Below the pieces are notes generated by a model, which was not told where the DNA came from, made no database searches, and saw only the letters and a program-made list of their open reading frames with translations. A stretch of 64,000 nucleotides of DNA from Moritella sp. JT01 (lineage in GTDB: Bacteria > Pseudomonadota > Gammaproteobacteria > Enterobacterales > Moritellaceae). Below, in pieces: positions 1 to 64,000 of the stretch. Both the position numbers and the translations under genes were made by a program. The stretch is from contig NZ_LOCN01000019.1 in the NCBI RefSeq assembly GCF_001574435.1, forward strand, positions 135,472 through 199,471. The letters are read 5' to 3'. Every line of letters begins with the position of its first letter. Position 1 is the first letter of the stretch.

Positions 1-1
1 A

Positions 2-1042
2 ACTCGCTTCGGTACCACCTTATACAAAAATTTCTTTGAAGGTTACACCGGTAAACTATGGGGTATCGACCCGCGTCAATTATCAGCCGACTGGGCATCG
101 CAACGCATTAGTTTGTTAGATTTAAAAGATGTTGTTCGACGTTTAATCCCAACGCGTGGCGCAACACCGCGTACTTACGCTAAAAAATACCGTTATCCTA
201 AACTCGGCTTTGGCCAAATGTACACCAAACTTGCAGAAAGACTACAAGAACAAGGTGTAACGATTGTTCGAGGCGCTAACATCACGGCATTAAAGCAAGG
301 CCATGATGCTGTTAAAAATAATGATCTTAATAAGAAAAACAGAATTGATGCCGTCACTTATGAACTTAACGGTGAGACACATTCAATTAATTGCGACCAT
401 GTTGTCGGTACTATTCCTTTACCTGTAGTTTGTACTTTAACAGGATTTGATTCTGGTCTAACTTACCGCTCACTGCGCTTTTTTAACATGCCGATGGCAA
501 CAGAAAACGTGTCACAAAATACTTGGCAGTACCTGTCTGATCCAGAGTTAATCGGTACGCGTTTGCAAGAACCACGTCGTCGTTCGCCATTCATGGCACC
601 CAAAGGACAAACATCGGTGATGATCGAGATCCCGTGTAACAAAGGTGACGATGTTTGGCACATGGACAACGACAAACTATTAAAACGCGTAAAACAAGAT
701 CTTAATCACCTAGGAGTGCCAGATGTAAGTACTGGTGAATTTTTTACCACTTACACCGAATACGCTTATCCAATGATGGACGTGAGTTATAACGCCAAAC
801 GCGAAGCCGCAATTACGCACCTTAACCAATTTGATAATTTAGTGATGACAGGTCGCCAAGGTACTTTCCGTTACATCTTCACCGATACAGCAATGGAAAT
901 GGGCTTAATGGCGGCAGAAGGTATTATTAAGGGTGAAGATAATCGTCGTCAGATCTTTGATCACCGTAACGAAAAAACAGTGATTGAAGTGCAAAGCATT
1001 ATGGATGATAAAAAAACGCCAGAGGAAAAAAATGTCGCTTAA
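2..1042 (+). CDS. FAD-dependent amine-oxidase-like oxidoreductase (5' end outside window)
   Basis: The reading frame is open from the first bases, so the N-terminal Rossmann/FAD segment lies outside the window; 346 residues are visible. The segment FFEGYTGKLWGIDP near the start and the C-terminal FRYIFTDTAMEMG stretch are typical of the UDP-galactopyranose mutase / protoporphyrinogen-oxidase-like amine oxidoreductase superfamily, whose C-terminus closes over FAD. The substrate cannot be told from sequence. The next gene starts inside its last codons, so the two are translationally coupled; a GT-C-like membrane protein follows, suggesting a role in glycan or lipid modification (inference). Confidence 0.7.
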   Translation, partial: TRFGTTLYKNFFEGYTGKLWGIDPRQLSADWASQRISLLDLKDVVRRLIPTRGATPRTYAKKYRYPKLGFGQMYTKLAERLQEQGVTIVRGANITALKQGHDAVKNNDLNKKNRIDAVTYELNGETHSINCDHVVGTIPLPVVCTLTGFDSGLTYRSLRFFNMPMATENVSQNTWQYLSDPELIGTRLQEPRRRSPFMAPKGQTSVMIEIPCNKGDDVWHMDNDKLLKRVKQDLNHLGVPDVSTGEFFTTYTEYAYPMMDVSYNAKREAAITHLNQFDNLVMTGRQGTFRYIFTDTAMEMGLMAAEGIIKGEDNRRQIFDHRNEKTVIEVQSIMDDKKTPEEKNVA

Positions 1043-1640
1043 AACTATCAATACAATGACGGTAAAATCATTTATCTTAGGCTTATTCGTATTATTATTT
1101 AGTGCGCAAAGCTTCGCTTATTCTTATGCCGCAGCAGGTAAAGAGCCATTAATTGAAGGTCGAGAAGCCTTGTTAAAAGCATTATCGGAAAATGATTATA
1201 ATGCAGTGCAAACAGCCTATGATTCGATGCAAAAAGAATTCGTTTATTTTAACGAGCACCATGGACTCGCTGTCGATAAACAAATGCAAACAGCAATCAC
1301 CAATAAAGATCAACAAGGTGTAACCACAGCATTAATCACCACGATAAAAGCAGAAGTTATGCGTCGTCTCAACGGTGCAGAGCAAAACATTAATGACTAC
1401 CAAGTGGCTAAAGTGTTAGTGGTAAAAAGTAAATTATTTATTGATTTACTTGCTGCCGATTTAACTGCCGACAATCGCCAACAGGCCGATATTGCCATCC
1501 GCGGTGCCCTTGCGTCGATTGGTAATCCAGGTGTATTTGGTGTGGGTCAAAAGCCTGCAGATGTAACGCGTTACATTGAATACCGCACTAGTTTACAAGC
1601 TGCATTACAATTTACATTGCCTGATGCACCAACAAAATAA
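1032..1640 (+). CDS. Exported protein of unknown function
   Basis: A 202-residue protein with an N-terminal signal peptide (basic MSLKTINTMTVK, a hydrophobic core, cleavage likely after AQSFA). The ATG at 1032 is chosen over one at 984 because it gives a clean signal peptide, has AGAGGAAA just upstream, and overlaps the preceding stop by 11 bp. The mature part is mostly helical-looking, without cysteines or recognisable motifs. It lies in an overlapping operon between the FAD oxidoreductase and a polytopic membrane protein and probably works with them in the periplasm; family not recognised. Confidence 0.7.
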   Translation: MSLKTINTMTVKSFILGLFVLLFSAQSFAYSYAAAGKEPLIEGREALLKALSENDYNAVQTAYDSMQKEFVYFNEHHGLAVDKQMQTAITNKDQQGVTTALITTIKAEVMRRLNGAEQNINDYQVAKVLVVKSKLFIDLLAADLTADNRQQADIAIRGALASIGNPGVFGVGQKPADVTRYIEYRTSLQAALQFTLPDAPTK

Positions 1641-3084
1641 TAAACCTTGGCGCTCTGGTTTAATAGTTAGCATTAGCTTAATAGCCTGCATTGCAGGCTA
1701 TTTTGGCTTACTCAATTATTATAGTTTTGATATTAGCAGTGATGATGCGCTTTATTTTCAGCGTGCCTTGAGCCACTTTTCAGTATTAGAATTTAGCCCT
1801 CACTTTCCCGGTTACCCTGGTTTTGTTTGGCTAGAACGACTTATCAGTGCGATAAGTTTACATCCCAACAGTAATGTCTTACTCAGTTTCCTTTCTGCAA
1901 TAGCGTTAACCTTCAGTGTTTTTGTGTATTGCTATCAACGTATGCGAATAAAGTCATTTGCATTATTCGCAGTAGTACTTTTTTTACTGCAAGGTAACAT
2001 TGCAGAATTAGCCTTAAACGGTTTATCAGACGCTTCCGCTCTGTGGTTCTTTAGCTTATATTTATTATTAACCCGTTTTCATTTACCGCTCGGCTCAAAC
2101 CTTTTATTAAAGACTAAATTACACCGTGTATTACAGTCTCTTTTACAAAGTCAAACATTCTCCGCGATTATTAGCGGGTTATTATTAGCGGCATGTTTAG
2201 CAACTCGACCGTCTTATTTACCCTTAGTCGCCAGCGCGCTCCTGCTAGCTCTCTTTTACAACAATCAGCTGTACTCAAACTACAAACGACTCGGTTGGCA
2301 GATATTAAGCATTACCCTGGTAGGCATCATTTGTGCGCTCTACGTGTTCATGCAAGATGGTTGGGCGTATATTGAAGAAGGACAGCGATTCACTCAAGGT
2401 CACTTTACGATTTGGGGTAATACCACAAGTACAACCGATTCGCGACTGAGCCAATGGCTTACTACATTAAGCAATACCTACTCCACTCTCGGGGTATTCT
2501 TATTAACCTCGATGCTAACCATTGGTTTATATCTACCAAAAACCCGTGGATTAAGTATTCTCGTGTGCTGTTGGTTTGCCTGGATCATCCGAGGGCAGAA
2601 TCCAGAGAATATTCGTCACTTAGCTGTTTTTAGCTTATTACTACCGATTATCTGCGCGCAACTCTTGGAACACGTTTACCAAACTCAACGTATTCGACCT
2701 GCTCTATATATATTAAGTATTACCTTGCTCGTGACACTGGGTTATCACAGTATCAAACAATTCACCCAACAAAAAAATGCACCTGTATTACAAGCGACTC
2801 AGTTCTTTAACACAATAGATAATCAGCAAATTATCATCAGTAATTATAATATTGATAATTTACGGCATAACCTGCCACAACATGTCATCTTAGACCGTCA
2901 TTATCAAAGCAGCAGTAATTACCAAGCCCAACAGCAAGGCTACTGGCGACTAAGCAGTAATAAACTAGGTACTGATAAACGCGTTAACGACAATTTAGTG
3001 GCTTTATTTAAAGGCCGCTTTCTTGGAGAACGAAATTTATACCTATATTACTTTGATCTGAATCATTTAAACCCGCGATCATAG
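1624..3084 (+). CDS. Polytopic membrane protein, GT-C glycosyltransferase-like
   Basis: A 486-residue protein with about ten hydrophobic segments. After the first membrane span comes an acidic loop (DISSDDALYFQRAL) followed by a PHFPGYPGF stretch, resembling the first periplasmic loop of GT-C glycosyltransferases that use polyprenyl-phosphate sugars (PMT/ArnT type). The ATG at 1624 lies inside the 3' end of the preceding gene (17-bp overlap); an upstream in-frame ATG at 1576 would add a non-membrane tail. Donor and acceptor are unknown and the GT-C assignment rests on topology and the acidic motif only. Confidence 0.55.
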   Translation: MHQQNNKPWRSGLIVSISLIACIAGYFGLLNYYSFDISSDDALYFQRALSHFSVLEFSPHFPGYPGFVWLERLISAISLHPNSNVLLSFLSAIALTFSVFVYCYQRMRIKSFALFAVVLFLLQGNIAELALNGLSDASALWFFSLYLLLTRFHLPLGSNLLLKTKLHRVLQSLLQSQTFSAIISGLLLAACLATRPSYLPLVASALLLALFYNNQLYSNYKRLGWQILSITLVGIICALYVFMQDGWAYIEEGQRFTQGHFTIWGNTTSTTDSRLSQWLTTLSNTYSTLGVFLLTSMLTIGLYLPKTRGLSILVCCWFAWIIRGQNPENIRHLAVFSLLLPIICAQLLEHVYQTQRIRPALYILSITLLVTLGYHSIKQFTQQKNAPVLQATQFFNTIDNQQIIISNYNIDNLRHNLPQHVILDRHYQSSSNYQAQQQGYWRLSSNKLGTDKRVNDNLVALFKGRFLGERNLYLYYFDLNHLNPRS

Positions 3085-3116
3085 CTACAAATATTGCACT
3101 ATGATTTCAACGCGAT

Positions 3117-3135
3117 ATAATGATAACCATTCTTA
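3117..3135 (+). promoter_or_regulatory. Candidate Fur box
   Basis: ATAATGATAACCATTCTTA resembles the 19-bp Fur consensus GATAATGATAATCATTATC, with a good left half and a degraded right half. It lies about 40 bp before the start codon of the multihaem cytochrome, where iron-dependent repression would make sense. Confidence 0.45.
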
Positions 3136-3175
3136 ATCGTAATACCACGTTCCCCCACCAAGATGCCGTAGATCT

Positions 3176-6112
3176 ATGAATATAAATATGTTGCCTAAAT
3201 TAATGTTCACCTTGTTACTCTTAGCAAGCCACTCGCTTTATGCTAGTACTACTTATTCAAATACAAAAAGTAACAGCTTATTACTATCTATAGATGGTAC
3301 GCAGTTTATTAGTGCAAACATGGATGCTGGTAGCGTCAGTCTTATTAACGCAGAAACCGGTAAGCTAATGGCTGAACAAGCCCTCGGTAAAGACCTACGT
3401 CGACTTGCATTAGACCCAATAAATAATCAATTATTAGTCAGTGACTATCTTGCAGATCAACTTTATCTCATTGATGCTAAAAGCCTGAAATTAATTAAAA
3501 CCATCAAAACAGGCTATCGCCCTTTTGGTATTGTTTATGATGAACATAACAAACAATACTACGTGACATTGTTTGAAGCTAAACAGCTAATAACCGTGTC
3601 AACCGATGGTGAAATAACCGCGACAACACAAACGGCAGATACACCACGTGGTCTTGCGTTAGCTGGCGATGGGCGTTTGTTTGTGACCCATAGTATGACA
3701 GGCCAAGTGTCTATCTATAATACGAGAACACAAAGCCTAGAATTAAACAAAATCATTCAACTTGCCGATACGCCAGTACATACCTCTCGTGCAACACCAC
3801 AAGGTAAACCGCGTGTATTAGATAACATTGCGATATCTCCAGATGGCACGCAAGCTTGGTTACCCCATGTGCTGTGGTCATTTACACAAGATTTCCAGTT
3901 TCAATCAACCGTCTTCCCAACCATTTCGTTACTTGACCTAACACCAGGTAAAGAAAAAGAATTAGTTGATAAACGTAAGCAACTATTCAAACAAATAAAC
4001 ATTATTGAAAATAACAATACTACGCGTATTGTATCTAACCCACATGACGTGGCATTCCGTGAAGACGGCAAAAAAGTATTTATTACCCTCTCTGGTTCAG
4101 AAGATCTGCTCGTGTTTGATTTATCTCGCCAAGGTAAAATAGGTAAGAAATCTAAACGCCATCGCCGTACCAAATTACAAGGCGGTGTGAAAGCGACGCA
4201 AATTTACCGCCATATTCCCGGTACTAATCCGCGTAGCCTGATTGAAAAAGACGGCACACTCTATGTTCAAAACGCCATGTCTCACGATTTAGTGAGTTTT
4301 GATGTGAGTGGTAAAGGTCCGTTTGCCAAAGTAAAATTAGCGAACGCTCAATTTGCCAAATTAATTAGTAAAGATCCCATCGCACCAGAATTACGTTTAG
4401 GTAAAACACTCTTTAATCTTGCAAACAGCGATAAGTTTGAAAATACAGCGATGGCGGGTGATTTTTGGATGAGCTGTAACTCTTGTCACCTTGACGGGTT
4501 TAACTTTACCAATAAATATTTGTTAGCCGACGGTACCAAAGACGTTAAAGAAAATGCCATGACAGGTCATGTCGGTTTAGCAACCATGATCGCTGGCAAC
4601 CCTATCGAAGCCTATATCAATATGATCCAAAAAACCCAAGGTGGTATGGGGACTGACCCGAAAAAACCAGAACTACCAAAAGTTAATCCTAAATCACCGT
4701 CTGCAGAGATCGTACGCTTAATGTCAGCATTAAACATGTACGTGACAACGAAAGAAAACTTACCTTATCTATCAACCTGGTTACGTTTTGATGACGAACG
4801 TAAGTTCACTCACAAATCTGAATGGTTAAATTCAGCAAGTTGTGAATCATGCCATAGCACCCTCTACAAACAGTGGGCAGACTCTAACCATGGAATGCAC
4901 ATGGATAGTCCTTATTACCGTTTCCAAGAAAACTTAGCTGCAGAAGCAGAAGGTGAACCATTTAGAAACTTATGCCGTGGCTGTCATGCACCGCAAACCT
5001 TGCTAAACAACAATAAAGCACCCTTGACTCACCTCAATAACATGTATGAAAAAGAAGGCCAGAGCCTACGCGATGCACTAAGAGAAGGTTTACCCGTAGA
5101 CGAAACAGGTACCAGTTGTGTTTTCTGTCACCGAATCACCAAAGCGGAAGATGCTGGCGGTAATACCGACCTCACGGTTAACTTAAAAGATCGTGCTAAA
5201 TACCTGTTTGAATTTTCTAGCAATCCAGTGCTAAAACTCGTCGCTGAAGCACAGATAAATGCATCGCCACAACAGCATAAAGACAGCTATTCAAACCCTG
5301 AACTGTACAAGAGCTCATTATATTGTGCGACCTGTCATAATGAATTCACCCCCGGTCAAGGTGCCAATGTGAATAACAACTATGGCGAATGGCAAGCCTC
5401 TAAATTTAACGCACCAGACAACCCTGAGCAGAACAAAACGTGTATCGATTGCCATATGCGTTTGGATATGACTGATTTTGATAAGAAGGTACCAGGGCGA
5501 GCAACCGATAATGGGCCAATTAAACCAAACTTGATTGCGCATAACTTTATTGGTGGTAACTATTACTTCTCTGACATGCGTTCGAAAGAACACGGTAAAC
5601 TCAGCCGTGACATTTTACGTAACGCCCTACTGCTCGACGTTGAAACCAGCGAAGATGGCCGTACTATTGATGTAAAAATCACAAACCATAATACCGGTCA
5701 CAAAATGCCGGGTGGCGCACGTCGTCAAGTATGGGTTGATCTTGTAGTAACGGATAGTAAAGGCGTAGAGCGCTTAGTGAGTGGTCAGTTAAACGATGGT
5801 TACTTACCAAAAGACAGCCGTGTGTTTGCTAAAAAATCCGGTTACATGCATGGTGAACCGGTTGGTCTTAAGTTCTGGCGCGTAGAGAAGATTCTATCAG
5901 ATACCCGTATTTCTCCTGATGAAACTCGTGTTGAATCATTTGAACTACCTGAAGGTATCAGCTATCCAATCACGGTAGTCGCTAAGATTAATTACCGTTC
6001 GTTCTCAAAACCACTAACAAGTAAAGTCCAAGCAGCCTTCCCTGAGCAAAATATTCCTTTTGCTGATGTGATTGAATTAAATAAAGTCACCAAGGTTTTC
6101 CAGCAGAAATAA
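3176..6112 (+). CDS. Periplasmic six-haem cytochrome c with N-terminal beta-propeller
   Basis: A 978-residue protein with a signal peptide (cleavage near SLYAS). Residues about 25-390 contain YVTN-type beta-propeller repeats (INAETGKL, IDAKSLKLIKTIKTGYRPFGI). Six CxxCH haem-binding motifs follow: CNSCH at about 434, CESCH 556, CRGCH 600, CVFCH 648, CATCH 717 and CIDCH 756. The first sits in a context like the MauG/cytochrome c peroxidase CxSCHLDG motif; the other five resemble the cytochrome c554-type multihaem fold. The C-terminal 200 residues look beta-rich. Likely a periplasmic electron-transfer protein or oxidoreductase; substrate unknown. It stands alone, followed by a terminator-like hairpin. 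Confidence 0.8.
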   Translation: MNINMLPKLMFTLLLLASHSLYASTTYSNTKSNSLLLSIDGTQFISANMDAGSVSLINAETGKLMAEQALGKDLRRLALDPINNQLLVSDYLADQLYLIDAKSLKLIKTIKTGYRPFGIVYDEHNKQYYVTLFEAKQLITVSTDGEITATTQTADTPRGLALAGDGRLFVTHSMTGQVSIYNTRTQSLELNKIIQLADTPVHTSRATPQGKPRVLDNIAISPDGTQAWLPHVLWSFTQDFQFQSTVFPTISLLDLTPGKEKELVDKRKQLFKQINIIENNNTTRIVSNPHDVAFREDGKKVFITLSGSEDLLVFDLSRQGKIGKKSKRHRRTKLQGGVKATQIYRHIPGTNPRSLIEKDGTLYVQNAMSHDLVSFDVSGKGPFAKVKLANAQFAKLISKDPIAPELRLGKTLFNLANSDKFENTAMAGDFWMSCNSCHLDGFNFTNKYLLADGTKDVKENAMTGHVGLATMIAGNPIEAYINMIQKTQGGMGTDPKKPELPKVNPKSPSAEIVRLMSALNMYVTTKENLPYLSTWLRFDDERKFTHKSEWLNSASCESCHSTLYKQWADSNHGMHMDSPYYRFQENLAAEAEGEPFRNLCRGCHAPQTLLNNNKAPLTHLNNMYEKEGQSLRDALREGLPVDETGTSCVFCHRITKAEDAGGNTDLTVNLKDRAKYLFEFSSNPVLKLVAEAQINASPQQHKDSYSNPELYKSSLYCATCHNEFTPGQGANVNNNYGEWQASKFNAPDNPEQNKTCIDCHMRLDMTDFDKKVPGRATDNGPIKPNLIAHNFIGGNYYFSDMRSKEHGKLSRDILRNALLLDVETSEDGRTIDVKITNHNTGHKMPGGARRQVWVDLVVTDSKGVERLVSGQLNDGYLPKDSRVFAKKSGYMHGEPVGLKFWRVEKILSDTRISPDETRVESFELPEGISYPITVVAKINYRSFSKPLTSKVQAAFPEQNIPFADVIELNKVTKVFQQK

Positions 6113-6117
6113 AATAC

Positions 6118-6158
6118 GATACAGCCGTCATAGTTAATAAGACTATTACGGCTGTATC
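6118..6158 (+). terminator. Hairpin after the multihaem cytochrome gene
   Basis: GATACAGCCGT pairs with ACGGCTGTATC around a 19-base loop that itself pairs partly. There is no clear T-tract, so it may be a weak or Rho-assisted terminator. Confidence 0.5.
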
Positions 6159-6303
6159 CATTCAATATATACCAATATTCCCGCATAGTACTAGCCACCC
6201 CCTCACCCATAATGTTGAACTTTTACCTATATTTACTAATTAATTCGACTTTTTGATTATTATGCATAAGCTTATAGATGTCTTTGTAAATAAAGTAACC
6301 TCT

Positions 6304-6930
6304 ATGCACGCATATATCGCTAAGCAACCGATCCTAAATAGCGCTCGTCACATAGTGGCTTATGAACTTTTATATCGCGATAGTTTAGAAAATACGTTTC
6401 CACTTATTAATGCCGAAATTGCGACAGAGCGGTTGGTTTATGAGCATTTGTTAAGTTCCAACATTGATAAACTTGTTGATAACAAACCTTACTTTATTAA
6501 CTTCACAGAGAAAAGCATTCTCAATGGTTTACCCAAAAAACTCATTAATAAACCCATTGTAATTGAAGTACTTGAAGATGTGCCACCCACACAGGCAGTA
6601 TTAAGGGCATTAAAGAAATTAAAAAATGATGGATTTACGATTGCATTGGATGATTTTATTTATTCTGAAGACTGGCTACCATTTTTTGGTGTTGTCGATA
6701 TTATTAAGTTTGATATTACCCTCACCTCATTTAACGAGATAAAAGAATTAACACCATTATTAGAAAAATATGGAATAAGTATACTGATCGAAAAAATAGA
6801 GACTGAGGAGCAATTTAAACAAGCTAAAAAACTCCAAAGTACATATTTTCAAGGCTATCTGTTTGCAGAACCTGAAATTGTGCTAAACCACATTAATAAA
6901 CCTGATTTAGAAATAATCAACTTTAATTAA
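6304..6930 (+). CDS. EAL-domain protein (YuxH-like, without HDOD domain)
   Basis: The N-terminus MHAYIAKQPI...VAYELLYRD is the typical opening of YuxH-type EAL proteins. The catalytic EAL triplet is replaced (IVIEVLEDV) although ALDDF is retained, so cyclic-di-GMP phosphodiesterase activity is doubtful and a binding or degenerate role is more likely. At about 208 residues it is half the usual YuxH length: the C-terminal HDOD domain is absent and the frame simply ends in FN. The ATG at 6304 matches the family N-terminus; earlier in-frame starts (6253 TTG, 6262 ATG) have no better ribosome-binding site. Confidence 0.75.
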   Translation: MHAYIAKQPILNSARHIVAYELLYRDSLENTFPLINAEIATERLVYEHLLSSNIDKLVDNKPYFINFTEKSILNGLPKKLINKPIVIEVLEDVPPTQAVLRALKKLKNDGFTIALDDFIYSEDWLPFFGVVDIIKFDITLTSFNEIKELTPLLEKYGISILIEKIETEEQFKQAKKLQSTYFQGYLFAEPEIVLNHINKPDLEIINFN

Positions 6931-6935
6931 TTCGA

Positions 6936-7517
6936 TTAACGGCTCGCATTGCCATTCATGAAATGTTTACGGCACAGTGAAACATAACGCTCATTACCGC
7001 CAATTTCAACTTGCTCACCTTCTCTTAATACCACACCGCAATCACTGACCCTGGCATTCATGTGCGCTTTATTACCACACCAACAGACGGTTTTAAGTTC
7101 TTCAACTTTATCTGCAAGACACATTAAGTGGTATGAACCTTCAAACATCTCTAATTTAAAATCGGTTTTCAATCCATACACAATCACAGGAATATTGAGT
7201 TCGTCAACCACATTGGCTAATTGGTAAACCTGTTCTCGAGATAGAAATTGACCTTCATCGATGATAAATACATCAATCTTCTGATTTTCTAATCGTGTAG
7301 ATACCGTGGTAAATAAATTGGTCTCTTTCTCAAATACATCAACGTCTAGTTTTAAGCCAACACGCGCGCCTATCACCCCCTTACCGTAACGACTATCACA
7401 CTCAGGTGTCATCGCTAATGGGTACATACCACGCTCAATATAGTTAAAGTGAGCTTGGATCAATTGTGTTGATTTACCTGAATTCATAGCTGCAAATTTG
7501 AAATGCAAAGATGCCAT
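6936..7517 (-). CDS. tdk: Thymidine kinase
   Basis: A 193-residue type II thymidine kinase (thymidine + ATP to dTMP, pyrimidine salvage). It shows the P-loop MNSGKSTQL near residue 11, the DEGQFL Walker B/lasso segment, and a zinc-binding CWCG near residue 145 with a second cysteine pair further on. The length is normal for the family. It starts at an ATG preceded by GAGGG. A strong terminator for the upstream transporter separates the two genes, so tdk is probably transcribed on its own. Confidence 0.95.
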   Translation of the reverse strand: MASLHFKFAAMNSGKSTQLIQAHFNYIERGMYPLAMTPECDSRYGKGVIGARVGLKLDVDVFEKETNLFTTVSTRLENQKIDVFIIDEGQFLSREQVYQLANVVDELNIPVIVYGLKTDFKLEMFEGSYHLMCLADKVEELKTVCWCGNKAHMNARVSDCGVVLREGEQVEIGGNERYVSLCRKHFMNGNASR

Positions 7518-7529
7518 TTTATACCCTCA

Positions 7530-7555
7530 AAAAAAACGCCTGTATAAACAGGCGT
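7530..7555 (-). terminator. Rho-independent terminator of the NhaC-family gene
   Basis: On the minus strand ACGCCTG pairs with CAGGCGT, followed by a run of T. It lies between the transporter stop and the tdk start. Confidence 0.85.
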
Positions 7556-7613
7556 ATATAATTACTTCACATTAATACCATTCATTATAAACAGCGTGTT
7601 ATTAATGTCTTAT

Positions 7614-9209
7614 TTATATTTTACGACTTAATCGCGACATAATAGCAACCACAATTGTAAATGCAATTGCTGAAGCGATAAAGCCCGATAGCACAGAGCT
7701 TGTTATGCCGAGTACCAAATAACCAATCGCACTTACTAACGCAATTGATAGCGCATATGGAAGCTGTGTCATTACGTGATCCATATGATGACAGTTGGCA
7801 CCCGTTGAAGATAGGATCGTGGTATCAGAGATAGGTGAACAATGATCGCCAAATACAGAACCCGCAAGCACAGATGCTAACATAGGTAACATCAACGAAA
7901 TTTCAGTACCCGCAGCCATATCTCCCGCGATTGGTAACATGATACCGAATGTGCCCCAGCTTGTTCCCGTTGCAAATGCCATAAAGCCAGCTAATACAAA
8001 CATGATAATCGGTAATAGACTCATTGGGATTGAATCACCCACTAATGCAGCAAGGTATTTACCCGTCTCCATAGAACCAATAGTTGAACCAATAGCCCAT
8101 GCGAAGAATAAGATATAAACCGCTGGTAGCATTGATTTAGCACCGTGGAAACTTGCTTGTGCGAGTAATGAAATAGACACACCAGAAATAAGGCTTAGCG
8201 CAAGTGCCACAGCAAGGCCTGATAAAGCGCCATATACTAAAGAACTACCTACATCTGTATTTTCAAATGCGCCGAGAATATCAAATGCTTTGCCATCCGC
8301 TGCTAGCGCCGATGCGCCCGAGTTAATCATAAAGAAGATAGTCGCAAAGATAAGCACTAAAATAGGTAAAATCAGGCCTGAAATATGACCACCTTCAGCT
8401 TCTTCTAATTCTACCGTTGAACCCGCTGGATTACCTTTTTTAGCATCAAACAACTCACCATTTCTTGCCGCTTCTTCTTCTTTTGCCATCACACCAAAAT
8501 CAAGGTTGAAACAAGCAACCGCAAATACCATTGCAATAGCAAAGATAGCGTAGAAGTTCATTGGTATCATTTGAACGAATGCCGCTAGAGGGCTGATATC
8601 GGTAATAGCGTGACTGGCTAAAATACCACCGATAACAGCAATGATATAAGCACCCCAACTTGAAATCGGCATTAATACACACATAGGAGCTGCGGTTGAA
8701 TCAAGTAAATAAGCTAATTTAGCACGAGAAACTTTATAACGGTCTGTCAGTGGACGACTTACACTACCCACAGCAAGGCTATTAAAGTAATCATCAACAA
8801 AAATGAACACACCTAAAAATGCAGTTAACAGTATACTACCGCGACGTGTAGTAATTTTTTGTTTCGCCCAATCAGCAAACGCACTGGTTGCGCCGCTTAC
8901 CATCATAATACTCGTTAACATACCCAGTATGAATAGGAATATGATGATTGATAGATTCCAAGTATTGAACGATCCCACGTCCCAGAATGAGCCTTTGCTC
9001 GCATCACCAGATTCCCAAACCAAACTTAATGATAAATCTACAAGGTGTTTAGCTGCACTAACAACATTAAAGTCGGTTAAAAATAATGCGCCAAGTAAAA
9101 TACCACAACCAAGTGATAACAATACTTTACGTGTAAGAATTGCTAATGTAAGTGCAACTAGTGGTACAACTAGCGATAACGCTGAGTCTGAATAATTAAT
9201 GAGTTCCAT
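7614..9209 (-). CDS. NhaC-family transporter, probable lysine transporter (LysW type)
   Basis: A 531-residue protein with about 12 membrane segments. FIFVDDYFNSLAVGSVSRPLTD and the C-terminal GDHCSPISDTTILSS are hallmark motifs of the NhaC Na+/H+ antiporter superfamily. The leader carries a lysine riboswitch; comparative genomics previously named such NhaC-family genes LysW, proposed lysine transporters, so lysine uptake in exchange with or driven by Na+ is a better guess than pure sodium/proton exchange. The ATG at 9209 has AAAGGGATC upstream. Monocistronic, with its own terminator. Confidence 0.85.
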   Translation of the reverse strand: MELINYSDSALSLVVPLVALTLAILTRKVLLSLGCGILLGALFLTDFNVVSAAKHLVDLSLSLVWESGDASKGSFWDVGSFNTWNLSIIIFLFILGMLTSIMMVSGATSAFADWAKQKITTRRGSILLTAFLGVFIFVDDYFNSLAVGSVSRPLTDRYKVSRAKLAYLLDSTAAPMCVLMPISSWGAYIIAVIGGILASHAITDISPLAAFVQMIPMNFYAIFAIAMVFAVACFNLDFGVMAKEEEAARNGELFDAKKGNPAGSTVELEEAEGGHISGLILPILVLIFATIFFMINSGASALAADGKAFDILGAFENTDVGSSLVYGALSGLAVALALSLISGVSISLLAQASFHGAKSMLPAVYILFFAWAIGSTIGSMETGKYLAALVGDSIPMSLLPIIMFVLAGFMAFATGTSWGTFGIMLPIAGDMAAGTEISLMLPMLASVLAGSVFGDHCSPISDTTILSSTGANCHHMDHVMTQLPYALSIALVSAIGYLVLGITSSVLSGFIASAIAFTIVVAIMSRLSRKI

Positions 9210-9325
9210 GATCCCTTTGACCTAATAATTTTTACAGGGAACGACTAAACAAGACAGATGAGATGTGCAATAAGGATATTTACAATATGATAGATGTAAA
9301 GATTACCCATATACTCTTCTATTTC

Positions 9326-9500
9326 AGTAGCGCCCCATAGTTAATATAAAATTGACTATGACAGTGATGTCTCTATTCGAACACATCCCCAGAATGAATA
9401 TCTTTAGCTTAAATACTCATTCTTCGGCGCAATTCCCTTTTGTGTCGTTATTATCGGAGCTACCTAAACAACACTACTTATGAATTGCGCACCTCTACTT
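9326..9500 (-). promoter_or_regulatory. Lysine riboswitch (L box)
   Basis: Reading the minus strand: AGTAGAGGTGCGC opens the aptamer, then GGGAATTGCGCCGAAG, a CTGGGG element, the CACTGTCATAG segment, and a closing GGGGCGCTACT that pairs with the opening strand. This ordered set of conserved blocks matches the lysine riboswitch. It sits about 115 bp before the start codon of the NhaC-family transporter. The segment after the aptamer could act on transcription or ribosome access; no obvious T-run terminator is seen, so translational control is likelier. Confidence 0.85.
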
Positions 9501-9836
9501 AGGAGGAGGCACAATAGTAGCAGGTAATTTCATCAATTCAAGGCAGTATTAGTCTCAACGTTCATAAAACAAACAAAATTCGATACAAAAATCTAATTGA
9601 CAAACCCATAATTATTAATAATAAAAGTAAATCGACTTCAAATAATAGACCATTAAATAGTTTTAAAAGTTATATTTATAAATATATTTTACTTACTTAA
9701 TCTATTCTAGCTAAGTTTAATAAATAAGTGTAAATAGATTATTGGTATTTATTTAACTATTGTATATTAACCACATTAAAGTATATTAATCTTATTGCAG
9801 TTTATTAATCACCCCCGTCTATATTAGGTACTAATT
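9501..9836. other. AT-rich intergenic region upstream of hns
   Basis: Very AT-rich sequence lies between the lysine riboswitch and hns. It should hold the divergent promoters for both; many TATA-like hexamers are present and no single promoter can be singled out. No open frame of note. The AT-rich, curved-looking tract before hns would suit the autoregulation known for H-NS (inference). Confidence 0.4.
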
Positions 9837-10238
9837 ATGAATGATTTTATTAAAGTGTTTTTAAATGCTCGTAGCCTACGCGCTGTAACAAAAGAATTAA
9901 GCGTTGTCCAACTTGAAGATGTTTTAATTAAATTCACAAAAATTGTTGAAGATAGAAAAGAATCTGAAGCCGCTGAATTAGAAAAACAGCAAGAAAAACA
10001 AGCAATGATGAACGAAATATTATTACAACTGAAAGAAAACGGTATCAGCCCTGAAGAATTAATGAATTTAACCGATTCAACATCTGAGAAAACGAAGACT
10101 AAACGTGGTCCTCGCCCTGCAAAATACGCTTATGAGCTAAATGGCGAAACGAAAACATGGACAGGCCAAGGTCGTATGCCATTACCACTTCAAGAAATGA
10201 TGAATGAGAAAGGTTCAATTGAAGAATTCTTAATATAG
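9837..10238 (+). CDS. hns: H-NS family nucleoid-associated protein
   Basis: A 133-residue protein with an N-terminal coiled-coil oligomerisation region (about 1-65, rich in E/K/Q), a linker, and the C-terminal AT-hook-like DNA-binding domain with TWTGQGRMP matching the H-NS signature. It binds and silences AT-rich DNA. The ATG follows AGGTACTAATT. A HIT protein gene begins 12 bp after its stop. The large AT-rich cassette block downstream in this window is the kind of DNA H-NS would be expected to coat (inference). Confidence 0.9.
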   Translation: MNDFIKVFLNARSLRAVTKELSVVQLEDVLIKFTKIVEDRKESEAAELEKQQEKQAMMNEILLQLKENGISPEELMNLTDSTSEKTKTKRGPRPAKYAYELNGETKTWTGQGRMPLPLQEMMNEKGSIEEFLI

Positions 10239-10250
10239 AGAGACTTTCGC

Positions 10251-10682
10251 GTGACTCAATTTTTATTACACCCACAACTTGCTGCTGATAGCACCTTAGT
10301 GGGTGAGTTCCCGCTATGCCAAGTACTGTTAGCAAACGACGGTAATTTCCCGTGGTTAATTTTAGTACCTAAAGTTAATGGCATCACTGAATTTCATGAA
10401 TTAACGGACGAACAGCAGACTCAATTTTTAATTGAATCAAATACAGTAAGTCGGTTATTAAAAGATGAGCTAAGTGCAGATAAAATAAATATCGCAGCAT
10501 TAGGGAATATGGTACCGCAATTACATATTCATCATGTTGCGCGTTTTAAAGAAGATGCTTGCTGGCCAAAACCTATTTGGGGTCAACTCCCCCCAATAAG
10601 CAGAACACCACAGCAAGCAGCCCAGCTGATAACGATGATATCAACTACGCTGAAAGCTGGATTTATCAGCGAATCAAATTAA
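10251..10682 (+). CDS. HIT-domain protein
   Basis: A 143-residue histidine-triad family protein (nucleotide hydrolase/transferase superfamily) with LHIHHVARF near residue 88, the core of the HxHxHxx motif (the third histidine position is shifted). A GTG start at 10251 with AGAGAG upstream. It follows hns closely, so the two may be co-transcribed; its 3' end overlaps the convergent galE by 4 bp. Confidence 0.8.
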
Positions 10683-11695
10683 TCCTTGGTATAACCATTC
10701 GGGTTATTTGATTGCCAGCGCCAAGTGTCAACCGTCATGTCTGATACTTGGCGTGTTGCTTTCCAACCGAGTTCTCGTTCAGCTAGATCTGTCGCAGCAT
10801 AACATTGCGCAATATCCCCTTCACGTCTCGGTGCAATTTTATAAGCTATTTTCTTACCAGAAGCCTGTTCAAATGCTTTCACCATTTCTAATACACTATA
10901 ACCTTGCCCCGTTCCTAAGTTATAAGTCACTAGACCAGGGTTTGTCATTAATTTTTCTAACGCTTTTAAATGCCCTAACGCTAAATCAACGACATGGATA
11001 TAGTCACGCACACCTGTTCCATCTGGTGTTGCATAATCATCACCGAATACGTTTAGCTCTGCTAATTTACCCACAGCTACTTGTGAAATATATGGCATCA
11101 AGTTATTGGGAATATCATTTGGATCTTCACCGATTAAACCGCTTTCGTGGGAACCAACAGGATTGAAATAACGTAAACGTGCAATATTCCAACTATTATC
11201 TGATTTATATAAATCAGCGAGGATCTCTTCAACCATTAATTTTGAACGGCCGTACGGATTCGTTGCTGATGTAGGAAAGCTTTCATCGATCGGCACTGAT
11301 GCAGGATCGCCATATACCGTTGCAGACGAACTAAATACAAAATTCTTAACGTTATTCGCAGCCATAACTTCACAAAGGTTAATCGTGGCAGCGATATTAT
11401 TACGGTAATACGTTAATGGGATTTGGTTTGATTCACCTACCGCTTTTAAACCGGCAAAGTGAATAACAGACGAGATCGTATGTTTGGTAAATATTTGCGT
11501 TAACAAATTTGAATCTAATACATCGCCACAATAAAAAGTGATCTCTTTATCTGTAATTGCACGAACACGATTTAATGACTCTTCACTCGAATTAGATAAG
11601 TTATCGATAACGACAACATCTTGCCCTGCGGTTAATAACTCTAAAACTGTATGACTACCAATATATCCGGCACCACCTGTCACTAAAATTGCCAT
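10679..11695 (-). CDS. galE: UDP-glucose 4-epimerase
   Basis: A 338-residue short-chain dehydrogenase-type epimerase that interconverts UDP-glucose and UDP-galactose using bound NAD. Features: N-terminal [10 protein letters not shown] nucleotide-binding motif, SSSATVYG, and the catalytic YGRSK (YxxxK) near residue 149. Full length for GalE. The ATG is preceded by AAGGAG. No gal operon partners are adjacent, so it probably serves envelope polysaccharide synthesis. Confidence 0.95.
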
Positions 11696-11786
11696 TCGAA
11701 CTCCTTCTTAAGAACATAAAAAATATAACAAAATTGAATTAATTACTATTAAGTACCATTATTTATAAAAACACAATAAATAGTGG

Positions 11787-12026
11787 TTACCCTTCATTAT
11801 TTAAATATACCGATGGACGCTTCAATAATGGCGCTAGCATCGATTCAAGCCCATTTAACTTTACTTCGTATATTAGCGCAAGTTGTTGCCCTAACCTAGA
11901 ATCAGGAAAGCCATTACTGTGAAACCAAACTAAATAAGGTTCAGGTAATTCAAGTAACAAGCGCCCCCGATATTTACCAAACGGCATTTCTGTGTTGATT
12001 GCTTCAATTAACTGTTGTTGTGACAT
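11787..12026 (-). CDS. DUF3820 family small protein
   Basis: A 79-residue protein with MPFGKYRGRLLLELPEPYLVWF, the signature of the DUF3820 family, common in marine gammaproteobacteria and sometimes labelled a putative quorum-sensing-regulated virulence factor. The biochemical role is unknown. Stand-alone gene between galE and tapT. Confidence 0.75.
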   Translation of the reverse strand: MSQQQLIEAINTEMPFGKYRGRLLLELPEPYLVWFHSNGFPDSRLGQQLALIYEVKLNGLESMLAPLLKRPSVYLNNEG

Positions 12027-12145
12027 ATAAGATCCATATTAACGAATGATTTAGTGCACGTTTACTCACGTTGCAACAAGGTAATGTTAAACATCACACC
12101 ATTAAATTATTTATCTGACTTACTGCTCGACTTATTCGTTCAAAT

Positions 12146-12793
12146 CTATTTATAATTTTTATTAAATAAACCCGCTGGCATCTGCGCAATTTGAAAATTA
12201 ATCATATATTCAAATGCAGTCAGCAAAGGCTGATATTTTACTTTATCTTTTTCTAACGTTGAAAGTAATAAGTAACCGGCTTCAACTGTCGATAACCCCC
12301 CTTCGATCGAGGTTTGTCTAATTGTATATTGGCTTTCTTCTTCACCGCTCAATCGTACAGCAGGTATACCCTGTAAATTTATTGATGTTTGATACATTTT
12401 AAATGCTTTACGCCATGTGCCATCCAATAAAATAAACGTGCGCTTCATGTTATTTTGTATCACTGCACTGTTACTATCCATATTACTGTTTTCTATAAGG
12501 CTCAGTCCCTCCACATTAATACTGTCTTCACTTGGGTAGAGTAAATAACATTGTCGGGTTAGATCGTTTAATATGTCATTTAACTGAGTATTATCAGTAA
12601 AGTTCTCACCAATTATAATTTGACATTGTGGCAATGAAAGATTGAGAATACGGGCAGTTCCGATCGCATTTTTAACTTCACCTGGGTGTTGTAATATAAT
12701 TAATTCAATATCAGAATCAATCATTGTTATGTGCTGACATATACAGGCTGCTAATGCTTTATCACATACAGTACATTTTTTTCTTTTACTCAC
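12146..12793 (-). CDS. tapT: tRNA-uridine aminocarboxypropyltransferase (DTW domain)
   Basis: A 215-residue DTW-domain protein. The N-terminal CTVCDKALAACIC is the usual zinc-binding cysteine cluster, and LLDGTWRKA near residue 130 is the catalytic DTW-type motif (here DGTW). The family transfers the aminocarboxypropyl group of SAM to uridine 47 of tRNA (acp3U). A GTG start with AGGTTT upstream. Divergent from the rhombosortase gene with 31 bp between starts. Confidence 0.85.
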   Translation of the reverse strand: MSKRKKCTVCDKALAACICQHITMIDSDIELIILQHPGEVKNAIGTARILNLSLPQCQIIIGENFTDNTQLNDILNDLTRQCYLLYPSEDSINVEGLSLIENSNMDSNSAVIQNNMKRTFILLDGTWRKAFKMYQTSINLQGIPAVRLSGEEESQYTIRQTSIEGGLSTVEAGYLLLSTLEKDKVKYQPLLTAFEYMINFQIAQMPAGLFNKNYK

Positions 12794-12824
12794 GACAAAC
12801 CTAAATATTATGGATTGATAAGAT

Positions 12825-13403
12825 ATGCTAATTCAACATAGATGGCTAAGCTGGCTGATTCTCGGGCTGTTATGCCTCATTATTTATGCCTTGTCCACCG
12901 AAAATATAATCGCCTTAGATTATAACAGGGAATTGATTCTCGATGGTGAATTCTGGCGTTTAATCACGGGGAATTTTAATCATACAAATATCTATCATAT
13001 CCTGTTAAACGTCAGTGCGTTGGCTGTTATTAGCGGGCTACATTACCGTTATTATAGTGCGACGGCTTACCTAAGCTTAATTTTGATCTTATCCATTGGC
13101 GTTGGCGCGGGTATATTCTGGCTCTCACCTAGCACGTATTTATATGTCGGTTTATCGGGTATATTGCATGGGATTATCATTGTCGGCGCGATTATTGACG
13201 TGACGAAACGGTATTATTCCGGTTATGTTTTAATTGCAGGCACAATTATCAAAATCATCAATGAACAATTTTTCAATAGCCCGATAGAGATGAGTAAGTT
13301 AATTCAAGCTCAAGTACTCACCGAGGCACACCTGTATGGTCTTGTAACAGGATTAATCATTGCCCCACTGTTTGTTTATCTAAATAAAAAAAAGAGCGCC
13401 TGA
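12825..13403 (+). CDS. rrtA: Rhombosortase (rhomboid-family intramembrane protease)
   Basis: A 192-residue protein with about six membrane segments and the rhomboid catalytic serine motif GLSGILHG near residue 110, followed by a conserved late histidine (EAHLYGLVTG near 168). The short length and HG after GxSG fit the rhombosortase subfamily, which trims proteins bearing a C-terminal GlyGly-CTERM anchor. No GlyGly-CTERM substrate is seen in this window. Its stop codon lies within the hairpin of the convergent pyrF terminator. Confidence 0.85.
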   Translation: MLIQHRWLSWLILGLLCLIIYALSTENIIALDYNRELILDGEFWRLITGNFNHTNIYHILLNVSALAVISGLHYRYYSATAYLSLILILSIGVGAGIFWLSPSTYLYVGLSGILHGIIIVGAIIDVTKRYYSGYVLIAGTIIKIINEQFFNSPIEMSKLIQAQVLTEAHLYGLVTGLIIAPLFVYLNKKKSA

Positions 13404-13410
13404 GCGCTCT
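13384..13410 (-). terminator. pyrF terminator
   Basis: On the minus strand AAGAGCGC pairs with GCGCTCTT around a 4-base loop, followed by a long T-run. It overlaps the 3' end of rrtA on the other strand. Confidence 0.85.
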
Positions 13411-13439
13411 TATAGAGATATATTGAATCAAAGCAGAAT

Positions 13440-14141
13440 TTAGCTCGCTAAACTTTCATTAATGTCAGTTAACACTTGCATTGGTGATTCAGCTTGTGTA
13501 ATTGGTCGACCGATAACTAAGTAATCTGAACCAGCAGTAACCGCTTCAACAGGTGTCATTATACGGCGTTGATCACCCGCAGCACTACCTGCAGGGCGAA
13601 TACCTGGCGTGATCAATAGGAAAGAATCGCCCAATTCTTTTTTCAGCATTGATGCTTCTTGTGAAGAACAAACTACACCGTCTAAGCCACTTTTTTGTGT
13701 TAGCGTCGCTAAACGGATAACCTGTTCAGCGGGTGTAATATTAACACCCATTTGTGCGAGATCTTCTTGTTCCATACTTGTTAATACAGTAACAGCAATC
13801 AGAATCGGTGCTTTATCGCCATAAGGCACAAGCGCTGTTTTTGCCGCTTCCATCATACGTTGACCACCACAAGCATGTACATTCACCATCCACACGCCCA
13901 ACTCTGCAGCGGCGGCAACAGCTTTCGCCACTGTATTCGGAATATCATGAAACTTAAGGTCTAAAAACACATCAAAATCACGTGCAACTAATTTTCGAAC
14001 AAATTCTGGTCCAAATAACGTGAACATTTCTTTGCCGACTTTTAGGCGACATTGGCTAGGATTGATTTTATCAACAAAATTCAATGCACTTGCTTCATCA
14101 GCATAATCAAGTGCGACGACTACTTTACTCTCTTGCAACAT
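13440..14141 (-). CDS. pyrF: Orotidine 5'-phosphate decarboxylase
   Basis: A 233-residue OMP decarboxylase, the last step of UMP synthesis. [11 protein letters not shown] carries the catalytic Asp-Lys-Asp cluster, and the phosphate-binding VIGRPIT is near the C-terminus. The ATG at 14141 is preferred because TAGGAAAAAAT lies just upstream; an in-frame ATG at 14168 would add nine residues. Follows lapB on the same strand, the usual gammaproteobacterial neighbourhood. Confidence 0.95.
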
Positions 14142-14197
14142 ATTTTTTCCTAGGTCCGAGTTACTCATTATCGTATTACAAATTTGTTCTATCTACA

Positions 14198-15367
14198 CTA
14201 TTCGCCATCTAAACCTCGAATAGGTTTCACACTGCCCCAACGCTTACACGATGGACAATGCCAGTATATTCGTTTAGTACTAAAACCACATTTACTGCAT
14301 CGATAAATAGGCTTCAACTTAAGCTGTTCACCAACAAGGCTACGTAACATAGCTAAACTTTCTTTTGCCTTACCTTCTTCTGCAGCCTGTTCTTGGTATT
14401 GCATTAGATGATAAAAGCCTTTCATCGTTGGGGTGCGAACAATTTGATTTAATATCAGTTTTTCGGCGGGCTCTAATCCCACACTGTTCACTGTAAAATC
14501 AGCTAATGCAATCGCAACACTAATACCCGCTTTATTATTTTGGGCGTCATTAAGGAAGTGAATAAAACCTTCTTCATTATTAATTTCAGTGTAACAATCT
14601 CTTAGTTTCTGTAAAATCTCGGTGACAAAATCGATGTCCTGAGCCATTACATGCTCAAGCCAGACAATGGCCTTTTTATAATCGCCTTGCTCAATGTAAA
14701 AATCAGCCAGCATGATACTAGCTCTGACACATTGCTTATCATATTGTAAGGCTTTTTTAAGACCCGCTAAACGCTTTTTAGGCTCATTCACTAATGATGC
14801 AGAGGCCGCTAGCGCACAATAAAAATGAGCCACTTTACGTTCAACTTTCGTATCACCCATTTTCTTTAATTTAATTCCAATCGCAATGGCTTGTTCCCAC
14901 TCCTTGGTCTGTTCGTAAATAACCATAAGTTGTAATAAAGCGGTTTGGCGGTGATCAGGTTCATCAATCAATTTCAAAAATAATTCTTCAGCGCGATCAA
15001 CCAAACCCGCGGCAAGATAATCACGCGCAAGTTGTAATAATGCAAGGCTACGCTGTTCATGCGTTAATGAAGGCCGTGCAATTAAATTTTGGTGGATCTT
15101 AATTGCACGTTGTACTTCACCACGTTGGCGGAATAAATTACCGAGCGCCAAATGCGTATCGATCGTTTCATTATCAACATCAAGTAAATCAATAAATAAA
15201 TCTACCGCTTTATCAGGTTGGTCTGATAATAAAAAGTTAAGCCCCGTCACATACTCTCTAGACATGGTATGTTGCTTATCTTGTTGTAAATAGCGGCCAT
15301 TTCTTCTACCCATATACCAGCCATACGCGGCGGCAACAGGAAGTAAAAGAAATAAAAGTTCAAACAT
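14198..15367 (-). CDS. lapB: LPS assembly protein LapB (YciM)
   Basis: A 389-residue protein with an N-terminal membrane anchor, tandem TPR repeats over most of its length, and a C-terminal rubredoxin-like zinc site (CSKCGF ... CPSCKRWG). LapB adapts LpxC to FtsH proteolysis and so sets lipopolysaccharide synthesis. Follows lapA by 8 bp, the conserved pair. Confidence 0.93.
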   Translation of the reverse strand: MFELLFLLLPVAAAYGWYMGRRNGRYLQQDKQHTMSREYVTGLNFLLSDQPDKAVDLFIDLLDVDNETIDTHLALGNLFRQRGEVQRAIKIHQNLIARPSLTHEQRSLALLQLARDYLAAGLVDRAEELFLKLIDEPDHRQTALLQLMVIYEQTKEWEQAIAIGIKLKKMGDTKVERKVAHFYCALAASASLVNEPKKRLAGLKKALQYDKQCVRASIMLADFYIEQGDYKKAIVWLEHVMAQDIDFVTEILQKLRDCYTEINNEEGFIHFLNDAQNNKAGISVAIALADFTVNSVGLEPAEKLILNQIVRTPTMKGFYHLMQYQEQAAEEGKAKESLAMLRSLVGEQLKLKPIYRCSKCGFSTKRIYWHCPSCKRWGSVKPIRGLDGE

Positions 15368-15375
15368 ACAGTAAA

Positions 15376-15663
15376 TTAACCTTTAATGTCAGCAGCACGT
15401 AATCGTTCAAGCTCTGTAACTTGACGTTTTGATTTACGTTTTAATTTCGACAGTGATAATTTTAATTTCATTAACAACAGCCCCATACACATACCAGCCA
15501 CGACTAAACCAGAAACGAATGCACCAACAAGCAGAGAAGATAATTTAAATGAATCTAGCGCAATTAGGTAATTAAAATCAACTAACTGATCGTTGCTCGA
15601 AGCAAATGCTGCAGCAAGCGCCAGTGTGCAAGCGATAATAATAAAAAAGATAAATGATTTCAT
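15376..15663 (-). CDS. lapA: LapA family inner-membrane protein
   Basis: A 95-residue protein with two membrane helices and a basic, coiled C-terminal tail (KLKLSLSKLKRKSKRQ), as in LapA (YciS). The ATG at 15663 is supported by AGAGG upstream and the family N-terminus; an ATG 15 codons earlier is unlikely. Operon partner of lapB. Confidence 0.88.
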   Translation of the reverse strand: MKSFIFFIIIACTLALAAAFASSNDQLVDFNYLIALDSFKLSSLLVGAFVSGLVVAGMCMGLLLMKLKLSLSKLKRKSKRQVTELERLRAADIKG

Positions 15664-15771
15664 CGACGACCTCTGTGATATAAATAGCAATAAAGGGATT
15701 ATCGCCAATTAATGAGCCAAGTGCTAGTAATATATGGTGTAATCCATAAACTATGGGTCAGTGTGAAAAAA

Positions 15772-15809
15772 AAGCAAAAAAAAACGACACACCTAAGTAT
15801 GTCGTTTTT
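15772..15809 (-). terminator. ihfB terminator
   Basis: On the minus strand AAAACGACA pairs with TGTCGTTTT, followed by a T-rich tract downstream of the ihfB stop. Confidence 0.85.
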
Positions 15810-15823
15810 ACAAGTATCAACGG

Positions 15824-16108
15824 CTATAAAGAAGCGTTAACACGATCTCGAAGTTCTTTACCAGGTTTGAAATGAGGTACATATTTCCCCTCTAATTCAA
15901 CCTTTTCACCTGATTTAGGATTGCGCCCAATTCGAGGTTCACGGTAATGTAGAGAAAAACTTCCAAAACCCCGAATTTCAATTCGATCACCAGTTGCTAA
16001 AGTATCTACCATCTGATCAAGTATAGCTTTCACAGATAATTCAACATCTTTAGTCGCCAGCTGCGAATTTGCAGTGCAAAGACGTTCGATTAGTTCTGAT
16101 TTTGTCAT
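15824..16108 (-). CDS. ihfB: Integration host factor beta subunit
   Basis: A 94-residue HU/IHF family protein. [10 protein letters not shown] is the arm region and GFGSFSL the dimer core; the [10 protein letters not shown] start is typical of IhfB. It forms a heterodimer with IhfA that bends DNA. The ATG has GGAG at proper spacing. Downstream of rpsA as in most gammaproteobacteria. Confidence 0.95.
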
Positions 16109-16137
16109 ATAATCTCCATTAAGAATATTGCCGACAT

Positions 16138-16170
16138 CGTACTAATGAGGGATGAATAAACATCCCTCAG
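16138..16170 (-). terminator. Hairpin after rpsA
   Basis: GAGGGATG pairs with CATCCCTC between rpsA and ihfB. There is no T-tract, so it may be an RNA-stability or attenuator hairpin rather than a full terminator. Confidence 0.45.
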
Positions 16171-16175
16171 GCTAA

Positions 16176-17843
16176 TTATTTGCCTTTAGCAGCTTTAAAT
16201 GCTTCTTCCATAGCAGAAAGACCAGACTCTTGCGGTTGGCTGTTTACACTAGCCATTGCTTCTTTCTCGTCAGCTTCATCTTTAGCTTTGATTGAAAGAC
16301 TAATTACGCGGTTTTTACGATCAACACCAACATATTTAGCTTCAAGTTTTTCGCCTACAGATAATACTAAGCTTGCGTCTTCGATACGGTCACGAGAGAT
16401 ATCGCCAACACGGATGTAACCTTCAACACCTTTAGCTAGTTCAATTGTCGCGCCTTTAGCGTCAACAGAAGAAACTGTACCATTAACAATAGCATTCTTC
16501 TTGTTATTCGCTAGGTATTCGTTGAACGGGTCTTCATCAATTTGCTTGATACCTAAAGAAATACGTTCACGCTCTGGGTCTACTTGTAGAACTACAGCTG
16601 TGATTTCGTCGCCTTTTTTGTACTCGCGAACTGCTTCTTCACCAGTAGCATCCCAAGAGATGTCTGAAAGATGAACTAGACCGTCGATGCCGCCGTCAAG
16701 ACCGATGAAGATACCGAAATCTGTAATAGATTTGATCTTACCAGTAACTTGCTCGCCTTTGATACGTGAAGTTGAGAAGTTTTCCCAAGGATTAGCAATA
16801 CATTGCTTAAGACCTAGAGAGATACGACGACGTTCTTCGTCGATATCAAGAACCATAACTTCAACAGAATCGCCAACGTTAACAACTTTAGAAGGGTGGA
16901 TATTTTTGTTAGTCCAATCCATTTCTGAAACGTGAACTAGACCTTCAACGCCTTCTTCGATTTCAACGAAACAACCGTAGTCAGTTAGGTTCGTAACTTT
17001 ACCCGTAAGCTTAGTGCTTTCAGGGTAACGTTTCGCGATAGCTACCCATGGATCTTCACCAAGCTGTTTAAGGCCTAGAGATACACGTGTACGTTCACGA
17101 TCGAATTTAAGAACTTTAACATTGATTTCGTCACCAACATTAACGATTTCACTTGGGTGCTTAACGCGTTTCCAAGCCATATCAGTAATGTGTAGAAGAC
17201 CATCAACACCACCAAGATCAACGAATGCGCCATAGTCCGTAAGGTTCTTAACGATACCTTTAACTTCTTGACCTTCTTGAAGGTTAGCAAGAAGTTCTTC
17301 ACGTTCTGCACTGTTTTCAGTTTCGATAACTGCGCGACGAGAAACAACTACGTTGTTACGTTTTTGGTCAAGTTTGATTACTTTGAACTCTAACTCTTTG
17401 CCTTCAAGGTGAGTAGTGTCACGTACAGGACGAACGTCTACTAGAGAACCTGGTAAGAATGCGCGAATTGTGTTCACTTCAACCGTGAAACCACCTTTAA
17501 CTTTACCGTTGATAACACCGATAACAGTTTCTTGATCTTCGTATGCTTTTTCAAGCTGAATCCAAGACTCATGACGTTTAGCTTTTTCACGAGAAAGTTG
17601 AGTTTCACCGAAACCGTCTTCAATTGATTCTAGTGCTACATCAACTTCTTGACCAACTTCAACTTCAAGTTCGCCAGCAGCGTTCTTGAATTCTTCAGCA
17701 GGAATAGAAGATTCTGATTTAAGACCAGCGTCAACTAAAACGTAACCGTTTTCGATTGCAACAACAGTTGCTTTGATGATGCTACCAGGAGCAGCAAGTT
17801 CTTGTAGTGACTCTTCAAAGAGTAAAGCGAAAGATTCATTCAT
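16176..17843 (-). CDS. rpsA: 30S ribosomal protein S1
   Basis: A 555-residue S1 protein with six S1 RNA-binding repeats (for example [20 protein letters not shown] and [18 protein letters not shown]). It recruits mRNA to the 30S subunit. The N-terminus [13 protein letters not shown] matches the family. Follows cmk on the same strand. Confidence 0.97.
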
Positions 17844-17965
17844 AATGAGTTATTTGTACTTATAAAACGTTCACATAAGCAATCCGGCTAATGTGGGTTG
17901 TTAATCAAAAGTCATCATCATCCTTGATGCTTGACCGCTAAATAATCGATAGAATACCGACTACT

Positions 17966-18640
17966 TTAAATTTTACCTTCTGCAAAAGCCAGCACACTAG
18001 CAACTACGTCTTCGATTGACATAGATGTCGAATCGATAACAAGCGCATCATCTGCAGGCTTTAGTGGAGCGACCAATCGGTTGCGATCTTGATGATCACG
18101 CTTCTCGATCTCCTCCAGAAGGGCTGGCATGTTAACATCGAAGCCTTTGTCTTGCAACTGATTAAACCGGCGAATGGCTCTTTCTTCAGCAGAAGCATCT
18201 AAAAATATTTTTACACTGGCATCAGTGAATACAACAGTACCCATATCACGGCCGTCGGCAATTAAGCCAGGCGCAACACGGAAGTTACGTTGACGTTGTA
18301 ACAACGCTGCGCGTACTGCCGGATATACCGCTGTACGAGAGGCTGCAAAACCCGCTTCTTCTGTACGAATTTCACGTGATACATTCTCGCCTTCAAGGAT
18401 CACTTGCAAGCCATCATCCGTTGGCACAAAACGTACATCTAAGTTTGCAGCTAATACAGTGAGTGCTTCTTCGTTGTCTAAATTCACGTTATGGTGCATC
18501 GCAGCTAAGGCTAATACACGATAAATAGCGCCACTGTCTAGTATATGCCAACCTAGCTTAGCCGCAAGTAATTGGCATAAAGTACCTTTACCAGAGCCAC
18601 TCGGCCCGTCAACTGTAATAATGGGTGCTACTGCGGTCAT
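17966..18640 (-). CDS. cmk: Cytidylate kinase
   Basis: A 224-residue CMP/dCMP kinase with the P-loop [11 protein letters not shown] near residue 10 and the [10 protein letters not shown] segment. The ATG at 18640 is chosen over one nine codons upstream because TTTGGAG lies at ideal spacing before it. In the serC-hisC-aroA-cmk-rpsA block, but a strong terminator after aroA means it needs its own promoter. Confidence 0.95.
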
Positions 18641-18747
18641 AAATTCTCCAAACTCGATATCTAACATACAACTTTAAACAGTACTGTATGGATCTGGCCG
18701 CGATTATAACGGATCTTCATGAAAATAGTATGAAATAATAACCGCAA

Positions 18748-18793
18748 ATAAAAAATAGCGAGGCATCACCTTATCAGTAATACCTCGCTATTT
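18748..18793 (-). terminator. aroA terminator
   Basis: AAATAGCGAGG pairs with CCTCGCTATTT, followed on the minus strand by a T-run; it lies between aroA and cmk. Confidence 0.85.
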
Positions 18794-18836
18794 AAGAACA
18801 ACACTAATAACAGCACCAAATAGGACAACGCTCAAT

Positions 18837-20120
18837 CTAAGCTTGAACTAAACCTGTAAATTGCTCGAAATAATCTGGGAACGTTTTTGATGTACAACCT
18901 GGATCATTAATCGTTACCGGGGTATCACTTAATGCGACTAATGAGAAACACATCGCCATACGGTGATCGTTATAAGTATCAATGGCAGCGTGCACTAATT
19001 GTGCAGGAGGGGTGATTTTAATGTAATCATGACCCTCTTCTACTTCTGCACCCACTTTACGTAATTCAGTCGCCATTGCCGCTAAACGGTCAGTTTCTTT
19101 CACACGCCAATTGTATACATTACGAATAACTGTTGTACCTTTTGCAAACAATGCGGTTGTCGCGATTGTCATTGCTGCATCAGGAATATGGTTCATATCC
19201 ATATCAACGGCATTTAATTCGCCCACTTCAGCTTCGATATAACTATCAGCCCAAGTGATTTTACCACCCATTGCTGCAATTACATCTGCAAACTGGATAT
19301 CACCTTGGATTGATTTTTTACCAATACCCGTTACACGGATCTTACCACCTTTAATTGCCGCTGCAGCAAGGAAATAAGACGCAGAAGAAGCATCACCTTC
19401 AACTAAGAAGTCACCCGCAGCTTGATATGTTTGCTTACCTTTAATAGTAAACGTCTGATAATTATCATGACTTACCGTTACACCAAATTGCGTCATAATG
19501 TGAAGAGTAATCTCAATATACGGTTTAGATACAAGCTCACCAACGATTTCAATCGTCGTATCATTCTCAGACAAAGGTGCAGCCATTAAGAATGCAGTCA
19601 AGAACTGGCTAGATACACTGCCGTCAATCTTAATATTACCGCCCTTTAAGCCAGTACCTTTAATCAGTAGTGGTGGGTAACCTTCATTTTTCAAATAAGT
19701 AACATCAGCGCCAGCTTGACGTAAACTGTCGACTAAGCTGCCAATTGGACGCTCTTCCATACGCGGTTCGCCGGTCAATTCAAACTCACCTTCGCTCAAG
19801 CATAACGCTGCGCATAATGGACGCATTGCCGTACCTGCGTTACCTAAAAATAACTCAAGTTTTTCTTCTACAGAAAATGCACGACCTAAGCCAGTTACTG
19901 TACAAATTGTTTTACATGTAGACAGATCATACTGCACGCCTAATTTTGTCAGTGCGTTTAACATATGACGAATATCATCACTGTCTAATAAATTTGTTAA
20001 ACGCGTTGTGCCTTCAGCCAGCGCAGCAAGTAGCAATGCACGGTTTGAAACACTTTTAGAGCCTGGTAAATTAATAGTGCCTGATACTTTACCAATTGGT
20101 TGTAATGTTAATTTTTCCAT
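18837..20120 (-). CDS. aroA: 3-phosphoshikimate 1-carboxyvinyltransferase (EPSP synthase)
   Basis: A 427-residue EPSP synthase (shikimate pathway). [20 protein letters not shown] and [13 protein letters not shown] are the two signature regions, and DHRMAM lies near the C-terminus. The ATG at 20120 ([12 protein letters not shown]) matches the usual start; a GTG four codons upstream is less likely. Same strand and order as the conserved serC-hisC-aroA set. Confidence 0.96.
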
Positions 20121-20201
20121 AAATTTATTCACTTAATTTTTAATATTTGATTCTCTACACTCTGCCTTCATTAGTATAAAACAGAGTCAGGACTGCACTT
20201 G

Positions 20202-21314
20202 CTATGCGTCTAACTCAACCAACACTGTCAGTAGCGCCTGCATGAACGTTTTATTTTCCAGTTCAGTACCAATGCTCACTCGCAAATGCTTTGTTAAACC
20301 ATAACCCGCAACAGGACGAACAATTACGCCCTTATGCAATAATGCTTGGTATACAATAGCCGGATCTTGAACAAGTTCCACGGTAATGAAATTACCTTTA
20401 GACGGTATATAACCAATACCCAGCTCACTGAAAAATGTTTCTAACACAGCTCGTTGTTCATTATTTAACGCCACACTCGCCGTTAAAAAATCATGATCAG
20501 ACAATGCTGCTTGCGCAGCCGCTAATGCAAAACTATTACAATTAAATGGCTGGCGAACACGGTTTAAAATATCCGCAATATCCGGATGTGACATGCTATA
20601 ACCAACACGTAAACCCGCAAGGCCATAGGCTTTAGAGAAAGTACGTGTAATGATTAGATTTGAAAACTGATTTAACCAAGTAATTGACGGCGCTTGTAGC
20701 TCTTTGTCAACGTATTCAAAATACGCTTCGTCCAACACAACAATCACGTCTTCTGGCACTTTACTTAAAAAGTCATACAAGGCTTCTGCGGTTAAAAACG
20801 TACCCGTCGGATTATTCGGATTGGCAATAAAGATAAGACGTGTGCGTTCTGTAATTGCGGCCAGCATTGCAGGTAAATCATGTCCCCAATCTTTTGCTGG
20901 TACAGCCACTCCCCTTGCTCCAATCGCTTGTGTCACTAATGGATAAACCACAAACGCATGCTCAGCAAAAATCACTTCATGCTCTGGCGTAACAAAGCTG
21001 CGAGCGATGAGTTCCAGTACGTCATTTGAACCATTACCTAAGGTAAATTGTGCTGGCGCAAGGTCGTATTTATCTGCTAGCGCTTGCTTTAGATAGAAGC
21101 CATTCGCATCTGGATAACGGGTGATACCCGATAGTTCTTTCTCTAATGCTGCTTTAACTAATTCACCTACACCCAATGGATTCTCATTCGATGCCAATTT
21201 AACAATATCTGTTAGCCCTAGTTCACGCTCTAATTCATCAGTCGGTTTTCCCGCTTGATAAGGGTGTAAACCTTGTACCCCTGTATTTGCTAAAGCAAAA
21301 AAATCACAACTCAT
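20202..21314 (-). CDS. hisC: Histidinol-phosphate aminotransferase family enzyme
   Basis: A 370-residue class I/II PLP aminotransferase. KLASNENPLG opens the conserved core, TRTFSKAYGLAGLRVGY holds the PLP lysine, and a conserved arginine follows near the C-terminus. Located between serC and aroA, away from a his operon; such HisC paralogues can act on imidazole-acetol phosphate and on aromatic keto acids, so a role in tyrosine/phenylalanine synthesis is possible (inference). Confidence 0.9.
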   Translation of the reverse strand: MSCDFFALANTGVQGLHPYQAGKPTDELERELGLTDIVKLASNENPLGVGELVKAALEKELSGITRYPDANGFYLKQALADKYDLAPAQFTLGNGSNDVLELIARSFVTPEHEVIFAEHAFVVYPLVTQAIGARGVAVPAKDWGHDLPAMLAAITERTRLIFIANPNNPTGTFLTAEALYDFLSKVPEDVIVVLDEAYFEYVDKELQAPSITWLNQFSNLIITRTFSKAYGLAGLRVGYSMSHPDIADILNRVRQPFNCNSFALAAAQAALSDHDFLTASVALNNEQRAVLETFFSELGIGYIPSKGNFITVELVQDPAIVYQALLHKGVIVRPVAGYGLTKHLRVSIGTELENKTFMQALLTVLVELDA

Positions 21315-21454
21315 AATAAATCCTTGTAGACGGCACTCTTATTTAATTGGCACGCTTGTCATCGACATTAATCATGCTCAACACATTTTTCCATTGCCTT
21401 TAAATACGTATTAATTGTTCTATTGCGAAGAACGCTTTCTTACTCTATTCGCGA

Positions 21455-22546
21455 TTAACGCTGTTGACGTTCGAATTTTTCCATAAAGCCAATAAGTGCT
21501 TTCACACCTTCGATTGGCATCGCGTTATAAATACTTGCGCGCATGCCACCGACAATACGGTGACCTTTTAATGCCATTAAATTCGCATCTTGAGATTGTT
21601 GTAAGAACGCCACATCCAGATCACTTGATGCTAATGTAAACGGCACATTCATTTTTGAACGGTTAACCGTCGCTACGTTATTACTGTAGAAATCGCTGCT
21701 ATCAATATAGCCATAAAGTAGCTTGGCTTTTTCTGCGTTAATTTCTTCGATAGCAGACAGGCCACCTTGTGCTTTTAACCACTTGAACACAAGTCCTGCT
21801 AAATACCAAGAATAGGTCGGCGGCGTATTAAACATCGAGTCATTTTCAGCCATCAACTTATAGTTAAAGATTGATGGGGTTTCTTGTTTGGCTTTGTCGA
21901 GCAGATCATCACGTACAATCACTACACCCAAACCTGATGGGCCGATGTTCTTTTGCGCACCCGCATAAATAATACCGAACTTGCTAATATCTAATGGTTT
22001 AGAAAGAATGTTTGATGACATATCAGCAACAAGCGGGATATCACCTGTGTCAGGAATATCATTAATCTCAATGCCTTCGATAGTTTCATTCGGGCAGTAG
22101 TGTACATAAGCCGTGTTTTTGCTTGATACTTGCCATTGTGATGCAGGTTTAACTGCAACAATACCGTCGGTACTTGGCATTAGAATATTTGATTCATTAA
22201 TCTGGCAGTATTTCTTACCTTCAACAACCGCTGATTTTGACCATTGACCCGTTAATAAGTAATCGGCTTCAGTTTTATCTCCAAGGATATTCAGGGGCAC
22301 TGCAGCAAACTGACCGCGCCCGCCACCTTGTGAAAAAATAACCTTGTAGTTGTCTGGTATCGCTAACAAATCACGCAGATCTTGTTCTGCTGCCGTCGCG
22401 ACAGCCATGTAGTCTTTACTACGATGACTGAGTTCCATTACCGATACGCCAGTATTATTCCAATTAATAAATTCTTTTTGGGCTTGTTCCATCACTGCAT
22501 GTGGCAACATTGCGGGACCAGCGCAAAAATTATAAGTCTGACTCAT
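21455..22546 (-). CDS. serC: Phosphoserine aminotransferase
   Basis: A 363-residue PLP enzyme making phosphoserine (and the pyridoxine precursor 4-phosphohydroxythreonine). [10 protein letters not shown] at the N-terminus and [17 protein letters not shown] with the PLP lysine are diagnostic. The ATG at 22546 is chosen because AAGGA lies eight bases before it; an earlier ATG two codons upstream is too close. Normally gyrA would lie near; here more than 40 kb of foreign DNA intervenes. Confidence 0.96.
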
Positions 22547-22640
22547 ATCCATAATCCTTGTTAACAAAGCAGCTTAAACGTTTTAAACCCTTATTGAATG
22601 ACTATCTAATGTAAGCGATTAATGTTGTTTTTCAAAGCAA

Positions 22641-22919
22641 TTATTTAATTACCTTTATCGCCTTCTTAGGTAAAGCTGATCTCGTGAAAAAGATGACTAT
22701 TGTGCCGATAGCCATTGATAACATCGCCAATCCAAACTTAGCGTCGCTCCCTATTCCCATAATGAGTAAAAACAGACCGATAACAATAAGTAATGAGCCA
22801 GTGAACATCGATGCACGAGGATGTGTACTCACAAAATCAGTCTGTTTAGCCGATGTCTTTGAACCTTGATTTTTATGCGAATGCTTTGCTGCTTTACGTT
22901 TATGCTTTCTTGTTGACAT
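22641..22919 (-). CDS. Small membrane protein, unknown
   Basis: A 92-residue protein: a very basic, histidine-rich N-terminal 30 residues (MSTRKHKRKAAKHSHKNQ) followed by two hydrophobic helices and a short basic tail. The ATG at 22919 has GGAGTG upstream. Family not recognised. Lies between serC and the Nnr gene on the same strand. Confidence 0.6.
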   Translation of the reverse strand: MSTRKHKRKAAKHSHKNQGSKTSAKQTDFVSTHPRASMFTGSLLIVIGLFLLIMGIGSDAKFGLAMLSMAIGTIVIFFTRSALPKKAIKVIK

Positions 22920-22995
22920 AACACACTCCAAAATTGACGAATTTAATATGCTATTGATTACTTAAAATAATGATTATTTAAGATAATCATGGTCT

Positions 22996-24402
22996 TCACA
23001 GTCCTTTTACTCCCTCGATGATATCCATTGGTGTTAAAGCGTAATTATTCTTAGTATAGTTTTTAGCTGACATAGCGTGAGCGAGACTTGCCGTAATTGT
23101 CGCATTTATTACACTGTATCCTTGCGCTAACAATGCCGAAATCAATCCAGTTAGCACATCTCCGGATCCACCTTTACTCAGGGTATTACTTCCCAAAGGA
23201 TTGATGTAGATAATATTATTATAGGTGATAAGCGAGTTCGCGCCTTTTAACAACAGCACAGTTTTAGGATAATTTACAGCAAAGAGTCTTACATACTTGA
23301 ATCTATTATTTTGCAGTTCTGCTACGGTTATTTCTGCGAGTTTGGTTAATTTCAACAGAGAGCAGAACTCTTTAGGGTGTGGCGTTAACACCACATTTTC
23401 ATGATTTAAAACCGTTAGAATGATCTCGTCATGAAATAAATCTGCATCCACCACTTTTGGAATATCAATATCTAAAATCTGTTTCATTTCCGCTTTTATA
23501 AATTGGCCAAGTCCCATACCAACTGCGATCGCAGTACATTTTTCTGGCAGCGTATGCTGCTGCATAATATGAAACGGTATATTTACATTTTCATCTGTAA
23601 CCACAGTGACCAAACCTGCACCAAATGCAAAAGCGGCCTCCGCTGCAATGATCCCCGCCCCTGTTTTATTACCGACAATGACGCTTAAATGCCCAAATGA
23701 CCCTTTGTGCGAGTTTTGTTTTGTACGTAATGGCAATTGCATATCAAAGGGATCTAAAAGATAGGTATTAGTTGTCGTTTCATAAATACTGCGGTGCACA
23801 CCTAAGTCGCTGACAATAATACCTCCGGTATAATCCTTCGCGACGTCACTGTAAAGTTGCGTTTTTAACGCTCCCATAGTGATGGTTATGTTAGCGCAAA
23901 AACCGACAGTAGTTACTTTGCCCTGCTTATTTATTCCCGAAGGAATATCACAAGCAATTTTATGTCCCGGCCGAGAGTTTAGTCGAGTGATCAGACGTTG
24001 CGACTCATCATCCAGATCTCTGTTTAATCCGGAGCCAAAAAGGCAGTCGACAATAACATCGGGCCCATGTTCAAGTGATAGTTCAGATAAGCTATCGATG
24101 ATCTTAATACCTAAAAGCTTGGCTCTTTTATATTGCAGTTTTGCCATCGCCGATTTCACATGATACGGCATAAGTATATTGACATCGTATTGAGAGTATA
24201 AAAGTCTGGCAAGCGCTATTCCATCTGCACCATTATTGCCTGAGCCGCAAACGATAAGTACTTTTTCATTATTTGAAAACTTACCCTGTATATATTGCAT
24301 CATCGACGCAGCGGCATGCTCCATCAATAAATCTTCACTTAGCCCAAACTGATCTATACATCGCTTATCTAAAGCGTTCACGTCATCAAATACTTTTTGC
24401 AT
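22996..24402 (-). CDS. nnr: Bifunctional NAD(P)H-hydrate epimerase / ADP-dependent dehydratase
   Basis: A 468-residue two-domain repair enzyme for damaged NAD(P)H. The N-terminal YjeF_N epimerase domain shows VCGSGNNGADG and VDCLFGSGLNR; the C-terminal ribokinase-like dehydratase domain shows LTPHPKEF and the catalytic GSGDVLTG near residue 412. The start MQKVFDDVNALDKRC and compact length recall epsilonproteobacterial versions more than the usual gammaproteobacterial YjeF, suggesting horizontal transfer (inference from memory of the family). Confidence 0.85.
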   Translation of the reverse strand: MQKVFDDVNALDKRCIDQFGLSEDLLMEHAAASMMQYIQGKFSNNEKVLIVCGSGNNGADGIALARLLYSQYDVNILMPYHVKSAMAKLQYKRAKLLGIKIIDSLSELSLEHGPDVIVDCLFGSGLNRDLDDESQRLITRLNSRPGHKIACDIPSGINKQGKVTTVGFCANITITMGALKTQLYSDVAKDYTGGIIVSDLGVHRSIYETTTNTYLLDPFDMQLPLRTKQNSHKGSFGHLSVIVGNKTGAGIIAAEAAFAFGAGLVTVVTDENVNIPFHIMQQHTLPEKCTAIAVGMGLGQFIKAEMKQILDIDIPKVVDADLFHDEIILTVLNHENVVLTPHPKEFCSLLKLTKLAEITVAELQNNRFKYVRLFAVNYPKTVLLLKGANSLITYNNIIYINPLGSNTLSKGGSGDVLTGLISALLAQGYSVINATITASLAHAMSAKNYTKNNYALTPMDIIEGVKGL

Positions 24403-24448
24403 TCTATTACTCCATCACTGAGTATCTTTAGCCAAGTATGCTTTATGA

Positions 24449-25357
24449 TCAGCCCGCTTGCTTGGGTTTTAATGATCTTAGATTAAGGCTACCAAACACG
24501 TTAATTAATGCGCCCAGAATAATTAAACTGCCTCCAATCCAAGTCCACAGAGAAGGGACTTCGCTAAACAATAACCAACCGAATATAATTGAGAAAACAA
24601 CTTGCACATAAGAATAAGCCGTCGCTTTGCTCGCCACTTCTGTTTGCATGGCTTTGGTTAATCCCACCTGCCCTATTTGAGTGAAAATACCAATAAAAAT
24701 CAACAATACAAACGCTTCTGTATTAGGCATAACAAAATCATCACCGAGTAAGATTAATGACAAGGGTAATGCAACAAGTGGAAAATAAAATATAATCACA
24801 GAACTATCTTCGGTACCACTAAGACGCTTAACAATCACATAAGCAATCGCACTCCCCAACGCACCCAGCAGTGCAACTGCAACGCTGAATAAAGGTAACT
24901 CAGCAGTCCCTGAAAATGTCAGGCTTGGGCTAACAATAAGTAATAGCCCTATGATGCAAAACAGAATGCAGATAATAGTCGAGCGTTGAATACGTTCTTT
25001 AAGAAAAATCAAGGCGAGTATTGCCGTAAATACGGGATGTAAATATTGTAAAATAGTGGCCTCAGCTAAAGGCAGAGTCGTCACAGCGAAATAAACACAG
25101 ATGAGGGCTAATGAACCAACAGTACCACGCGCCATAAGTAGTTTTTTATTATTGCCCCAAACGGATATGCGTTTACGACGCACGTCCACGTAACTAATAA
25201 TTAATGAAACCATTGCTCTTGCTGCAACAATTTCAAAAACAGGAATACCATAAGTACTGACTAATTTAACAAAGCTCGTCATAATCGAAAAAGCCAATGC
25301 TGACATCAGCATGAACCTTACACTAACAGGGATATTTTTTATAAATTGAACTGGCAT
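24449..25357 (-). CDS. EamA/DMT-family transporter
   Basis: A 302-residue protein with ten predicted membrane segments arranged as two EamA repeats (drug/metabolite transporter superfamily; RhaT/YdcZ-like exporters). ATILQYLHPVFTAILALIFLKERI is the typical end of the first repeat and LLFSEVPSLWTWIGGSLIILGALI of the second. Substrate unknown. Divergent from ppiB. Confidence 0.85.
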   Translation of the reverse strand: MPVQFIKNIPVSVRFMLMSALAFSIMTSFVKLVSTYGIPVFEIVAARAMVSLIISYVDVRRKRISVWGNNKKLLMARGTVGSLALICVYFAVTTLPLAEATILQYLHPVFTAILALIFLKERIQRSTIICILFCIIGLLLIVSPSLTFSGTAELPLFSVAVALLGALGSAIAYVIVKRLSGTEDSSVIIFYFPLVALPLSLILLGDDFVMPNTEAFVLLIFIGIFTQIGQVGLTKAMQTEVASKATAYSYVQVVFSIIFGWLLFSEVPSLWTWIGGSLIILGALINVFGSLNLRSLKPKQAG

Positions 25358-25518
25358 AGGGAGTGATTAACTTCAGATGGTTAGAAAAAATGATCTTATA
25401 AAAAAAATTGCATAAATGAAAGTAGTTTTAAATACTCACGACTACAGTTTAGCGTTATGTTTGCGTATACTGCGCGATTAAATTAATACCAACACTAATA
25501 CAAAGATGGTGCAACAGA

Positions 25519-26010
25519 ATGATTATTTTTACCACGAACTTAGGTGACATCGAAATTGAACTGAATATGGAGAAAGCGCCTGTCACGTCAAAGAACTTTC
25601 TACGCTATTGCAAAGAAGGTTTTTATGAAGGTACTATTTTTCATCGCGTGATTAAAGACTTCATGATCCAAGGTGGTGGTTTTACTGAAAAAATGCAGGA
25701 AAAGAAGACTCGCCCAGCCATTGCTAACGAAGCTAATCGAGGCCTTAAAAATGTGATTGGTTCAATCGCAATGGCGCGTACAGATTCGCCACACTCTGCA
25801 ACAGCGCAGTTCTTTATTAACTTAGATGACAATGATTTTCTTGATCATACAGCGACGACAAATGCTGGCTGGGGCTACACGGCATTTGGTACTGTTACCG
25901 CGGGAATGGATGTAGTTAACATGATTGCATTTTCAAGAACCGCCACAGTAAAAGGCCATGAAGATGTACCGAGCGAAACTATCATTATTAAGAAAGTAGT
26001 TATTAAATAA
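25519..26010 (+). CDS. ppiB: Peptidyl-prolyl cis-trans isomerase B (cyclophilin)
   Basis: A 163-residue cytoplasmic cyclophilin without signal peptide. FHRVIKDFMIQGG and MARTDSPHSATAQFFIN are the active-site blocks. The last ordinary chromosomal gene before the accessory block; followed by an intrinsic terminator. Confidence 0.95.
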   Translation: MIIFTTNLGDIEIELNMEKAPVTSKNFLRYCKEGFYEGTIFHRVIKDFMIQGGGFTEKMQEKKTRPAIANEANRGLKNVIGSIAMARTDSPHSATAQFFINLDDNDFLDHTATTNAGWGYTAFGTVTAGMDVVNMIAFSRTATVKGHEDVPSETIIIKKVVIK

Positions 26011-26017
26011 TGCATTA

Positions 26018-26044
26018 GGATGCCATAACTTAATTATGGCATCC
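26018..26044 (+). terminator. ppiB terminator
   Basis: GGATGCCATAA pairs with TTATGGCATCC, followed by a modestly T-rich stretch. Confidence 0.7.
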
Positions 26045-26085
26045 TCGTATTATCATTTAGAGCGACTGCATCCCTATCTCATTAT

Positions 26086-26487
26086 TCAATCAAACTCTTG
26101 TTGCTGAGGTAAATCATCGGTGATGTCATGCCATGCAGCCTTACTCCCCACATAAACATGTCGTGTTGCTTTGACTTGCGGATCGGTATCAAGCGTACCA
26201 AAAGGGAAACCAAGTATGTCAGGATAAGCATCAAATTTAGTAAACAGACTCGAACCACATTCAGCACAAAAACCTTTATGTTCACCAGGTGAAGATTCGT
26301 AAAACTTAATGAATGTTTCACCTTGAAGAGTTTTCCAGCTCTCCGTTTTGATCTTGGCTCTGGTTCTAAATGCAGACGCGTGTAATTTACGGCACATACT
26401 ACAATGACAATTGAGTACATCGTCAAATTCGCCATCAATTTCGTATTGCACTTTATTACACAAACAACTTCCTTTGTTGATCATCAT
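26086..26487 (-). CDS. GFA/CENP-V family zinc protein (copy 1 of 4)
   Basis: A 133-residue Mss4-like zinc protein. GSCLCNKVQYE and CHCSMCRKLHASAF carry the zinc ligands and CAECGSSL a second cysteine pair, as in the glutathione-dependent formaldehyde-activating (GFA) family. True substrates of most members are unknown. Starts at tandem ATGs with AAGGAAG upstream and only 12 bp after the HAD gene stop, so co-transcribed. Same family as genes at 31835, 38498 and 57834. Confidence 0.85.
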   Translation of the reverse strand: MMINKGSCLCNKVQYEIDGEFDDVLNCHCSMCRKLHASAFRTRAKIKTESWKTLQGETFIKFYESSPGEHKGFCAECGSSLFTKFDAYPDILGFPFGTLDTDPQVKATRHVYVGSKAAWHDITDDLPQQQEFD

Positions 26488-26499
26488 TCTTCCTTAAAT

Positions 26500-26979
26500 T
26501 TATAGATTACATAATTCACTGAGGTGTTTAATTTGTTGATAACTTCCATTAACTTCTACCCGAGAGGCATCAGGCGTATACCAAATCGCATTCAATCCAG
26601 CCTCAACAGCTGGCACTATATCGCGATGTAATATATCACCGACCATGGTAACGTCACTTGCGTCAACACCAAGCGCCTCTACCACAGCTTGATAATAAGC
26701 AGCGGTTCCCTTGCCAATGCCTAAATTTGATTGGCAAAAAAATTCTAATATGTACCCATCAAGCCCAACGCGTTCAAATGCAGCTTTAATATCCTCTTCA
26801 CTTGAGTCCGCTGCGCCAGTCGCTACATAAAGTTTACAACCCTGTTGCGACAGTAAAGCCAACGTATCATGTGCACCGTTTATCGCCTCAACATGCTCCC
26901 AATTACACATCTTGCCTTTCATATGCGCTGGATTAACCATTAAGGTATCACCCCAATCAAACAGATAAATCTTAGCCAT
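26500..26979 (-). CDS. HAD-superfamily hydrolase
   Basis: A 159-residue small HAD phosphatase-like protein: motif I FDWGDTL (DWGDT; the first Asp is the nucleophile), a motif II ATGAAD segment, and MVGDILHRDIVPA as motif IV. The ATG at 26979 is chosen for the AAGGAG six bases upstream. Substrate unknown; phosphoglycolate-like small molecules are typical. Confidence 0.8.
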   Translation of the reverse strand: MAKIYLFDWGDTLMVNPAHMKGKMCNWEHVEAINGAHDTLALLSQQGCKLYVATGAADSSEEDIKAAFERVGLDGYILEFFCQSNLGIGKGTAAYYQAVVEALGVDASDVTMVGDILHRDIVPAVEAGLNAIWYTPDASRVEVNGSYQQIKHLSELCNL

Positions 26980-27075
26980 CACGCACTCCTTTCCGTTTAA
27001 CCGTTCCATATGATAAACATTAACATATTTACCTTCATAATCGTTTTATGCTTATTCTTTACGATAGAGGATATA

Positions 27076-27720
27076 TTAAGCTTTACATACAATAACATGC
27101 ACAAGTTTATCGACACTCTCGCCAGTATTACTTAAACCACGTTCAGTAAATTTATGGACACTTTCAATTTTAAAACCCACTTCGCGTAAAAGATGACAAG
27201 CACTAGAGTCATCATACAATTCAAAACCATATTTCACGAAAGGAAGGTTTTTCATAAACTCTCGGTTTCCGAAAGCAATACAGAAAGTGCCGGATGGCTT
27301 CAATACTCGTCGAATTTCAGAAAGATGTTCATAAGGTTTATCCCAAAAATATAAGGTGTGTACCGTAAACACCTTGTCAAAGTAACCATCTTCAAAAGGA
27401 AGATCCCGTGAGTCACCACACTCAAATTTAGCAATCCCTTTTCTAACCTGGGAGTCATTAAGCCTACTAGCCTCGGCAACGAGCGCTGTTGAAATATCGA
27501 TTCCCACATAATTAATGCCTTTGGCTTCTTGCAAGATCTCTTGCACGAATGCACCATTACCGGGTCCAATCTCTAGCACAACATTTTCGTCATTTAATTC
27601 TAATAGGTTTATGCATTCTCGATTAAGGTTATAGTTTGCCTTATTCATACTGATACCAACTTCAAGCGCTTTATCTCCGCTCGGACATCGAAGTTGAGAT
27701 GCTAAATGTTCAGGTTCCAT
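27076..27720 (-). CDS. Class I SAM-dependent methyltransferase
   Basis: A 214-residue methyltransferase with motif I VVLEIGPGNGAF near residue 48, the acidic motif II VGIDIS, and ECGDSRDLPFEDGYFDKVFTVHTLYFW typical of the Methyltransf_11 group. Substrate unknown. Own SD (AAGGGCG). No attC is recognisable on either side. Confidence 0.85.
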   Translation of the reverse strand: MEPEHLASQLRCPSGDKALEVGISMNKANYNLNRECINLLELNDENVVLEIGPGNGAFVQEILQEAKGINYVGIDISTALVAEASRLNDSQVRKGIAKFECGDSRDLPFEDGYFDKVFTVHTLYFWDKPYEHLSEIRRVLKPSGTFCIAFGNREFMKNLPFVKYGFELYDDSSACHLLREVGFKIESVHKFTERGLSNTGESVDKLVHVIVCKA

Positions 27721-27751
27721 ATTGAACGCCCTTATAAGTCATCAACAAAGT

Positions 27752-28348
27752 TTAAGTATGCTTTACCGCAATCACTGAAAAAGTATGCCAATGCTTGATT
27801 TTACCTATGGCCGTTTGCCCTTTTTCATCACGCTCATGAAATTCTATAATTTCAAACTCGCCAAACAAATTCAAGACTTGTTGCTTGTTCATGGGGTTTG
27901 TTGCACTACGATACCCAGCAGCCCAACTGTCATTCGCCCCCATAAAATCACCAGCAAACACACCACCTTGGACTAAACTGGATGATATTTTTATCCATGT
28001 GTTTTGAAACTCGCTAGGCTCGGCGAAGTAAAGACTCGAATGAGCCAAAACCAAACCACTCTTTGGGTAGTCATAATCTTCAAAACTATCACGAGATATG
28101 TCGACCAAAGCATTATCAGCAAAGCGTTCATGACAAATTGCTAACGCATCTTCATTAATATCAAAACCAGAAACTTGATATCCTAAATCACTCAGATAAT
28201 TAATATCACTTCCTATTCCACAGCCACAATCTGTTGCTGTTTTATAATTAGATGTGTTTAGCTTAACCGCGAATTCAGTGCTTGGTTTATGTTTACGCGT
28301 TAACGCCTTTTCGTAATATTGACGCCAAATGTCTGCATTTTGCTCCAT
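27752..28348 (-). CDS. Class I SAM-dependent methyltransferase
   Basis: A 198-residue methyltransferase: ATDCGCGIGSDINYL is motif I, VSGFDINEDALAIC motif II, and LVLAHSSLYF motif IV. Resembles small Tellurite-resistance/TehB-like methyltransferases in length, but no substrate can be assigned. Only 31 bp from the next methyltransferase, suggesting a shared transcript. Confidence 0.82.
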   Translation of the reverse strand: MEQNADIWRQYYEKALTRKHKPSTEFAVKLNTSNYKTATDCGCGIGSDINYLSDLGYQVSGFDINEDALAICHERFADNALVDISRDSFEDYDYPKSGLVLAHSSLYFAEPSEFQNTWIKISSSLVQGGVFAGDFMGANDSWAAGYRSATNPMNKQQVLNLFGEFEIIEFHERDEKGQTAIGKIKHWHTFSVIAVKHT

Positions 28349-28389
28349 GAAACCTGCTTATTTACTCTTGCTTAAGGCCATTATGATGA

Positions 28390-28740
28390 TTAAAAGATCA
28401 TGACATGATCGACTAAATATTTACTACCGTCCTGAATAAGCACCATTTCAGCAACAAATTCACCATTAACCTTAGTGAAATGCTGCTTCCAGATGAAAGC
28501 AATCGAATCAGGTCGGTTGAATATGGCAACAGGTTCTCGAACAGCGAAAAAGCCTTTTTCAGTTTGGTAACTTTTACAAACTTTATCTAGGTATTCAGGT
28601 GTAACAATATTTAGCATTCGCTGACTAAAATCTCGGGTATGTTTTGAATGCTCTATTTCGGTAGACCCATCCATCAGGTTATCCATGATCGGTGTTGCTA
28701 TGTCCCACAATTCTGCTTCTGACATACTTTCAAGCGTCAT
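28390..28740 (-). CDS. Hypothetical protein, possible NTF2/SnoaL-like fold
   Basis: A 116-residue protein with alternating beta-type segments toward the C-terminus (SIAFIWKQHFTKVNGEFVAEMVLIQDGSKYLVDHVMIF) that look like the sheet of an NTF2/SnoaL-type domain. Family not recognised. ATG after AGGCTATAAC; 9 bp from the LysE gene stop. Confidence 0.6.
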   Translation of the reverse strand: MTLESMSEAELWDIATPIMDNLMDGSTEIEHSKHTRDFSQRMLNIVTPEYLDKVCKSYQTEKGFFAVREPVAIFNRPDSIAFIWKQHFTKVNGEFVAEMVLIQDGSKYLVDHVMIF

Positions 28741-28749
28741 GTTATAGCC

Positions 28750-29376
28750 TTATTTTTGTGTAAGAATCATTGAACTGAAATATATCATAGCCGTGCCCGA
28801 GAGCCTTTGAACCCAATTCCCCATTTTGGTATTTTTAGCCGATGCTTTTATTTTCTCTATTGCTAAGGTTACGCCGACAAACCACATGAAAATGATACTG
28901 GCATGAATTGAAACTAACGAAAATGCATTTAAATACGAAAAATTGTCGGGCGATATAAATTGGGGAAAAGCCGCCAAGTAGAACATCGACACTTTGGGAT
29001 TTAGGATTTGAGTGATGAACCCTTCATTAAAATAACCGATTCCGTTTTTCTGAACGTTGATTTTTTTATTCGTTTCGGTATCGCTGTTCTTTGTTTTGTA
29101 AGAGCTAATAATTGCCTTTACGCCAATATAAAACAGATACCCAGCACCGAGTATTTTAATGATGAAAAACAACTCTGCTGATTGCATCAATAATGCCGAG
29201 AAGCCGAAAATAGACAGAGCGCCATGAAAGAAGGTTGCGGTCGTTAACCCGAAAATATTCAAGATTGAGGCCCGCTGCCCTTGTGACGATGCGGTTTTTA
29301 AAATCAACACGCCATTTGGGCCTGGTGATACAACTAAAAGTAACGCGATTAAGCTAAAAGCTAATATGTCATTCAC
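28750..29376 (-). CDS. LysE-family exporter (copy 1 of 2)
   Basis: A 208-residue, six-helix amino-acid exporter of the LysE/RhtB family: VSPGPNGVLILKTA after the first helix is the family signature, and GFITQILNPKVSMFYLAAFPQFI the mid-protein block. A GTG start with GGAGTAAATAATA upstream. A second LysE gene lies at 48866. Confidence 0.88.
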   Translation of the reverse strand: MNDILAFSLIALLLVVSPGPNGVLILKTASSQGQRASILNIFGLTTATFFHGALSIFGFSALLMQSAELFFIIKILGAGYLFYIGVKAIISSYKTKNSDTETNKKINVQKNGIGYFNEGFITQILNPKVSMFYLAAFPQFISPDNFSYLNAFSLVSIHASIIFMWFVGVTLAIEKIKASAKNTKMGNWVQRLSGTAMIYFSSMILTQK

Positions 29377-29461
29377 TATTATTTACTCCTTTTTAATGAC
29401 TATAAAAATATTCCTTCAATAACCAGTACACTTTGTAATATCGGTCTTCTAAGATAGGACG

Positions 29462-29890
29462 TTAATTAACTTGTTTACAGCCGGACTCAGCTGCAACTTT
29501 CAAACCCTTAAGGGTATGAGGTAAGCCTTTGCTAATTCCAGTTCCAATCAAACGACCAAATATTGGGGATAACAACCCTGTAAAAGACACCCTATGTAAA
29601 ACAGCTGTATCTTTTCCATTAGGTTCCAGTACATGCTCAAAGGTCATTTTACACAATGGCAAACGGCTAGTTACTGTGAATAATTTATCTTTCACAACTT
29701 CCATGAATAATATTTTAGATTCAGGGCCGCTTACAGGTTTTAATTTACCCATTGAGCCAACTTCAAATAGTCCATCGATAGATGCACTTTTAACATCAGG
29801 ATCCCATGATGACCAAGCACCCACATTTTCATAAATCGCGAATATATTTGCAGCCGATGCATTAATACTTATTCTATGTTCAAATTCCAT
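29462..29890 (-). CDS. SRPBCC (START-like) family protein
   Basis: A 142-residue protein with the polyketide-cyclase/SRPBCC pattern: FEHRISINASAANIFAIYENVGAWSSWDPDV at the N-terminus, a hydrophobic-ligand fold through the middle and a C-terminal long helix (GLPHTLKGLKVAAE). Ligand unknown. ATG 15 bp from the OsmC gene stop. Confidence 0.8.
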   Translation of the reverse strand: MEFEHRISINASAANIFAIYENVGAWSSWDPDVKSASIDGLFEVGSMGKLKPVSGPESKILFMEVVKDKLFTVTSRLPLCKMTFEHVLEPNGKDTAVLHRVSFTGLLSPIFGRLIGTGISKGLPHTLKGLKVAAESGCKQVN

Positions 29891-29904
29891 TCTGATTCCA
29901 CTTG

Positions 29905-30381
29905 TTAATTTTTAGCTGTAATAATCTCTGTCACAATTTCAGTTTTGACCGAATTGGCGATGAAGCACTGTTGATGCGATTGATGATGCATTTTTTCAAG
30001 TTGCGCTATCGTCGGTCTTTTAGCTCCCGAAAACTCAACATAAGGTCGAAGTGTTACCTTTGTCATTGAAATATTACCGTCACTGTCTTTTCCCATTATT
30101 CCAACAGCATTATCTATATATGAATCGACTACATACTTTCGTTTAGCTGCGATAGATAAAAAGAACAACATATGACAGCTAGAAAGGGATGCAACAAACG
30201 CCTCTTCTGGATCTACATTTTCTTCGACAGAATAAGGTAAAGGTACAACGTGAGGTGAAGATGAGGCTTGAACAACTACGCCACCATCAAAAATCCATTC
30301 ATGCCCTCGGCTGTATTTGTTATCAACATAACTTTCATTGCTATCTCTTACCCAATTGATTTTGGCAAAATACTCTGACAT
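29905..30381 (-). CDS. OsmC/Ohr-family protein
   Basis: A 158-residue OsmC-like protein, a thiol peroxidase family that detoxifies organic hydroperoxides. DPEEAFVASLSSCHMLFFLSIAA contains the first reactive cysteine; the second is HQQCFIANSVKTEI near the C-terminus. ATG after AGGGAGTTAAA. Confidence 0.85.
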   Translation of the reverse strand: MSEYFAKINWVRDSNESYVDNKYSRGHEWIFDGGVVVQASSSPHVVPLPYSVEENVDPEEAFVASLSSCHMLFFLSIAAKRKYVVDSYIDNAVGIMGKDSDGNISMTKVTLRPYVEFSGAKRPTIAQLEKMHHQSHQQCFIANSVKTEIVTEIITAKN

Positions 30382-30430
30382 TTTAACTCCCTGTAAATAG
30401 TTTTATATGACCTAAATTCCAATAAACCCG

Positions 30431-30967
30431 CTATGTAAATTCAACTAGTGCAGACTTGTAAGCATTTCGAGCCTCAAAACTTAAGTACCTATCCATTCCC
30501 TCAAACAATTCCAATAGTTCTAAACCGTATTTACTTTTAAATTCATCACTGGAATATACAAGCTCCAATTCGTTTGCAACGGTTAACTCACAAAATAGAT
30601 TGGCTAGCTCGGCGGATAAGATAAATGAAGATTGAGTAAATCGATCTGTAAACTCAATAGTTTCTGATTTACCAAATTGAGGGAAAACATAGTCGCGATC
30701 GCACGAACAATATAAATATACCAAAGCCTCTGCGTCATGACCGATAACAGCCGAAATCTCTTCACGTTGAGATAAGGAAACCATGCGGTCTTCAAAACCG
30801 GCGGTACCATATGAAGCATGAAACAATCCGGCCGTTCTCAGCATTCCATTAGCTCCCCAGTGCGCAAGTATTGATTCAGTTCCTTTTAAATGCGCCTCTA
30901 ACGAACCATTTAGATGCTTAAAATCTCCGGCACCTAACGATTTTAATGCCTTAAATTGTTTATCCAT
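30431..30967 (-). CDS. DUF6817-like protein
   Basis: A 178-residue protein with HLNGSLEAHLKGTESILAHWG and LRTAGLFHASYGTAGF, which I recognise as the core of the DUF6817 group; conserved histidines suggest an HD-like metal site, unproven. The ATG at 30967 (MDKQFKALK) is preferred over one five codons upstream. Confidence 0.7.
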   Translation of the reverse strand: MDKQFKALKSLGAGDFKHLNGSLEAHLKGTESILAHWGANGMLRTAGLFHASYGTAGFEDRMVSLSQREEISAVIGHDAEALVYLYCSCDRDYVFPQFGKSETIEFTDRFTQSSFILSAELANLFCELTVANELELVYSSDEFKSKYGLELLELFEGMDRYLSFEARNAYKSALVEFT

Positions 30968-31004
30968 ACCGGTTCCCTTCACTCAAATGATGTTTATAAC
31001 AAAG

Positions 31005-31814
31005 TTATTCATTTTTTAGTTCGTCGATAAAATTAACAACTTGCGTAAGTAAAACATTCACCGTCAATTCAATGCTATCACTTTGGCTCTGACTAACATG
31101 GAAAAAACCACCTTGGATTGATAGCTGTCTTACCTCAAGTTCTTTTACAGATAACTTGTTTGACCAATATGGAACTAATGAGCACTGAGCTGAACCCGTG
31201 GCAATATCTTCATTTATCCCGATGCTAGGAGCAAAATACCTAAGTACATAACCACCAGCTCCTTTTTGAGCCGTTATGATTACGGCATGGTACTCACTGA
31301 TACTTTTTATAACATCAAAGTCAGGTTCGAAGTCACGAACTTGCTCTTCACTGTCTAGCACTAAAACTAAATCCCTTGTGCTGAATACATCAATGGCTTC
31401 CAAACCAAGTAATTTACTGTATTTTTTCAATTCAGGATTATGTTCTGACTGCCAGCTTGGCATAGTCATCGTATAACCATAAGTACATTTTTTGACTGAA
31501 ATCACACCGTGCCTACTAACAAACTGGATATCAGGATCATGGTCAGGATCCATTTCGAAAATAGCGGCGGCAGCGGCTAAGCTACCATGCCCACATAGAT
31601 TGATTTCTACATAATCCGCAAACCAACGGATCTCATAACTGTGTTCGATATAAACAATAAATGAAGTAATAGGTTGACCCAAGTTACGCGAAATAGTTTG
31701 TAATTCATGCTCTGGTAACCACGAAGTGAGTTTTACAACAGCTGCAGGATTACCCCTTGCGTTATCACCAGTAAATACATTCAGTATATGTGCGTCGATT
31801 ATCAATTCCTCCAA
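31005..31814 (-). CDS. PhzF-family isomerase/epimerase
   Basis: A 269-residue PhzF/DAP-epimerase fold protein: DAHILNVFTGDNARGNPAAVV at the N-terminus, LCGHGSLAAAAAI, and EDIATGSAQCSLVPYW near the C-terminus are the family blocks. Substrate unknown. The start is unclear: a TTG at 31814 precedes GAGGAA, and a second TTG follows directly. Confidence 0.85.
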   Translation of the reverse strand: MEELIIDAHILNVFTGDNARGNPAAVVKLTSWLPEHELQTISRNLGQPITSFIVYIEHSYEIRWFADYVEINLCGHGSLAAAAAIFEMDPDHDPDIQFVSRHGVISVKKCTYGYTMTMPSWQSEHNPELKKYSKLLGLEAIDVFSTRDLVLVLDSEEQVRDFEPDFDVIKSISEYHAVIITAQKGAGGYVLRYFAPSIGINEDIATGSAQCSLVPYWSNKLSVKELEVRQLSIQGGFFHVSQSQSDSIELTVNVLLTQVVNFIDELKNE

Positions 31815-31834
31815 TACATTAATGCCCAGTTAAA

Positions 31835-32248
31835 TTATAAATTAGATACAAGCTTCCGATCAGCTGGATGATTAACCCCATCATTCGTGACTATATCGTC
31901 GATATCAAAAGGATTAACGCCCTCGAGGCAACCAATGTTGAAACCATATTCACTTGGGTTCGAACGGCGTTGATGATGTGTATAAATACCACAATTAGAA
32001 CAGAAATAGTGTTTGGCTGTATTGGTATTAAATTGATACAAGCGCAGAGCATCAGCACCTTTAATAATACGAATACCACTAAGATCGACAGACCCAACAA
32101 TGGCACCTTTACGACGACAAATAGAACAGTCGCAGCGCCTAGGCTTTTCAATGCCATTAGGTAACGACAATTCAAGCTCAACAGAACCACAATGACAGGT
32201 TAATTTATGTTTAGGCTGAATCTTAGCCTTCCCTACTTGCTTCAACAT
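31835..32248 (-). CDS. GFA/CENP-V family zinc protein (copy 2 of 4)
   Basis: A 137-residue Mss4-like zinc protein: LTCHCGSVELEL and CDCSICRRKGAI hold zinc ligands, with FCSNCGIYTHHQRRSNP following. It differs from copies 1, 3 and 4 in having the GIYTHHQRR segment, so it is an independent acquisition rather than a tandem duplicate. Confidence 0.85.
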   Translation of the reverse strand: MLKQVGKAKIQPKHKLTCHCGSVELELSLPNGIEKPRRCDCSICRRKGAIVGSVDLSGIRIIKGADALRLYQFNTNTAKHYFCSNCGIYTHHQRRSNPSEYGFNIGCLEGVNPFDIDDIVTNDGVNHPADRKLVSNL

Positions 32249-32288
32249 ATTTAGAACGTCCCTATAAAAATTGATACTGATGACTTTA

Positions 32289-32783
32289 TTAACAGGCTAT
32301 TTCAAATCGAATGAAGGACATTAATAAATCGGTGTCTATATCTTTAGACAATGTGTAATTTAGCCCCACAATATTTGATACTGACGACTGCCAAAAATGA
32401 AGCGCATCAACATTCTCAAGTAACACTCTAATTTGCCATTCCCCTGGGAATGACTGGGTTACTAACTCAAAAGCCTTCTTTCCAACACCTTTGCCTTTGA
32501 ACGTTCGTAACACAAAAAACTGTTCAATATCGTTAATAGATAAATCTGAAGGATATTTACGAAACAACACAAAACCAGCTAATTCCGAGCCAACATAAAT
32601 AAAATAAGGAATGTGATCATCCTTGTCCCAATAAGCATCAAATTGTGATTTATTAAAACCAAACTGACCATTTTCGTGAAGAGACAACGCCAAAAAATCA
32701 GACATATCATAAATATAATAATGAAATAAATTTTCTAATATGTTTCGATGCTCTTTCTCAATTTTAACTAATGAAACGTCCAT
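32289..32783 (-). CDS. GNAT-family acetyltransferase
   Basis: A 164-residue GNAT: FVLRTFKGKGVGKKAFELV is motif A (the acetyl-CoA pyrophosphate loop, R/QxxGxG/A). Acceptor unknown. Strong GGGGGAAT before the ATG. Confidence 0.82.
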   Translation of the reverse strand: MDVSLVKIEKEHRNILENLFHYYIYDMSDFLALSLHENGQFGFNKSQFDAYWDKDDHIPYFIYVGSELAGFVLFRKYPSDLSINDIEQFFVLRTFKGKGVGKKAFELVTQSFPGEWQIRVLLENVDALHFWQSSVSNIVGLNYTLSKDIDTDLLMSFIRFEIAC

Positions 32784-32846
32784 ATTCCCCCCTATTAGTT
32801 AACACTCGAACAACAACGCATTACGCAATATTTAATCTAATATGAT

Positions 32847-33584
32847 TTAATCACTTATCGGCATGTTCTTGTTCAATAAAGTTACCTTCGCACAAGCAGC
32901 ATCAACAATAGCTTTACAATGAATTTCTGTGGTTGAAAATAATGGCATTGGTAATGATTCAACATTTTTCATGAGTAAAGGGATCTCTGTGCACCCCAAA
33001 ATAACACCTTCAGCACCATTCGCATTCAAGCTCATACATATATTCACAAATAAATCCTCAGTTTCTTGAGTAAATTTACCAAGAACTAATTCAGACATTA
33101 TTTTGTCATGAACAAGGTTTTTTTCGACCGTATTTGGAATATGAACGACTATATTTTTTTCGGAAAGCTTATCTCTATAAAAATCGCCTTCCATTGTTTT
33201 CATCACACCAAGAAGACCAATATTCTTTATATTCGACTTCTCTACTTCTTTGGCTGTCGAGTCTGCAATATGAACAATGTCGACATTACAATTCTCTTTA
33301 ATTGCAGGCTCAAAGCGATGTACACCATTAGCACACAAAGCAATTACCTCTGCACCACCACGACGTAATACATCAACCGCATCAATGATCATTTTTTCAC
33401 ACAATTTCTCTGATGGATCTAATTTTGCCATTTCAAGAAACTTGTTTTCATCCAGGCTCTCAATTAATACATGAGCAGAGTGGTACCCACCCAATTTAAC
33501 TCGAATCAATTCATTTATTAATCGATAGTATTCAGCGGTTGAAACCCAACTAAGGCCTCCGACAAGACCGATTTTTTTCATCAT
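32847..33584 (-). CDS. Aspartate/glutamate racemase family protein
   Basis: A 245-residue PLP-independent racemase of the Asp/Glu/hydantoin family. MKKIGLVGGLSWVSTAEYYRLINE is the typical start; catalytic cysteines are in ALCANGVHRF and ILGCTEIPLL. Converts L- to D-aspartate or a related amino acid. GAGG precedes the tandem ATGs. Confidence 0.88.
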   Translation of the reverse strand: MMKKIGLVGGLSWVSTAEYYRLINELIRVKLGGYHSAHVLIESLDENKFLEMAKLDPSEKLCEKMIIDAVDVLRRGGAEVIALCANGVHRFEPAIKENCNVDIVHIADSTAKEVEKSNIKNIGLLGVMKTMEGDFYRDKLSEKNIVVHIPNTVEKNLVHDKIMSELVLGKFTQETEDLFVNICMSLNANGAEGVILGCTEIPLLMKNVESLPMPLFSTTEIHCKAIVDAACAKVTLLNKNMPISD

Positions 33585-33599
33585 AAAACCTCTTGAATA

Positions 33600-33657
33600 A
33601 GCCCCTCAGTAACAATAATTTGAGGGACTAGTCTGTTTTCGTTACTGACTGTTAGGC
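33600..33657 (-). repeat. Probable attC site, short
   Basis: On the plus strand, TCAGTAAC on the left pairs with GTTACTGA on the right, ending in TGTTAGGC. The PqaA-like gene takes its stop codon from the GCCTAAC box. One of the very few attC-like sites in the left half of the block. Confidence 0.5.
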
Positions 33658-35120
33658 TGAGGATATGTATTTGGTGTTATAAATGCGGGTGACGTCGTCA
33701 CAAGTCTATTTGAGCCATCGTCATAGACAAACTCAATAAAACGTGAGGTGTAACCTGTCGTAGTTGTAATTGGTGCTAATTTATAAACACATTTTTGTTC
33801 AATACAAACACCTGTAATTTGTGTTTGCTTGTACTCCATTTTTGCTGGATAAATACGGAAATCTCGATCCTTTGGATTATAACCTTCCCATAATGTTGCT
33901 TTAATTGGCTCAAAGTTTGTAGTTACATTAATACTCTGGTTATCCTTGCTTGCGTTCCAACGTACATCAGGCCTAGGAAGTTTATTAATAAACAAAGTGT
34001 AATATTCAATAAGCGCCTTATTAACGATCGAGTAATCAATATAATGACGCTGATTAGGTAAAATCCGTAATACCGTTTCCCCAGGTAAAGCTTTCGCGTA
34101 CTGTAGGTATGAATCCGGAACAAAGAAATCATCTGACGATGCGTTAATAATATATTTAGGCACAGCCAAACGTGATGCATATTTTGGATAAGATAAATAA
34201 GCAATTGGGTCTTCAATGCTCATTAATTTGTCGAATTCAAGAGTATCCATACGTTTCGTTACACCTTGCGCTTCATAATCATGAAATGCTAATGGCCAAG
34301 CATTTAGACTCTTTTTTATATGAAGTAGGTTCTTTTTGGTGTTCAGAATATCGATAACAATAGGGATAATGCCATTGACTCGGTTATCTACTATCGTTGT
34401 TAGCCACGCTGTCCAACCACGTTTACTGGCTCCCGATAACACAAAATCCGTCGGTTTTTGATAATGACGAACATCGGCTTCTGACTGGATCATGTCCATT
34501 GCCTTAACAACCGCTTTCGTCATAGGTAAATGTGCAGGCCAATAAGCATTTTTTTCCGGATCATCCATGTATTTATTCCAAGTATAAGCAACAATACCGT
34601 CTTCACGCCTTGCTATGCCATCATCAAAACTTAAATACTGGTCGGGAATATCTTGTAGATCTGCAACAACAGACTGCGTTGCCTTTACAAGCCCCTCAAA
34701 ATCCACCTTTGCTGGTTTAGGGTTCGATTTCCCCTTTTCTTCAAACCGCGTGCCACCATTAATGTAAAGAAATGATTGCGTTGAAGTGACATGATCAGGT
34801 ACATAAAGCACTAGCGTGTGTTTCCAGTCACGTCCAGAATTACTTATTGTTTTGTCAGGCCAAAATTGGCTCGTTAATGTATAGGTATATACGGTTAAAG
34901 CCGCTTCCTTTCTATATTCACTCTTTTCTAGCTTCCAGCTCGCCGGTGTCGACGAATCTGAATTTACGAAACACGACAACACATTTTGGGGATGCGTTTT
35001 TAATTCTGATTTTAAACATAACGTATTTTCATCCGCAAATACTGCGCTAGACATTAAACTAAGTGCACACCCAAATAGGAAACCTTTACTCGCTTTTTTT
35101 GTAAAACCAATGCTATACAT
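33642..35120 (-). CDS. PhoPQ-activated pathogenicity-related (PqaA-type) protein
   Basis: A 492-residue exported protein with a signal peptide (MYSIGFTKKASKGFLFGCAL...VFA). The central VLSGASKRGWTAWLT resembles an alpha/beta-hydrolase nucleophile elbow (GxSxxG), as in the PhoPQ_related/PqaA family found in Salmonella and Dictyostelium. Function not established; linked to antimicrobial-peptide resistance in Salmonella. The largest gene of the accessory block, unusually large for a cassette. SD AAGGATG. Confidence 0.8.
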   Translation of the reverse strand: MYSIGFTKKASKGFLFGCALSLMSSAVFADENTLCLKSELKTHPQNVLSCFVNSDSSTPASWKLEKSEYRKEAALTVYTYTLTSQFWPDKTISNSGRDWKHTLVLYVPDHVTSTQSFLYINGGTRFEEKGKSNPKPAKVDFEGLVKATQSVVADLQDIPDQYLSFDDGIARREDGIVAYTWNKYMDDPEKNAYWPAHLPMTKAVVKAMDMIQSEADVRHYQKPTDFVLSGASKRGWTAWLTTIVDNRVNGIIPIVIDILNTKKNLLHIKKSLNAWPLAFHDYEAQGVTKRMDTLEFDKLMSIEDPIAYLSYPKYASRLAVPKYIINASSDDFFVPDSYLQYAKALPGETVLRILPNQRHYIDYSIVNKALIEYYTLFINKLPRPDVRWNASKDNQSINVTTNFEPIKATLWEGYNPKDRDFRIYPAKMEYKQTQITGVCIEQKCVYKLAPITTTTGYTSRFIEFVYDDGSNRLVTTSPAFITPNTYPQPNSQ

Positions 35121-35476
35121 TTCTGCATCCTTTCAAACATCAAAAAATAAAATAATTATGTAGCTCGGTGAACTAGAGCACTACGTTGACTTAAACCCCC
35201 AAGACTAGCGATAAATAAGCATATCACCAACGGAAGAATAGAATGCTAAGATTGCACTGAATAACCATCTTAATCAATCAGTTATTTACTATTACTTAGG
35301 TTTATCCATTCGTGTAACCCTGCTTCAAACTTTAGATTATTCTTTAAAACACATCTAACCTAGCCTTATGTGTTAAGTTCGCATCACGAAAGCCATTTGA
35401 ATCTCACCATTTTGACTACTGGCTACGTCAAAAGCAGCATCTTGTCATACAGTTTTTTTGTTTTCTATAATTTCAT
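35121..35476. other. Intergenic region with a decayed gene tail
   Basis: No intact gene. On the minus strand, 35373-35427 encodes QNGEIQMAFVMRT and a stop, closely similar to a tail at 37247-37330, so it is probably the last part of a lost gene. The rest is AT-rich and may hold the promoter of the PqaA-like gene. Confidence 0.4.
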
Positions 35477-35767
35477 TTAATAACTCTGGAAGCTACTCAG
35501 GTTTAAAACTGTCGTTGACCTTGCTACGGCAAAAATATCTTCGTTTTCCTTCAACAGTTCACTAATGTCATTGGTTAATCCAGTCTCTTCATACAACTCT
35601 CTTTTAGCTACATCGAGATAAGTGTCACCTTCCGTGAGTTCGCCACCAGCAGTCGCCCAAAAAGGAGCAGGTTTATGCTCGTCTTTATATTGAAACAGTA
35701 GAAGTTTTCCTTCATCGTTTACGATCATCAATCTTGAACATGTTCTTGTTTTCAATTTAATTCCCAT
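35477..35767 (-). CDS. NUDIX hydrolase, C-terminally altered
   Basis: A 96-residue protein containing a full Nudix box, GGELTEGDTYLDVAKRELYEETGL (residues about 41-64 of the GX5EX7REUXEEXGU pattern), which hydrolyses nucleoside-diphosphate derivatives. It ends in FAVARSTTVLNLSSFQSY, shorter than the usual 130-150 residues, suggesting a frameshift or deletion that removed the last strands. 15 bp downstream of the dihydrofolate reductase gene. Confidence 0.7.
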   Translation of the reverse strand: MGIKLKTRTCSRLMIVNDEGKLLLFQYKDEHKPAPFWATAGGELTEGDTYLDVAKRELYEETGLTNDISELLKENEDIFAVARSTTVLNLSSFQSY

Positions 35768-35782
35768 CCTATCAACGGCTTC

Positions 35783-36256
35783 TTAACTCTTTTTCCAAAT
35801 TTGATAGCAATAGTTAATATTAGATTTAAACTTTTGCTCAAACGCTAAACTAAATGAATCAGGGATTTCAGGGAAAACAATATCCCCTTCAGTTTCAATA
35901 TCAATTGTTGATATATGCAAAGTATCAACTTTAGAAATCAAGCTTCTATAAATCTCGCCGCCACCCGAAACAATAACATGATCGGTAATATCTTCTAACT
36001 GTCTTAAAGCACGCTCAATTGAAGAGAAAACCATTACATTTTCATCCTCTGAAACGAAATCAGATCGTGATATTACGGCGTACTTACGATTTGGTAGCGT
36101 CCCCATAGACTCAAAAGTTTTGCGTCCAACTAAAAGCCATTGATTATATGTCATGGCTTTGAATAAAAGTTGCTCGCCTTTGGCTTGCCATGGAATATCA
36201 GGACCATTGCCAATTATCCCATTCTTAGACTTTGCAGCCATTAATGATAACTTCAT
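35783..36256 (-). CDS. dfrA: Dihydrofolate reductase, DfrA1-like (trimethoprim-resistance type)
   Basis: A 157-residue [45 protein letters not shown] and [12 protein letters not shown] match, from memory, the plasmid/integron-borne DfrA1 group much more closely than a housekeeping FolA, and the length (157) is the same as DfrA1. It reduces dihydrofolate with NADPH; DfrA1-group enzymes resist trimethoprim, so resistance is a reasonable but untested inference. Strong SD AAGGAATTAATC. No attC follows: the NUDIX gene starts 15 bp downstream. Confidence 0.88.
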
Positions 36257-36395
36257 GATTAATTCCTTTGGTTAATACCTAATTATCCTCTGCTAGGATT
36301 TTTGATAACAACATGAACACTTTTGAATTAAAAACAAGCGATTACACAAATACACCTTTATTTACAATACCTTACTATACTTTAATCTAGTTGTA

Positions 36396-36423
36396 TTGTT
36401 TTAAATTTAGTGTCATTTATAAT
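36396..36423 (+). promoter_or_regulatory. Sigma70-type promoter of the outer-membrane protein gene
   Basis: TTGTTT and TATAAT separated by 16 bases, about 40 bp before the start codon. It shows that this plus-strand gene does not depend on array transcription. Confidence 0.5.
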
Positions 36424-36464
36424 CCAGCCATCAAAATAATCCATAATAAATATAAAGGTAAATA

Positions 36465-37034
36465 ATGAAATCTATAACTGTACTTGGTGCCTTAGCTGCA
36501 ATCGTATTAACGACACATGTTCAAGCAAACCAAGACGTCTCAGGCTTCTACATTGGTGGTGGTTTAGGCTCGACATTTAGTGATTCGGATAGCAGTTCAT
36601 TTTATTCTGATACCGATGGTAGTACACTAAAACTTATTGGTGGTTACCAATTTAACCGTATCGTTGCAATTGAAACTCAATATACAAAATATGGGGATAT
36701 AACACCATATAACAACAAAGATGGCTATAAATGGGCTCCCAGCACTCTATCTGTAACCGCTAATCTTGGTTACACTTTCCAAAATGGTTTACGCCCTTTT
36801 ACTACCATTGGTTTATCATCACTGGATCTAAACCAAACAACGAAAAAAATAGACGATAACAATGCTACAGCCGCACGTTTGGGACTCGGTTTAGAATATA
36901 CACCCGCTACTTTATCTAATATAAACTTCCGTGCAGGCTATGAAGCAGATGCTTTCACACTTCAGTCTACTGGTAAGCCTGATACTGATGTTATTTTAAG
37001 TTCGCTATACCTAGCTGCATCTTACAAATTCTAA
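36465..37034 (+). CDS. Outer-membrane beta-barrel protein (OmpA-like barrel)
   Basis: A 189-residue protein with a signal peptide (cleavage after VQA) and an eight-stranded-barrel pattern: GFYIGGGLGSTF, KLIGGYQFNRIVAIETQYTKYGD, and a terminal YLAASYKF ending in aromatic F as required for BAM insertion. No periplasmic OmpA domain. Opposite in strand to the surrounding array; own promoter and an AAAGGT ribosome-binding site. Confidence 0.82.
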   Translation: MKSITVLGALAAIVLTTHVQANQDVSGFYIGGGLGSTFSDSDSSSFYSDTDGSTLKLIGGYQFNRIVAIETQYTKYGDITPYNNKDGYKWAPSTLSVTANLGYTFQNGLRPFTTIGLSSLDLNQTTKKIDDNNATAARLGLGLEYTPATLSNINFRAGYEADAFTLQSTGKPDTDVILSSLYLAASYKF

Positions 37035-37088
37035 CGTTGTAAATTTATGGCGTTGGTCTATATCTAGTTAGCCCGATTCAAATTATAC

Positions 37089-37116
37089 GATAGTCTACAA
37101 CGAACAGTAGACTATC
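37089..37116 (+). terminator. Hairpin after the outer-membrane protein gene
   Basis: GATAGTCTAC pairs perfectly with GTAGACTATC around an 8-base loop. No strong T-run on either strand. Confidence 0.55.
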
Positions 37117-37246
37117 ACTCTCACCGCACTTCCTTAACTCCCTCTTATTCTTTTGATAACCCATTTATAACTCCAAAGACTTATGAGTATTTAATGAAAA
37201 ATTGTATACAGCTACATGTTTATATATAGCCGTTCAACGTACTTGA

Positions 37247-37330
37247 TTAATGTTGAGCTAATACAAAAGCCATTTCTATTTCATCATTTTGGCTATTCTC
37301 AGCCTCCAACACTCTACAATATACTTCCAT
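37247..37330 (-). pseudogene. Gene-tail relic
   Basis: A 27-codon frame ending NDEIEMAFVLAQH and a stop. It resembles the tail at 35373-35427 (GEIQMAFVMRT), so both look like 3' remnants of related lost genes. Source family not recognised. Confidence 0.4.
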
Positions 37331-37373
37331 ATAACCTCGTTAAATATACGCTGAAAAAAACTCACAATCCTAC

Positions 37374-37928
37374 CTAAGTCCAAGGTTCGACGGTTATTGA
37401 TGGCCATCGGTCCTTAAAGCTCTTGCTCATTTTAATGTAACTGGTTTCTGTCATTGCTATTTTGTTTGGCTTTACATACATATTGAAGGCATCCTCTAAT
37501 CCGTACGGCGCATAAATAGATAAGCAGCCTGATCTATCCAAAGTAAAACCAATGGCAAATGCAGATAACCAAGAGTCAATACCTTGCTCAACTCTATCGT
37601 AAGATTGAATTTTTAATCCACACTTAACCGGATACCATTTATGCACATTAGCTTGATTTTTAATGTCGATCTTAACGGTATGGCTTAACTGGCTGCTAAT
37701 ATCTTTTTCATAGCACTCTTGTGTGTAAGTCTCGACATAGTCAAAGTAGACAATATCAAAGTCTTTAACCTTATCTAATGATTCTACCCCAAGTACACTG
37801 TTCCATATCAACTGCGTAATCGCCCCACCCGCAATATAGAAGTTCGGTAAACCAGCACTTCGGCAAGCTTCTGCAGTCTCAATCAACTCGGGTACAGACT
37901 TTATTAACAATTTTAGCTGATGTTCCAT
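37374..37928 (-). CDS. Nucleotidyltransferase family protein
   Basis: A 184-residue protein. NFYIAGGAITQLIWNSVLG ... VKDFDIVYFD fits the minimal nucleotidyltransferase pattern (GG near the N-terminus and an acidic DFDIVYFD pair for metal), as in the DUF925-like group. Substrate unknown. The ATG at 37928 has GAGGGCG upstream; the GNAT gene stop is 22 bp upstream. Confidence 0.78.
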   Translation of the reverse strand: MEHQLKLLIKSVPELIETAEACRSAGLPNFYIAGGAITQLIWNSVLGVESLDKVKDFDIVYFDYVETYTQECYEKDISSQLSHTVKIDIKNQANVHKWYPVKCGLKIQSYDRVEQGIDSWLSAFAIGFTLDRSGCLSIYAPYGLEDAFNMYVKPNKIAMTETSYIKMSKSFKDRWPSITVEPWT

Positions 37929-37950
37929 ACGCCCTCTACTTACCAAGCTA

Positions 37951-38415
37951 TTAACTTACTAATTTCTTAGACATATTATAACCACTAATAGCAAAACCAA
38001 CTTCTTGATATAACTTTAAAGCCCTTTGATTGTGGTAAGCAACTCTTAATTTTATTTGCTCAATGCCAATTGATTGCACCTGTGATTCAAGCGCCTTAAT
38101 TGCTAACTTTCCATAACCGTTATTACGGCTATTAGAGAATATGAAAAAGTCATAAATAAATGTGGATTTATCACTTATCTTAATCGAGTGCCATAAATAG
38201 CCCACAAGGTTCGATTCTGATTCAATACACAGCAGCTCGTGTTCATTGGTTTCCAATCCATTAGGAAAACAACGTATGAGTTCTTGCTGAGCTAATTCGA
38301 CAGCCCGGTCCATTGAGTGACCATAGTTTTGAGAAATCTCATGACTGTAATCGTCAATGAAATAATCACAATACGCGGGATATTCATCTGATGTCATTGG
38401 TCGAAGTAGGATCAT
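37951..38415 (-). CDS. GNAT-family acetyltransferase
   Basis: A 154-residue GNAT with FIFSNSRNNGYGKLAIKALE as motif A and VAYHNQRALKLYQEVGFAISGYNMSKKL as motif B, typical of RimI-like enzymes. SD AGGA seven bases before the ATG. Confidence 0.85.
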   Translation of the reverse strand: MILLRPMTSDEYPAYCDYFIDDYSHEISQNYGHSMDRAVELAQQELIRCFPNGLETNEHELLCIESESNLVGYLWHSIKISDKSTFIYDFFIFSNSRNNGYGKLAIKALESQVQSIGIEQIKLRVAYHNQRALKLYQEVGFAISGYNMSKKLVS

Positions 38416-38497
38416 GCTTAGTCCTGTTAAAAAGTGATTTTAGCCTGTATACCACCAACACAACTAGCGGTGTTCGGTTACAGTCCTCGGTATGTAT

Positions 38498-38890
38498 TTA
38501 CTCAAATTTTTCACGTTCCGGTAGTTGTGAGTTTGTGCAATACCAATTTGCTTTTTCTGATATCCAGATATGCTCTTTTTCTTGCGAACCAATATCGCTA
38601 TCTAAAGAACCTAATCTTAAAATGACGTGGGCTGCATCATCCCTTTTTGCGTAAATTTGAGAGCCACAATTCGAGCAAAAATAACGATATTTTCCTGCTG
38701 ATGATTCATAAGAGAAAAGGCTATCTTTAGCTAATAGATTGAAGTCACAATCTTGCACAGCAGCCACACTCGAAAATGCACTACCATGCGCTTTTCTGCA
38801 AGTCTTGCAGTGGCAATGTACTATATCACCGACTTTTCCTGATATTTCGTATTTAACTAAGCCACAAAGGCAACTTCCATTTATCATCAT
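38498..38890 (-). CDS. GFA/CENP-V family zinc protein (copy 3 of 4)
   Basis: A 130-residue Mss4-like zinc protein: GSCLCGLVKYEISG, CHCKTCRKAHGSAFSSVAAV and CSNCGSQIYAKRDD. Closest in pattern to copies at 26086 and 57834. Followed downstream by a spacer with no clear attC. Confidence 0.86.
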   Translation of the reverse strand: MMINGSCLCGLVKYEISGKVGDIVHCHCKTCRKAHGSAFSSVAAVQDCDFNLLAKDSLFSYESSAGKYRYFCSNCGSQIYAKRDDAAHVILRLGSLDSDIGSQEKEHIWISEKANWYCTNSQLPEREKFE

Positions 38891-38896
38891 ATTTAC

Positions 38897-39127
38897 CTAT
38901 AAATTTAACAACATGAAATTCGATTTCCGACTTAGCCACTCTCCGACTGCATCACCCATAATTAATCCTTCCGCACCTTTCATCCACAACATGAAATTAC
39001 GATCAAACTTAAAATTTTCGCCACAATTTAACTTAAAGAACCGACGAACATTCTGCGTGTTCTTATAAGACGATGTAATCAAAGTACAGTTAGAAATAGT
39101 ATCTTTATGCCAATCAAATTCATCCAT
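38897..39127 (-). CDS. DUF6434-like small protein
   Basis: A 76-residue protein with FDWHKDTI and TQNVRRFFKLNCGENFKFDRNFM, which I associate with the DUF6434/SAP-like family of small proteins. Function unknown. Its start is 1 bp after the stop of the GNAT gene at 39129, so it is translationally coupled. Confidence 0.7.
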   Translation of the reverse strand: MDEFDWHKDTISNCTLITSSYKNTQNVRRFFKLNCGENFKFDRNFMLWMKGAEGLIMGDAVGEWLSRKSNFMLLNL

Positions 39128-39128
39128 G

Positions 39129-39620
39129 TTAAATTTGTTTCTCCAACCAAACTGAACTTATGTAATGACCGTGTTTCTTCGCATACTCATTAAATATACC
39201 GATCTCTCTGAATCCAAATCGTTTATGTAAAGCAATAGATCCATCGTTAGGCAAAGCAATACCAGACAAAGCACGATGAACGTTCTGTGTTTTTAACGCC
39301 GTAAATAGCCGATTATATAGTGATGAACCGACCCCTTTACCTTTAGCTAATTCATCGAGATAAACAGTCACTTCCACCGTATCCTCAAATGCTGATGCAG
39401 GCCTATATAATTGAGAGCAAGCAAACCCTAAAACTAACGCATTTTCGACCGCTACATAAATTTGATGTTTTGAATCCGGCTTAAACTGCTGAAACCATTT
39501 AAGCCTATCTTCGTAAGAAAATATCTGCTCTTCGAAACGAGCATTTGTGTTGATAATGTAGAAGTTAAAGATGTCTGTAATAGCGGGTACATCGGATAAC
39601 TCCCCAAGTCTAATGTCCAT
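39129..39620 (-). CDS. GNAT acetyltransferase, phosphinothricin-acetyltransferase-like
   Basis: A 163-residue GNAT. IFNFYIINTNARFEE near residue 17 and VTVYLDELAKGKGVGSSLYNRL (motif A) are typical of the Pat/YncA group that acetylates phosphinothricin or methionine sulfoximine-like compounds; HKRFGFREIGIF is motif B. SD AAGGATAT. A second gene of this type is at 58350. Confidence 0.83.
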   Translation of the reverse strand: MDIRLGELSDVPAITDIFNFYIINTNARFEEQIFSYEDRLKWFQQFKPDSKHQIYVAVENALVLGFACSQLYRPASAFEDTVEVTVYLDELAKGKGVGSSLYNRLFTALKTQNVHRALSGIALPNDGSIALHKRFGFREIGIFNEYAKKHGHYISSVWLEKQI

Positions 39621-39629
39621 GTTATATCC

Positions 39630-40172
39630 TTATGCTCGACAGTCTTCAATTTCGATTAAAAGATCAGTAACACCAATATCAATATCTAACTGATTCAAAA
39701 TGGTACTTAGCTGGCCTCGATGATGGGTTTGGTGATTGAATAAGTGACTCACCAACGCACCAAGGTTTCTTTCACTAACCACACCAGCTGTATTCGAGTA
39801 CACTAAGGTATCCTCAAAGTCGTCACTTTTAACTTCGTGTGATAACCACTCAACAATCGATAAATCGACCAGTTCGCGTACTTGCTTTAAAGAGGCCAGA
39901 TCTGAATACAACATATCGCTCAACCCATTTGGCCGAGGTAATTCTGAGAGCTTATTCAGCGATAAATAACGCGTTGAAAATGATGAAAACCGTGTAAGCC
40001 AAATCAAGTCCCCTACCAATATATGGTTGAGAGTACCTAGGATTGATTTAAAAAACGCAGACCTATCTTCAATAAGAGTTTCAGGTTTCAAAAACTCAAT
40101 AGATTCATAGACCTGACGATTCATTCGTCGGTTGTAGTTTGCCAATAATAGATAGTGTTCAGTTGATAACAT
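39630..40172 (-). CDS. DinB-family protein
   Basis: A 180-residue four-helix DinB/YfiT-like protein: YLLLANYNRRMNRQVYES at the start, LGTLNHILVGDLIWLTRF with the first metal histidine, and VSHLFNHQTHHRGQLSTIL with the HxxxHR-type pair. Likely a metal-dependent thiol S-transferase; substrate unknown. SD AAGGAATATCC. Confidence 0.83.
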   Translation of the reverse strand: MLSTEHYLLLANYNRRMNRQVYESIEFLKPETLIEDRSAFFKSILGTLNHILVGDLIWLTRFSSFSTRYLSLNKLSELPRPNGLSDMLYSDLASLKQVRELVDLSIVEWLSHEVKSDDFEDTLVYSNTAGVVSERNLGALVSHLFNHQTHHRGQLSTILNQLDIDIGVTDLLIEIEDCRA

Positions 40173-40239
40173 GGATATTCCTTTATCCGTAAAAAGATGA
40201 CTTGTACAACCACCTATATCTTAATGAGTACATGATGAC

Positions 40240-40335
40240 ACTATGCGTATAACACCATGTTTATGCAACTAAAATTTTCCTGAAGCTGATTTACCGAGGA
40301 AAACTTAATTTAATCCTATTCTTATAGGCTATATT
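40240..40335 (-). repeat. Possible degenerate attC
   Basis: Starts GTATAACACC on the plus strand and ends CTTATAGGC; the GNAT gene ends within this right box. The arms pair poorly. Low confidence. Confidence 0.3.
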
Positions 40336-40790
40336 CGTTGTTCAACATTGAGTTCCATAGGAACATAACGAATGCCATTTATACTCAACTCCTCCGACAT
40401 CGCTTTAAACCCGACTTTCCCATAAAAACCAAGTGCATAAATCGATGCTTTGACTCGAATCAACCTTGCACCACTAACTTGTTTCATTTCTTCGACTAGT
40501 CGTTTAGCTACACCAAAACCATGATATTCAGTTTTAACATAAAGATGACCAATGTAGTTTTCTTCCCGCCAAGCTATATAACCAATAATGTCGTTACCAA
40601 TAGTTGCTTTAACCGCCGAGTAAATTTCGGGATTCTTCACCTGATCGATATCAGCCTTAAACGCAATTCTAATCGCCTCCTGACCTTCTGTATTAAGTAG
40701 AGGCACGACATGTTCTTCATTAACTGACTCACCTAATTTAAGGATTAAATCTAAATCCCTGTGAGTCACTTTTTCAAAAGTAAATTCCAT
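40329..40790 (-). CDS. GNAT-family acetyltransferase
   Basis: A 153-residue GNAT: HLYVKTEYHGFGVAKRLVEEM is motif A and IRVKASIYALGFYGKVGFKAM motif B. The ATG at 40790 follows AGGAGAAAAA; an open frame upstream is not coding. Acceptor unknown. Confidence 0.85.
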   Translation of the reverse strand: MEFTFEKVTHRDLDLILKLGESVNEEHVVPLLNTEGQEAIRIAFKADIDQVKNPEIYSAVKATIGNDIIGYIAWREENYIGHLYVKTEYHGFGVAKRLVEEMKQVSGARLIRVKASIYALGFYGKVGFKAMSEELSINGIRYVPMELNVEQRI

Positions 40791-40836
40791 TTTTTCTCCT
40801 AGTACATAACGTCCAAATAAGGAACGGATATAACAG

Positions 40837-41223
40837 CTATACGTTGACTTTATACTTGAGGTCATTGACTTCGTCACCAGTCATACCACGGAACCCCCAT
40901 TGATGAGGAGCTTGTTCTTTAATAATGATCTCAACATTAACAGGAGATATTAAAAGCTGGCGCTCTATTTCTTGAAATAGTGATTTGATAAGGTTCTTCT
41001 GTGTTTCTATTTGGCGACCAGCCATCATATTTATTTCTATGACGGTATAAGCATCAGTACGTCCACCCGGATAATAAAAATCTGCTCTATCCATAGGTAT
41101 GAAACGATGTGCTCGCTTGTCTTCTGGAAAGCCCAAAACGGACTGCATACAACCATGTATCACATCGGACAATTTTGCTTTTATCGGATTTAGTTCTTCT
41201 TTGATTCCGTAAATTACGATCAT
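40837..41223 (-). CDS. Tautomerase-family protein
   Basis: A 128-residue protein with an MIVIYGIKEELNPIKAKLSDVIHGCMQ start and a PVNVEIIIKEQAPHQWGFRGMTGDEV C-terminus, matching the tautomerase_2 (MIF-like) family. Unlike 4-oxalocrotonate tautomerase it does not begin with Pro after Met, so catalysis may differ. The ATG at 41223 follows CAAGGAACG; the frame continues upstream only through the IS110 relic. Confidence 0.75.
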   Translation of the reverse strand: MIVIYGIKEELNPIKAKLSDVIHGCMQSVLGFPEDKRAHRFIPMDRADFYYPGGRTDAYTVIEINMMAGRQIETQKNLIKSLFQEIERQLLISPVNVEIIIKEQAPHQWGFRGMTGDEVNDLKYKVNV

Positions 41224-41241
41224 ATTCGTTCCTTGAATACC

Positions 41242-41430
41242 TAGACATAATGACTCCCCACTAAGCGTTAGCCTCCAACTTCGTGGGTTAGTTTTTGAAA
41301 CCAGAGCCATAATATATTTGTTACAAAATATTAATGGAAATTAGTATAAGTAAATATAACATAATTTTTATTGCCATGGACATACAGCAATCATTTATTC
41401 AGGTCGCTTATATTAAAGATGTGCAGGGCG
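41242..41430 (+). mobile_element. IS110-type element relic (left end only)
   Basis: Begins ATAATGACTCCCCAC and matches, base for base over long stretches, the left end of the longer relic at 49532: same GTTAGCCTCCAACTTCGTGG leader and the first codons of a DEDD transposase (ATGGACA, the GMDTHK region). The start codon is lost and the rest is deleted. Confidence 0.7.
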
Positions 41431-41597
41431 TCAAACCAATCTACATAAGTAAAAATACATAAACAAAATAATCAGTTACAAATTTTATTCAAATCCAAAC
41501 TCCCACAAACACTATCTTTTAGTATGTCTGTAAATTCGCACCTTATATGATTTAATTAGCTTCGAACTAGGATGTCATTATAAAAAAGGAAATAAAA

Positions 41598-42068
41598 ATG
41601 AAATTTATAACCCCAGTATTAACTTCACTATTGTTATCTATAGCAACACTACTTCCAACTGTAAGCTTTGCAGATGTGCCAATTAAGTTTCTTGAGTTGA
41701 ATGATAATAATGACTACGAGGTTTTTCGTACCGCACAAAAAAATACTGACAAAGTAACAATGATTATTTTTTCAAATAAAATATCAGCTGCAGATAAAAA
41801 TACTAACTGTAACCTCTGTGATTGGCTAGAAACAAAAACCATGCAAGAATTAGTAAATGAGAGGTCAAAAATATTAAGCCCTTATATCGTTTACAATAAT
41901 GCAAACTCTGAGTTTATAAGAACTCGTAAATACCAAATAGGTGACGTTTTCCCTGCTGCATCATTTTTAATTAAAGGCAAGCATTGGAGAACCTTCAAGT
42001 TTGGTGAACTTACACCAGATTGGTTGATAGAGGTAATTGATTTCGTTTATGAAGAACAGAAAAAATAA
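41598..42068 (+). CDS. Exported protein, thioredoxin-like features
   Basis: A 156-residue protein with a signal peptide (cleavage after VSFA). CNLCDWLETKTMQELV resembles the CxxC-helix of a thioredoxin-like fold and YQIGDVFPAASFLIKGKHWR would be its cis-Pro region, though the proline context is not certain. Probably periplasmic. Reads against the array; SD AAGGAAAT. A hairpin follows. Confidence 0.6.
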   Translation: MKFITPVLTSLLLSIATLLPTVSFADVPIKFLELNDNNDYEVFRTAQKNTDKVTMIIFSNKISAADKNTNCNLCDWLETKTMQELVNERSKILSPYIVYNNANSEFIRTRKYQIGDVFPAASFLIKGKHWRTFKFGELTPDWLIEVIDFVYEEQKK

Positions 42069-42083
42069 TTGATTTCGTGAATG

Positions 42084-42105
42084 ACTCGCAGTTTTAGCTG
42101 CGAGT
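42084..42105 (+). terminator. Hairpin after the 41598 gene
   Basis: ACTCGCAG pairs with CTGCGAGT around a 6-base loop just downstream of the stop; only a short T-rich tail. Confidence 0.5.
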
Positions 42106-42171
42106 TGCATGCACTGCGCAGTCATTGACAGACACACCATCATTCTCGTTTATTTTCCCCGAACTCGGTAA

Positions 42172-42343
42172 TAGCATGAAATGACATGTGTTGGATCTCG
42201 CGAACAACCTAGCCGAAAGCGAATATAATAAGGGTAATAGCGGCGTTTCATATCAAGGTAAGTCCATCATAGATTGAATTCATTAATTTACTATATATGA
42301 GGAGGGATTAGGGCTTGTTAAACACCCTAATAAGGTGCCGGAT
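42172..42343 (+). mobile_element. IS91-like element relic (right end)
   Basis: AGCATGAAATG ... CCTAGCCGAAAGCGAATATAA ... TTACTATATATGAGGAGGG ... AGGGCTTGTTAAACACCCTAATAAGGTG corresponds in order to the 3' end of the transposase gene and the right end of the intact-length copy at 55638. Mutated and shortened; array sequence resumes around 42372 with TTGTTACGG. Confidence 0.7.
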
Positions 42344-42390
42344 ACAACCAAAATTAAGAATCATTAATAATTGTTACGGCCCCCTTCATT

Positions 42391-43233
42391 CTATTTTTTC
42401 TGCGCACTGACTCCCATCAGATGATCGACCTTTACCACGTTCTTAAAGCCCGCTGCTTTTAGCCGGCGGATGACCCCGTCGACAAAGCTGCTTCCCTTCT
42501 TTATTATGTGTGGATTTCCCGTGTAATGAAAAAGCTGTCCGTCCTTGCGTAGCACTCGGTAAATCTGTCGGTAGAACTCTTCACTATAAAGCTCACCAGC
42601 AAGGGAAAAACGCGGTGGATCGTGAATGACCGAATCAAAAGAAGCCGCCGGCATTGTGGGGATCAGCTCATAGCTACTGCCCTGACGTTGCACAATCCCC
42701 TTGTTCCCCAAATCATTTGACCAAGGGTTCAGCGCGCGCAGCCCCATGACCTCTGGGCTCAACTCGATACTAAGTACCTCGATTGCGCCTAGTCGGTGGG
42801 CTGCAATAGCCGCGTAGCCTAGTCCGCTACAGCAATCCAGTACCTTATCACCCTTACGTACCGCCTTCTGAGCCATCTCGGAAGCACTAACAAAAGGGTC
42901 AGTCCCCTTGGATATGTGCATTTTAACACCACTAATTTCTAGTAGAGGTGATCCATCCGTAGGAACAAGTTTGTAGTAGCCAGAACTGCGGTCTTCAAGC
43001 GGAACTATATCGCCATCGCTACAGAGGTAAATCCTCTGTGTCTTCTTAACGATTTTTTTGAGTTCGTCAATGGAAAGTCTATTGTCTTCGTCGAGCACGA
43101 GGCTCTGATCACTTAAGGAAAAATCCTGCTCAGAAATATTCAGATCAACAGAGATCCGCACGCAAGACTGTCCTTTGGCGATAGCCTCCAGCGCCTGTTT
43201 GGCATTTGTTGTATGAAGGTAGTAGTTGGGCAT
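42391..43233 (-). CDS. SAM-dependent methyltransferase, COG2521-like
   Basis: A 280-residue protein: N-terminal half with a KxxGxPFVSA-like HISKGTDPFVSASEMAQ segment, then VLDCCSGLGYAAIAA (motif I), LSIELSPEVM (motif II) and DSVIHDPPRFSLAGELYSEEFY (motif IV with DPPR). This layout matches predicted methyltransferases first described in archaea (COG2521). The coding sequence looks richer in G+C than its neighbours, suggesting a different donor. No clear SD. Confidence 0.78.
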   Translation of the reverse strand: MPNYYLHTTNAKQALEAIAKGQSCVRISVDLNISEQDFSLSDQSLVLDEDNRLSIDELKKIVKKTQRIYLCSDGDIVPLEDRSSGYYKLVPTDGSPLLEISGVKMHISKGTDPFVSASEMAQKAVRKGDKVLDCCSGLGYAAIAAHRLGAIEVLSIELSPEVMGLRALNPWSNDLGNKGIVQRQGSSYELIPTMPAASFDSVIHDPPRFSLAGELYSEEFYRQIYRVLRKDGQLFHYTGNPHIIKKGSSFVDGVIRRLKAAGFKNVVKVDHLMGVSAQKK

Positions 43234-43387
43234 ATAGTTCGTCTATCTAGTTAAAAATACTGGCCCTACTATACACCCTCAGCGTTGGAGGGCTAACTTA
43301 AATAATGATATTCCCCCGAAAAAATGAACACCGGACATTTCAGCTTTATAAGTAATCTGATTAACAAAATTAGATGCATCCGGTTCA

Positions 43388-43507
43388 CACGAACACCTAG
43401 CCGAAAGGCGAATATAATAAGGATAATGGTGATAATAAATAACGAGGAAAAAGGATTTATGACTAGAAAGTTCAGTTATTGGGTCTAACATTAAGGTGTC
43501 GGCTGCG
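43388..43507 (+). mobile_element. IS91-like element relic (right-end fragments)
   Basis: ACGAACACCTAGCCGAAAGG followed by an AATATAATAAGGATAATGG stretch, then after a deletion AAGGTGTCGGCTGCG, which is the terminal hairpin sequence of the IS91-like elements. The last part overlaps the 3' end of the gamma-glutamylcyclotransferase-like gene. Confidence 0.65.
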
Positions 43508-43909
43508 ATATAGTTCAGCATGCTCGATGCAATACTCACCTGCAAGTTCAGCTTGAACTTCTCCAGAAACTACCATTTCGGGTAGCTTACCATAAGCAAA
43601 AACACTCAGTTCCTCACCAGATTCTAGACAAATAACCCGTATCGTAATTTTACGATAACCACCAGGTTCGTTGATTCGCTCCAGTACATCCATTAACTCT
43701 AGAGCATCGTTTGTCACTTCAAAAACTTGCCCTCTAACAGGGTGACCTTTACCTGGATTTAAAATCAACCAAGGCGAAAAACGCTCACCGACTAAATAAA
43801 GTGGATAACTTTCCTTAGTATCAAAATTTTGACGATAACGAATTCCTTTATTTGTTTTAAAGTTTGGGAAACCTTCTTTCAACGTTCCAAATACGAATAC
43901 TTTGTGCAC
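43472..43909 (-). CDS. Gamma-glutamylcyclotransferase (AIG2-like) family protein
   Basis: A 145-residue protein: VFVFGTLKEGFPN is the YGTLxxG-type substrate loop at the N-terminus, and VLERINEPGGYRKITIRV carries the family E...Y/R block. Fold family opens gamma-glutamyl bonds to give 5-oxoproline. A GTG start with GGGAG six bases upstream. Its last dozen residues (LYRSRHLNVRPNN) are encoded by an IS91-like end fragment, so the native C-terminus was replaced. Confidence 0.75.
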   Translation of the reverse strand: MHKVFVFGTLKEGFPNFKTNKGIRYRQNFDTKESYPLYLVGERFSPWLILNPGKGHPVRGQVFEVTNDALELMDVLERINEPGGYRKITIRVICLESGEELSVFAYGKLPEMVVSGEVQAELAGEYCIEHAELYRSRHLNVRPNN

Positions 43910-43924
43910 GAAATACTCCCTATT

Positions 43925-44014
43925 CCTAACACCCAAATAACGGGCTAAGTAGTACTTGCTAAAATATGGAACCGAGCACGCTCTACGTGTCCCAGTTAAT
44001 TTTCCTTGTTAGGC
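43925..44014 (-). repeat. attC site
   Basis: On the plus strand starts CCTAACACCC and ends CCTTGTTAGGC; the inner arms pair partially. Separates the AIG2-like and VOC cassettes. A clear GTTAGGC core box. Confidence 0.75.
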
Positions 44015-44016
44015 GA

Positions 44017-44445
44017 TCACAACTTGTAGTCATTTTTATAAGAAGCCTCATCTGATAAATACTCGATAAATTCAAATTGAATTCGGTGCTCATCAAGATA
44101 ATAGACACTTTTTCTATATGGATGATTACCACCAAAGTGATCTAATTCAAAGCCTGCTACTAATAAACGATCGATGACATTTTGAATGTTTGGAACGACT
44201 ATTCCAAGATGTTTCACACCAGTCCAATGTTCTTTCCAATCTTTAACTCGACCTTCTCCACCACCCTGAATAGCGATGTAACTATCATCATCTCCAACAT
44301 GATACCAATTAATAAACTTACCGAACCAGTTATCCATCTTGCCACTGCCTCTTACTTCCCACTCTGGAATTGCAGATAATAAAAAATTTATAGTATGTTC
44401 TGGATTAATAACTGTAATATTTGCGTGTTCAAAATAGCTTTTCAA
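44017..44445 (-). CDS. VOC (glyoxalase/bleomycin-resistance) family protein
   Basis: A 142-residue vicinal-oxygen-chelate protein: SYFEHANITVINPEHTINFL opens the first module, WTGVKHLGIVVPNIQNVIDRLLVAGF the second, and HRIQFEFIEYLSDE the last metal ligand (E). A TTG start at 44445 is inferred from AAGGATC seven bases upstream; the frame also runs up into IS sequence, which is not native. Substrate unknown. Confidence 0.8.
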   Translation of the reverse strand: MKSYFEHANITVINPEHTINFLLSAIPEWEVRGSGKMDNWFGKFINWYHVGDDDSYIAIQGGGEGRVKDWKEHWTGVKHLGIVVPNIQNVIDRLLVAGFELDHFGGNHPYRKSVYYLDEHRIQFEFIEYLSDEASYKNDYKL

Positions 44446-44461
44446 GATAGATCCTTGTAGT

Positions 44462-44520
44462 AAAACATAAAGGCAAAGTATGTCGTACTTGCCGTACACT
44501 GAAAGTGATTGAATGCCTTG
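44462..44520 (-). repeat. attC site interrupted by an IS91-like element
   Basis: TAAAGGCAAAG on the left pairs with GAATGCCTTG on the right; the right core box is cut at CTTG, where the IS91-like left end (TTGAACG) begins. Confidence 0.55.
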
Positions 44521-45000
44521 TTGAACGAAACCGCTGCGCGGCAGAGTAAACAAGCATGCATACTAACCAATAGCATCACGATTATGGTGGAGAATTATTG
44601 GAGTTACCAGTATCAACGATTCCAACTGAAACGATTTAATTTGCTTTATGAACAACACCTTAGCAATTTAAGATTGCAAGGTAAACGGCCTACGACCATT
44701 GATGGTTATTCTCGTGAAGTTCGATGCATTACAGCTTATTTGGATAAATATCCCGATGATTTAACTGCTGCTAACCTAAAAAATTACTTTAACAGTCTTA
44801 TCCAAGCCCATTCATGGTGCATGGTTAAAATCGACCGTAATGGCTTACAGTTTTCTATCACGATACCCTTGGAATAGTTCAACATCGCTAAGCGCCAACG
44901 AAAAGGCGAATTTGAGGATTGTCGAAAGGATTACAGCGAGTTTGATATTACGGATGCCCACTCGGAAATGAGAACATGTTGAGGCGAATACCCAGTTTGA
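44521..45000 (+). mobile_element. IS91-like element relic (left end with recombinase fragment)
   Basis: Begins TTGAACGAAACCGCTGCGCG exactly like the left ends at 53008, 55638 and 58968. The recombinase start codon is mutated (ATG to ATC near 44609), the gene is frameshifted after NGLQF and then deleted; GGATTACAGCGAG near 44940 is a surviving piece of the transposase gene. The right end is not recognisable. Confidence 0.75.
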
Positions 45001-45433
45001 TTCTAAAGTTGCATAGGTGTTGCCTTAAGAACAAGACTCATAGCTGTAGCCGTATATACCGAATTACTAAAAGCCACAGGTTATAATAACGTTTTCGTTT
45101 TAAGAATAAAATAGGCTACCAATCAAACTGTACTTGCCTACTTAAAGCTATAATTGAATAAAATTCATACTACCAACAAGAGCCTAAACAACAGCATAAT
45201 GCTAAAACAATCCGACAACCACACCGCAACAAAAAATAACCAGTTATTAACACTGTTAAATACAGGTTAATAAGAGTAAAGCTTCACTTACAGTTATTTG
45301 CACGATCATTTAATCTGAAACGCTTTACAAACACCCCTTTAGTAATAGTGTCGCACTCAGTTAATGCGCTGGCGATTATTTATTATTAGTGCATTCATTT
45401 ACTATTATAGTATTTATTTACATAAGGTTTGTT
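45001..45433. other. Non-coding AT-rich stretch
   Basis: No gene or clear attC seen. AT-rich, with the promoter of the exported-protein gene presumably in its last 100 bp. Confidence 0.35.
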
Positions 45434-45838
45434 ATGAAAAAGATTTTCACTTTAGGTTTAGCATTGTTAACTCTTTCCTCTGTAGTTAAAGCAGATGACT
45501 ATTCGCTAGAAGATGCTGATAATAACTATAGTTATCAAAAGTACACCGTCCTCAACAGTACAAATGGCACTGTAAATCTCGATTTTCATCCGGTGGCGTC
45601 AGGAATATGTAATAAACACACGTTCACTGACGTTGCTGCTTTTGAGAAAAGAGTAGACGAACATTCACGAGGTGTTTGTCTGCTTCAGGGGATCACCGGA
45701 ACGTTAAGAATTGACGATGAGAGATACGCTCTTAGTTACGAAAGCAAAGGTACTTCCTATGGTACATTTGTCGTTCTGGTAGAGAAAGATTTGAAGGGGA
45801 ATTTCATAAAAGCTTATCTAAAACACATGAAATTCTAA
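45434..45838 (+). CDS. Exported protein, unknown
   Basis: A 134-residue protein with a signal peptide (MKKIFTLGLALLTLSSVVKA). The mature part has two cysteines (GICNKH and GVCLLQ), probably disulfide-linked, and a beta-rich pattern. Family not recognised. The ATG at 45434 follows AAGG. Reads against the array and has its own terminator. Confidence 0.65.
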   Translation: MKKIFTLGLALLTLSSVVKADDYSLEDADNNYSYQKYTVLNSTNGTVNLDFHPVASGICNKHTFTDVAAFEKRVDEHSRGVCLLQGITGTLRIDDERYALSYESKGTSYGTFVVLVEKDLKGNFIKAYLKHMKF

Positions 45839-45846
45839 AACACCTC

Positions 45847-45870
45847 AAGCAATTAATTTATTGCTTTTTT
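45847..45870 (+). terminator. Rho-independent terminator
   Basis: AAGCAA pairs with TTGCTT around an 8-base loop, followed by a T-run, 9 bp after the stop of the exported-protein gene. Confidence 0.75.
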
Positions 45871-45975
45871 AGGGGGGGGATGGTTCCTACCCCTATTCTA
45901 GTTAAAGTGATTAATCAACTCCTTCGACACTTCCAGTCAGCTATTTAAGCGTTTATCAATATAATTTCGCCGCTG

Positions 45976-46416
45976 TTATGAGTTTAACGATACCTCAACA
46001 TGAGACAACGCTTCTTTGTTATTGCCAAAGTTTAATAACTCCATGGCTTCCTTTAAATTGAACCAGCCAAACTCACTATGCTCATCTGAAAGAGTCGGTA
46101 TTTCATCTGTATACGCAGAATAAACATGTTCAGTAATGAATATAGAATCTTTAGGGTATTTAGACTTCCATTCTTTCTTTATCGCGTATTCATAGGAATA
46201 CTCTGATGATAATAATTGAGAAACATTGAGTCCAGACTCTTCATTTATCTCACGTAAAGCAGTTTCTTGAAGTGTCTCTCCAGTCTCCATGCCACCTGTA
46301 ATGCCCTGCCAAAAACTTGGAAGACCAAGACGGGCTACTCTGTTGAATAAGAGATATTCTCTTTCTCCTTTATTAATTCGATAAAGGAATATATTAACTG
46401 AATTTGGTTCTCTCAC
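45976..46416 (-). CDS. NUDIX hydrolase
   Basis: A 146-residue Nudix protein: GGMETGETLQETALREINEESGL is a full Nudix box (residues about 40-62). Full length, unlike the one at 35477; resembles dihydroneopterin-triphosphate pyrophosphatase-type NudB proteins, but the substrate is not assigned. GTG start after AGGTAGAAA. Confidence 0.86.
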   Translation of the reverse strand: MREPNSVNIFLYRINKGEREYLLFNRVARLGLPSFWQGITGGMETGETLQETALREINEESGLNVSQLLSSEYSYEYAIKKEWKSKYPKDSIFITEHVYSAYTDEIPTLSDEHSEFGWFNLKEAMELLNFGNNKEALSHVEVSLNS

Positions 46417-46427
46417 TTTCTACCTAC

Positions 46428-46517
46428 TCTCATTTAAGGGGTGATAATATAATTGGGTGATTTAATCAGAACATAGCATGACAGCCTTGGTGAATTTTAA
46501 TTCAGAGGCTTGTTAGC
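46428..46517 (-). repeat. Probable attC site
   Basis: Right end GGCTTGTTAGCA on the plus strand; the left arm near 46428-46445 is degraded. Position and size fit a cassette boundary between GNAT and NUDIX genes. Confidence 0.5.
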
Positions 46518-46524
46518 AGACAAC

Positions 46525-46980
46525 TTACAACGCCAATTTGAACCCTTCATGAGTTGCTATAAAACCAAGTTTTTCATAAAACCTAATCGCATCTGGACGC
46601 TGTTTATCGCTAGTAAGTTGAACTACTTTACAATTCTTAGTTTTCGCTAGCTTAATGGCATGTTCAAACATTTGCTCTCCGAATCCTCGACCACGAAAAG
46701 ACTCATGGATTCGAACTCCTTCGATAAGACAACGCCAACTACCAATATGAGTGATGTAAGGGATAAAAGTTAGCTGGAGCATACCGACTAGCTGCTCATC
46801 AACCTCGACTATTAGGAGCTCATTATTAGGGTCCACATCTATCGCTTTAAATGCGTCAACATAAGAGCGTTTCAATGGTATTGATGCGTCTTCCCTTTGA
46901 CTTCCGAGCGGATCTTCGATAAGTAATGACACTAGATTTTCCAAGTCATTCACCTTTGCTGAACGATATTTTAATTCCAT
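46525..46980 (-). CDS. GNAT-family acetyltransferase
   Basis: A 151-residue GNAT: IEGVRIHESFRGRGFGEQMFEHAI is motif A, VVQLTSDKQRPDAIRFYEKLGFIATHEGFKL motif B. Typical of small-molecule or protein N-acetyltransferases of the AAC(3)-I-like size class. SD AAAAGGATG. Confidence 0.87.
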   Translation of the reverse strand: MELKYRSAKVNDLENLVSLLIEDPLGSQREDASIPLKRSYVDAFKAIDVDPNNELLIVEVDEQLVGMLQLTFIPYITHIGSWRCLIEGVRIHESFRGRGFGEQMFEHAIKLAKTKNCKVVQLTSDKQRPDAIRFYEKLGFIATHEGFKLAL

Positions 46981-47003
46981 AGATACATCCTTTTCACCTC
47001 GGC

Positions 47004-47150
47004 CTACTAACCAATAGCATCACCATTATGATGATGTCTTATTAGAGTGTTCAGTATGAATCACTCACAACAGAAGCGATTTAATTTTATTTATAAACAA
47101 CAGCTTACCAATTTAATACAACAAGGTAAACAACCAGACAAAAGCATCTC
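47004..47150 (+). mobile_element. IS91-like element relic (recombinase N-terminal part)
   Basis: CTACTAACCAATAGCATCACC ... AGTATGAATCACTCACAACAG ... CAACAAGGTAAACAACCA matches the leader and first 30 codons of the recombinase gene at 55732. Both outer ends are missing. Confidence 0.7.
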
Positions 47151-47241
47151 TATGGCAACCTTATGGCTTACAAAATCAACCCTACCGTTTACCAGCTAAT
47201 TTATGTACTTCAGGCTTTTATTTGTCAGGAAAGGTGACCAA

Positions 47242-47538
47242 ATGGACACACTTGACCCTTATTTTGAAAGTGAAGTCTTAAACATTATGGAAACTTGTCC
47301 TAATATGGTGACGGTTTTACTTAAAAATCAGAGTATGTCTGAGTCTTGTGTGAGAAATAATATTTTTTACTCAAATCCTCAGCCGGGTGGTAAAAATGAA
47401 AGTGCTATTAATGAATTATTAAAAGCATATGTGCATAAAATAGATGACCAATTTAACTGGCCTTTTCATTTTTCTGGTCCTTGCAAATTGCCATTGCTAA
47501 AAGTAATTCTAGTTCTAGATGGCATGAATATGCCATAA
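47242..47538 (+). CDS. Hypothetical protein, possibly frameshifted at its 3' end
   Basis: A 98-residue protein, MDTLDPYFESEVLNIMETCPNM..., with an acidic N-terminus. AAAGGTGA precedes the ATG at 47242. Near 47480 the coding character seems to pass to another frame (SNSSSRWHEYAISLPKGKLKSRF), so the gene may have a frameshift. Family not recognised; reads against the array. Confidence 0.4.
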   Translation: MDTLDPYFESEVLNIMETCPNMVTVLLKNQSMSESCVRNNIFYSNPQPGGKNESAINELLKAYVHKIDDQFNWPFHFSGPCKLPLLKVILVLDGMNMP

Positions 47539-47568
47539 GTTTACCTAAAGGTAAGCTCAAGTCACGGT

Positions 47569-48279
47569 TCATCCATTGTCTAGCGCTTTTCGAAGCAGAC
47601 TTATCCATACTCTGTAGCCGTCGGTGTTTAAATGAACGCCGTCTCCAGTATGAAATGTACTTTTCAAATTTCCATTAGGTTCTTGAAGCATGTTGCTGGA
47701 ATTAATAAAAATGACATTTACATAGTTCGTGGACATCTTTTTTAACGCTGAATTTAGCTGAAGAATCCTCTTGTTAGATACTTTGACTGAACTTACTCTT
47801 TCATCAACTGGTAGCACAGCACTCAAAATTATTTTTTTATCTTTAGGTATAAAATTCAATATTTTTTGATAATTTTTAACGATACGGCTGTTCTCTCGGC
47901 GTTTAAGGTCGTTCACTCCAATTGCGATAACTATGGATTTTGCTGTGGTAACTGATTTATAAAATGGAAGTCGATTAATTACTCCAACTGTTGTATCAAA
48001 CCCAATTCCATAATTGACTGAATACTCTGATATGGCCGCAGTCGCTAGCCCTTGCGTTATGCTATCACCAATAAAAATTGTCGCACCTTCGGGAACAGAA
48101 CCATCCATACGCTTATGATAGGTCGTTATTATATTGTAATAATCGGAAATTTCGGTGGGTTGATAAACCCCAATTTTTCTTCCAACTAATTCAATGAAAT
48201 CACTTTTAACAAGTATCACAGCAATAATTATATGTAGTCCTACTACATACCCGCACCAAACTTTATTACGAGATTTCAT
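47569..48279 (-). CDS. SGNH/GDSL-family hydrolase, membrane-anchored
   Basis: A 236-residue protein with an N-terminal membrane helix. IFIGDSITQGL is the GDS block I, IVIAIGVNDLKR block III (GxND), and DGVHLNTDGYRVW block V (DxxH): all catalytic residues of an SGNH esterase/acyl-hydrolase are present. Probably faces the periplasm. The ATG at 48279 has AAGGATAC upstream. Confidence 0.85.
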   Translation of the reverse strand: MKSRNKVWCGYVVGLHIIIAVILVKSDFIELVGRKIGVYQPTEISDYYNIITTYHKRMDGSVPEGATIFIGDSITQGLATAAISEYSVNYGIGFDTTVGVINRLPFYKSVTTAKSIVIAIGVNDLKRRENSRIVKNYQKILNFIPKDKKIILSAVLPVDERVSSVKVSNKRILQLNSALKKMSTNYVNVIFINSSNMLQEPNGNLKSTFHTGDGVHLNTDGYRVWISLLRKALDNG

Positions 48280-48288
48280 ATGTATCCT

Positions 48289-48312
48289 TAGATGCATAAC
48301 GCCGCGTTTATT
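48289..48312 (-). repeat. Truncated attC remnant
   Basis: GCATAACGCCGCGTTTATTGGCG carries a good cassette-boundary box (GTTATGC on the minus strand) and a small hairpin, but the distal half of an attC is missing; the RDD gene ends inside it. Confidence 0.4.
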
Positions 48313-48754
48313 GGCGTATTACAACTGTACCAGCAAGTTTGTCATGCCATGCTTGTTTCTTTTTATCCCAACCTATCCAGAAAAAACCAAGGCCAATTGG
48401 AAGTAATGAGATGTAATAGCCAATGTAGCGAATGACAGATTGTTGAACTGTAGGTATATTGCCTGTTTTGGCGTCTACCACTTTGGCTTTTAACACCATT
48501 TTACCTGGTGTTGCAGATTTATAAATCCAAAACATGATTGTAGCTACAAAAGGAAATACCCAGCTAATTATAAAGTCAGGTAATCCCATGATCAATTCTT
48601 CTGAGTACCAATATTGGCTTCCATATATCATGTGTAATATTGGGAACGTAATTGCTATCATTAAAATCATATCAATAATTGAAGCTCCACACCTTGCCCA
48701 AAAACCAACATATTCTTGTGATGAACCTAATTTTTCCATTTCTGTACCACTCAT
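48308..48754 (-). CDS. RDD-family membrane protein
   Basis: A 148-residue protein with three to four membrane helices: YVGFWARCGASIIDMILMIAI (the Arg and Asp of the RDD name), SATPGKMVLKAKVVDAKTG and WHDKLAGTVVIRQ are diagnostic. Transport role uncertain. Confidence 0.88.
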   Translation of the reverse strand: MSGTEMEKLGSSQEYVGFWARCGASIIDMILMIAITFPILHMIYGSQYWYSEELIMGLPDFIISWVFPFVATIMFWIYKSATPGKMVLKAKVVDAKTGNIPTVQQSVIRYIGYYISLLPIGLGFFWIGWDKKKQAWHDKLAGTVVIRQ

Positions 48755-48788
48755 TTACTTATCCATTATTGATTGAAACTCTAAAATA

Positions 48789-48876
48789 CCTAGCGCTTAC
48801 ATAAGCGGAAAAATATAGTTGGCTATAAGCCAACTGTTGCGTGCCCGACTTGAAAACACTTATATTTACGTTGCCC
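48789..48876 (-). repeat. attC site (GTTGGCT family)
   Basis: Left arm CTTACATAAGCGG and the TAGTTGGCT/AGCCAACT inverted pair are shared with attC sites at 50869, 52911 and 55541. The LysE stop codon lies at the right end. Core boxes are less canonical than in the others. Confidence 0.6.
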
Positions 48877-49504
48877 GAGACTTTGATAGTACACCGCAAC
48901 CAAAAATAATGAATGCACTATTTGTTATTTTAGAAAAAATAGGATTCCCTTTTAAAGTAGAAAACCGATTATTAATGTTTTTTGCTATATATGAGTAAAC
49001 CAAGTGAACAGATATAACAAGAAAGCACATAGTTAAAAACATTTGCGCAAACTGCCAGAAAACAGGTTCATTAGTTGATAAAAATTGTGGTAAAAAAGCA
49101 GAAAGAAAAATAACCGTTTTAGGATTACTCGCTGATACCAAAAATGCCTCTTTGCATATTTTATAATAAGATAGCCGTCTGGAACTAGTCGCTTCAAATT
49201 CAGGAGTTTCAACAGCTTTAATTTTAGTAAATAACCCTGTAATACCAAGGTAAATTAAATACCCTCCACCAATTACTTTCAAAGCGAAAAATAAAATCGG
49301 AGATTTTGCTAATAACGCCCCAGCACCGAAAGCGACTAATGTAATAATTACAAGCTGACAAAATAGGTTTAACAGAATCGTAATACTTGCTGCTTTATAA
49401 CCATATTTAATCGCATTTTTTACAACTAATAAAACATTTGGGCCTGGCGACAAAGTAACGATTAAATAGGCAACAAAAAATAACAACCATATTTCAAAAT
49501 TCAT
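48866..49504 (-). CDS. LysE-family exporter (copy 2 of 2)
   Basis: A 212-residue six-helix amino-acid exporter: LSPGPNVLLVVKNAIKYG signature after helix 1 and AFLVSASNPKTVIFLSAFLPQFL mid-protein. Same family as the gene at 28750 but clearly divergent. An IS110 relic sits just upstream of its start and may have displaced a promoter. Confidence 0.88.
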   Translation of the reverse strand: MNFEIWLLFFVAYLIVTLSPGPNVLLVVKNAIKYGYKAASITILLNLFCQLVIITLVAFGAGALLAKSPILFFALKVIGGGYLIYLGITGLFTKIKAVETPEFEATSSRRLSYYKICKEAFLVSASNPKTVIFLSAFLPQFLSTNEPVFWQFAQMFLTMCFLVISVHLVYSYIAKNINNRFSTLKGNPIFSKITNSAFIIFGCGVLSKSRAT

Positions 49505-49531
49505 ATTGATTTCTCATTCCGTGAGTACATA

Positions 49532-50283
<752 letters not shown>

Positions 50284-50317
50284 ACAAACACCGCCTTAAG
50301 CGGTGAGTAATAGAGCT

Positions 50318-50839
50318 TTATAAGTACTCCCAAAAATCTAGGATCCCTTCATCTACACCAAACTCTTTTTGCTGAAAAACTGTTAACTTAGACTGAAACC
50401 AAACACTAAAATTTTCAAATATCTCTTCACATTCAAGATCATCTCCCCAATACTTAATTATCTTTCCTGTAGAAATATCAATACAGAGATAATCCCCACC
50501 ATTTCCATCTGCAAATGGCACGAGTAAAGCTGACCAACCATTTATTAGCCCACCTTTTTCCGACAAGTTAAAATCATTAGTCGCATCGTACCACTTCAAC
50601 ATTGATTTTATTGAATAAAGCTGACCTTCTTCGCACAATATATTTCTATGGGATGTCTCCGTTTGTCCATTGTGCACTTTTAAATAGCTTTTAAAGGCTT
50701 CGGGCAATGTGCCATTTATTTTTTGTTCGAAAGCATCTATCTCTGCACCTGATGCAGGAGGATTAAGAGTATCTAGCACACCTTTTGCGTTATTCTCTAA
50801 GAATATTTCTAAGTCGTTCCAAATCGATTCTATGTTCAT
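50318..50839 (-). CDS. SMI1/KNR4-family (SUKH) protein
   Basis: A 173-residue protein: NPPASGAEIDAFEQKINGTLPEAFKSYLKVHNGQ is the SUKH signature, with WSALLVPFADGNGGDYLCIDI following. SUKH proteins are frequent immunity proteins of contact-dependent toxins; no toxin is adjacent, so an orphan immunity role is only an inference. SD AAGGGAAG. Confidence 0.87.
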   Translation of the reverse strand: MNIESIWNDLEIFLENNAKGVLDTLNPPASGAEIDAFEQKINGTLPEAFKSYLKVHNGQTETSHRNILCEEGQLYSIKSMLKWYDATNDFNLSEKGGLINGWSALLVPFADGNGGDYLCIDISTGKIIKYWGDDLECEEIFENFSVWFQSKLTVFQQKEFGVDEGILDFWEYL

Positions 50840-50868
50840 AACTTCCCTTTTTAATCACAGCACATGCT

Positions 50869-50957
50869 CTATACGTCCTGTTAACAGGTAAAATACAGTT
50901 GGCTAAAATTAGCGACGAAGGAGCAGTTTTTTGTCCTTGTTTAACAACTTGTTAAGC
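50869..50957 (-). repeat. attC site (GTTGGCT family)
   Basis: Contains AGTTGGCTAAAATTAGCGA and ends AACTTGTTAAGC on the plus strand; shares its central segment with attC sites at 48789, 52911 and 55541. Separates SDR and SMI1/KNR4 cassettes. Confidence 0.75.
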
Positions 50958-50967
50958 TCATCCACAC

Positions 50968-51738
50968 CTACGTGAGATTAAGCCCACCATCAGAAAGAAT
51001 AATTTCACCTGTTAGGTAACTGCTAGAAATAAGCATTGAAGCTGTATGTGCAATCTCATTTGGTTTTGCTCCCCGTTTCATTGGAGATTTTTCTTTCCAA
51101 AGCTTTTGCGCCTCAACCCAACTTTCTGTCATTGGCGTATCGACAAGACCCGGAGCAATAGCATTAACTCGAATATCTGGAGATAAAGTCAAAGCCAAAA
51201 GTTGCGTCATATGATTAAGCGCAGATTTACTTGCTGCATAAGGAATAGAAGCTCCTTTCGGACGTACACCAGCATGTGAGCTGATATTAATAATACTACT
51301 GGGGCATTCTGAGGTTGATGATTCTCTGAGGGCTTGCTCCGCCTCTGAGATCAAAGTCCATGGAGCAATAACGTTTACTTCATAAAGATCACGCCATATC
51401 TCTGCCGTTGCATCTTTTAGTGAACCATGAGGAATCATCGCATTTATTCCTGCATTGTTCACTAATACATCTAACCGTCCATGATGAAGTAAAACTTCGG
51501 CTATCAACCTTTTAGTTTGGATCTGTTCAGATAAATCAGCTTGAAAATATGTTGCGTTAGGAATTGTTCTAGCTAAGTTCTCACCTTCGGTTACCGATGA
51601 TCGAGAATGAAATACAACAGTAAACCCATCTTCAGCGAGTTGTTGTGCAATAGCTTTACCTATCCCTGATGTCGAACCAGTTATGAGAGCAACTCTCCCT
51701 TTATTTTTTTCTTGATGAGAACTCAATGCCATCTCCAT
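50968..51738 (-). CDS. Short-chain dehydrogenase/reductase
   Basis: A 256-residue SDR: ALITGSTSGIGKAIA (TGxxxGIG cofactor motif), LVNNAGINA, the catalytic SSHAGVRPKGASIPYAASKSAL (S...YxxxK), and a C-terminal SSYLTGEIILSDGGLNL. Resembles 3-oxoacyl-reductase-type enzymes. The open frame extends 41 codons further upstream but that part is attC sequence, so the ATG at 51738 (MEMALSSHQE) is chosen. Confidence 0.88.
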   Translation of the reverse strand: MEMALSSHQEKNKGRVALITGSTSGIGKAIAQQLAEDGFTVVFHSRSSVTEGENLARTIPNATYFQADLSEQIQTKRLIAEVLLHHGRLDVLVNNAGINAMIPHGSLKDATAEIWRDLYEVNVIAPWTLISEAEQALRESSTSECPSSIINISSHAGVRPKGASIPYAASKSALNHMTQLLALTLSPDIRVNAIAPGLVDTPMTESWVEAQKLWKEKSPMKRGAKPNEIAHTASMLISSSYLTGEIILSDGGLNLT

Positions 51739-51749
51739 TTGATTGATGA

Positions 51750-51853
51750 GCCTAACGCCTGGCACAGTCGCAGACAAAATTGGCGGTTGTTTTGCCGGCG
51801 TTTTGTAAAAACAAGTGACACTTTTGGCTGTCGGTTGCTGCCACTTGTTATGC
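51750..51853 (-). repeat. attC site, canonical
   Basis: The clearest attC here: on the plus strand it starts GCCTAACGCCTGGCAC and ends GCCACTTGTTATGC, with long imperfectly paired arms (GGCGGTTGTTTTGCCGG in the middle). Gives GTTAGGC and GCATAAC boxes in gene orientation; the upstream GNAT stop codon is in GCATAAC. Confidence 0.9.
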
Positions 51854-52315
51854 GATTGCATATTTCATTTTGTAACCACCAGTAATTTCAAAACCGTTAG
51901 ATTGGTAGAACTCTACAGTACGATCGAATTCTGGTACTGGCGGAGTGCATAATTCAAGACGCTTCCATTTTTGTTGTTTTGCAAATTTCACTATTTCTTG
52001 AATAAGTGATTTTCCTACTTCTTTGGAACGGTATTCTGGCATTACGTAAAATTCTTGAATAATGCCAAAGCTGCCTTCTGCATAAAGTGAGTGGCTTTCA
52101 CAGATAGCGCCAAACCCAATAATACTATTTCCATCAAATGCAGCCATGACATGATAAAGGCCATTTGAAACATAATTCTCACATAAACTTACAGCTAGAG
52201 GAACATCAACATCAAAGTGCTGTATTCCAGTGCGTTCAATAATCTCATTCGTTAGACAAATTGCTAACTTTGCAATTTCTTCAGATTGAGAGTTATCAAT
52301 AATCTTGTATTTCAC
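51848..52315 (-). CDS. GNAT-family acetyltransferase
   Basis: A 155-residue GNAT: EFYVMPEYRSKEVGKSLIQEIV is motif A and FYQSNGFEITGGYKMKYAI motif B. A GTG start at 52315 is inferred from AAGGATT upstream; the frame upstream of it is attC. Its stop codon is the TAA of the attC box. Confidence 0.85.
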   Translation of the reverse strand: MKYKIIDNSQSEEIAKLAICLTNEIIERTGIQHFDVDVPLAVSLCENYVSNGLYHVMAAFDGNSIIGFGAICESHSLYAEGSFGIIQEFYVMPEYRSKEVGKSLIQEIVKFAKQQKWKRLELCTPPVPEFDRTVEFYQSNGFEITGGYKMKYAIA

Positions 52316-52336
52316 GCGATATCGAATCCTTTTAAC

Positions 52337-52429
52337 GCATAACGCCGCCAGCACAGGCGAGCGGAACGTAGTGTAGCGAGTCCAAGCCGCGTTTTATTGC
52401 GGCTGATTGTGACTGGCCTTGTTATACGC
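52337..52429 (-). repeat. attC site, canonical
   Basis: Plus strand starts GCATAACGCCGCCAGCACAGG and ends GACTGGCCTTGTTATACGC, with CCGCGTTTTATTGCGG as a central hairpin arm. The GNAT gene to its right reads through the R'' box, taking its last nine residues from the site. Confidence 0.88.
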
Positions 52430-52909
52430 TTCTAAGTTTATTGCTAGGTATTTCGTGCCCTGCACTGGATTACTTGTAATTGGCTCATGATCGTCAAAAC
52501 CCATGTTTTTATACAGCTTATATGCCGCTTTAAACTCCGGTAGAACATCCAAGCACATTTTCTTATACCCAACAGTTTTTGCCTCCAATAAAAGCCTCCG
52601 GACTAGAGTTTCCCCTAGCTTTATTCCTCTAGCTTGGGGGCAAACATATACACGTTTCATTTCACAGCAATCGTCGTCATATCGACGAAAAGCTGCGCAG
52701 CCTAGCACCCTTTCTGAGTCAGAAGCTAAAAATATTTGAGAAGACTCCCCCTCATACAGCTCTGCAATAGACAAAAAATCTTTCTCATTATTTTGAAAGC
52801 CAAGATCTGCCTTGGTACTAGAAATATATTCTCTATACAGACAAAGAACATCCTTTAAATCCTTCGGGAAAAGCGCTCTTTTAATTGAGTACAATTTTTG
52901 ATTCCTCAT
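52394..52909 (-). CDS. GNAT-family acetyltransferase
   Basis: A 171-residue GNAT: VYVCPQARGIKLGETLVRRLL is motif A (RGxxLG), CLDVLPEFKAAYKLYKNMGF motif B. The C-terminal NKASHNQPQ is encoded by attC sequence, so the gene has no stop before the recombination site. The start is uncertain (ATG at 52909 or TTG five codons later). Confidence 0.83.
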   Translation of the reverse strand: MRNQKLYSIKRALFPKDLKDVLCLYREYISSTKADLGFQNNEKDFLSIAELYEGESSQIFLASDSERVLGCAAFRRYDDDCCEMKRVYVCPQARGIKLGETLVRRLLLEAKTVGYKKMCLDVLPEFKAAYKLYKNMGFDDHEPITSNPVQGTKYLAINLEAYNKASHNQPQ

Positions 52910-52910
52910 C

Positions 52911-53007
52911 GCGTATAACGCCCCATTAAGAGGTAAATGATAGTTGGCTAAAATAAGCGACGAAGGAGCAAATAGCCAACTGTTATTTGTCCTGCTTGAA
53001 TGGCTTG
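52911..53007 (-). repeat. attC site (GTTGGCT family), split by IS91-like copy A
   Basis: Plus strand starts GTATAACGCCCC, contains ATAGTTGGCT paired with AGCCAACTGTTAT, and is cut at GGCTTG. The missing core TTAGCC reappears at 54585 after the element. Confidence 0.85.
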
Positions 53008-53100
53008 TTGAACGAAGCCGCTACGCGGCGAAGTCATTGCCCCACCTGTCATACTTACCAATAACATCACCATAATGGGGATGACATTGGAGAATTCAGT

Positions 53101-53277
53101 ATGAACAGCTCACAACAACAACGCTTTAATGTTCTTTATGAACAACACCTTATCAATTTACGTTTGCAAGGTAAACAACCAACGACTATTGATACCTATT
53201 CTCGTGTAATTCGACAGATTAGTGCGTATTTTGATAACGCCACAGATAAATTAGCGCTAGATTGGAGTTTAAAATGA
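53101..53277 (+). CDS. In-frame deletion remnant of the IS-borne tyrosine recombinase
   Basis: 58 residues: the N-terminal 45 of the recombinase (MNSSQQQRFNVLYEQHL...ISAYFD) joined in frame to its last 12 ([11 protein letters not shown]). All catalytic residues are gone. Its stop overlaps the transposase ATG (ATGA), preserving translational coupling. The same deletion is present in copy C at 59061, so it predates their spread. Confidence 0.7.
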   Translation: MNSSQQQRFNVLYEQHLINLRLQGKQPTTIDTYSRVIRQISAYFDNATDKLALDWSLK

Positions 53278-54335
53278 GTACCTTCATTGATTTACTGCGC
53301 ATTCATCATCACGAGTTTGAACAACAATTTGGCAATCATCTTTCCCATGAAAGCCGTCGTGCAATCTACGCTATGCTCAGTTGTAAAACGAGCAACCGAG
53401 GTTGCTCGCAATGGTATTGTGGTCACTGCCAACATGATGACCGACTGCCGCTTTCTTGCGGCCATCGACATTGTCCGCAATGCCAGCAACGCACGACTTC
53501 TGATTGGCTTGAGCGCCAACAATCAAAGTTACTGCCCGTGCACTACTTTCTGGTCACGTTCACTTTGCCTTACGAGTTACGAGCGCTTGCGCGTTCGCAA
53601 CCCAAGCCACTCTATCAATCAATATTCTCCGTCGCTGCAAGTGTGTTGAAGGATTTTTCCAAACGTAGAAACGGCGGCGAAATAGGCTTCACCACCGTTT
53701 TGCATACTCACAGTAGGCAACGTAATTTACATCCCCACTTACACATTATAGTCGCCAGTGGGAGCTACAATAAAATGCGCAACCAATGGCATAAAGGTAA
53801 GAGTAACTATCTGTTTAACGCCTTTGCACTGGCTAAAGTCTGGCGAGCTAGAATGATTGATGTAATCAATCAGCACGCTGATTTATCTCTCGCGAACACT
53901 GGTACATTACCCACTAAATGGGTCGTTGATTGCCGCAAAGTAGGTTATGGATTGCCTGCAATAAAGTACCTGTCACATTATTTGTATCGAGGTGTGTTGC
54001 CTGATAAAGATATCATCGACATAGGTAATAATACTGTCACGTTCAAGTACAAAGACGGACAAACGCAAGTAACGAAAACCAGAGTCTTACCGACCTTGAA
54101 ATTTCTCTGGCTCATCTTGCAGCATGTCTTACCCAAAGGATTACAGCGAGTGCCGGATTATGGTTTTTTGCACGGTAATGCCAAGCGGCTACGAATGCGT
54201 ATTCAAGTCATATTGCTGCATCTGTTTAATTGGAGTATGCCTGAGCTCGTTGCAACGAGCACAGCAAAAGCAATCCGTATTTGTCCTTGCTGTCAGCATG
54301 AAATGAGGTGTGTTGGCATTACGCGAACGACCTAG
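53274..54335 (+). CDS. IS91-family transposase (copy A)
   Basis: A 353-residue HUH transposase. Residues about 37-70 form a zinc-binding domain ([24 protein letters not shown]), HPHLHII near 153 is the HUH metal motif, and [12 protein letters not shown] near 246 carries the catalytic tyrosine region of IS91-type rolling-circle transposases. ATG at 53274 with GGAG upstream. Intact and near-identical to copy B. Confidence 0.88.
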   Translation: MSTFIDLLRIHHHEFEQQFGNHLSHESRRAIYAMLSCKTSNRGCSQWYCGHCQHDDRLPLSCGHRHCPQCQQRTTSDWLERQQSKLLPVHYFLVTFTLPYELRALARSQPKPLYQSIFSVAASVLKDFSKRRNGGEIGFTTVLHTHSRQRNLHPHLHIIVASGSYNKMRNQWHKGKSNYLFNAFALAKVWRARMIDVINQHADLSLANTGTLPTKWVVDCRKVGYGLPAIKYLSHYLYRGVLPDKDIIDIGNNTVTFKYKDGQTQVTKTRVLPTLKFLWLILQHVLPKGLQRVPDYGFLHGNAKRLRMRIQVILLHLFNWSMPELVATSTAKAIRICPCCQHEMRCVGITRTT

Positions 54336-54584
54336 CCGAAAGGCGAACATAATAGGAATAATGGCATTAACATGACAGGTTGGAGATATTAAATTTATGG
54401 TACAACTAGCTAGTTAATTGATAAATAACAGGTCTGTTATTTATCTCAATTTCGCTCGTCTTGGGTTTAATTCCAAGACGAAGTGCCCACCAAGATCAAA
54501 CACGTAATTTACTATATAAAGAAGGGCTCGGGCTTGTTCAACACCCGAATAAGGTGTCGGCTACGCGACACCTATTCTTATATG

Positions 54585-54986
54585 TTAGCCATTTTTCATA
54601 GATTTAACAGCTGTAGCAACTACTTTTATTTTTCCACCAAAAGGCAAAGCTGCAGCTTCATAAATCGTCCTAGCGGGTCTTTTTCCTTCTGGAAACAGAT
54701 CCATATAGATATCATTGACGTCTTGGACTTCAGTTAAATCTGAGAATGCGATATCAACATATACTATTTCTGATTTATCAAACCCAGCTGCTTTTGCAGC
54801 GGAAAAGACGTTACCAAACGCCCGTATAGCCTCTTCTTTTATAGTGCCAACTACATATTCACCTTTAACATTTACTGATAATTGTCCACTTATAAAGCAC
54901 ATATTATTCACTACTACAGCATGGCTAATTGGATTTGACCATTGAGGCAAATCAGCTCCAGTTGTGATGAATTTTCTATCGTCCAA
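54585..54986 (-). CDS. RidA-family protein
   Basis: A 133-residue RidA/YjgF-like protein: VVVNNMCFISGQLSVNVKGEYVVG, DIAFSDLTEVQDVNDIYMDLFP and the C-terminal RTIYEAAALPFGGKIKVVATA hold the family residues including the ligand-binding arginine. RidA members hydrolyse reactive enamine/imine intermediates. A TTG start follows AAAGGGTATTATT. The stop codon TAA is in the attC box left beside the IS insertion. Confidence 0.87.
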   Translation of the reverse strand: MDDRKFITTGADLPQWSNPISHAVVVNNMCFISGQLSVNVKGEYVVGTIKEEAIRAFGNVFSAAKAAGFDKSEIVYVDIAFSDLTEVQDVNDIYMDLFPEGKRPARTIYEAAALPFGGKIKVVATAVKSMKNG

Positions 54987-55015
54987 AATAATACCCTTTA
55001 TTGATTAACACGAAT

Positions 55016-55113
55016 GGCTAACGCCAACCACAACTGCGCAGCGAAATGGCGGGCATTTTGGCACAAAATGCATGACAGTTCGCGGAGTCAGATTGCTGGT
55101 TTTTGTTATGTGC
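55016..55113 (-). repeat. attC site, canonical
   Basis: Plus strand starts GGCTAACGCCAACCACAAC and ends GCTGGTTTTTGTTATGTGC. Inner arms include GCGCAGCG/CGCGGAG-type pairing. Separates RidA and GNAT cassettes, and shows an undisturbed site for comparison with the IS-split ones. Confidence 0.88.
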
Positions 55114-55521
55114 TTAGTGCTCATTACCTGCATACACCCACATTGGCTCTGTTTTACCTGCACGCTCAAACCCCAATGCCTTGTAGAAATCAATGGCCTC
55201 ACCATCTGCGGTAAGCATTTGTTGGTGAAAACCTCCGTAAACAGTTTGCATTAATTCCATCATTTTACGACCAATGCCTTTCCCATGATACTGAGGATGA
55301 ACTAACATATGTGGGTAATAAACAACTAGATATCCATCTGAAATAGCATTGCCAATACCAACTAAGCTTCCGCCAACCCTTGCAGTAACCAAAGAATGTG
55401 AGTTACGCAAAGCAGGGATTAATAATTCGGGTTTCTTAGCAGAAGACCAAGAGTTAGCTTTATATAAGTCGATAACTTCTTTATCTTCAATCGAATCGTT
55501 TAATTCTATTTCTATGTTCAT
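55114..55521 (-). CDS. GNAT-family acetyltransferase
   Basis: A 135-residue compact GNAT: HMLVHPQYHGKGIGRKMMELM is motif A and ADGEAIDFYKALGFERAG motif B. Acceptor unknown. SD GAGAGCAGT; the stop lies 3 bp before the attC box. Confidence 0.87.
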   Translation of the reverse strand: MNIEIELNDSIEDKEVIDLYKANSWSSAKKPELLIPALRNSHSLVTARVGGSLVGIGNAISDGYLVVYYPHMLVHPQYHGKGIGRKMMELMQTVYGGFHQQMLTADGEAIDFYKALGFERAGKTEPMWVYAGNEH

Positions 55522-55540
55522 ACTGCTCTCGAATTCATTT

Positions 55541-55637
55541 GCACATAACGCCTAAATAAGCGGCAAATAGAGGTTGGCTAAAATTAGCGAAGAATGAGCG
55601 CAAGCCAACCTTTATGCGTCCGTTCTTGATTTATTTG
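55541..55637 (-). repeat. attC site (GTTGGCT family), split by IS91-like copy B
   Basis: Plus strand starts GCACATAACGCCTAAATAAG, contains AGGTTGGCT paired with AGCCAACCT, and is cut at ATTTG; the core TTATGC reappears at 57795. Confidence 0.85.
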
Positions 55638-55731
55638 TTGAACGAAGCCGCTGCGCGGCAGAGTAAACAAGCCAGCGTTCATACTAACCAATAGCATCAC
55701 CATTCGATGGTGCCTTACTGGAGTTATTAGT

Positions 55732-56487
55732 ATGAATCATTCACAACAGCAACGATTTAATTATCTTTATGAACAACACCTTACCAATTTAAGGCTACAA
55801 GGTAAACGGCCAGCGACCATTGATGCCTATTCTCGTGCAGTTCGACGCATTTCGGCTTATTTTGATAAGTCCCCAGACACATTAACTACTGCTGATTTAA
55901 AAGTTTATTTCAATAGCCTGATCCAGACCCACTCTTGGAGTACCGTTAAATTAGACCGTAACGGTTTACAGTTTTTCTACCGCTATATGCTCGACAAGCA
56001 GTGGGAATGGCTCAACATTGTCAAACCACCACAAGTTAAACGCCTGCCTGATATTTTAACTCCTACGCAAATAAGTAAAGTCATTAGCGGTACCAAGAAG
56101 CTACGCTACCAAGTATTCTTTCTCACGCTTTACAGCATGGGATTGCGGTTAAGCGAAGGTTTAAACCTGACCGTTCATGATATTGATAGCCAAACCATGC
56201 AAATACATATTCGTGATGCTAAAGGCGGCATTCAAAAAGCCATCAAGCAAGTTCTGCGTGATTGTCATATCAACAAACTCATCAGCCCCCATTCACTACG
56301 TCATTGCTTTGCTACTCATTTATTGGACAACGGCTTGGATTTGCGCTCTCTGCAAGTATTGCTCGGTCACGCCTCGTTAAATACGACCGCTAGATATACT
56401 CAATTAACCCAGCTCAAGCAGAAGGATACTTCAGTTGCCATTAACCAACTTGCTGACAAGTTAGCGCTAGATTGGAGTTTAAAATGA
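55732..56487 (+). CDS. IS-borne tyrosine recombinase (internal deletion)
   Basis: 251 residues, XerD-like. N-terminal SAM-like core-binding domain (about 8-95), then catalytic residues R139 (GLRLSEGL), H187 and R190 ([12 protein letters not shown]), H213 (LLGHAS) and Y222 (TARYTQL). The usual 40-50 residues between the catalytic lysine region (DAKGG) and HSLRH appear missing at about 164-168, probably an in-frame deletion between GG codons, so activity is doubtful. Stop overlaps the transposase start (ATGA). Confidence 0.85.
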
Positions 56488-57545
56488 GTACCTTCATTGA
56501 TTTACTGCGCATTCATCATGACGAGTTTGAACAACAATTTGGCAATCATCTTTCCCATCAAAGCCGTAGTGCAATCTACGCTATGCTCAGTTGTAAAACG
56601 AGTAACCGAGGTTGCTCGCAATGGTATTGTGGTCACTGCCAACATGATGACCGACTGCCGCTTTCTTGCGGCCATCGACATTGTCCGCAATGCCAGCAAC
56701 GCACGACTTCTGATTGGCTTGAGCGCCAACAATCAAAGTTACTGCCCGTGCACTACTTTCTGGTCACGTTCACTTTGCCTTACGAGTTACGAGCGCTTGC
56801 GCGTTCGCAACCCAAGCCACTCTATCAATCAATGTTCTCAGTCGCAGCAAGTGTGTTGAAGGACTTTTCCAAACGTAGAAACGGCGGTGAAATAGGCTTC
56901 ACCACCGTTTTGCATACTCACAGCCGACAACGTAACTTGCATCCTCACCTGCATATTATTGTCGCCAGTGGTAGTTACAATAAAATGCGTAACCAATGGC
57001 ATAAAGGAGACTGTAAATACCTGTTTAACGCCTTTGCACTGGCTAAAGTCTGGCGAGCTAGAATGATTGATGCAATCAATCAGCACGCTGATTTATCGCT
57101 AGCGAACATTGACACATTACCCTCTAAATGGGTCGTTGATTGCCGAAAAGTCGGTTACGGTCTTCCCGCCTTACAATATCTGTCACGCTATTTATATCGG
57201 GGCGTATTACCTGATAAAGATATCATCGATACAAGCAATAATACGGTGACATTCAACTATAAAGACGGACAAACTCAAGCAACGAAAACCAGAATTTCAC
57301 CGACGTTGCAATTTCTCTGGCTCATCTTGCAACATGTGCTTCCCAAAGGATTACAGCGAGTGCGGGATTATGGCTTTTTACACGGTAATGCCACACGGCT
57401 ACGAGTGCGCATTCAAACAATATTGCTGCATCTGTTCAATTGGAAAATGCCTGAACTCGTCGCAACGAGCACAGCAAAAGCAATCAGGATTTGTCCTTGC
57501 TGCCAGCATGAAATGAGGTGTGTTGGCATTACGCGAACGACCTAG
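56484..57545 (+). CDS. IS91-family transposase (copy B)
   Basis: A 353-residue HUH transposase: zinc-binding cysteines at about 37-70, HPHLHII near 153, and [12 protein letters not shown] near 246. Nearly identical to copy A and apparently intact, so it is the best candidate for the enzyme that mobilises all copies. Confidence 0.9.
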
Positions 57546-57833
57546 CCGAAAGGCGAACATAATAGGAATAATGGCATTAACATGACAGGTTGGAGATATT
57601 AAATTTATGGTACAACTAGCTAGTTAATTGATAAATAACAGGTCTGTTATTTATCTCAATTTCGCTCGTCTTGGGTTTAATTCCAAAACGAAGTGCCCAC
57701 CAAGATCAAACACGTAATTTACTATATAAAGAAGGGCTCGGGCTTGTTCAACACCCGAATAAGGTGTCGGCTACGCGACACCTATTCTTATTTGTTATGC
57801 AACGACTTAACACGCGCACATCTACATTTAAAT

Positions 57834-58235
57834 CTACCGACCTTCAACGAATGTTGGCAAATTAGGGTCTAGTTCGCACCAATTTGCCTTGTTGCCTGTA
57901 TATATTCGAGCGTCAATTTTTACGGGAATGTCTGCATCAAATGTTGATATTGCTAATTCTATTCGTTCGCTTGGTTCCCCTTTACAACGGAAGCCCAAAC
58001 TTGAACCACAATTTAAGCAGAATGTACGAGTTGTACCATTTTCAGCTACATACTCTTTTAATAACTCTTCACCCAAAAGCCATTTTAACCCTTTAACTGT
58101 GACTAGAGTTCCATATGCTGCACCGTGGAACTTTCGACACATTGAGCAATGACAGTTTGCAGCTTTGTCACTGAAACTCTCAACCGAAAAAAGCACACTT
58201 CCACATAAGCAAGAACCATTAAAACATGAACTCAT
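57834..58235 (-). CDS. GFA/CENP-V family zinc protein (copy 4 of 4)
   Basis: A 133-residue Mss4-like zinc protein: GSCLCGSVLFSVESF, CHCSMCRKFHGAAYGTLVTV and CLNCGSSLGFRCKG. Flanked by an IS-split attC on one side and a canonical attC on the other, so it is a genuine cassette. Good GGAG before the start. Confidence 0.88.
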   Translation of the reverse strand: MSSCFNGSCLCGSVLFSVESFSDKAANCHCSMCRKFHGAAYGTLVTVKGLKWLLGEELLKEYVAENGTTRTFCLNCGSSLGFRCKGEPSERIELAISTFDADIPVKIDARIYTGNKANWCELDPNLPTFVEGR

Positions 58236-58254
58236 CCCGAGTTAATCTCCTGTT

Positions 58255-58355
58255 GCATAACGCCCACCTAACCAGCGGCGTGCAGGCGTAGTTTTTTGCG
58301 TATATTTGCTAAAAATGTGACAGATTTAGCCGTCTGGTTTAGGTTATTGTTATTC
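58255..58355 (-). repeat. attC site, canonical
   Basis: Plus strand starts GCATAACGCCCACCTAACCAG and ends CTGGTTTAGGTTATTGTTATTC; outer arms CCTAACCAG/CTGGTTTAGG pair well. The GNAT gene to its right takes its stop from GAATAAC. Confidence 0.88.
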
Positions 58356-58847
58356 GTTTGTAAGTATAATTTGCCAATACCCGACATCAACCCAAGAATT
58401 AAACTTACGCCCTACTTCTTTAAAGTGAGCAACTTTACTAAAACCAAATGACTCATGAAGCTTTACACTGGCTTTATTTGGCAAAGCTATCGCAGCGACT
58501 ACAACATGGACACCAGATGATGATAATGTCGATAACATTGCTCTATATAGTTCAGACCCATAACCTTTTCCTGATTCGGCATGATCAAGATAAACCGTTA
58601 TTTCAGTAGTTTTTTTATATGCTGATCGTTCAGCCCATTTTGCGGCATAAGCGTAACCGACAACGTCACAGTTAGAATTTTCTATCACTAACCAAGGATA
58701 TTCCTTAGTGTAATATTTAATTCGCTGAAAAATAATAGCCTCAGAAACCGGCTCTTCTTCAAAAGTTACGACCGTATGTTCAATATAATAATTGTATATA
58801 TCACAAATGGCTTTCGCATCACTTTTCAGGCATTCTCGAATATTCAT
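58350..58847 (-). CDS. GNAT acetyltransferase, phosphinothricin-acetyltransferase-like
   Basis: A 165-residue GNAT: DIYNYYIEHTVVTFEEEPVSE and ITVYLDHAESGKGYGSELYRAM (motif A) are typical of the Pat/YncA group, HESFGFSKVAHFKEVGRKFNSWVDVGYWQ is the usual C-terminus. The ATG at 58847 follows AGGTGG. Related in type, not closely in sequence, to the gene at 39129. Confidence 0.87.
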   Translation of the reverse strand: MNIRECLKSDAKAICDIYNYYIEHTVVTFEEEPVSEAIIFQRIKYYTKEYPWLVIENSNCDVVGYAYAAKWAERSAYKKTTEITVYLDHAESGKGYGSELYRAMLSTLSSSGVHVVVAAIALPNKASVKLHESFGFSKVAHFKEVGRKFNSWVDVGYWQIILTNE

Positions 58848-58858
58848 AAACCACCTAC

Positions 58859-58967
58859 GCATAACGCCTTTGTAACAGGCTCATTTTTGTGAAACAGTTT
58901 GTGTAATACTGACGCGCAGCGGCAACACAAAATGCGTAGCTAAAATTTGTCCTCGTTGACAAACTTG
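58859..58967 (-). repeat. attC site, split by IS91-like copy C
   Basis: Plus strand starts GCATAACGCCTTTGTAACAGG and is cut at GACAAACTTG; the core box TTATAC or TTATAT reappears after the element near 60554. Confidence 0.78.
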
Positions 58968-59060
58968 TTGAACGAAGCCGCTGCGCGGCGGAGTCATTTC
59001 CCGACCTGTCATACTTACCAATAACATCACCATAATGGGGATGAAATTGGAGAATTCAGT

Positions 59061-59237
59061 ATGAACAACTCACAACAACAACGCTTTAATGTTCTTTATG
59101 AACAACACCTTATCAATTTACGTTTGCAAGGTAAACAACCAGCGACTATTGATACCTATTCTCGTGTAATTCGACAGATTAGTGCGTATTTTGATAACGC
59201 CACAGATAAATTAACGCTTGATTGGAGTTTGAAATGA
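59061..59237 (+). CDS. In-frame deletion remnant of the IS-borne tyrosine recombinase (copy C)
   Basis: 58 codons, MNNSQQQRFNVLYEQHL ... ISAYFDNATDKLTLDWSLK, with the same deletion junction as copy A and the same ATGA overlap with the transposase start. No catalytic residues remain. Confidence 0.65.
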   Translation: MNNSQQQRFNVLYEQHLINLRLQGKQPATIDTYSRVIRQISAYFDNATDKLTLDWSLK

Positions 59238-60296
59238 GCACCTTCATTGACTTGCTTCGTCAGCATCATGACGAGTTTGAATGGCAATTTGGTAATCAGC
59301 TTTCTCATGACAGTCGCCGCGCAATCTATGCCATGCTCAGCTGTAAAACGGGGCAGCAAGGTCGATCACAATGGTATTGTTCTCATTGCCAACATGATGA
59401 ACGACTGCCACTGTCCTATGGGCATCGACATTGTCCGCAATGCCAACAGCGCACCACTTCTGATTGGCTAATGCGCCAACAAAGTAAGTTACTGCCCGTG
59501 CATTACTTTATGGTGACCTTCACTCTACCTTATGAACTACGGATATTGGCACGCTCGCAACCCAAAGCACTTTATCAATCCATGTTCTCCGTTGCGGCAT
59601 CGCTGTTGAAAGACTTTGCGAAACGTAAACACGGTGGTGAAATAGGCTTTACCACCGTTTTACATACTCACAGCCGACAACGTAACTTACATCCTCACCT
59701 GCATATTATTGCTGTCAGTGGTAGTTACAATAAAGTGCGAAATCAATGGCACAAAGGAGACTGTAAATACCTGTTTAATGCCTTTGCACTGGCCAAAGTC
59801 TGGCGAGCTAGAATGCTCGAAGCAATTAATCACCACGCTGATTTATCGCTGGCTAACACCGACACATTACCCACTAAATGTGGTCGTTGATTGCCGAAAA
59901 ATTGGTTACGGTCTGCCTGCATTGCAATACCTGTCACGCTATTTATATCGAGGTGTTTTACCCGACAAAGACATCATCGACACAAGTAATAATAACGTGA
60001 CATTCAAATATAAAGACGGGCAAACTCAAGCAACGAAAACCAGAGCCTTACCGACCTTGAAATTTCTCTGGCTCATCTTGCAGCATGTCTTACCCAAAGG
60101 ATTACAGCGAGTGCGGGATTATGGTTTTTTGCACGGTAATGCCAAGCGGCTACGAATGCGTATTCAAGTCATATTGCTGCATCTGTTTAATTGGAGTATG
60201 CCTGAGCTCGTTGCAACTAGCACAGCAAAAGCAATCCGTATTTGTCCTTGCTGTCAGCATGAAATTAGGTGTGTTGGCATTACGCGAACGACCTAG
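59234..60296 (+). pseudogene. IS91-family transposase (copy C), frameshifted
   Basis: Same protein as copies A and B until near 59880, where AAATGTGGTCG replaces AAATGGGTCG: one extra base. Frame one then stops at TLPTKCGR; frame two continues with [27 protein letters not shown] to the normal end. The HUH motif and the tyrosine region are now in separate frames, so the enzyme is inactive unless frameshifting occurs. Confidence 0.88.
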
Positions 60297-60571
60297 CCGA
60301 AAGGCGAACATAATAGGAATAATGGCATTAACATTAGAACTTGGAGAGACTCAATTTATGGTAAACACTGGCTAGTTAATTGATAAATAACAAGTCTGTT
60401 ATTTATCTCAATTTCGCTCGTCTTGGATTTAACGCAAAGACGTAGTACCCACTAAGATCAAACACGTAATTTACTATATAAAGAAGGGCTTGGGCTTGCT
60501 CAACACTCGAATAGGTGTCGGCTGCGCGACACCTATTTTTATATTTCATATGTTATATGTTATACACGACA

Positions 60572-61069
60572 TTAACGCTTTATTAAGTAACCACCAATAT
60601 GTGCTTCTTCATTTGGCCAAGAATAAATATGCATCTCTGTATAATTATTTTTAAATTTTACATACGCTAAAATTTTCTCGCCCAAATGTGTATCAAATGT
60701 TCCATTGCAATTTGGTTTGTTGTTGTACTCAATTACAGTATATGCCCACACATAAAAATCAGTATCACCAAACTTTTTAAATGTATATTTGCCCACACTA
60801 ATTTCAGGGTGTCTTATTACTGTTTGAGTGCCCTCATCTCTTAATTCATAGGTTTCATCACAATAGTCAGCTACATAGTCAGCTACAAGATCCCATGAGC
60901 CAATATGATGATTTTCCACTTCTTTATTTGAGGTATTTGTAAACCCTGAAATGCTCAGAAAAATTAAGGCAAAATATAATTTCAAAGCAATAAAGCCTGC
61001 TAGGCCACCATGACTCTTTAACGTATCAGGATCTCGAGCATCACCTCTGTAACCACGCATTAATTTCAT
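60572..61069 (-). CDS. Hypothetical protein with a hydrophobic N-terminal segment
   Basis: A 165-residue protein. After MKLMRGYRGDARDPDTLKSHGGLAGF comes a hydrophobic stretch (IALKLYFALIFLSISGF), then a soluble beta-rich domain with two cysteines (DYCDETYE, PNCNGTFD). Could be exported or membrane-anchored. AAGGGATAAATA before the ATG at 61069 supports the long form. By array orientation this would be the first (promoter-proximal) cassette. Family not recognised. Confidence 0.6.
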   Translation of the reverse strand: MKLMRGYRGDARDPDTLKSHGGLAGFIALKLYFALIFLSISGFTNTSNKEVENHHIGSWDLVADYVADYCDETYELRDEGTQTVIRHPEISVGKYTFKKFGDTDFYVWAYTVIEYNNKPNCNGTFDTHLGEKILAYVKFKNNYTEMHIYSWPNEEAHIGGYLIKR

Positions 61070-61260
61070 TATTTATCCCTTATTTATAGTCCATTCACCC
61101 TCATGTTCTAGGAGTTCAGAATATTAATATTGTCTAACTGCGCCAACAGCACAATTACGTTTGAACAACAATAATTACCATAGCACCATAAAATAAGGAG
61201 ATTTCATTAAAAAAGCATGGGATATAGTAAAACCACCCGACGACAATTTTCCCATATCGA
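61070..61260. other. Junction between first cassette and group II intron
   Basis: No gene. GTCTAACTGCGCC at 61132 gives GTTAGAC on the minus strand, a possible cassette-boundary or attI-type core box. No integrase gene is near. Confidence 0.35.
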
Positions 61261-63368
61261 GTCGGGTGAGGCTTATACCTCATCCCTCTCACAGAACCGT
61301 ACGTACGGACCTCGTATACGGCTCCTGTAATTTACTATTCCTTAGTAAAAAGGAGCGAGAACTCCTGTTTTAACTTCGTCTATTGAATACAGACTTATCA
61401 TTTTAAACCGCTGATTAGACATCGCATAAGTCGCTAACGGACTTGCACTATTTCACCATGAGCTCATTTTGATGAACCGAAATGGCGGTTTATACTTTAA
61501 TTGTTTCAGACGCCTGTGCAATTTGCTCGACTTCTTCCACTATCTCAGTTGTACAGCTCGCAGCCTGCGTCTAACCCAAGGAGCTAGCTTTTTGAGTATG
61601 GTCGTTATGTTGGCTATTTTGAAGTAATTTACAGAACCCCTCAGCACTGGATTGAGCCGTTTTAACACTGTTGCTAAATTAACGCCTCCATTGCGTTTGG
61701 TCAGTTCCTTTACCTTCACTTTAAATGCGCTAAGTTTCTTTTCTTGGAGCTTGGTATAACTTGTGTAAATTTCTACACCCAAGAGTTTTATACCTGTACC
61801 GCTATGTGCGATATGGGTTTTACGCTCATTCACTTTAAGTTTCAGTGTCACTTCTAAGATATGGCTTGCTGCTTTTAACGCGTTATCTGCGCCCTTCTTT
61901 GAGGTGCAGAATATCAAAATATCATCCGCATATCGCACTATTCTGTGCTGACGCTTTATCATTTCTTGATCAAACTCATCTAAGTATATGTTGGCAAGCA
62001 ACGGACTAATAACGCCGCCTTGTGGACTACCAATCACACTTTCTTGCCAATGAGCCCCAACCATGACCCCACTTTTTAAAAATTGTCTAATCAAACTTAA
62101 GATACTGCCGTCCACTATCCGTTTTAGCACGAACTTGATAATCAAGTCGTGGTCAAGCATATCGAAGCATTTAGACAGATCCATATCAACAACGTGTTGC
62201 TTACTATACTTTCGTATAAACAGCGTGGCTTTGCTAATAGCTTGGTGACAACTTCGCCCAACCCGATATCCATAACTCGATGGATGAAGGTTTGGGTCAA
62301 ATATGGGTGTCATTATATTCGCTAAGCATTGTTGAACAATTCGGTCTCGAACTGTGGGGATCCCTAATAACCTCATGCCGCCATCGTCTTTCGCGATCTC
62401 GACACGTTTTACAGGGCACGCTTGATAGCGCTTTTCTTGCAGTTCGAGTAACAATCGTTTGAGCTCTACTTCCAAGTTTTGTGTGAAATCACGAATGCTC
62501 TGCCCATCAATACCAGCAGCTCCACCGTTTTTCTCACTTGTTTGTATGCCACGTAGAGCGCTTGCAGTGATAACATGCGTCCATAAAGGCTATAGTGTAC
62601 TCTCAAATTATTATCTCACATCACCCGCTACTGATTTTGTTTATATTGGTTAGGTTTGTTTCGTTGTCGCGTTAAGTGTTCTAGCAGGTGTAAACCCCTT
62701 TATTTGCAATATGCTTAATCGCCTTTTATGTCTCTAATGAAGAGAAACAATTACTCCCCGTGTTCAGTTCTATTTACAGCTTTGGTATCACCCTTTGCCA
62801 TTGATAGAGACTCTACCTTATTTGGTAATTTGTGAACCCATTATAAATTACATCAATTTTACGTGATTTATAAATCACTTCCCCCCTTCGCAACCAATCT
62901 GTGTTTTTGACTCAAATTGACTCTATCAGACATATTGCTGATAGTCGGCTTGGTTTATCCTCCACACCATTACTGGCTTTCACAGGCCTAGCCTTACTCA
63001 CTACTACAGGTTCATCTGCCACCTCACATCGACGTTAAATCTTGAGTTTCATCTTGAATTTAAGCCACTTACTCATATTAAGTTTAGATGCCAGGCTTCC
63101 CCAGTTATTGCACTGACGCCCTGTTAGATATGCCCCCCTCAAACACAGCATTGGTCTGACTAAGTATTGGGCTTCGCGCTATTTTGGACGCTTACCCACC
63201 AATGCCGCCGAAACAGGTTACGGTTAGTTGTGTACACCTAACTTCCTATGGCTTCCTTCAGACTCCACCATTAGCCAGTGACTCCCTTGCCATTCGGATA
63301 ATCTTCCCCTTAGTCAGGGTGAGTTCACTTTCTTGCAAGTGAACGGGGTTGCCAGCTTTGCTGAACAC
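61261..63368 (-). mobile_element. Group II intron, decayed
   Basis: On the minus strand GAGCCGTATACG...GTACGTACGGTTC (61294-61324) is a group II domain V hairpin, followed by a domain VI-like GAGGTATAAGCCTC. The RT gene lies upstream and about 0.8 kb of structured non-coding sequence (62590-63360) upstream of that fits domains I-IV. The 5' end is placed just after the gyrA terminator at about 63368 (GTGTTC). Insertion right behind a terminator hairpin is the habit of class IIC introns; class not proven. Confidence 0.72.
61342..62589 (-). pseudogene. Group II intron reverse transcriptase/maturase, with two in-frame stops
   Basis: In frame: NGGAAGIDG, IPTVRDRIVQQ, SSYGYRVGRSCHQA, the catalytic YADD, LGVEIY, then the maturase region LNPVLRGSVNYFK. 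A TAG at 61540-61542 stands where Gln is expected (VQLR*WKKSSKLHRRLKQL) and a TGA at 61453-61455 where Arg is expected (KMSSW*NSASPLATYAM); the frame then continues to a TAA at 61342. Both stops are C-to-T type changes. No start codon with a good SD is seen at the N-terminus. Confidence 0.85.
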
Positions 63369-63370
63369 AT

Positions 63371-63405
63371 AAAAAAGGCCCGCTACTCTAGGAGTAGCGG
63401 GCCTT
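63371..63405 (-). terminator. gyrA terminator
   Basis: On the minus strand AAGGCCCGCTACTC pairs with GAGTAGCGGGCCTT, then a run of T. The intron begins directly after the T-run. Confidence 0.9.
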
Positions 63406-63447
63406 ATGAAGTTAATTTCAGTTAATGCATCACTGCACTACCCTTAA

Positions 63448-64000
63448 TTACTCTTCAGTAGCTTCTTCTGCGCTGTCTGTTGCATCAGTCGCGTCAGTTG
63501 GAGTAGCAGGAACTTCGGTTGGTGCTTCTGCATTTTCTGCATCAACAACAACTGCGTTCTCGTCTTCTTCAACTTCATCGATACGTTGTAAACCAACAAC
63601 GAGCTCGTCTTTACCAGTACGGATCAAACGAACACCTTGGGTGTTACGACCAACCGTAGAGACTTCAGAAGCACGTGTTCTTACTAGTGTACCGCCATTA
63701 GTAATAAGCATTAGCTCATCACCTTCAAGTACTTGTGTAGCACCAACAACTTTACCGTTACGTTCACTTACTTTAATTGAAACAACACCCTTAGTACCGC
63801 GACTCTTCGCAGGGTATTCTTCAAGTGCTGTACGTTTACCGTAACCGTTTTCTGTTGCCGTTAAGATAGCGCCATCGTTCTTCGGTACGATTAGCGATAC
63901 TACTTTTTGGCCTTCTTCAAGTTTGATACCACGAACACCCGTCGCTGTACGACCCATAGGACGTACACCTTTGAACTTAATTTCAGGTTTACCGTTTTCA
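63448..64000 (-). CDS. gyrA: DNA gyrase subunit A, C-terminal part (5' end outside window)
   Basis: The last 183 residues of GyrA: beta-pinwheel blades ([58 protein letters not shown]) and the acidic C-terminal tail rich in E, D, A and T. The frame is open to the window edge. The tail of GyrA wraps DNA for negative supercoiling. Confidence 0.95.

Follow-up and report, generated by a model that had tools for sequence, protein, structure and literature searches.

The IS91 family of insertion sequences is characterised by rolling-circle transposition, and a target tetranucleotide of the GAAC/CAAG kind is expected to adjoin the right (ori) end of the element. For IS801, loose tetranucleotides (GAAC, GGAC, CAAG and CGAC) are described as targets and GAAC as the left end, and a GC-rich left stem-loop is given for the family (PMC3189936); in the choice of target, the lineage described below differs in preferring a structured site. 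ISCR elements are described as IS91-like and as associated with class 1 integrons (PMC8876359), a likeness to the present lineage, and group IIC-attC introns as occupying the bottom strand of attC at R'', at TTGT/T, opposite to the cassettes (PMC7923331). The latter spot is nearly the same as that used here, but these introns are retroelements with a ribozyme, and the use of the site is convergent. A 2022 paper reported the IS91-like ISShvi3 of Shewanella adjacent to an attC, and stated that an IS interrupting an attC had not been found (PMC9229058). The remark of the earlier note, made from the DNA letters alone, that no IS91-type example was known has to be narrowed accordingly, because an element beside an attC was already published. 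Compared by description only, ISShvi3 resembles the present elements in being IS91-like and beside an attC and differs from them in being one case, described as giving rise to a new cassette structure and not as an attC insertion (PMC9229058). No report of a lineage-wide attC habit was found in the literature searched.

The window, i.e., the whole 64-kb stretch of Moritella DNA that was analysed, contains three IS91-family insertion sequences, A, B and C, which carry a Y2 transposase gene and a deleted tyrosine recombinase gene and are located inside attC sites of a cassette array, as well as a relic, D; all lie on the + strand. As had been noticed earlier, the four share a 21-mer start (mean of 0.01 in the shuffled window), placed directly after CTTG at 44521 (D), 53008 (A) and 58968 (C) and after TTTG at 55638 (B). 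Element A (53008–54584, TTGAAC...TTATATG) has lost most of int and retains an open tnpA (53274–54335, +) with 93% identity to that of B; its left-end stem-loop, GCCGC-N3-GCGGC, occupies 53017–53029 (+) and its right end 54530–54584 (+). Element B (55638–57794) carries an internally deleted int of 251 aa (55732–56487, +; tyrosine recombinase with Phage_int_SAM_4 and Phage_integrase), an open tnpA (56484–57545, +) and a right end (57740–57794, +) containing GTTCAAC and a hairpin. In element C (58968–60559), int is mostly deleted, tnpA lies in two frames split near 59885, and a 7-nt ambiguity at the right junction places the right end at 60552 or 60559. Relic D (44521–44870, right limit uncertain) consists of the left end and an int fragment.

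The assignment to the IS91 family follows from the transposase with its zinc domain, from the ends and from the lack of ordinary target duplication in the one case given below. The TnpA of B showed only Y2_Tnp (HUH; PF04986, 139.7 bits) and Zn_Tnp_IS91 (PF14319, 96.4 bits) in Pfam and reached 355.8 bits on NF033538 (cut-off 125); these domains and the right-end hairpin are shared with IS91, IS801 and IS1294. Membership in the IS1111-attC group (ISKpn4, ISPst6), a known analogue at attC sites whose DEDD transposase is an unrelated enzyme guided by a seekRNA, was excluded, since the Pfam search gave no DEDD transposase. Membership of the same TnpA in ISCR was rejected as well, the one ISCR model matched giving 25.9 bits against a cut-off of 925. 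The TnpA proteins of the lineage form one clade with support of 100/98; the tree warns of long branches, and the one-sidedness of the group is partly expected, since its members were chosen as having at least 41% identity to B. The left end, GAAC followed by a GC-rich stem-loop, is conserved in the lineage, as are the right-end letters at sites with both ends. The right end folds into a covarying hairpin that contains one extra A and is followed by TTTG^TT. In a selection of 22 distinct ends, paired cells made up 94%, a proportion that none of 500 shuffles attained, whereas pairs changed on both sides numbered 6 of 7, a value reached by 81 of 500 shuffles. The pairing register used here had been shifted by two columns following a first try.

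The host sites were located with a covariance model whose seeds were 25 uninterrupted attCs, none of which hosts the A/B/C lineage and one of which (L189) adjoins a sister-clade miniature; covariation among the seeds is partly a product of selection, because they were picked for perfect arm pairing. The attCs that it calls finish exactly at the insertion points of the three elements, all on the + strand: 52913–53007 for A (match 52913–53013, E 4e-21), 55543–55637 for B (match 55543–55643, E 5e-16) and 58859–58967 for C (match 58859–58973, E 1.6e-9). The rest of the box, as the earlier note had read it, resumes 3' of the elements as TTAGCC (54585–54590), TTATGC (57795–57800) and TTATAC (60560–60565), respectively. 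The same array also holds uninterrupted attCs at 51750–51853 (+; a model seed) and from 43924, 50866, 52337, 55016 and 58255 (52337 and 58255 being seeds). Since the cassette genes of this array are on the minus strand, the + strand is the bottom strand of attC, and the split box is the gene-proximal R'' and not, as first supposed, the R' core box at the cassette boundary. Upon excision in silico, the check proposed in the earlier note, the rejoined attCs of all three elements paired R' with R'' and L' with L'', with an extra base on L''. Their z values were −3.2 for A (equalled or undercut by 2 of 200 shuffles), −2.5 for B (4 of 200) and −1.5 for C (15 of 200). Taken by itself, C thus does not fold significantly; two array attCs without an insertion gave −2.4 and −2.0 in the same test, and the left flanks without rejoining folded less well (−2.7, −1.7 and −1.2 for A, B and C, respectively). 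The claim that all four copies had entered an attC therefore holds for A, B and C; at D, neither model reported an attC, the template score was 4.5, and only TTGAATGCCTTG, which resembles a 3' half, is left in the flank, so that an attC origin of this site is unproven. In 11 Moritella genomes, no uninterrupted counterpart was found for the cassette site of any of the three elements.

A counterpart with an uninterrupted record was provided by the E. coli plasmid NZ_LT985243, typed as conjugative, in which a copy of the lineage lies in a class 1 resistance integron. The right flank of the IS matches NZ_CP023143, and the 60 nt preceding it there agree with the left flank at 57 positions, the last 56 being identical. 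Relative to this uninterrupted attC(aadA1), nothing was lost at the target, only a GTT could not be assigned to element or target, and an ordinary target duplication was absent in this single case.

Across other genomes, 137 distinct left-end sites were obtained among the matches listed, of which a part was fetched, with plasmids sampled at 6 of the 3563 plasmid records with a match, and 34 of them, short contig ends or chance 20-mers without int/tnp similarity, were dropped, although 15 of these nonetheless scored at least 7.5 on the attC template. A recognisable attC adjoined 81 of the 103 remaining sites (among the matches listed), a fraction that survival bias could inflate because arrays tolerate insertions; 68 were called by the template and 13 by covariance model alone, the models covering the loci of 35 sub-threshold confirmed sites and L089 (36 sources), 19 sister-clade loci and 8 more. 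The template, tuned on attCs of the same genomes, had a false-positive rate of 1.35%, measured at 12,000 random TTG positions, and against this rate the binomial p for the 68 sites is about 1e-100. Where both ends were found, attC was present in 51 of 60 sites among the matches listed. The 22 unrecognised sites of the 103 (among the matches listed) include some that are half-attCs by eye or are located next to gaps; at L090 and L011, however, both ends are present and the element lies plainly outside attC. Most copies elsewhere thus lie in attC, and the targeting interpretation of the earlier note is supported.

Insertion is precise and of one orientation, at R'' of the bottom strand: an L-box stem with its extra base is followed by about 4 nt and then by G^TT (…YTTG^TTRRRY), and the element runs opposite to the cassette genes. 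Of 110 sites with element evidence among the matches listed, 88 scored better as bottom-strand attC, 18 were tied, and the 4 that were better as top strand all scored 5 or less; a template score of at least 8 was reached by 65 as bottom strand and by 2 as top strand, neither above its own bottom score. Minus-strand ORFs ended within 45 nt at 48 of 60 sites (among the matches listed) against 503 of 3789 random positions. TTA follows the right end in 57 of 60 sites among the matches listed, the TT itself being demanded by the end finder, while CTTG (CAAG on the other strand) adjoins the left end in 44, with TTTG in 8 and ATTG in 4. A special preference of the IS for CTTG was rejected, because these letters are mostly attC background: 48 attC-like sites without an insertion, taken from the same loci, showed CTTG in 24, TTTG in 11 and ATTG in 5, so that the hosts differ little from them (p = 0.016 for CTTG versus all other tetranucleotides). 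Chance matches make up part of these 48, as the looser-setting scan gave 104 on the reversed sequence against 134; a strict RYYYAAC scan had recovered hardly any site, since boxes of the GTATAAC type are common in this DNA.

The explanation we consider probable is that a specialised IS91-family lineage of marine bacteria uses attC as its preferred landing place, at R'' of the bottom strand. Its HUH (Y2) transposase would recognise the folded single-stranded bottom strand, whose stem-loop followed by TTG^TT would resemble the right end of the element itself; TnpA would cut at G^TT and join a single-stranded copy at this point, duplication being slight or absent, and occasional sites outside attC would still be G^TT. 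The tyrosine recombinase of the element would be dispensable in cis, and Int could act in trans. It could instead be Int, a relative of the Xer and IntI recombinases, that picks attC, with cleavage expected at an IntI-like G^TT; full-length-int spacing (965–1010 bp from left end to tnp) in 47 of 62 tnp-bearing copies among the matches listed and 154–170 bits on the IntI model for two proteins of the lineage favour it. However, these scores are below the cut-off of 265, and the segment of Int that separates the two matched parts falls short of the IntI profile by about 40 residues, so that by score and by length it is not an integron integrase. Moreover, A, C and the copy L005:3245 of another Moritella have one common int deletion yet occupy three different attCs, and the only lineage int shown by the IntI-model search of the window's genome is the internally deleted one of B. 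A leading role of Int is accordingly rated as unlikely.

Selection of attC by TnpA must also be weighed against two readings to which we give very little credence. Under the first, the element would be a gene cassette placed by the integron integrase, in line with its R'-like start G|TTGAAC, its attC-like right-end hairpin, the folding of its end-to-end junction as a small attC (z −5.5) and the sister clade, which does occupy presumed attI and the R' of attC in cassette orientation. IntI would, however, leave a cassette in gene orientation at either R' or attI, and of the 110 sites (among the matches listed), none that reaches 8 on the top-strand (R') template scores higher there than on the bottom-strand template. 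The left-end hairpin and the right-end letters are conserved and would presumably not be needed by IntI, and a profile search found no IntI above cut-off in the genome of the window. For A, B and C, this model was rejected on gene direction, on the position of the extra base and on the E. coli case, all of which place the insertion at R''. Cassette arrays are largely neutral, and the second reading, equally improbable in our estimate, is that insertion occurs at any NTTG^TTA without targeting and is enriched in arrays, where it does no harm. The description of CAAG (CTTG) as a target of IS801 speaks for it (PMC3189936). Yet the window contains 86 TTGTTA hexamers, only 6 of them at ends of model-called uninterrupted attCs, so that the hexamer alone does not explain the presence of 3 of the 4 window copies at attC (p 0.004), nor does it fit attC at 81 of 103 sites across genomes (among the matches listed). 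In addition, none of 19 sister-clade elements was at R'' by covariance model, and one of them (L234), which reached a template score of 7.5, is located at R'.

Targeting by TnpA would add a third kind, enzymatically unrelated to the other two, to the mobile DNAs that read the attC sites of integrons. A folded single-stranded attC would be a natural substrate for single-strand HUH transposases, and it is now testable whether mobile elements of the single-strand type generally use attC hairpins as landing pads. An element that enters at R'' runs opposite to the genes and separates a cassette gene from the attC hairpin of that cassette; by this separation, such insertions could freeze cassettes. 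The E. coli plasmid, typed as conjugative, shows that class 1 integrons are open to environmental elements of this kind.

Both the A/B/C lineage and its sister clade begin with G|TTGAAC and carry the complement, exact or with one change, before the terminal hairpin, which would create an attC-like site in a circular form. It is conceivable, although we regard it as rather doubtful, that the ends of the whole IS91-like superclade imitate integron recombination sites and that its elements shuttle between transposase-driven and integrase-driven movement, which would bear on the origin of attC-like folded sites. Three end-to-end junctions (right end, then own first bases) were tried; two, including that of the A/B/C lineage, gave a z of −5.5, and that of a sister-clade miniature gave −1.0, with no attC-like fold, which slightly lowers the odds of such imitation. 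The sister-clade elements measure 2.1–2.4 kb and are accompanied by miniatures of 296–301 bp.

Insertion into attC sites, which the earlier note had claimed for the IS91-family elements A (53008), B (55638) and C (58968) and the relic D (44521), is real for the first three and was not recovered for D, where the covariance model gave no attC. The start sequence given in that note had four exact matches in the window. The first covariance model, whose seeds were 25 uninterrupted attCs from the loci studied here (91% of cells paired), placed element-bearing attCs on the plus strand starting at 52913, 55543 and 58859. None of these three was a seed, and each terminates precisely where its element (A, B or C, respectively) is inserted. 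The rejoined sites of A, B and C, whose folding had been proposed as a check, gave folds (z −3.2, −2.5 and −1.5) in which the R as well as the L boxes were paired. The same model found plus-strand attCs with no element inside starting at 43924, 50866, 51750, 52337, 55016 and 58255, and one weak partial match (E 0.14) at 48802. The cassette genes flanking A, B and C lie on the minus strand, and therefore the plus strand of the window corresponds to the attC bottom strand.

Element B carries an int gene (the element's own tyrosine recombinase) with Phage_int_SAM_4 and Phage_integrase domains and an internal deletion, together with an open IS91-type tnpA with Y2_Tnp and Zn_Tnp_IS91 domains. In A, tnpA is open and int is deleted; in C, int is also deleted, and tnpA is split over two frames. 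No IntI above the family cut-off was found in this genome, though the contig carries the cassette array. The same array adjoins a minus-strand group II intron (61256–63281; Rfam RF02001 and RF00029), which contains a reverse transcriptase with a maturase domain (61540–62475).

The attC habit of A, B and C generalises strongly to their relatives, which were collected from a tnpA search across species genomes (54 loci), from 11 Moritella genomes, 9 of them with a tnpA match, and from a sample of six plasmid records. The left-end pattern occurred in all 11 Moritella genomes at up to 3 mismatches; three of them (G001, G006 and G007) matched only at 3, and so possibly by chance. A scan for this pattern over 394 genomes of the order, also a source of relatives, found it in at least 56 genomes, representing at least 14 of 115 genera when the two types of end are pooled. 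The sites were scored with a template comprising the R' box, the L' and L'' arms, the latter with a single extra base, and G|TT, with a threshold of 7.5 that was reached by 1.35% of 12,000 random TTG positions. The matches listed gave 137 distinct left-end sites of type GAACGAAG, 83 of which reached this threshold. Similarity to int or tnp was present at 103 of the 137; 68 of these 103 reached the threshold, and 13 more were called at E ≤ 0.05 by the covariance models, the second of which was smaller and based on 6 long attCs. Most supported copies (81/103) are thus located at attCs, the outcome on which the earlier note had staked its suggestion of attC targeting. Both ends were found at 60 sites, all but 2 belonging to the 103; A and B are among them but C is not. 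Of the 60, 51 lie in attCs. The right flank resumed with TTA in 57 of these 60, where the finder itself demands TT, and a minus-strand ORF ended within 45 nt in 48 of 60, versus 503 of 3789 random positions.

Insertion is specific in site and orientation, precise and restricted to one lineage. With the template, the bottom strand scored better at 88 of 110 sites, 18 were ties and the top strand was better at 4, all weak; 65 sites scored at least 8 as bottom strand, and none of the 110 reached 8 with a better top strand. Some of the 22 sites among the 103 without an attC call were half-attCs by eye (e.g., L015, L146 and L245), one (L144) lies beside a run of N and another (L136) near a contig end; true outsiders to attC, such as L090 and L011, retain G|TT. 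At three loci (L053:3108, L170:502 and L168:502), the left ends adjoin attCs that seem by eye to be shortened, with the 5' half only or the hairpin missing, possibly through deletions made by the element. Six near-identical attC-targeting copies occupy three short stretches of one family f11 genome (L172, G140:C1:2362111-2373600; L173; L174), each with its own adjoining attC.

TnpA of the type inserting at the gene-proximal R'' box, defined by at least 41% identity to that of B, formed one side of a branch (support 100/98; 46 of 59 rows) in a tree that warns of long outgroup branches. The left end is conserved as GAACGAAGCCGC-N-GCGGC, and the right end as GGGCTTGTTCAAC or near it, a hairpin with compensating changes, followed by TTATTTG|TT. 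We suggest that TnpA recognises the folded bottom-strand attC because the site, with its stem, short spacer and TTG^TT, would resemble the element's own right end. Either strand may be the one that moves: read on the top strand of attC, this junction is RYYYAA^CAAG, and CAAG is one of the reported IS801 targets (PMC3189936). Int is dispensable in cis, since one int deletion is common to A, C and L005:3245 (in another Moritella), at three attCs in two genomes. Int was rejected as an IntI, scoring below the cut-off and lacking about 40 residues in the segment that separates the matched parts. IS1111-attC elements also use attC, and so do group IIC-attC introns, whose bottom-strand target is the same R'' position (TTGT/T) and which lie in the orientation opposite to that of the genes (PMC7923331). 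The IS91-attC question was touched on only in PMC9229058 (section 3.4) within the accessible portions of the integron and cassette-array literature (mostly non-subscription, without ISfinder), and those of PMC7923331, PMC11023631, PMC9345347, PMC9330008 and PMC8876359 contained nothing on it.

A class 1 integron on RCS41_p (NZ_LT985243), an E. coli IncC plasmid typed as conjugative, has a copy between qacEdelta1 and aadA1, in which both int (296 aa) and tnpA (361 aa) are annotated. The uninterrupted record NZ_CP023143 has the same right flank, and of the 60 nt immediately before it 57 match the left flank of the element, including every one of the last 56; only a GTT, found at both ends, could belong to either element or target. 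The full-length element was present in 1 of 72,556 plasmid records, and no near matches were found in 5,426 E. coli genomes. A TnpA 97% identical to that of this copy is encoded at L188 in a family f5 genome (G381).

A sister clade, with the left end GAACTAAG...GCGGAG (also given as GAACTAAGCCGC..GCGGAG) and TnpA 32–36% identical to that of B, occupies cassette positions and behaves differently from the A/B/C lineage. Its sample comprised 21 sites (including L265–L278, L189, L224, L226, L231 and L234), with L217 and L230 sharing the last 40 nt. At 9 sites, the left flank resembles, up to the junction, the region upstream of intI and is presumed to be attI; for example, the L277 flank resembles this region in G181, the L267–L270 flanks resemble that in G005, and L266 has its own intI 332 nt away. 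At L265, the element is 363 nt away from an intI that is interrupted by an in-frame stop. Five sites (L189, L224, L226, L231 and L234) are at the attC R' box, the cassette boundary, on the top strand in cassette orientation, and the remaining 6 received neither assignment. No intI was found in twelve of the upstream regions, each 2.8–3.6 kb; at L267–L271, L275, L277 and L278, attI/promoter-like sequence occurs with no intI found in the 3.4–3.6 kb upstream of the element. Most sister elements contain GTCCAAC, which differs at a single position from the complement of the sequence with which they begin. End-to-end junctions gave one fold that was not attC-like (z −1.0) and another that was (z −5.5). 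Seven gene-less miniatures of 296–301 bp (L189, L191, L221, L222, L224, L226 and L234) have the same two ends, four of them at attC R' and three at flanks without assignment.
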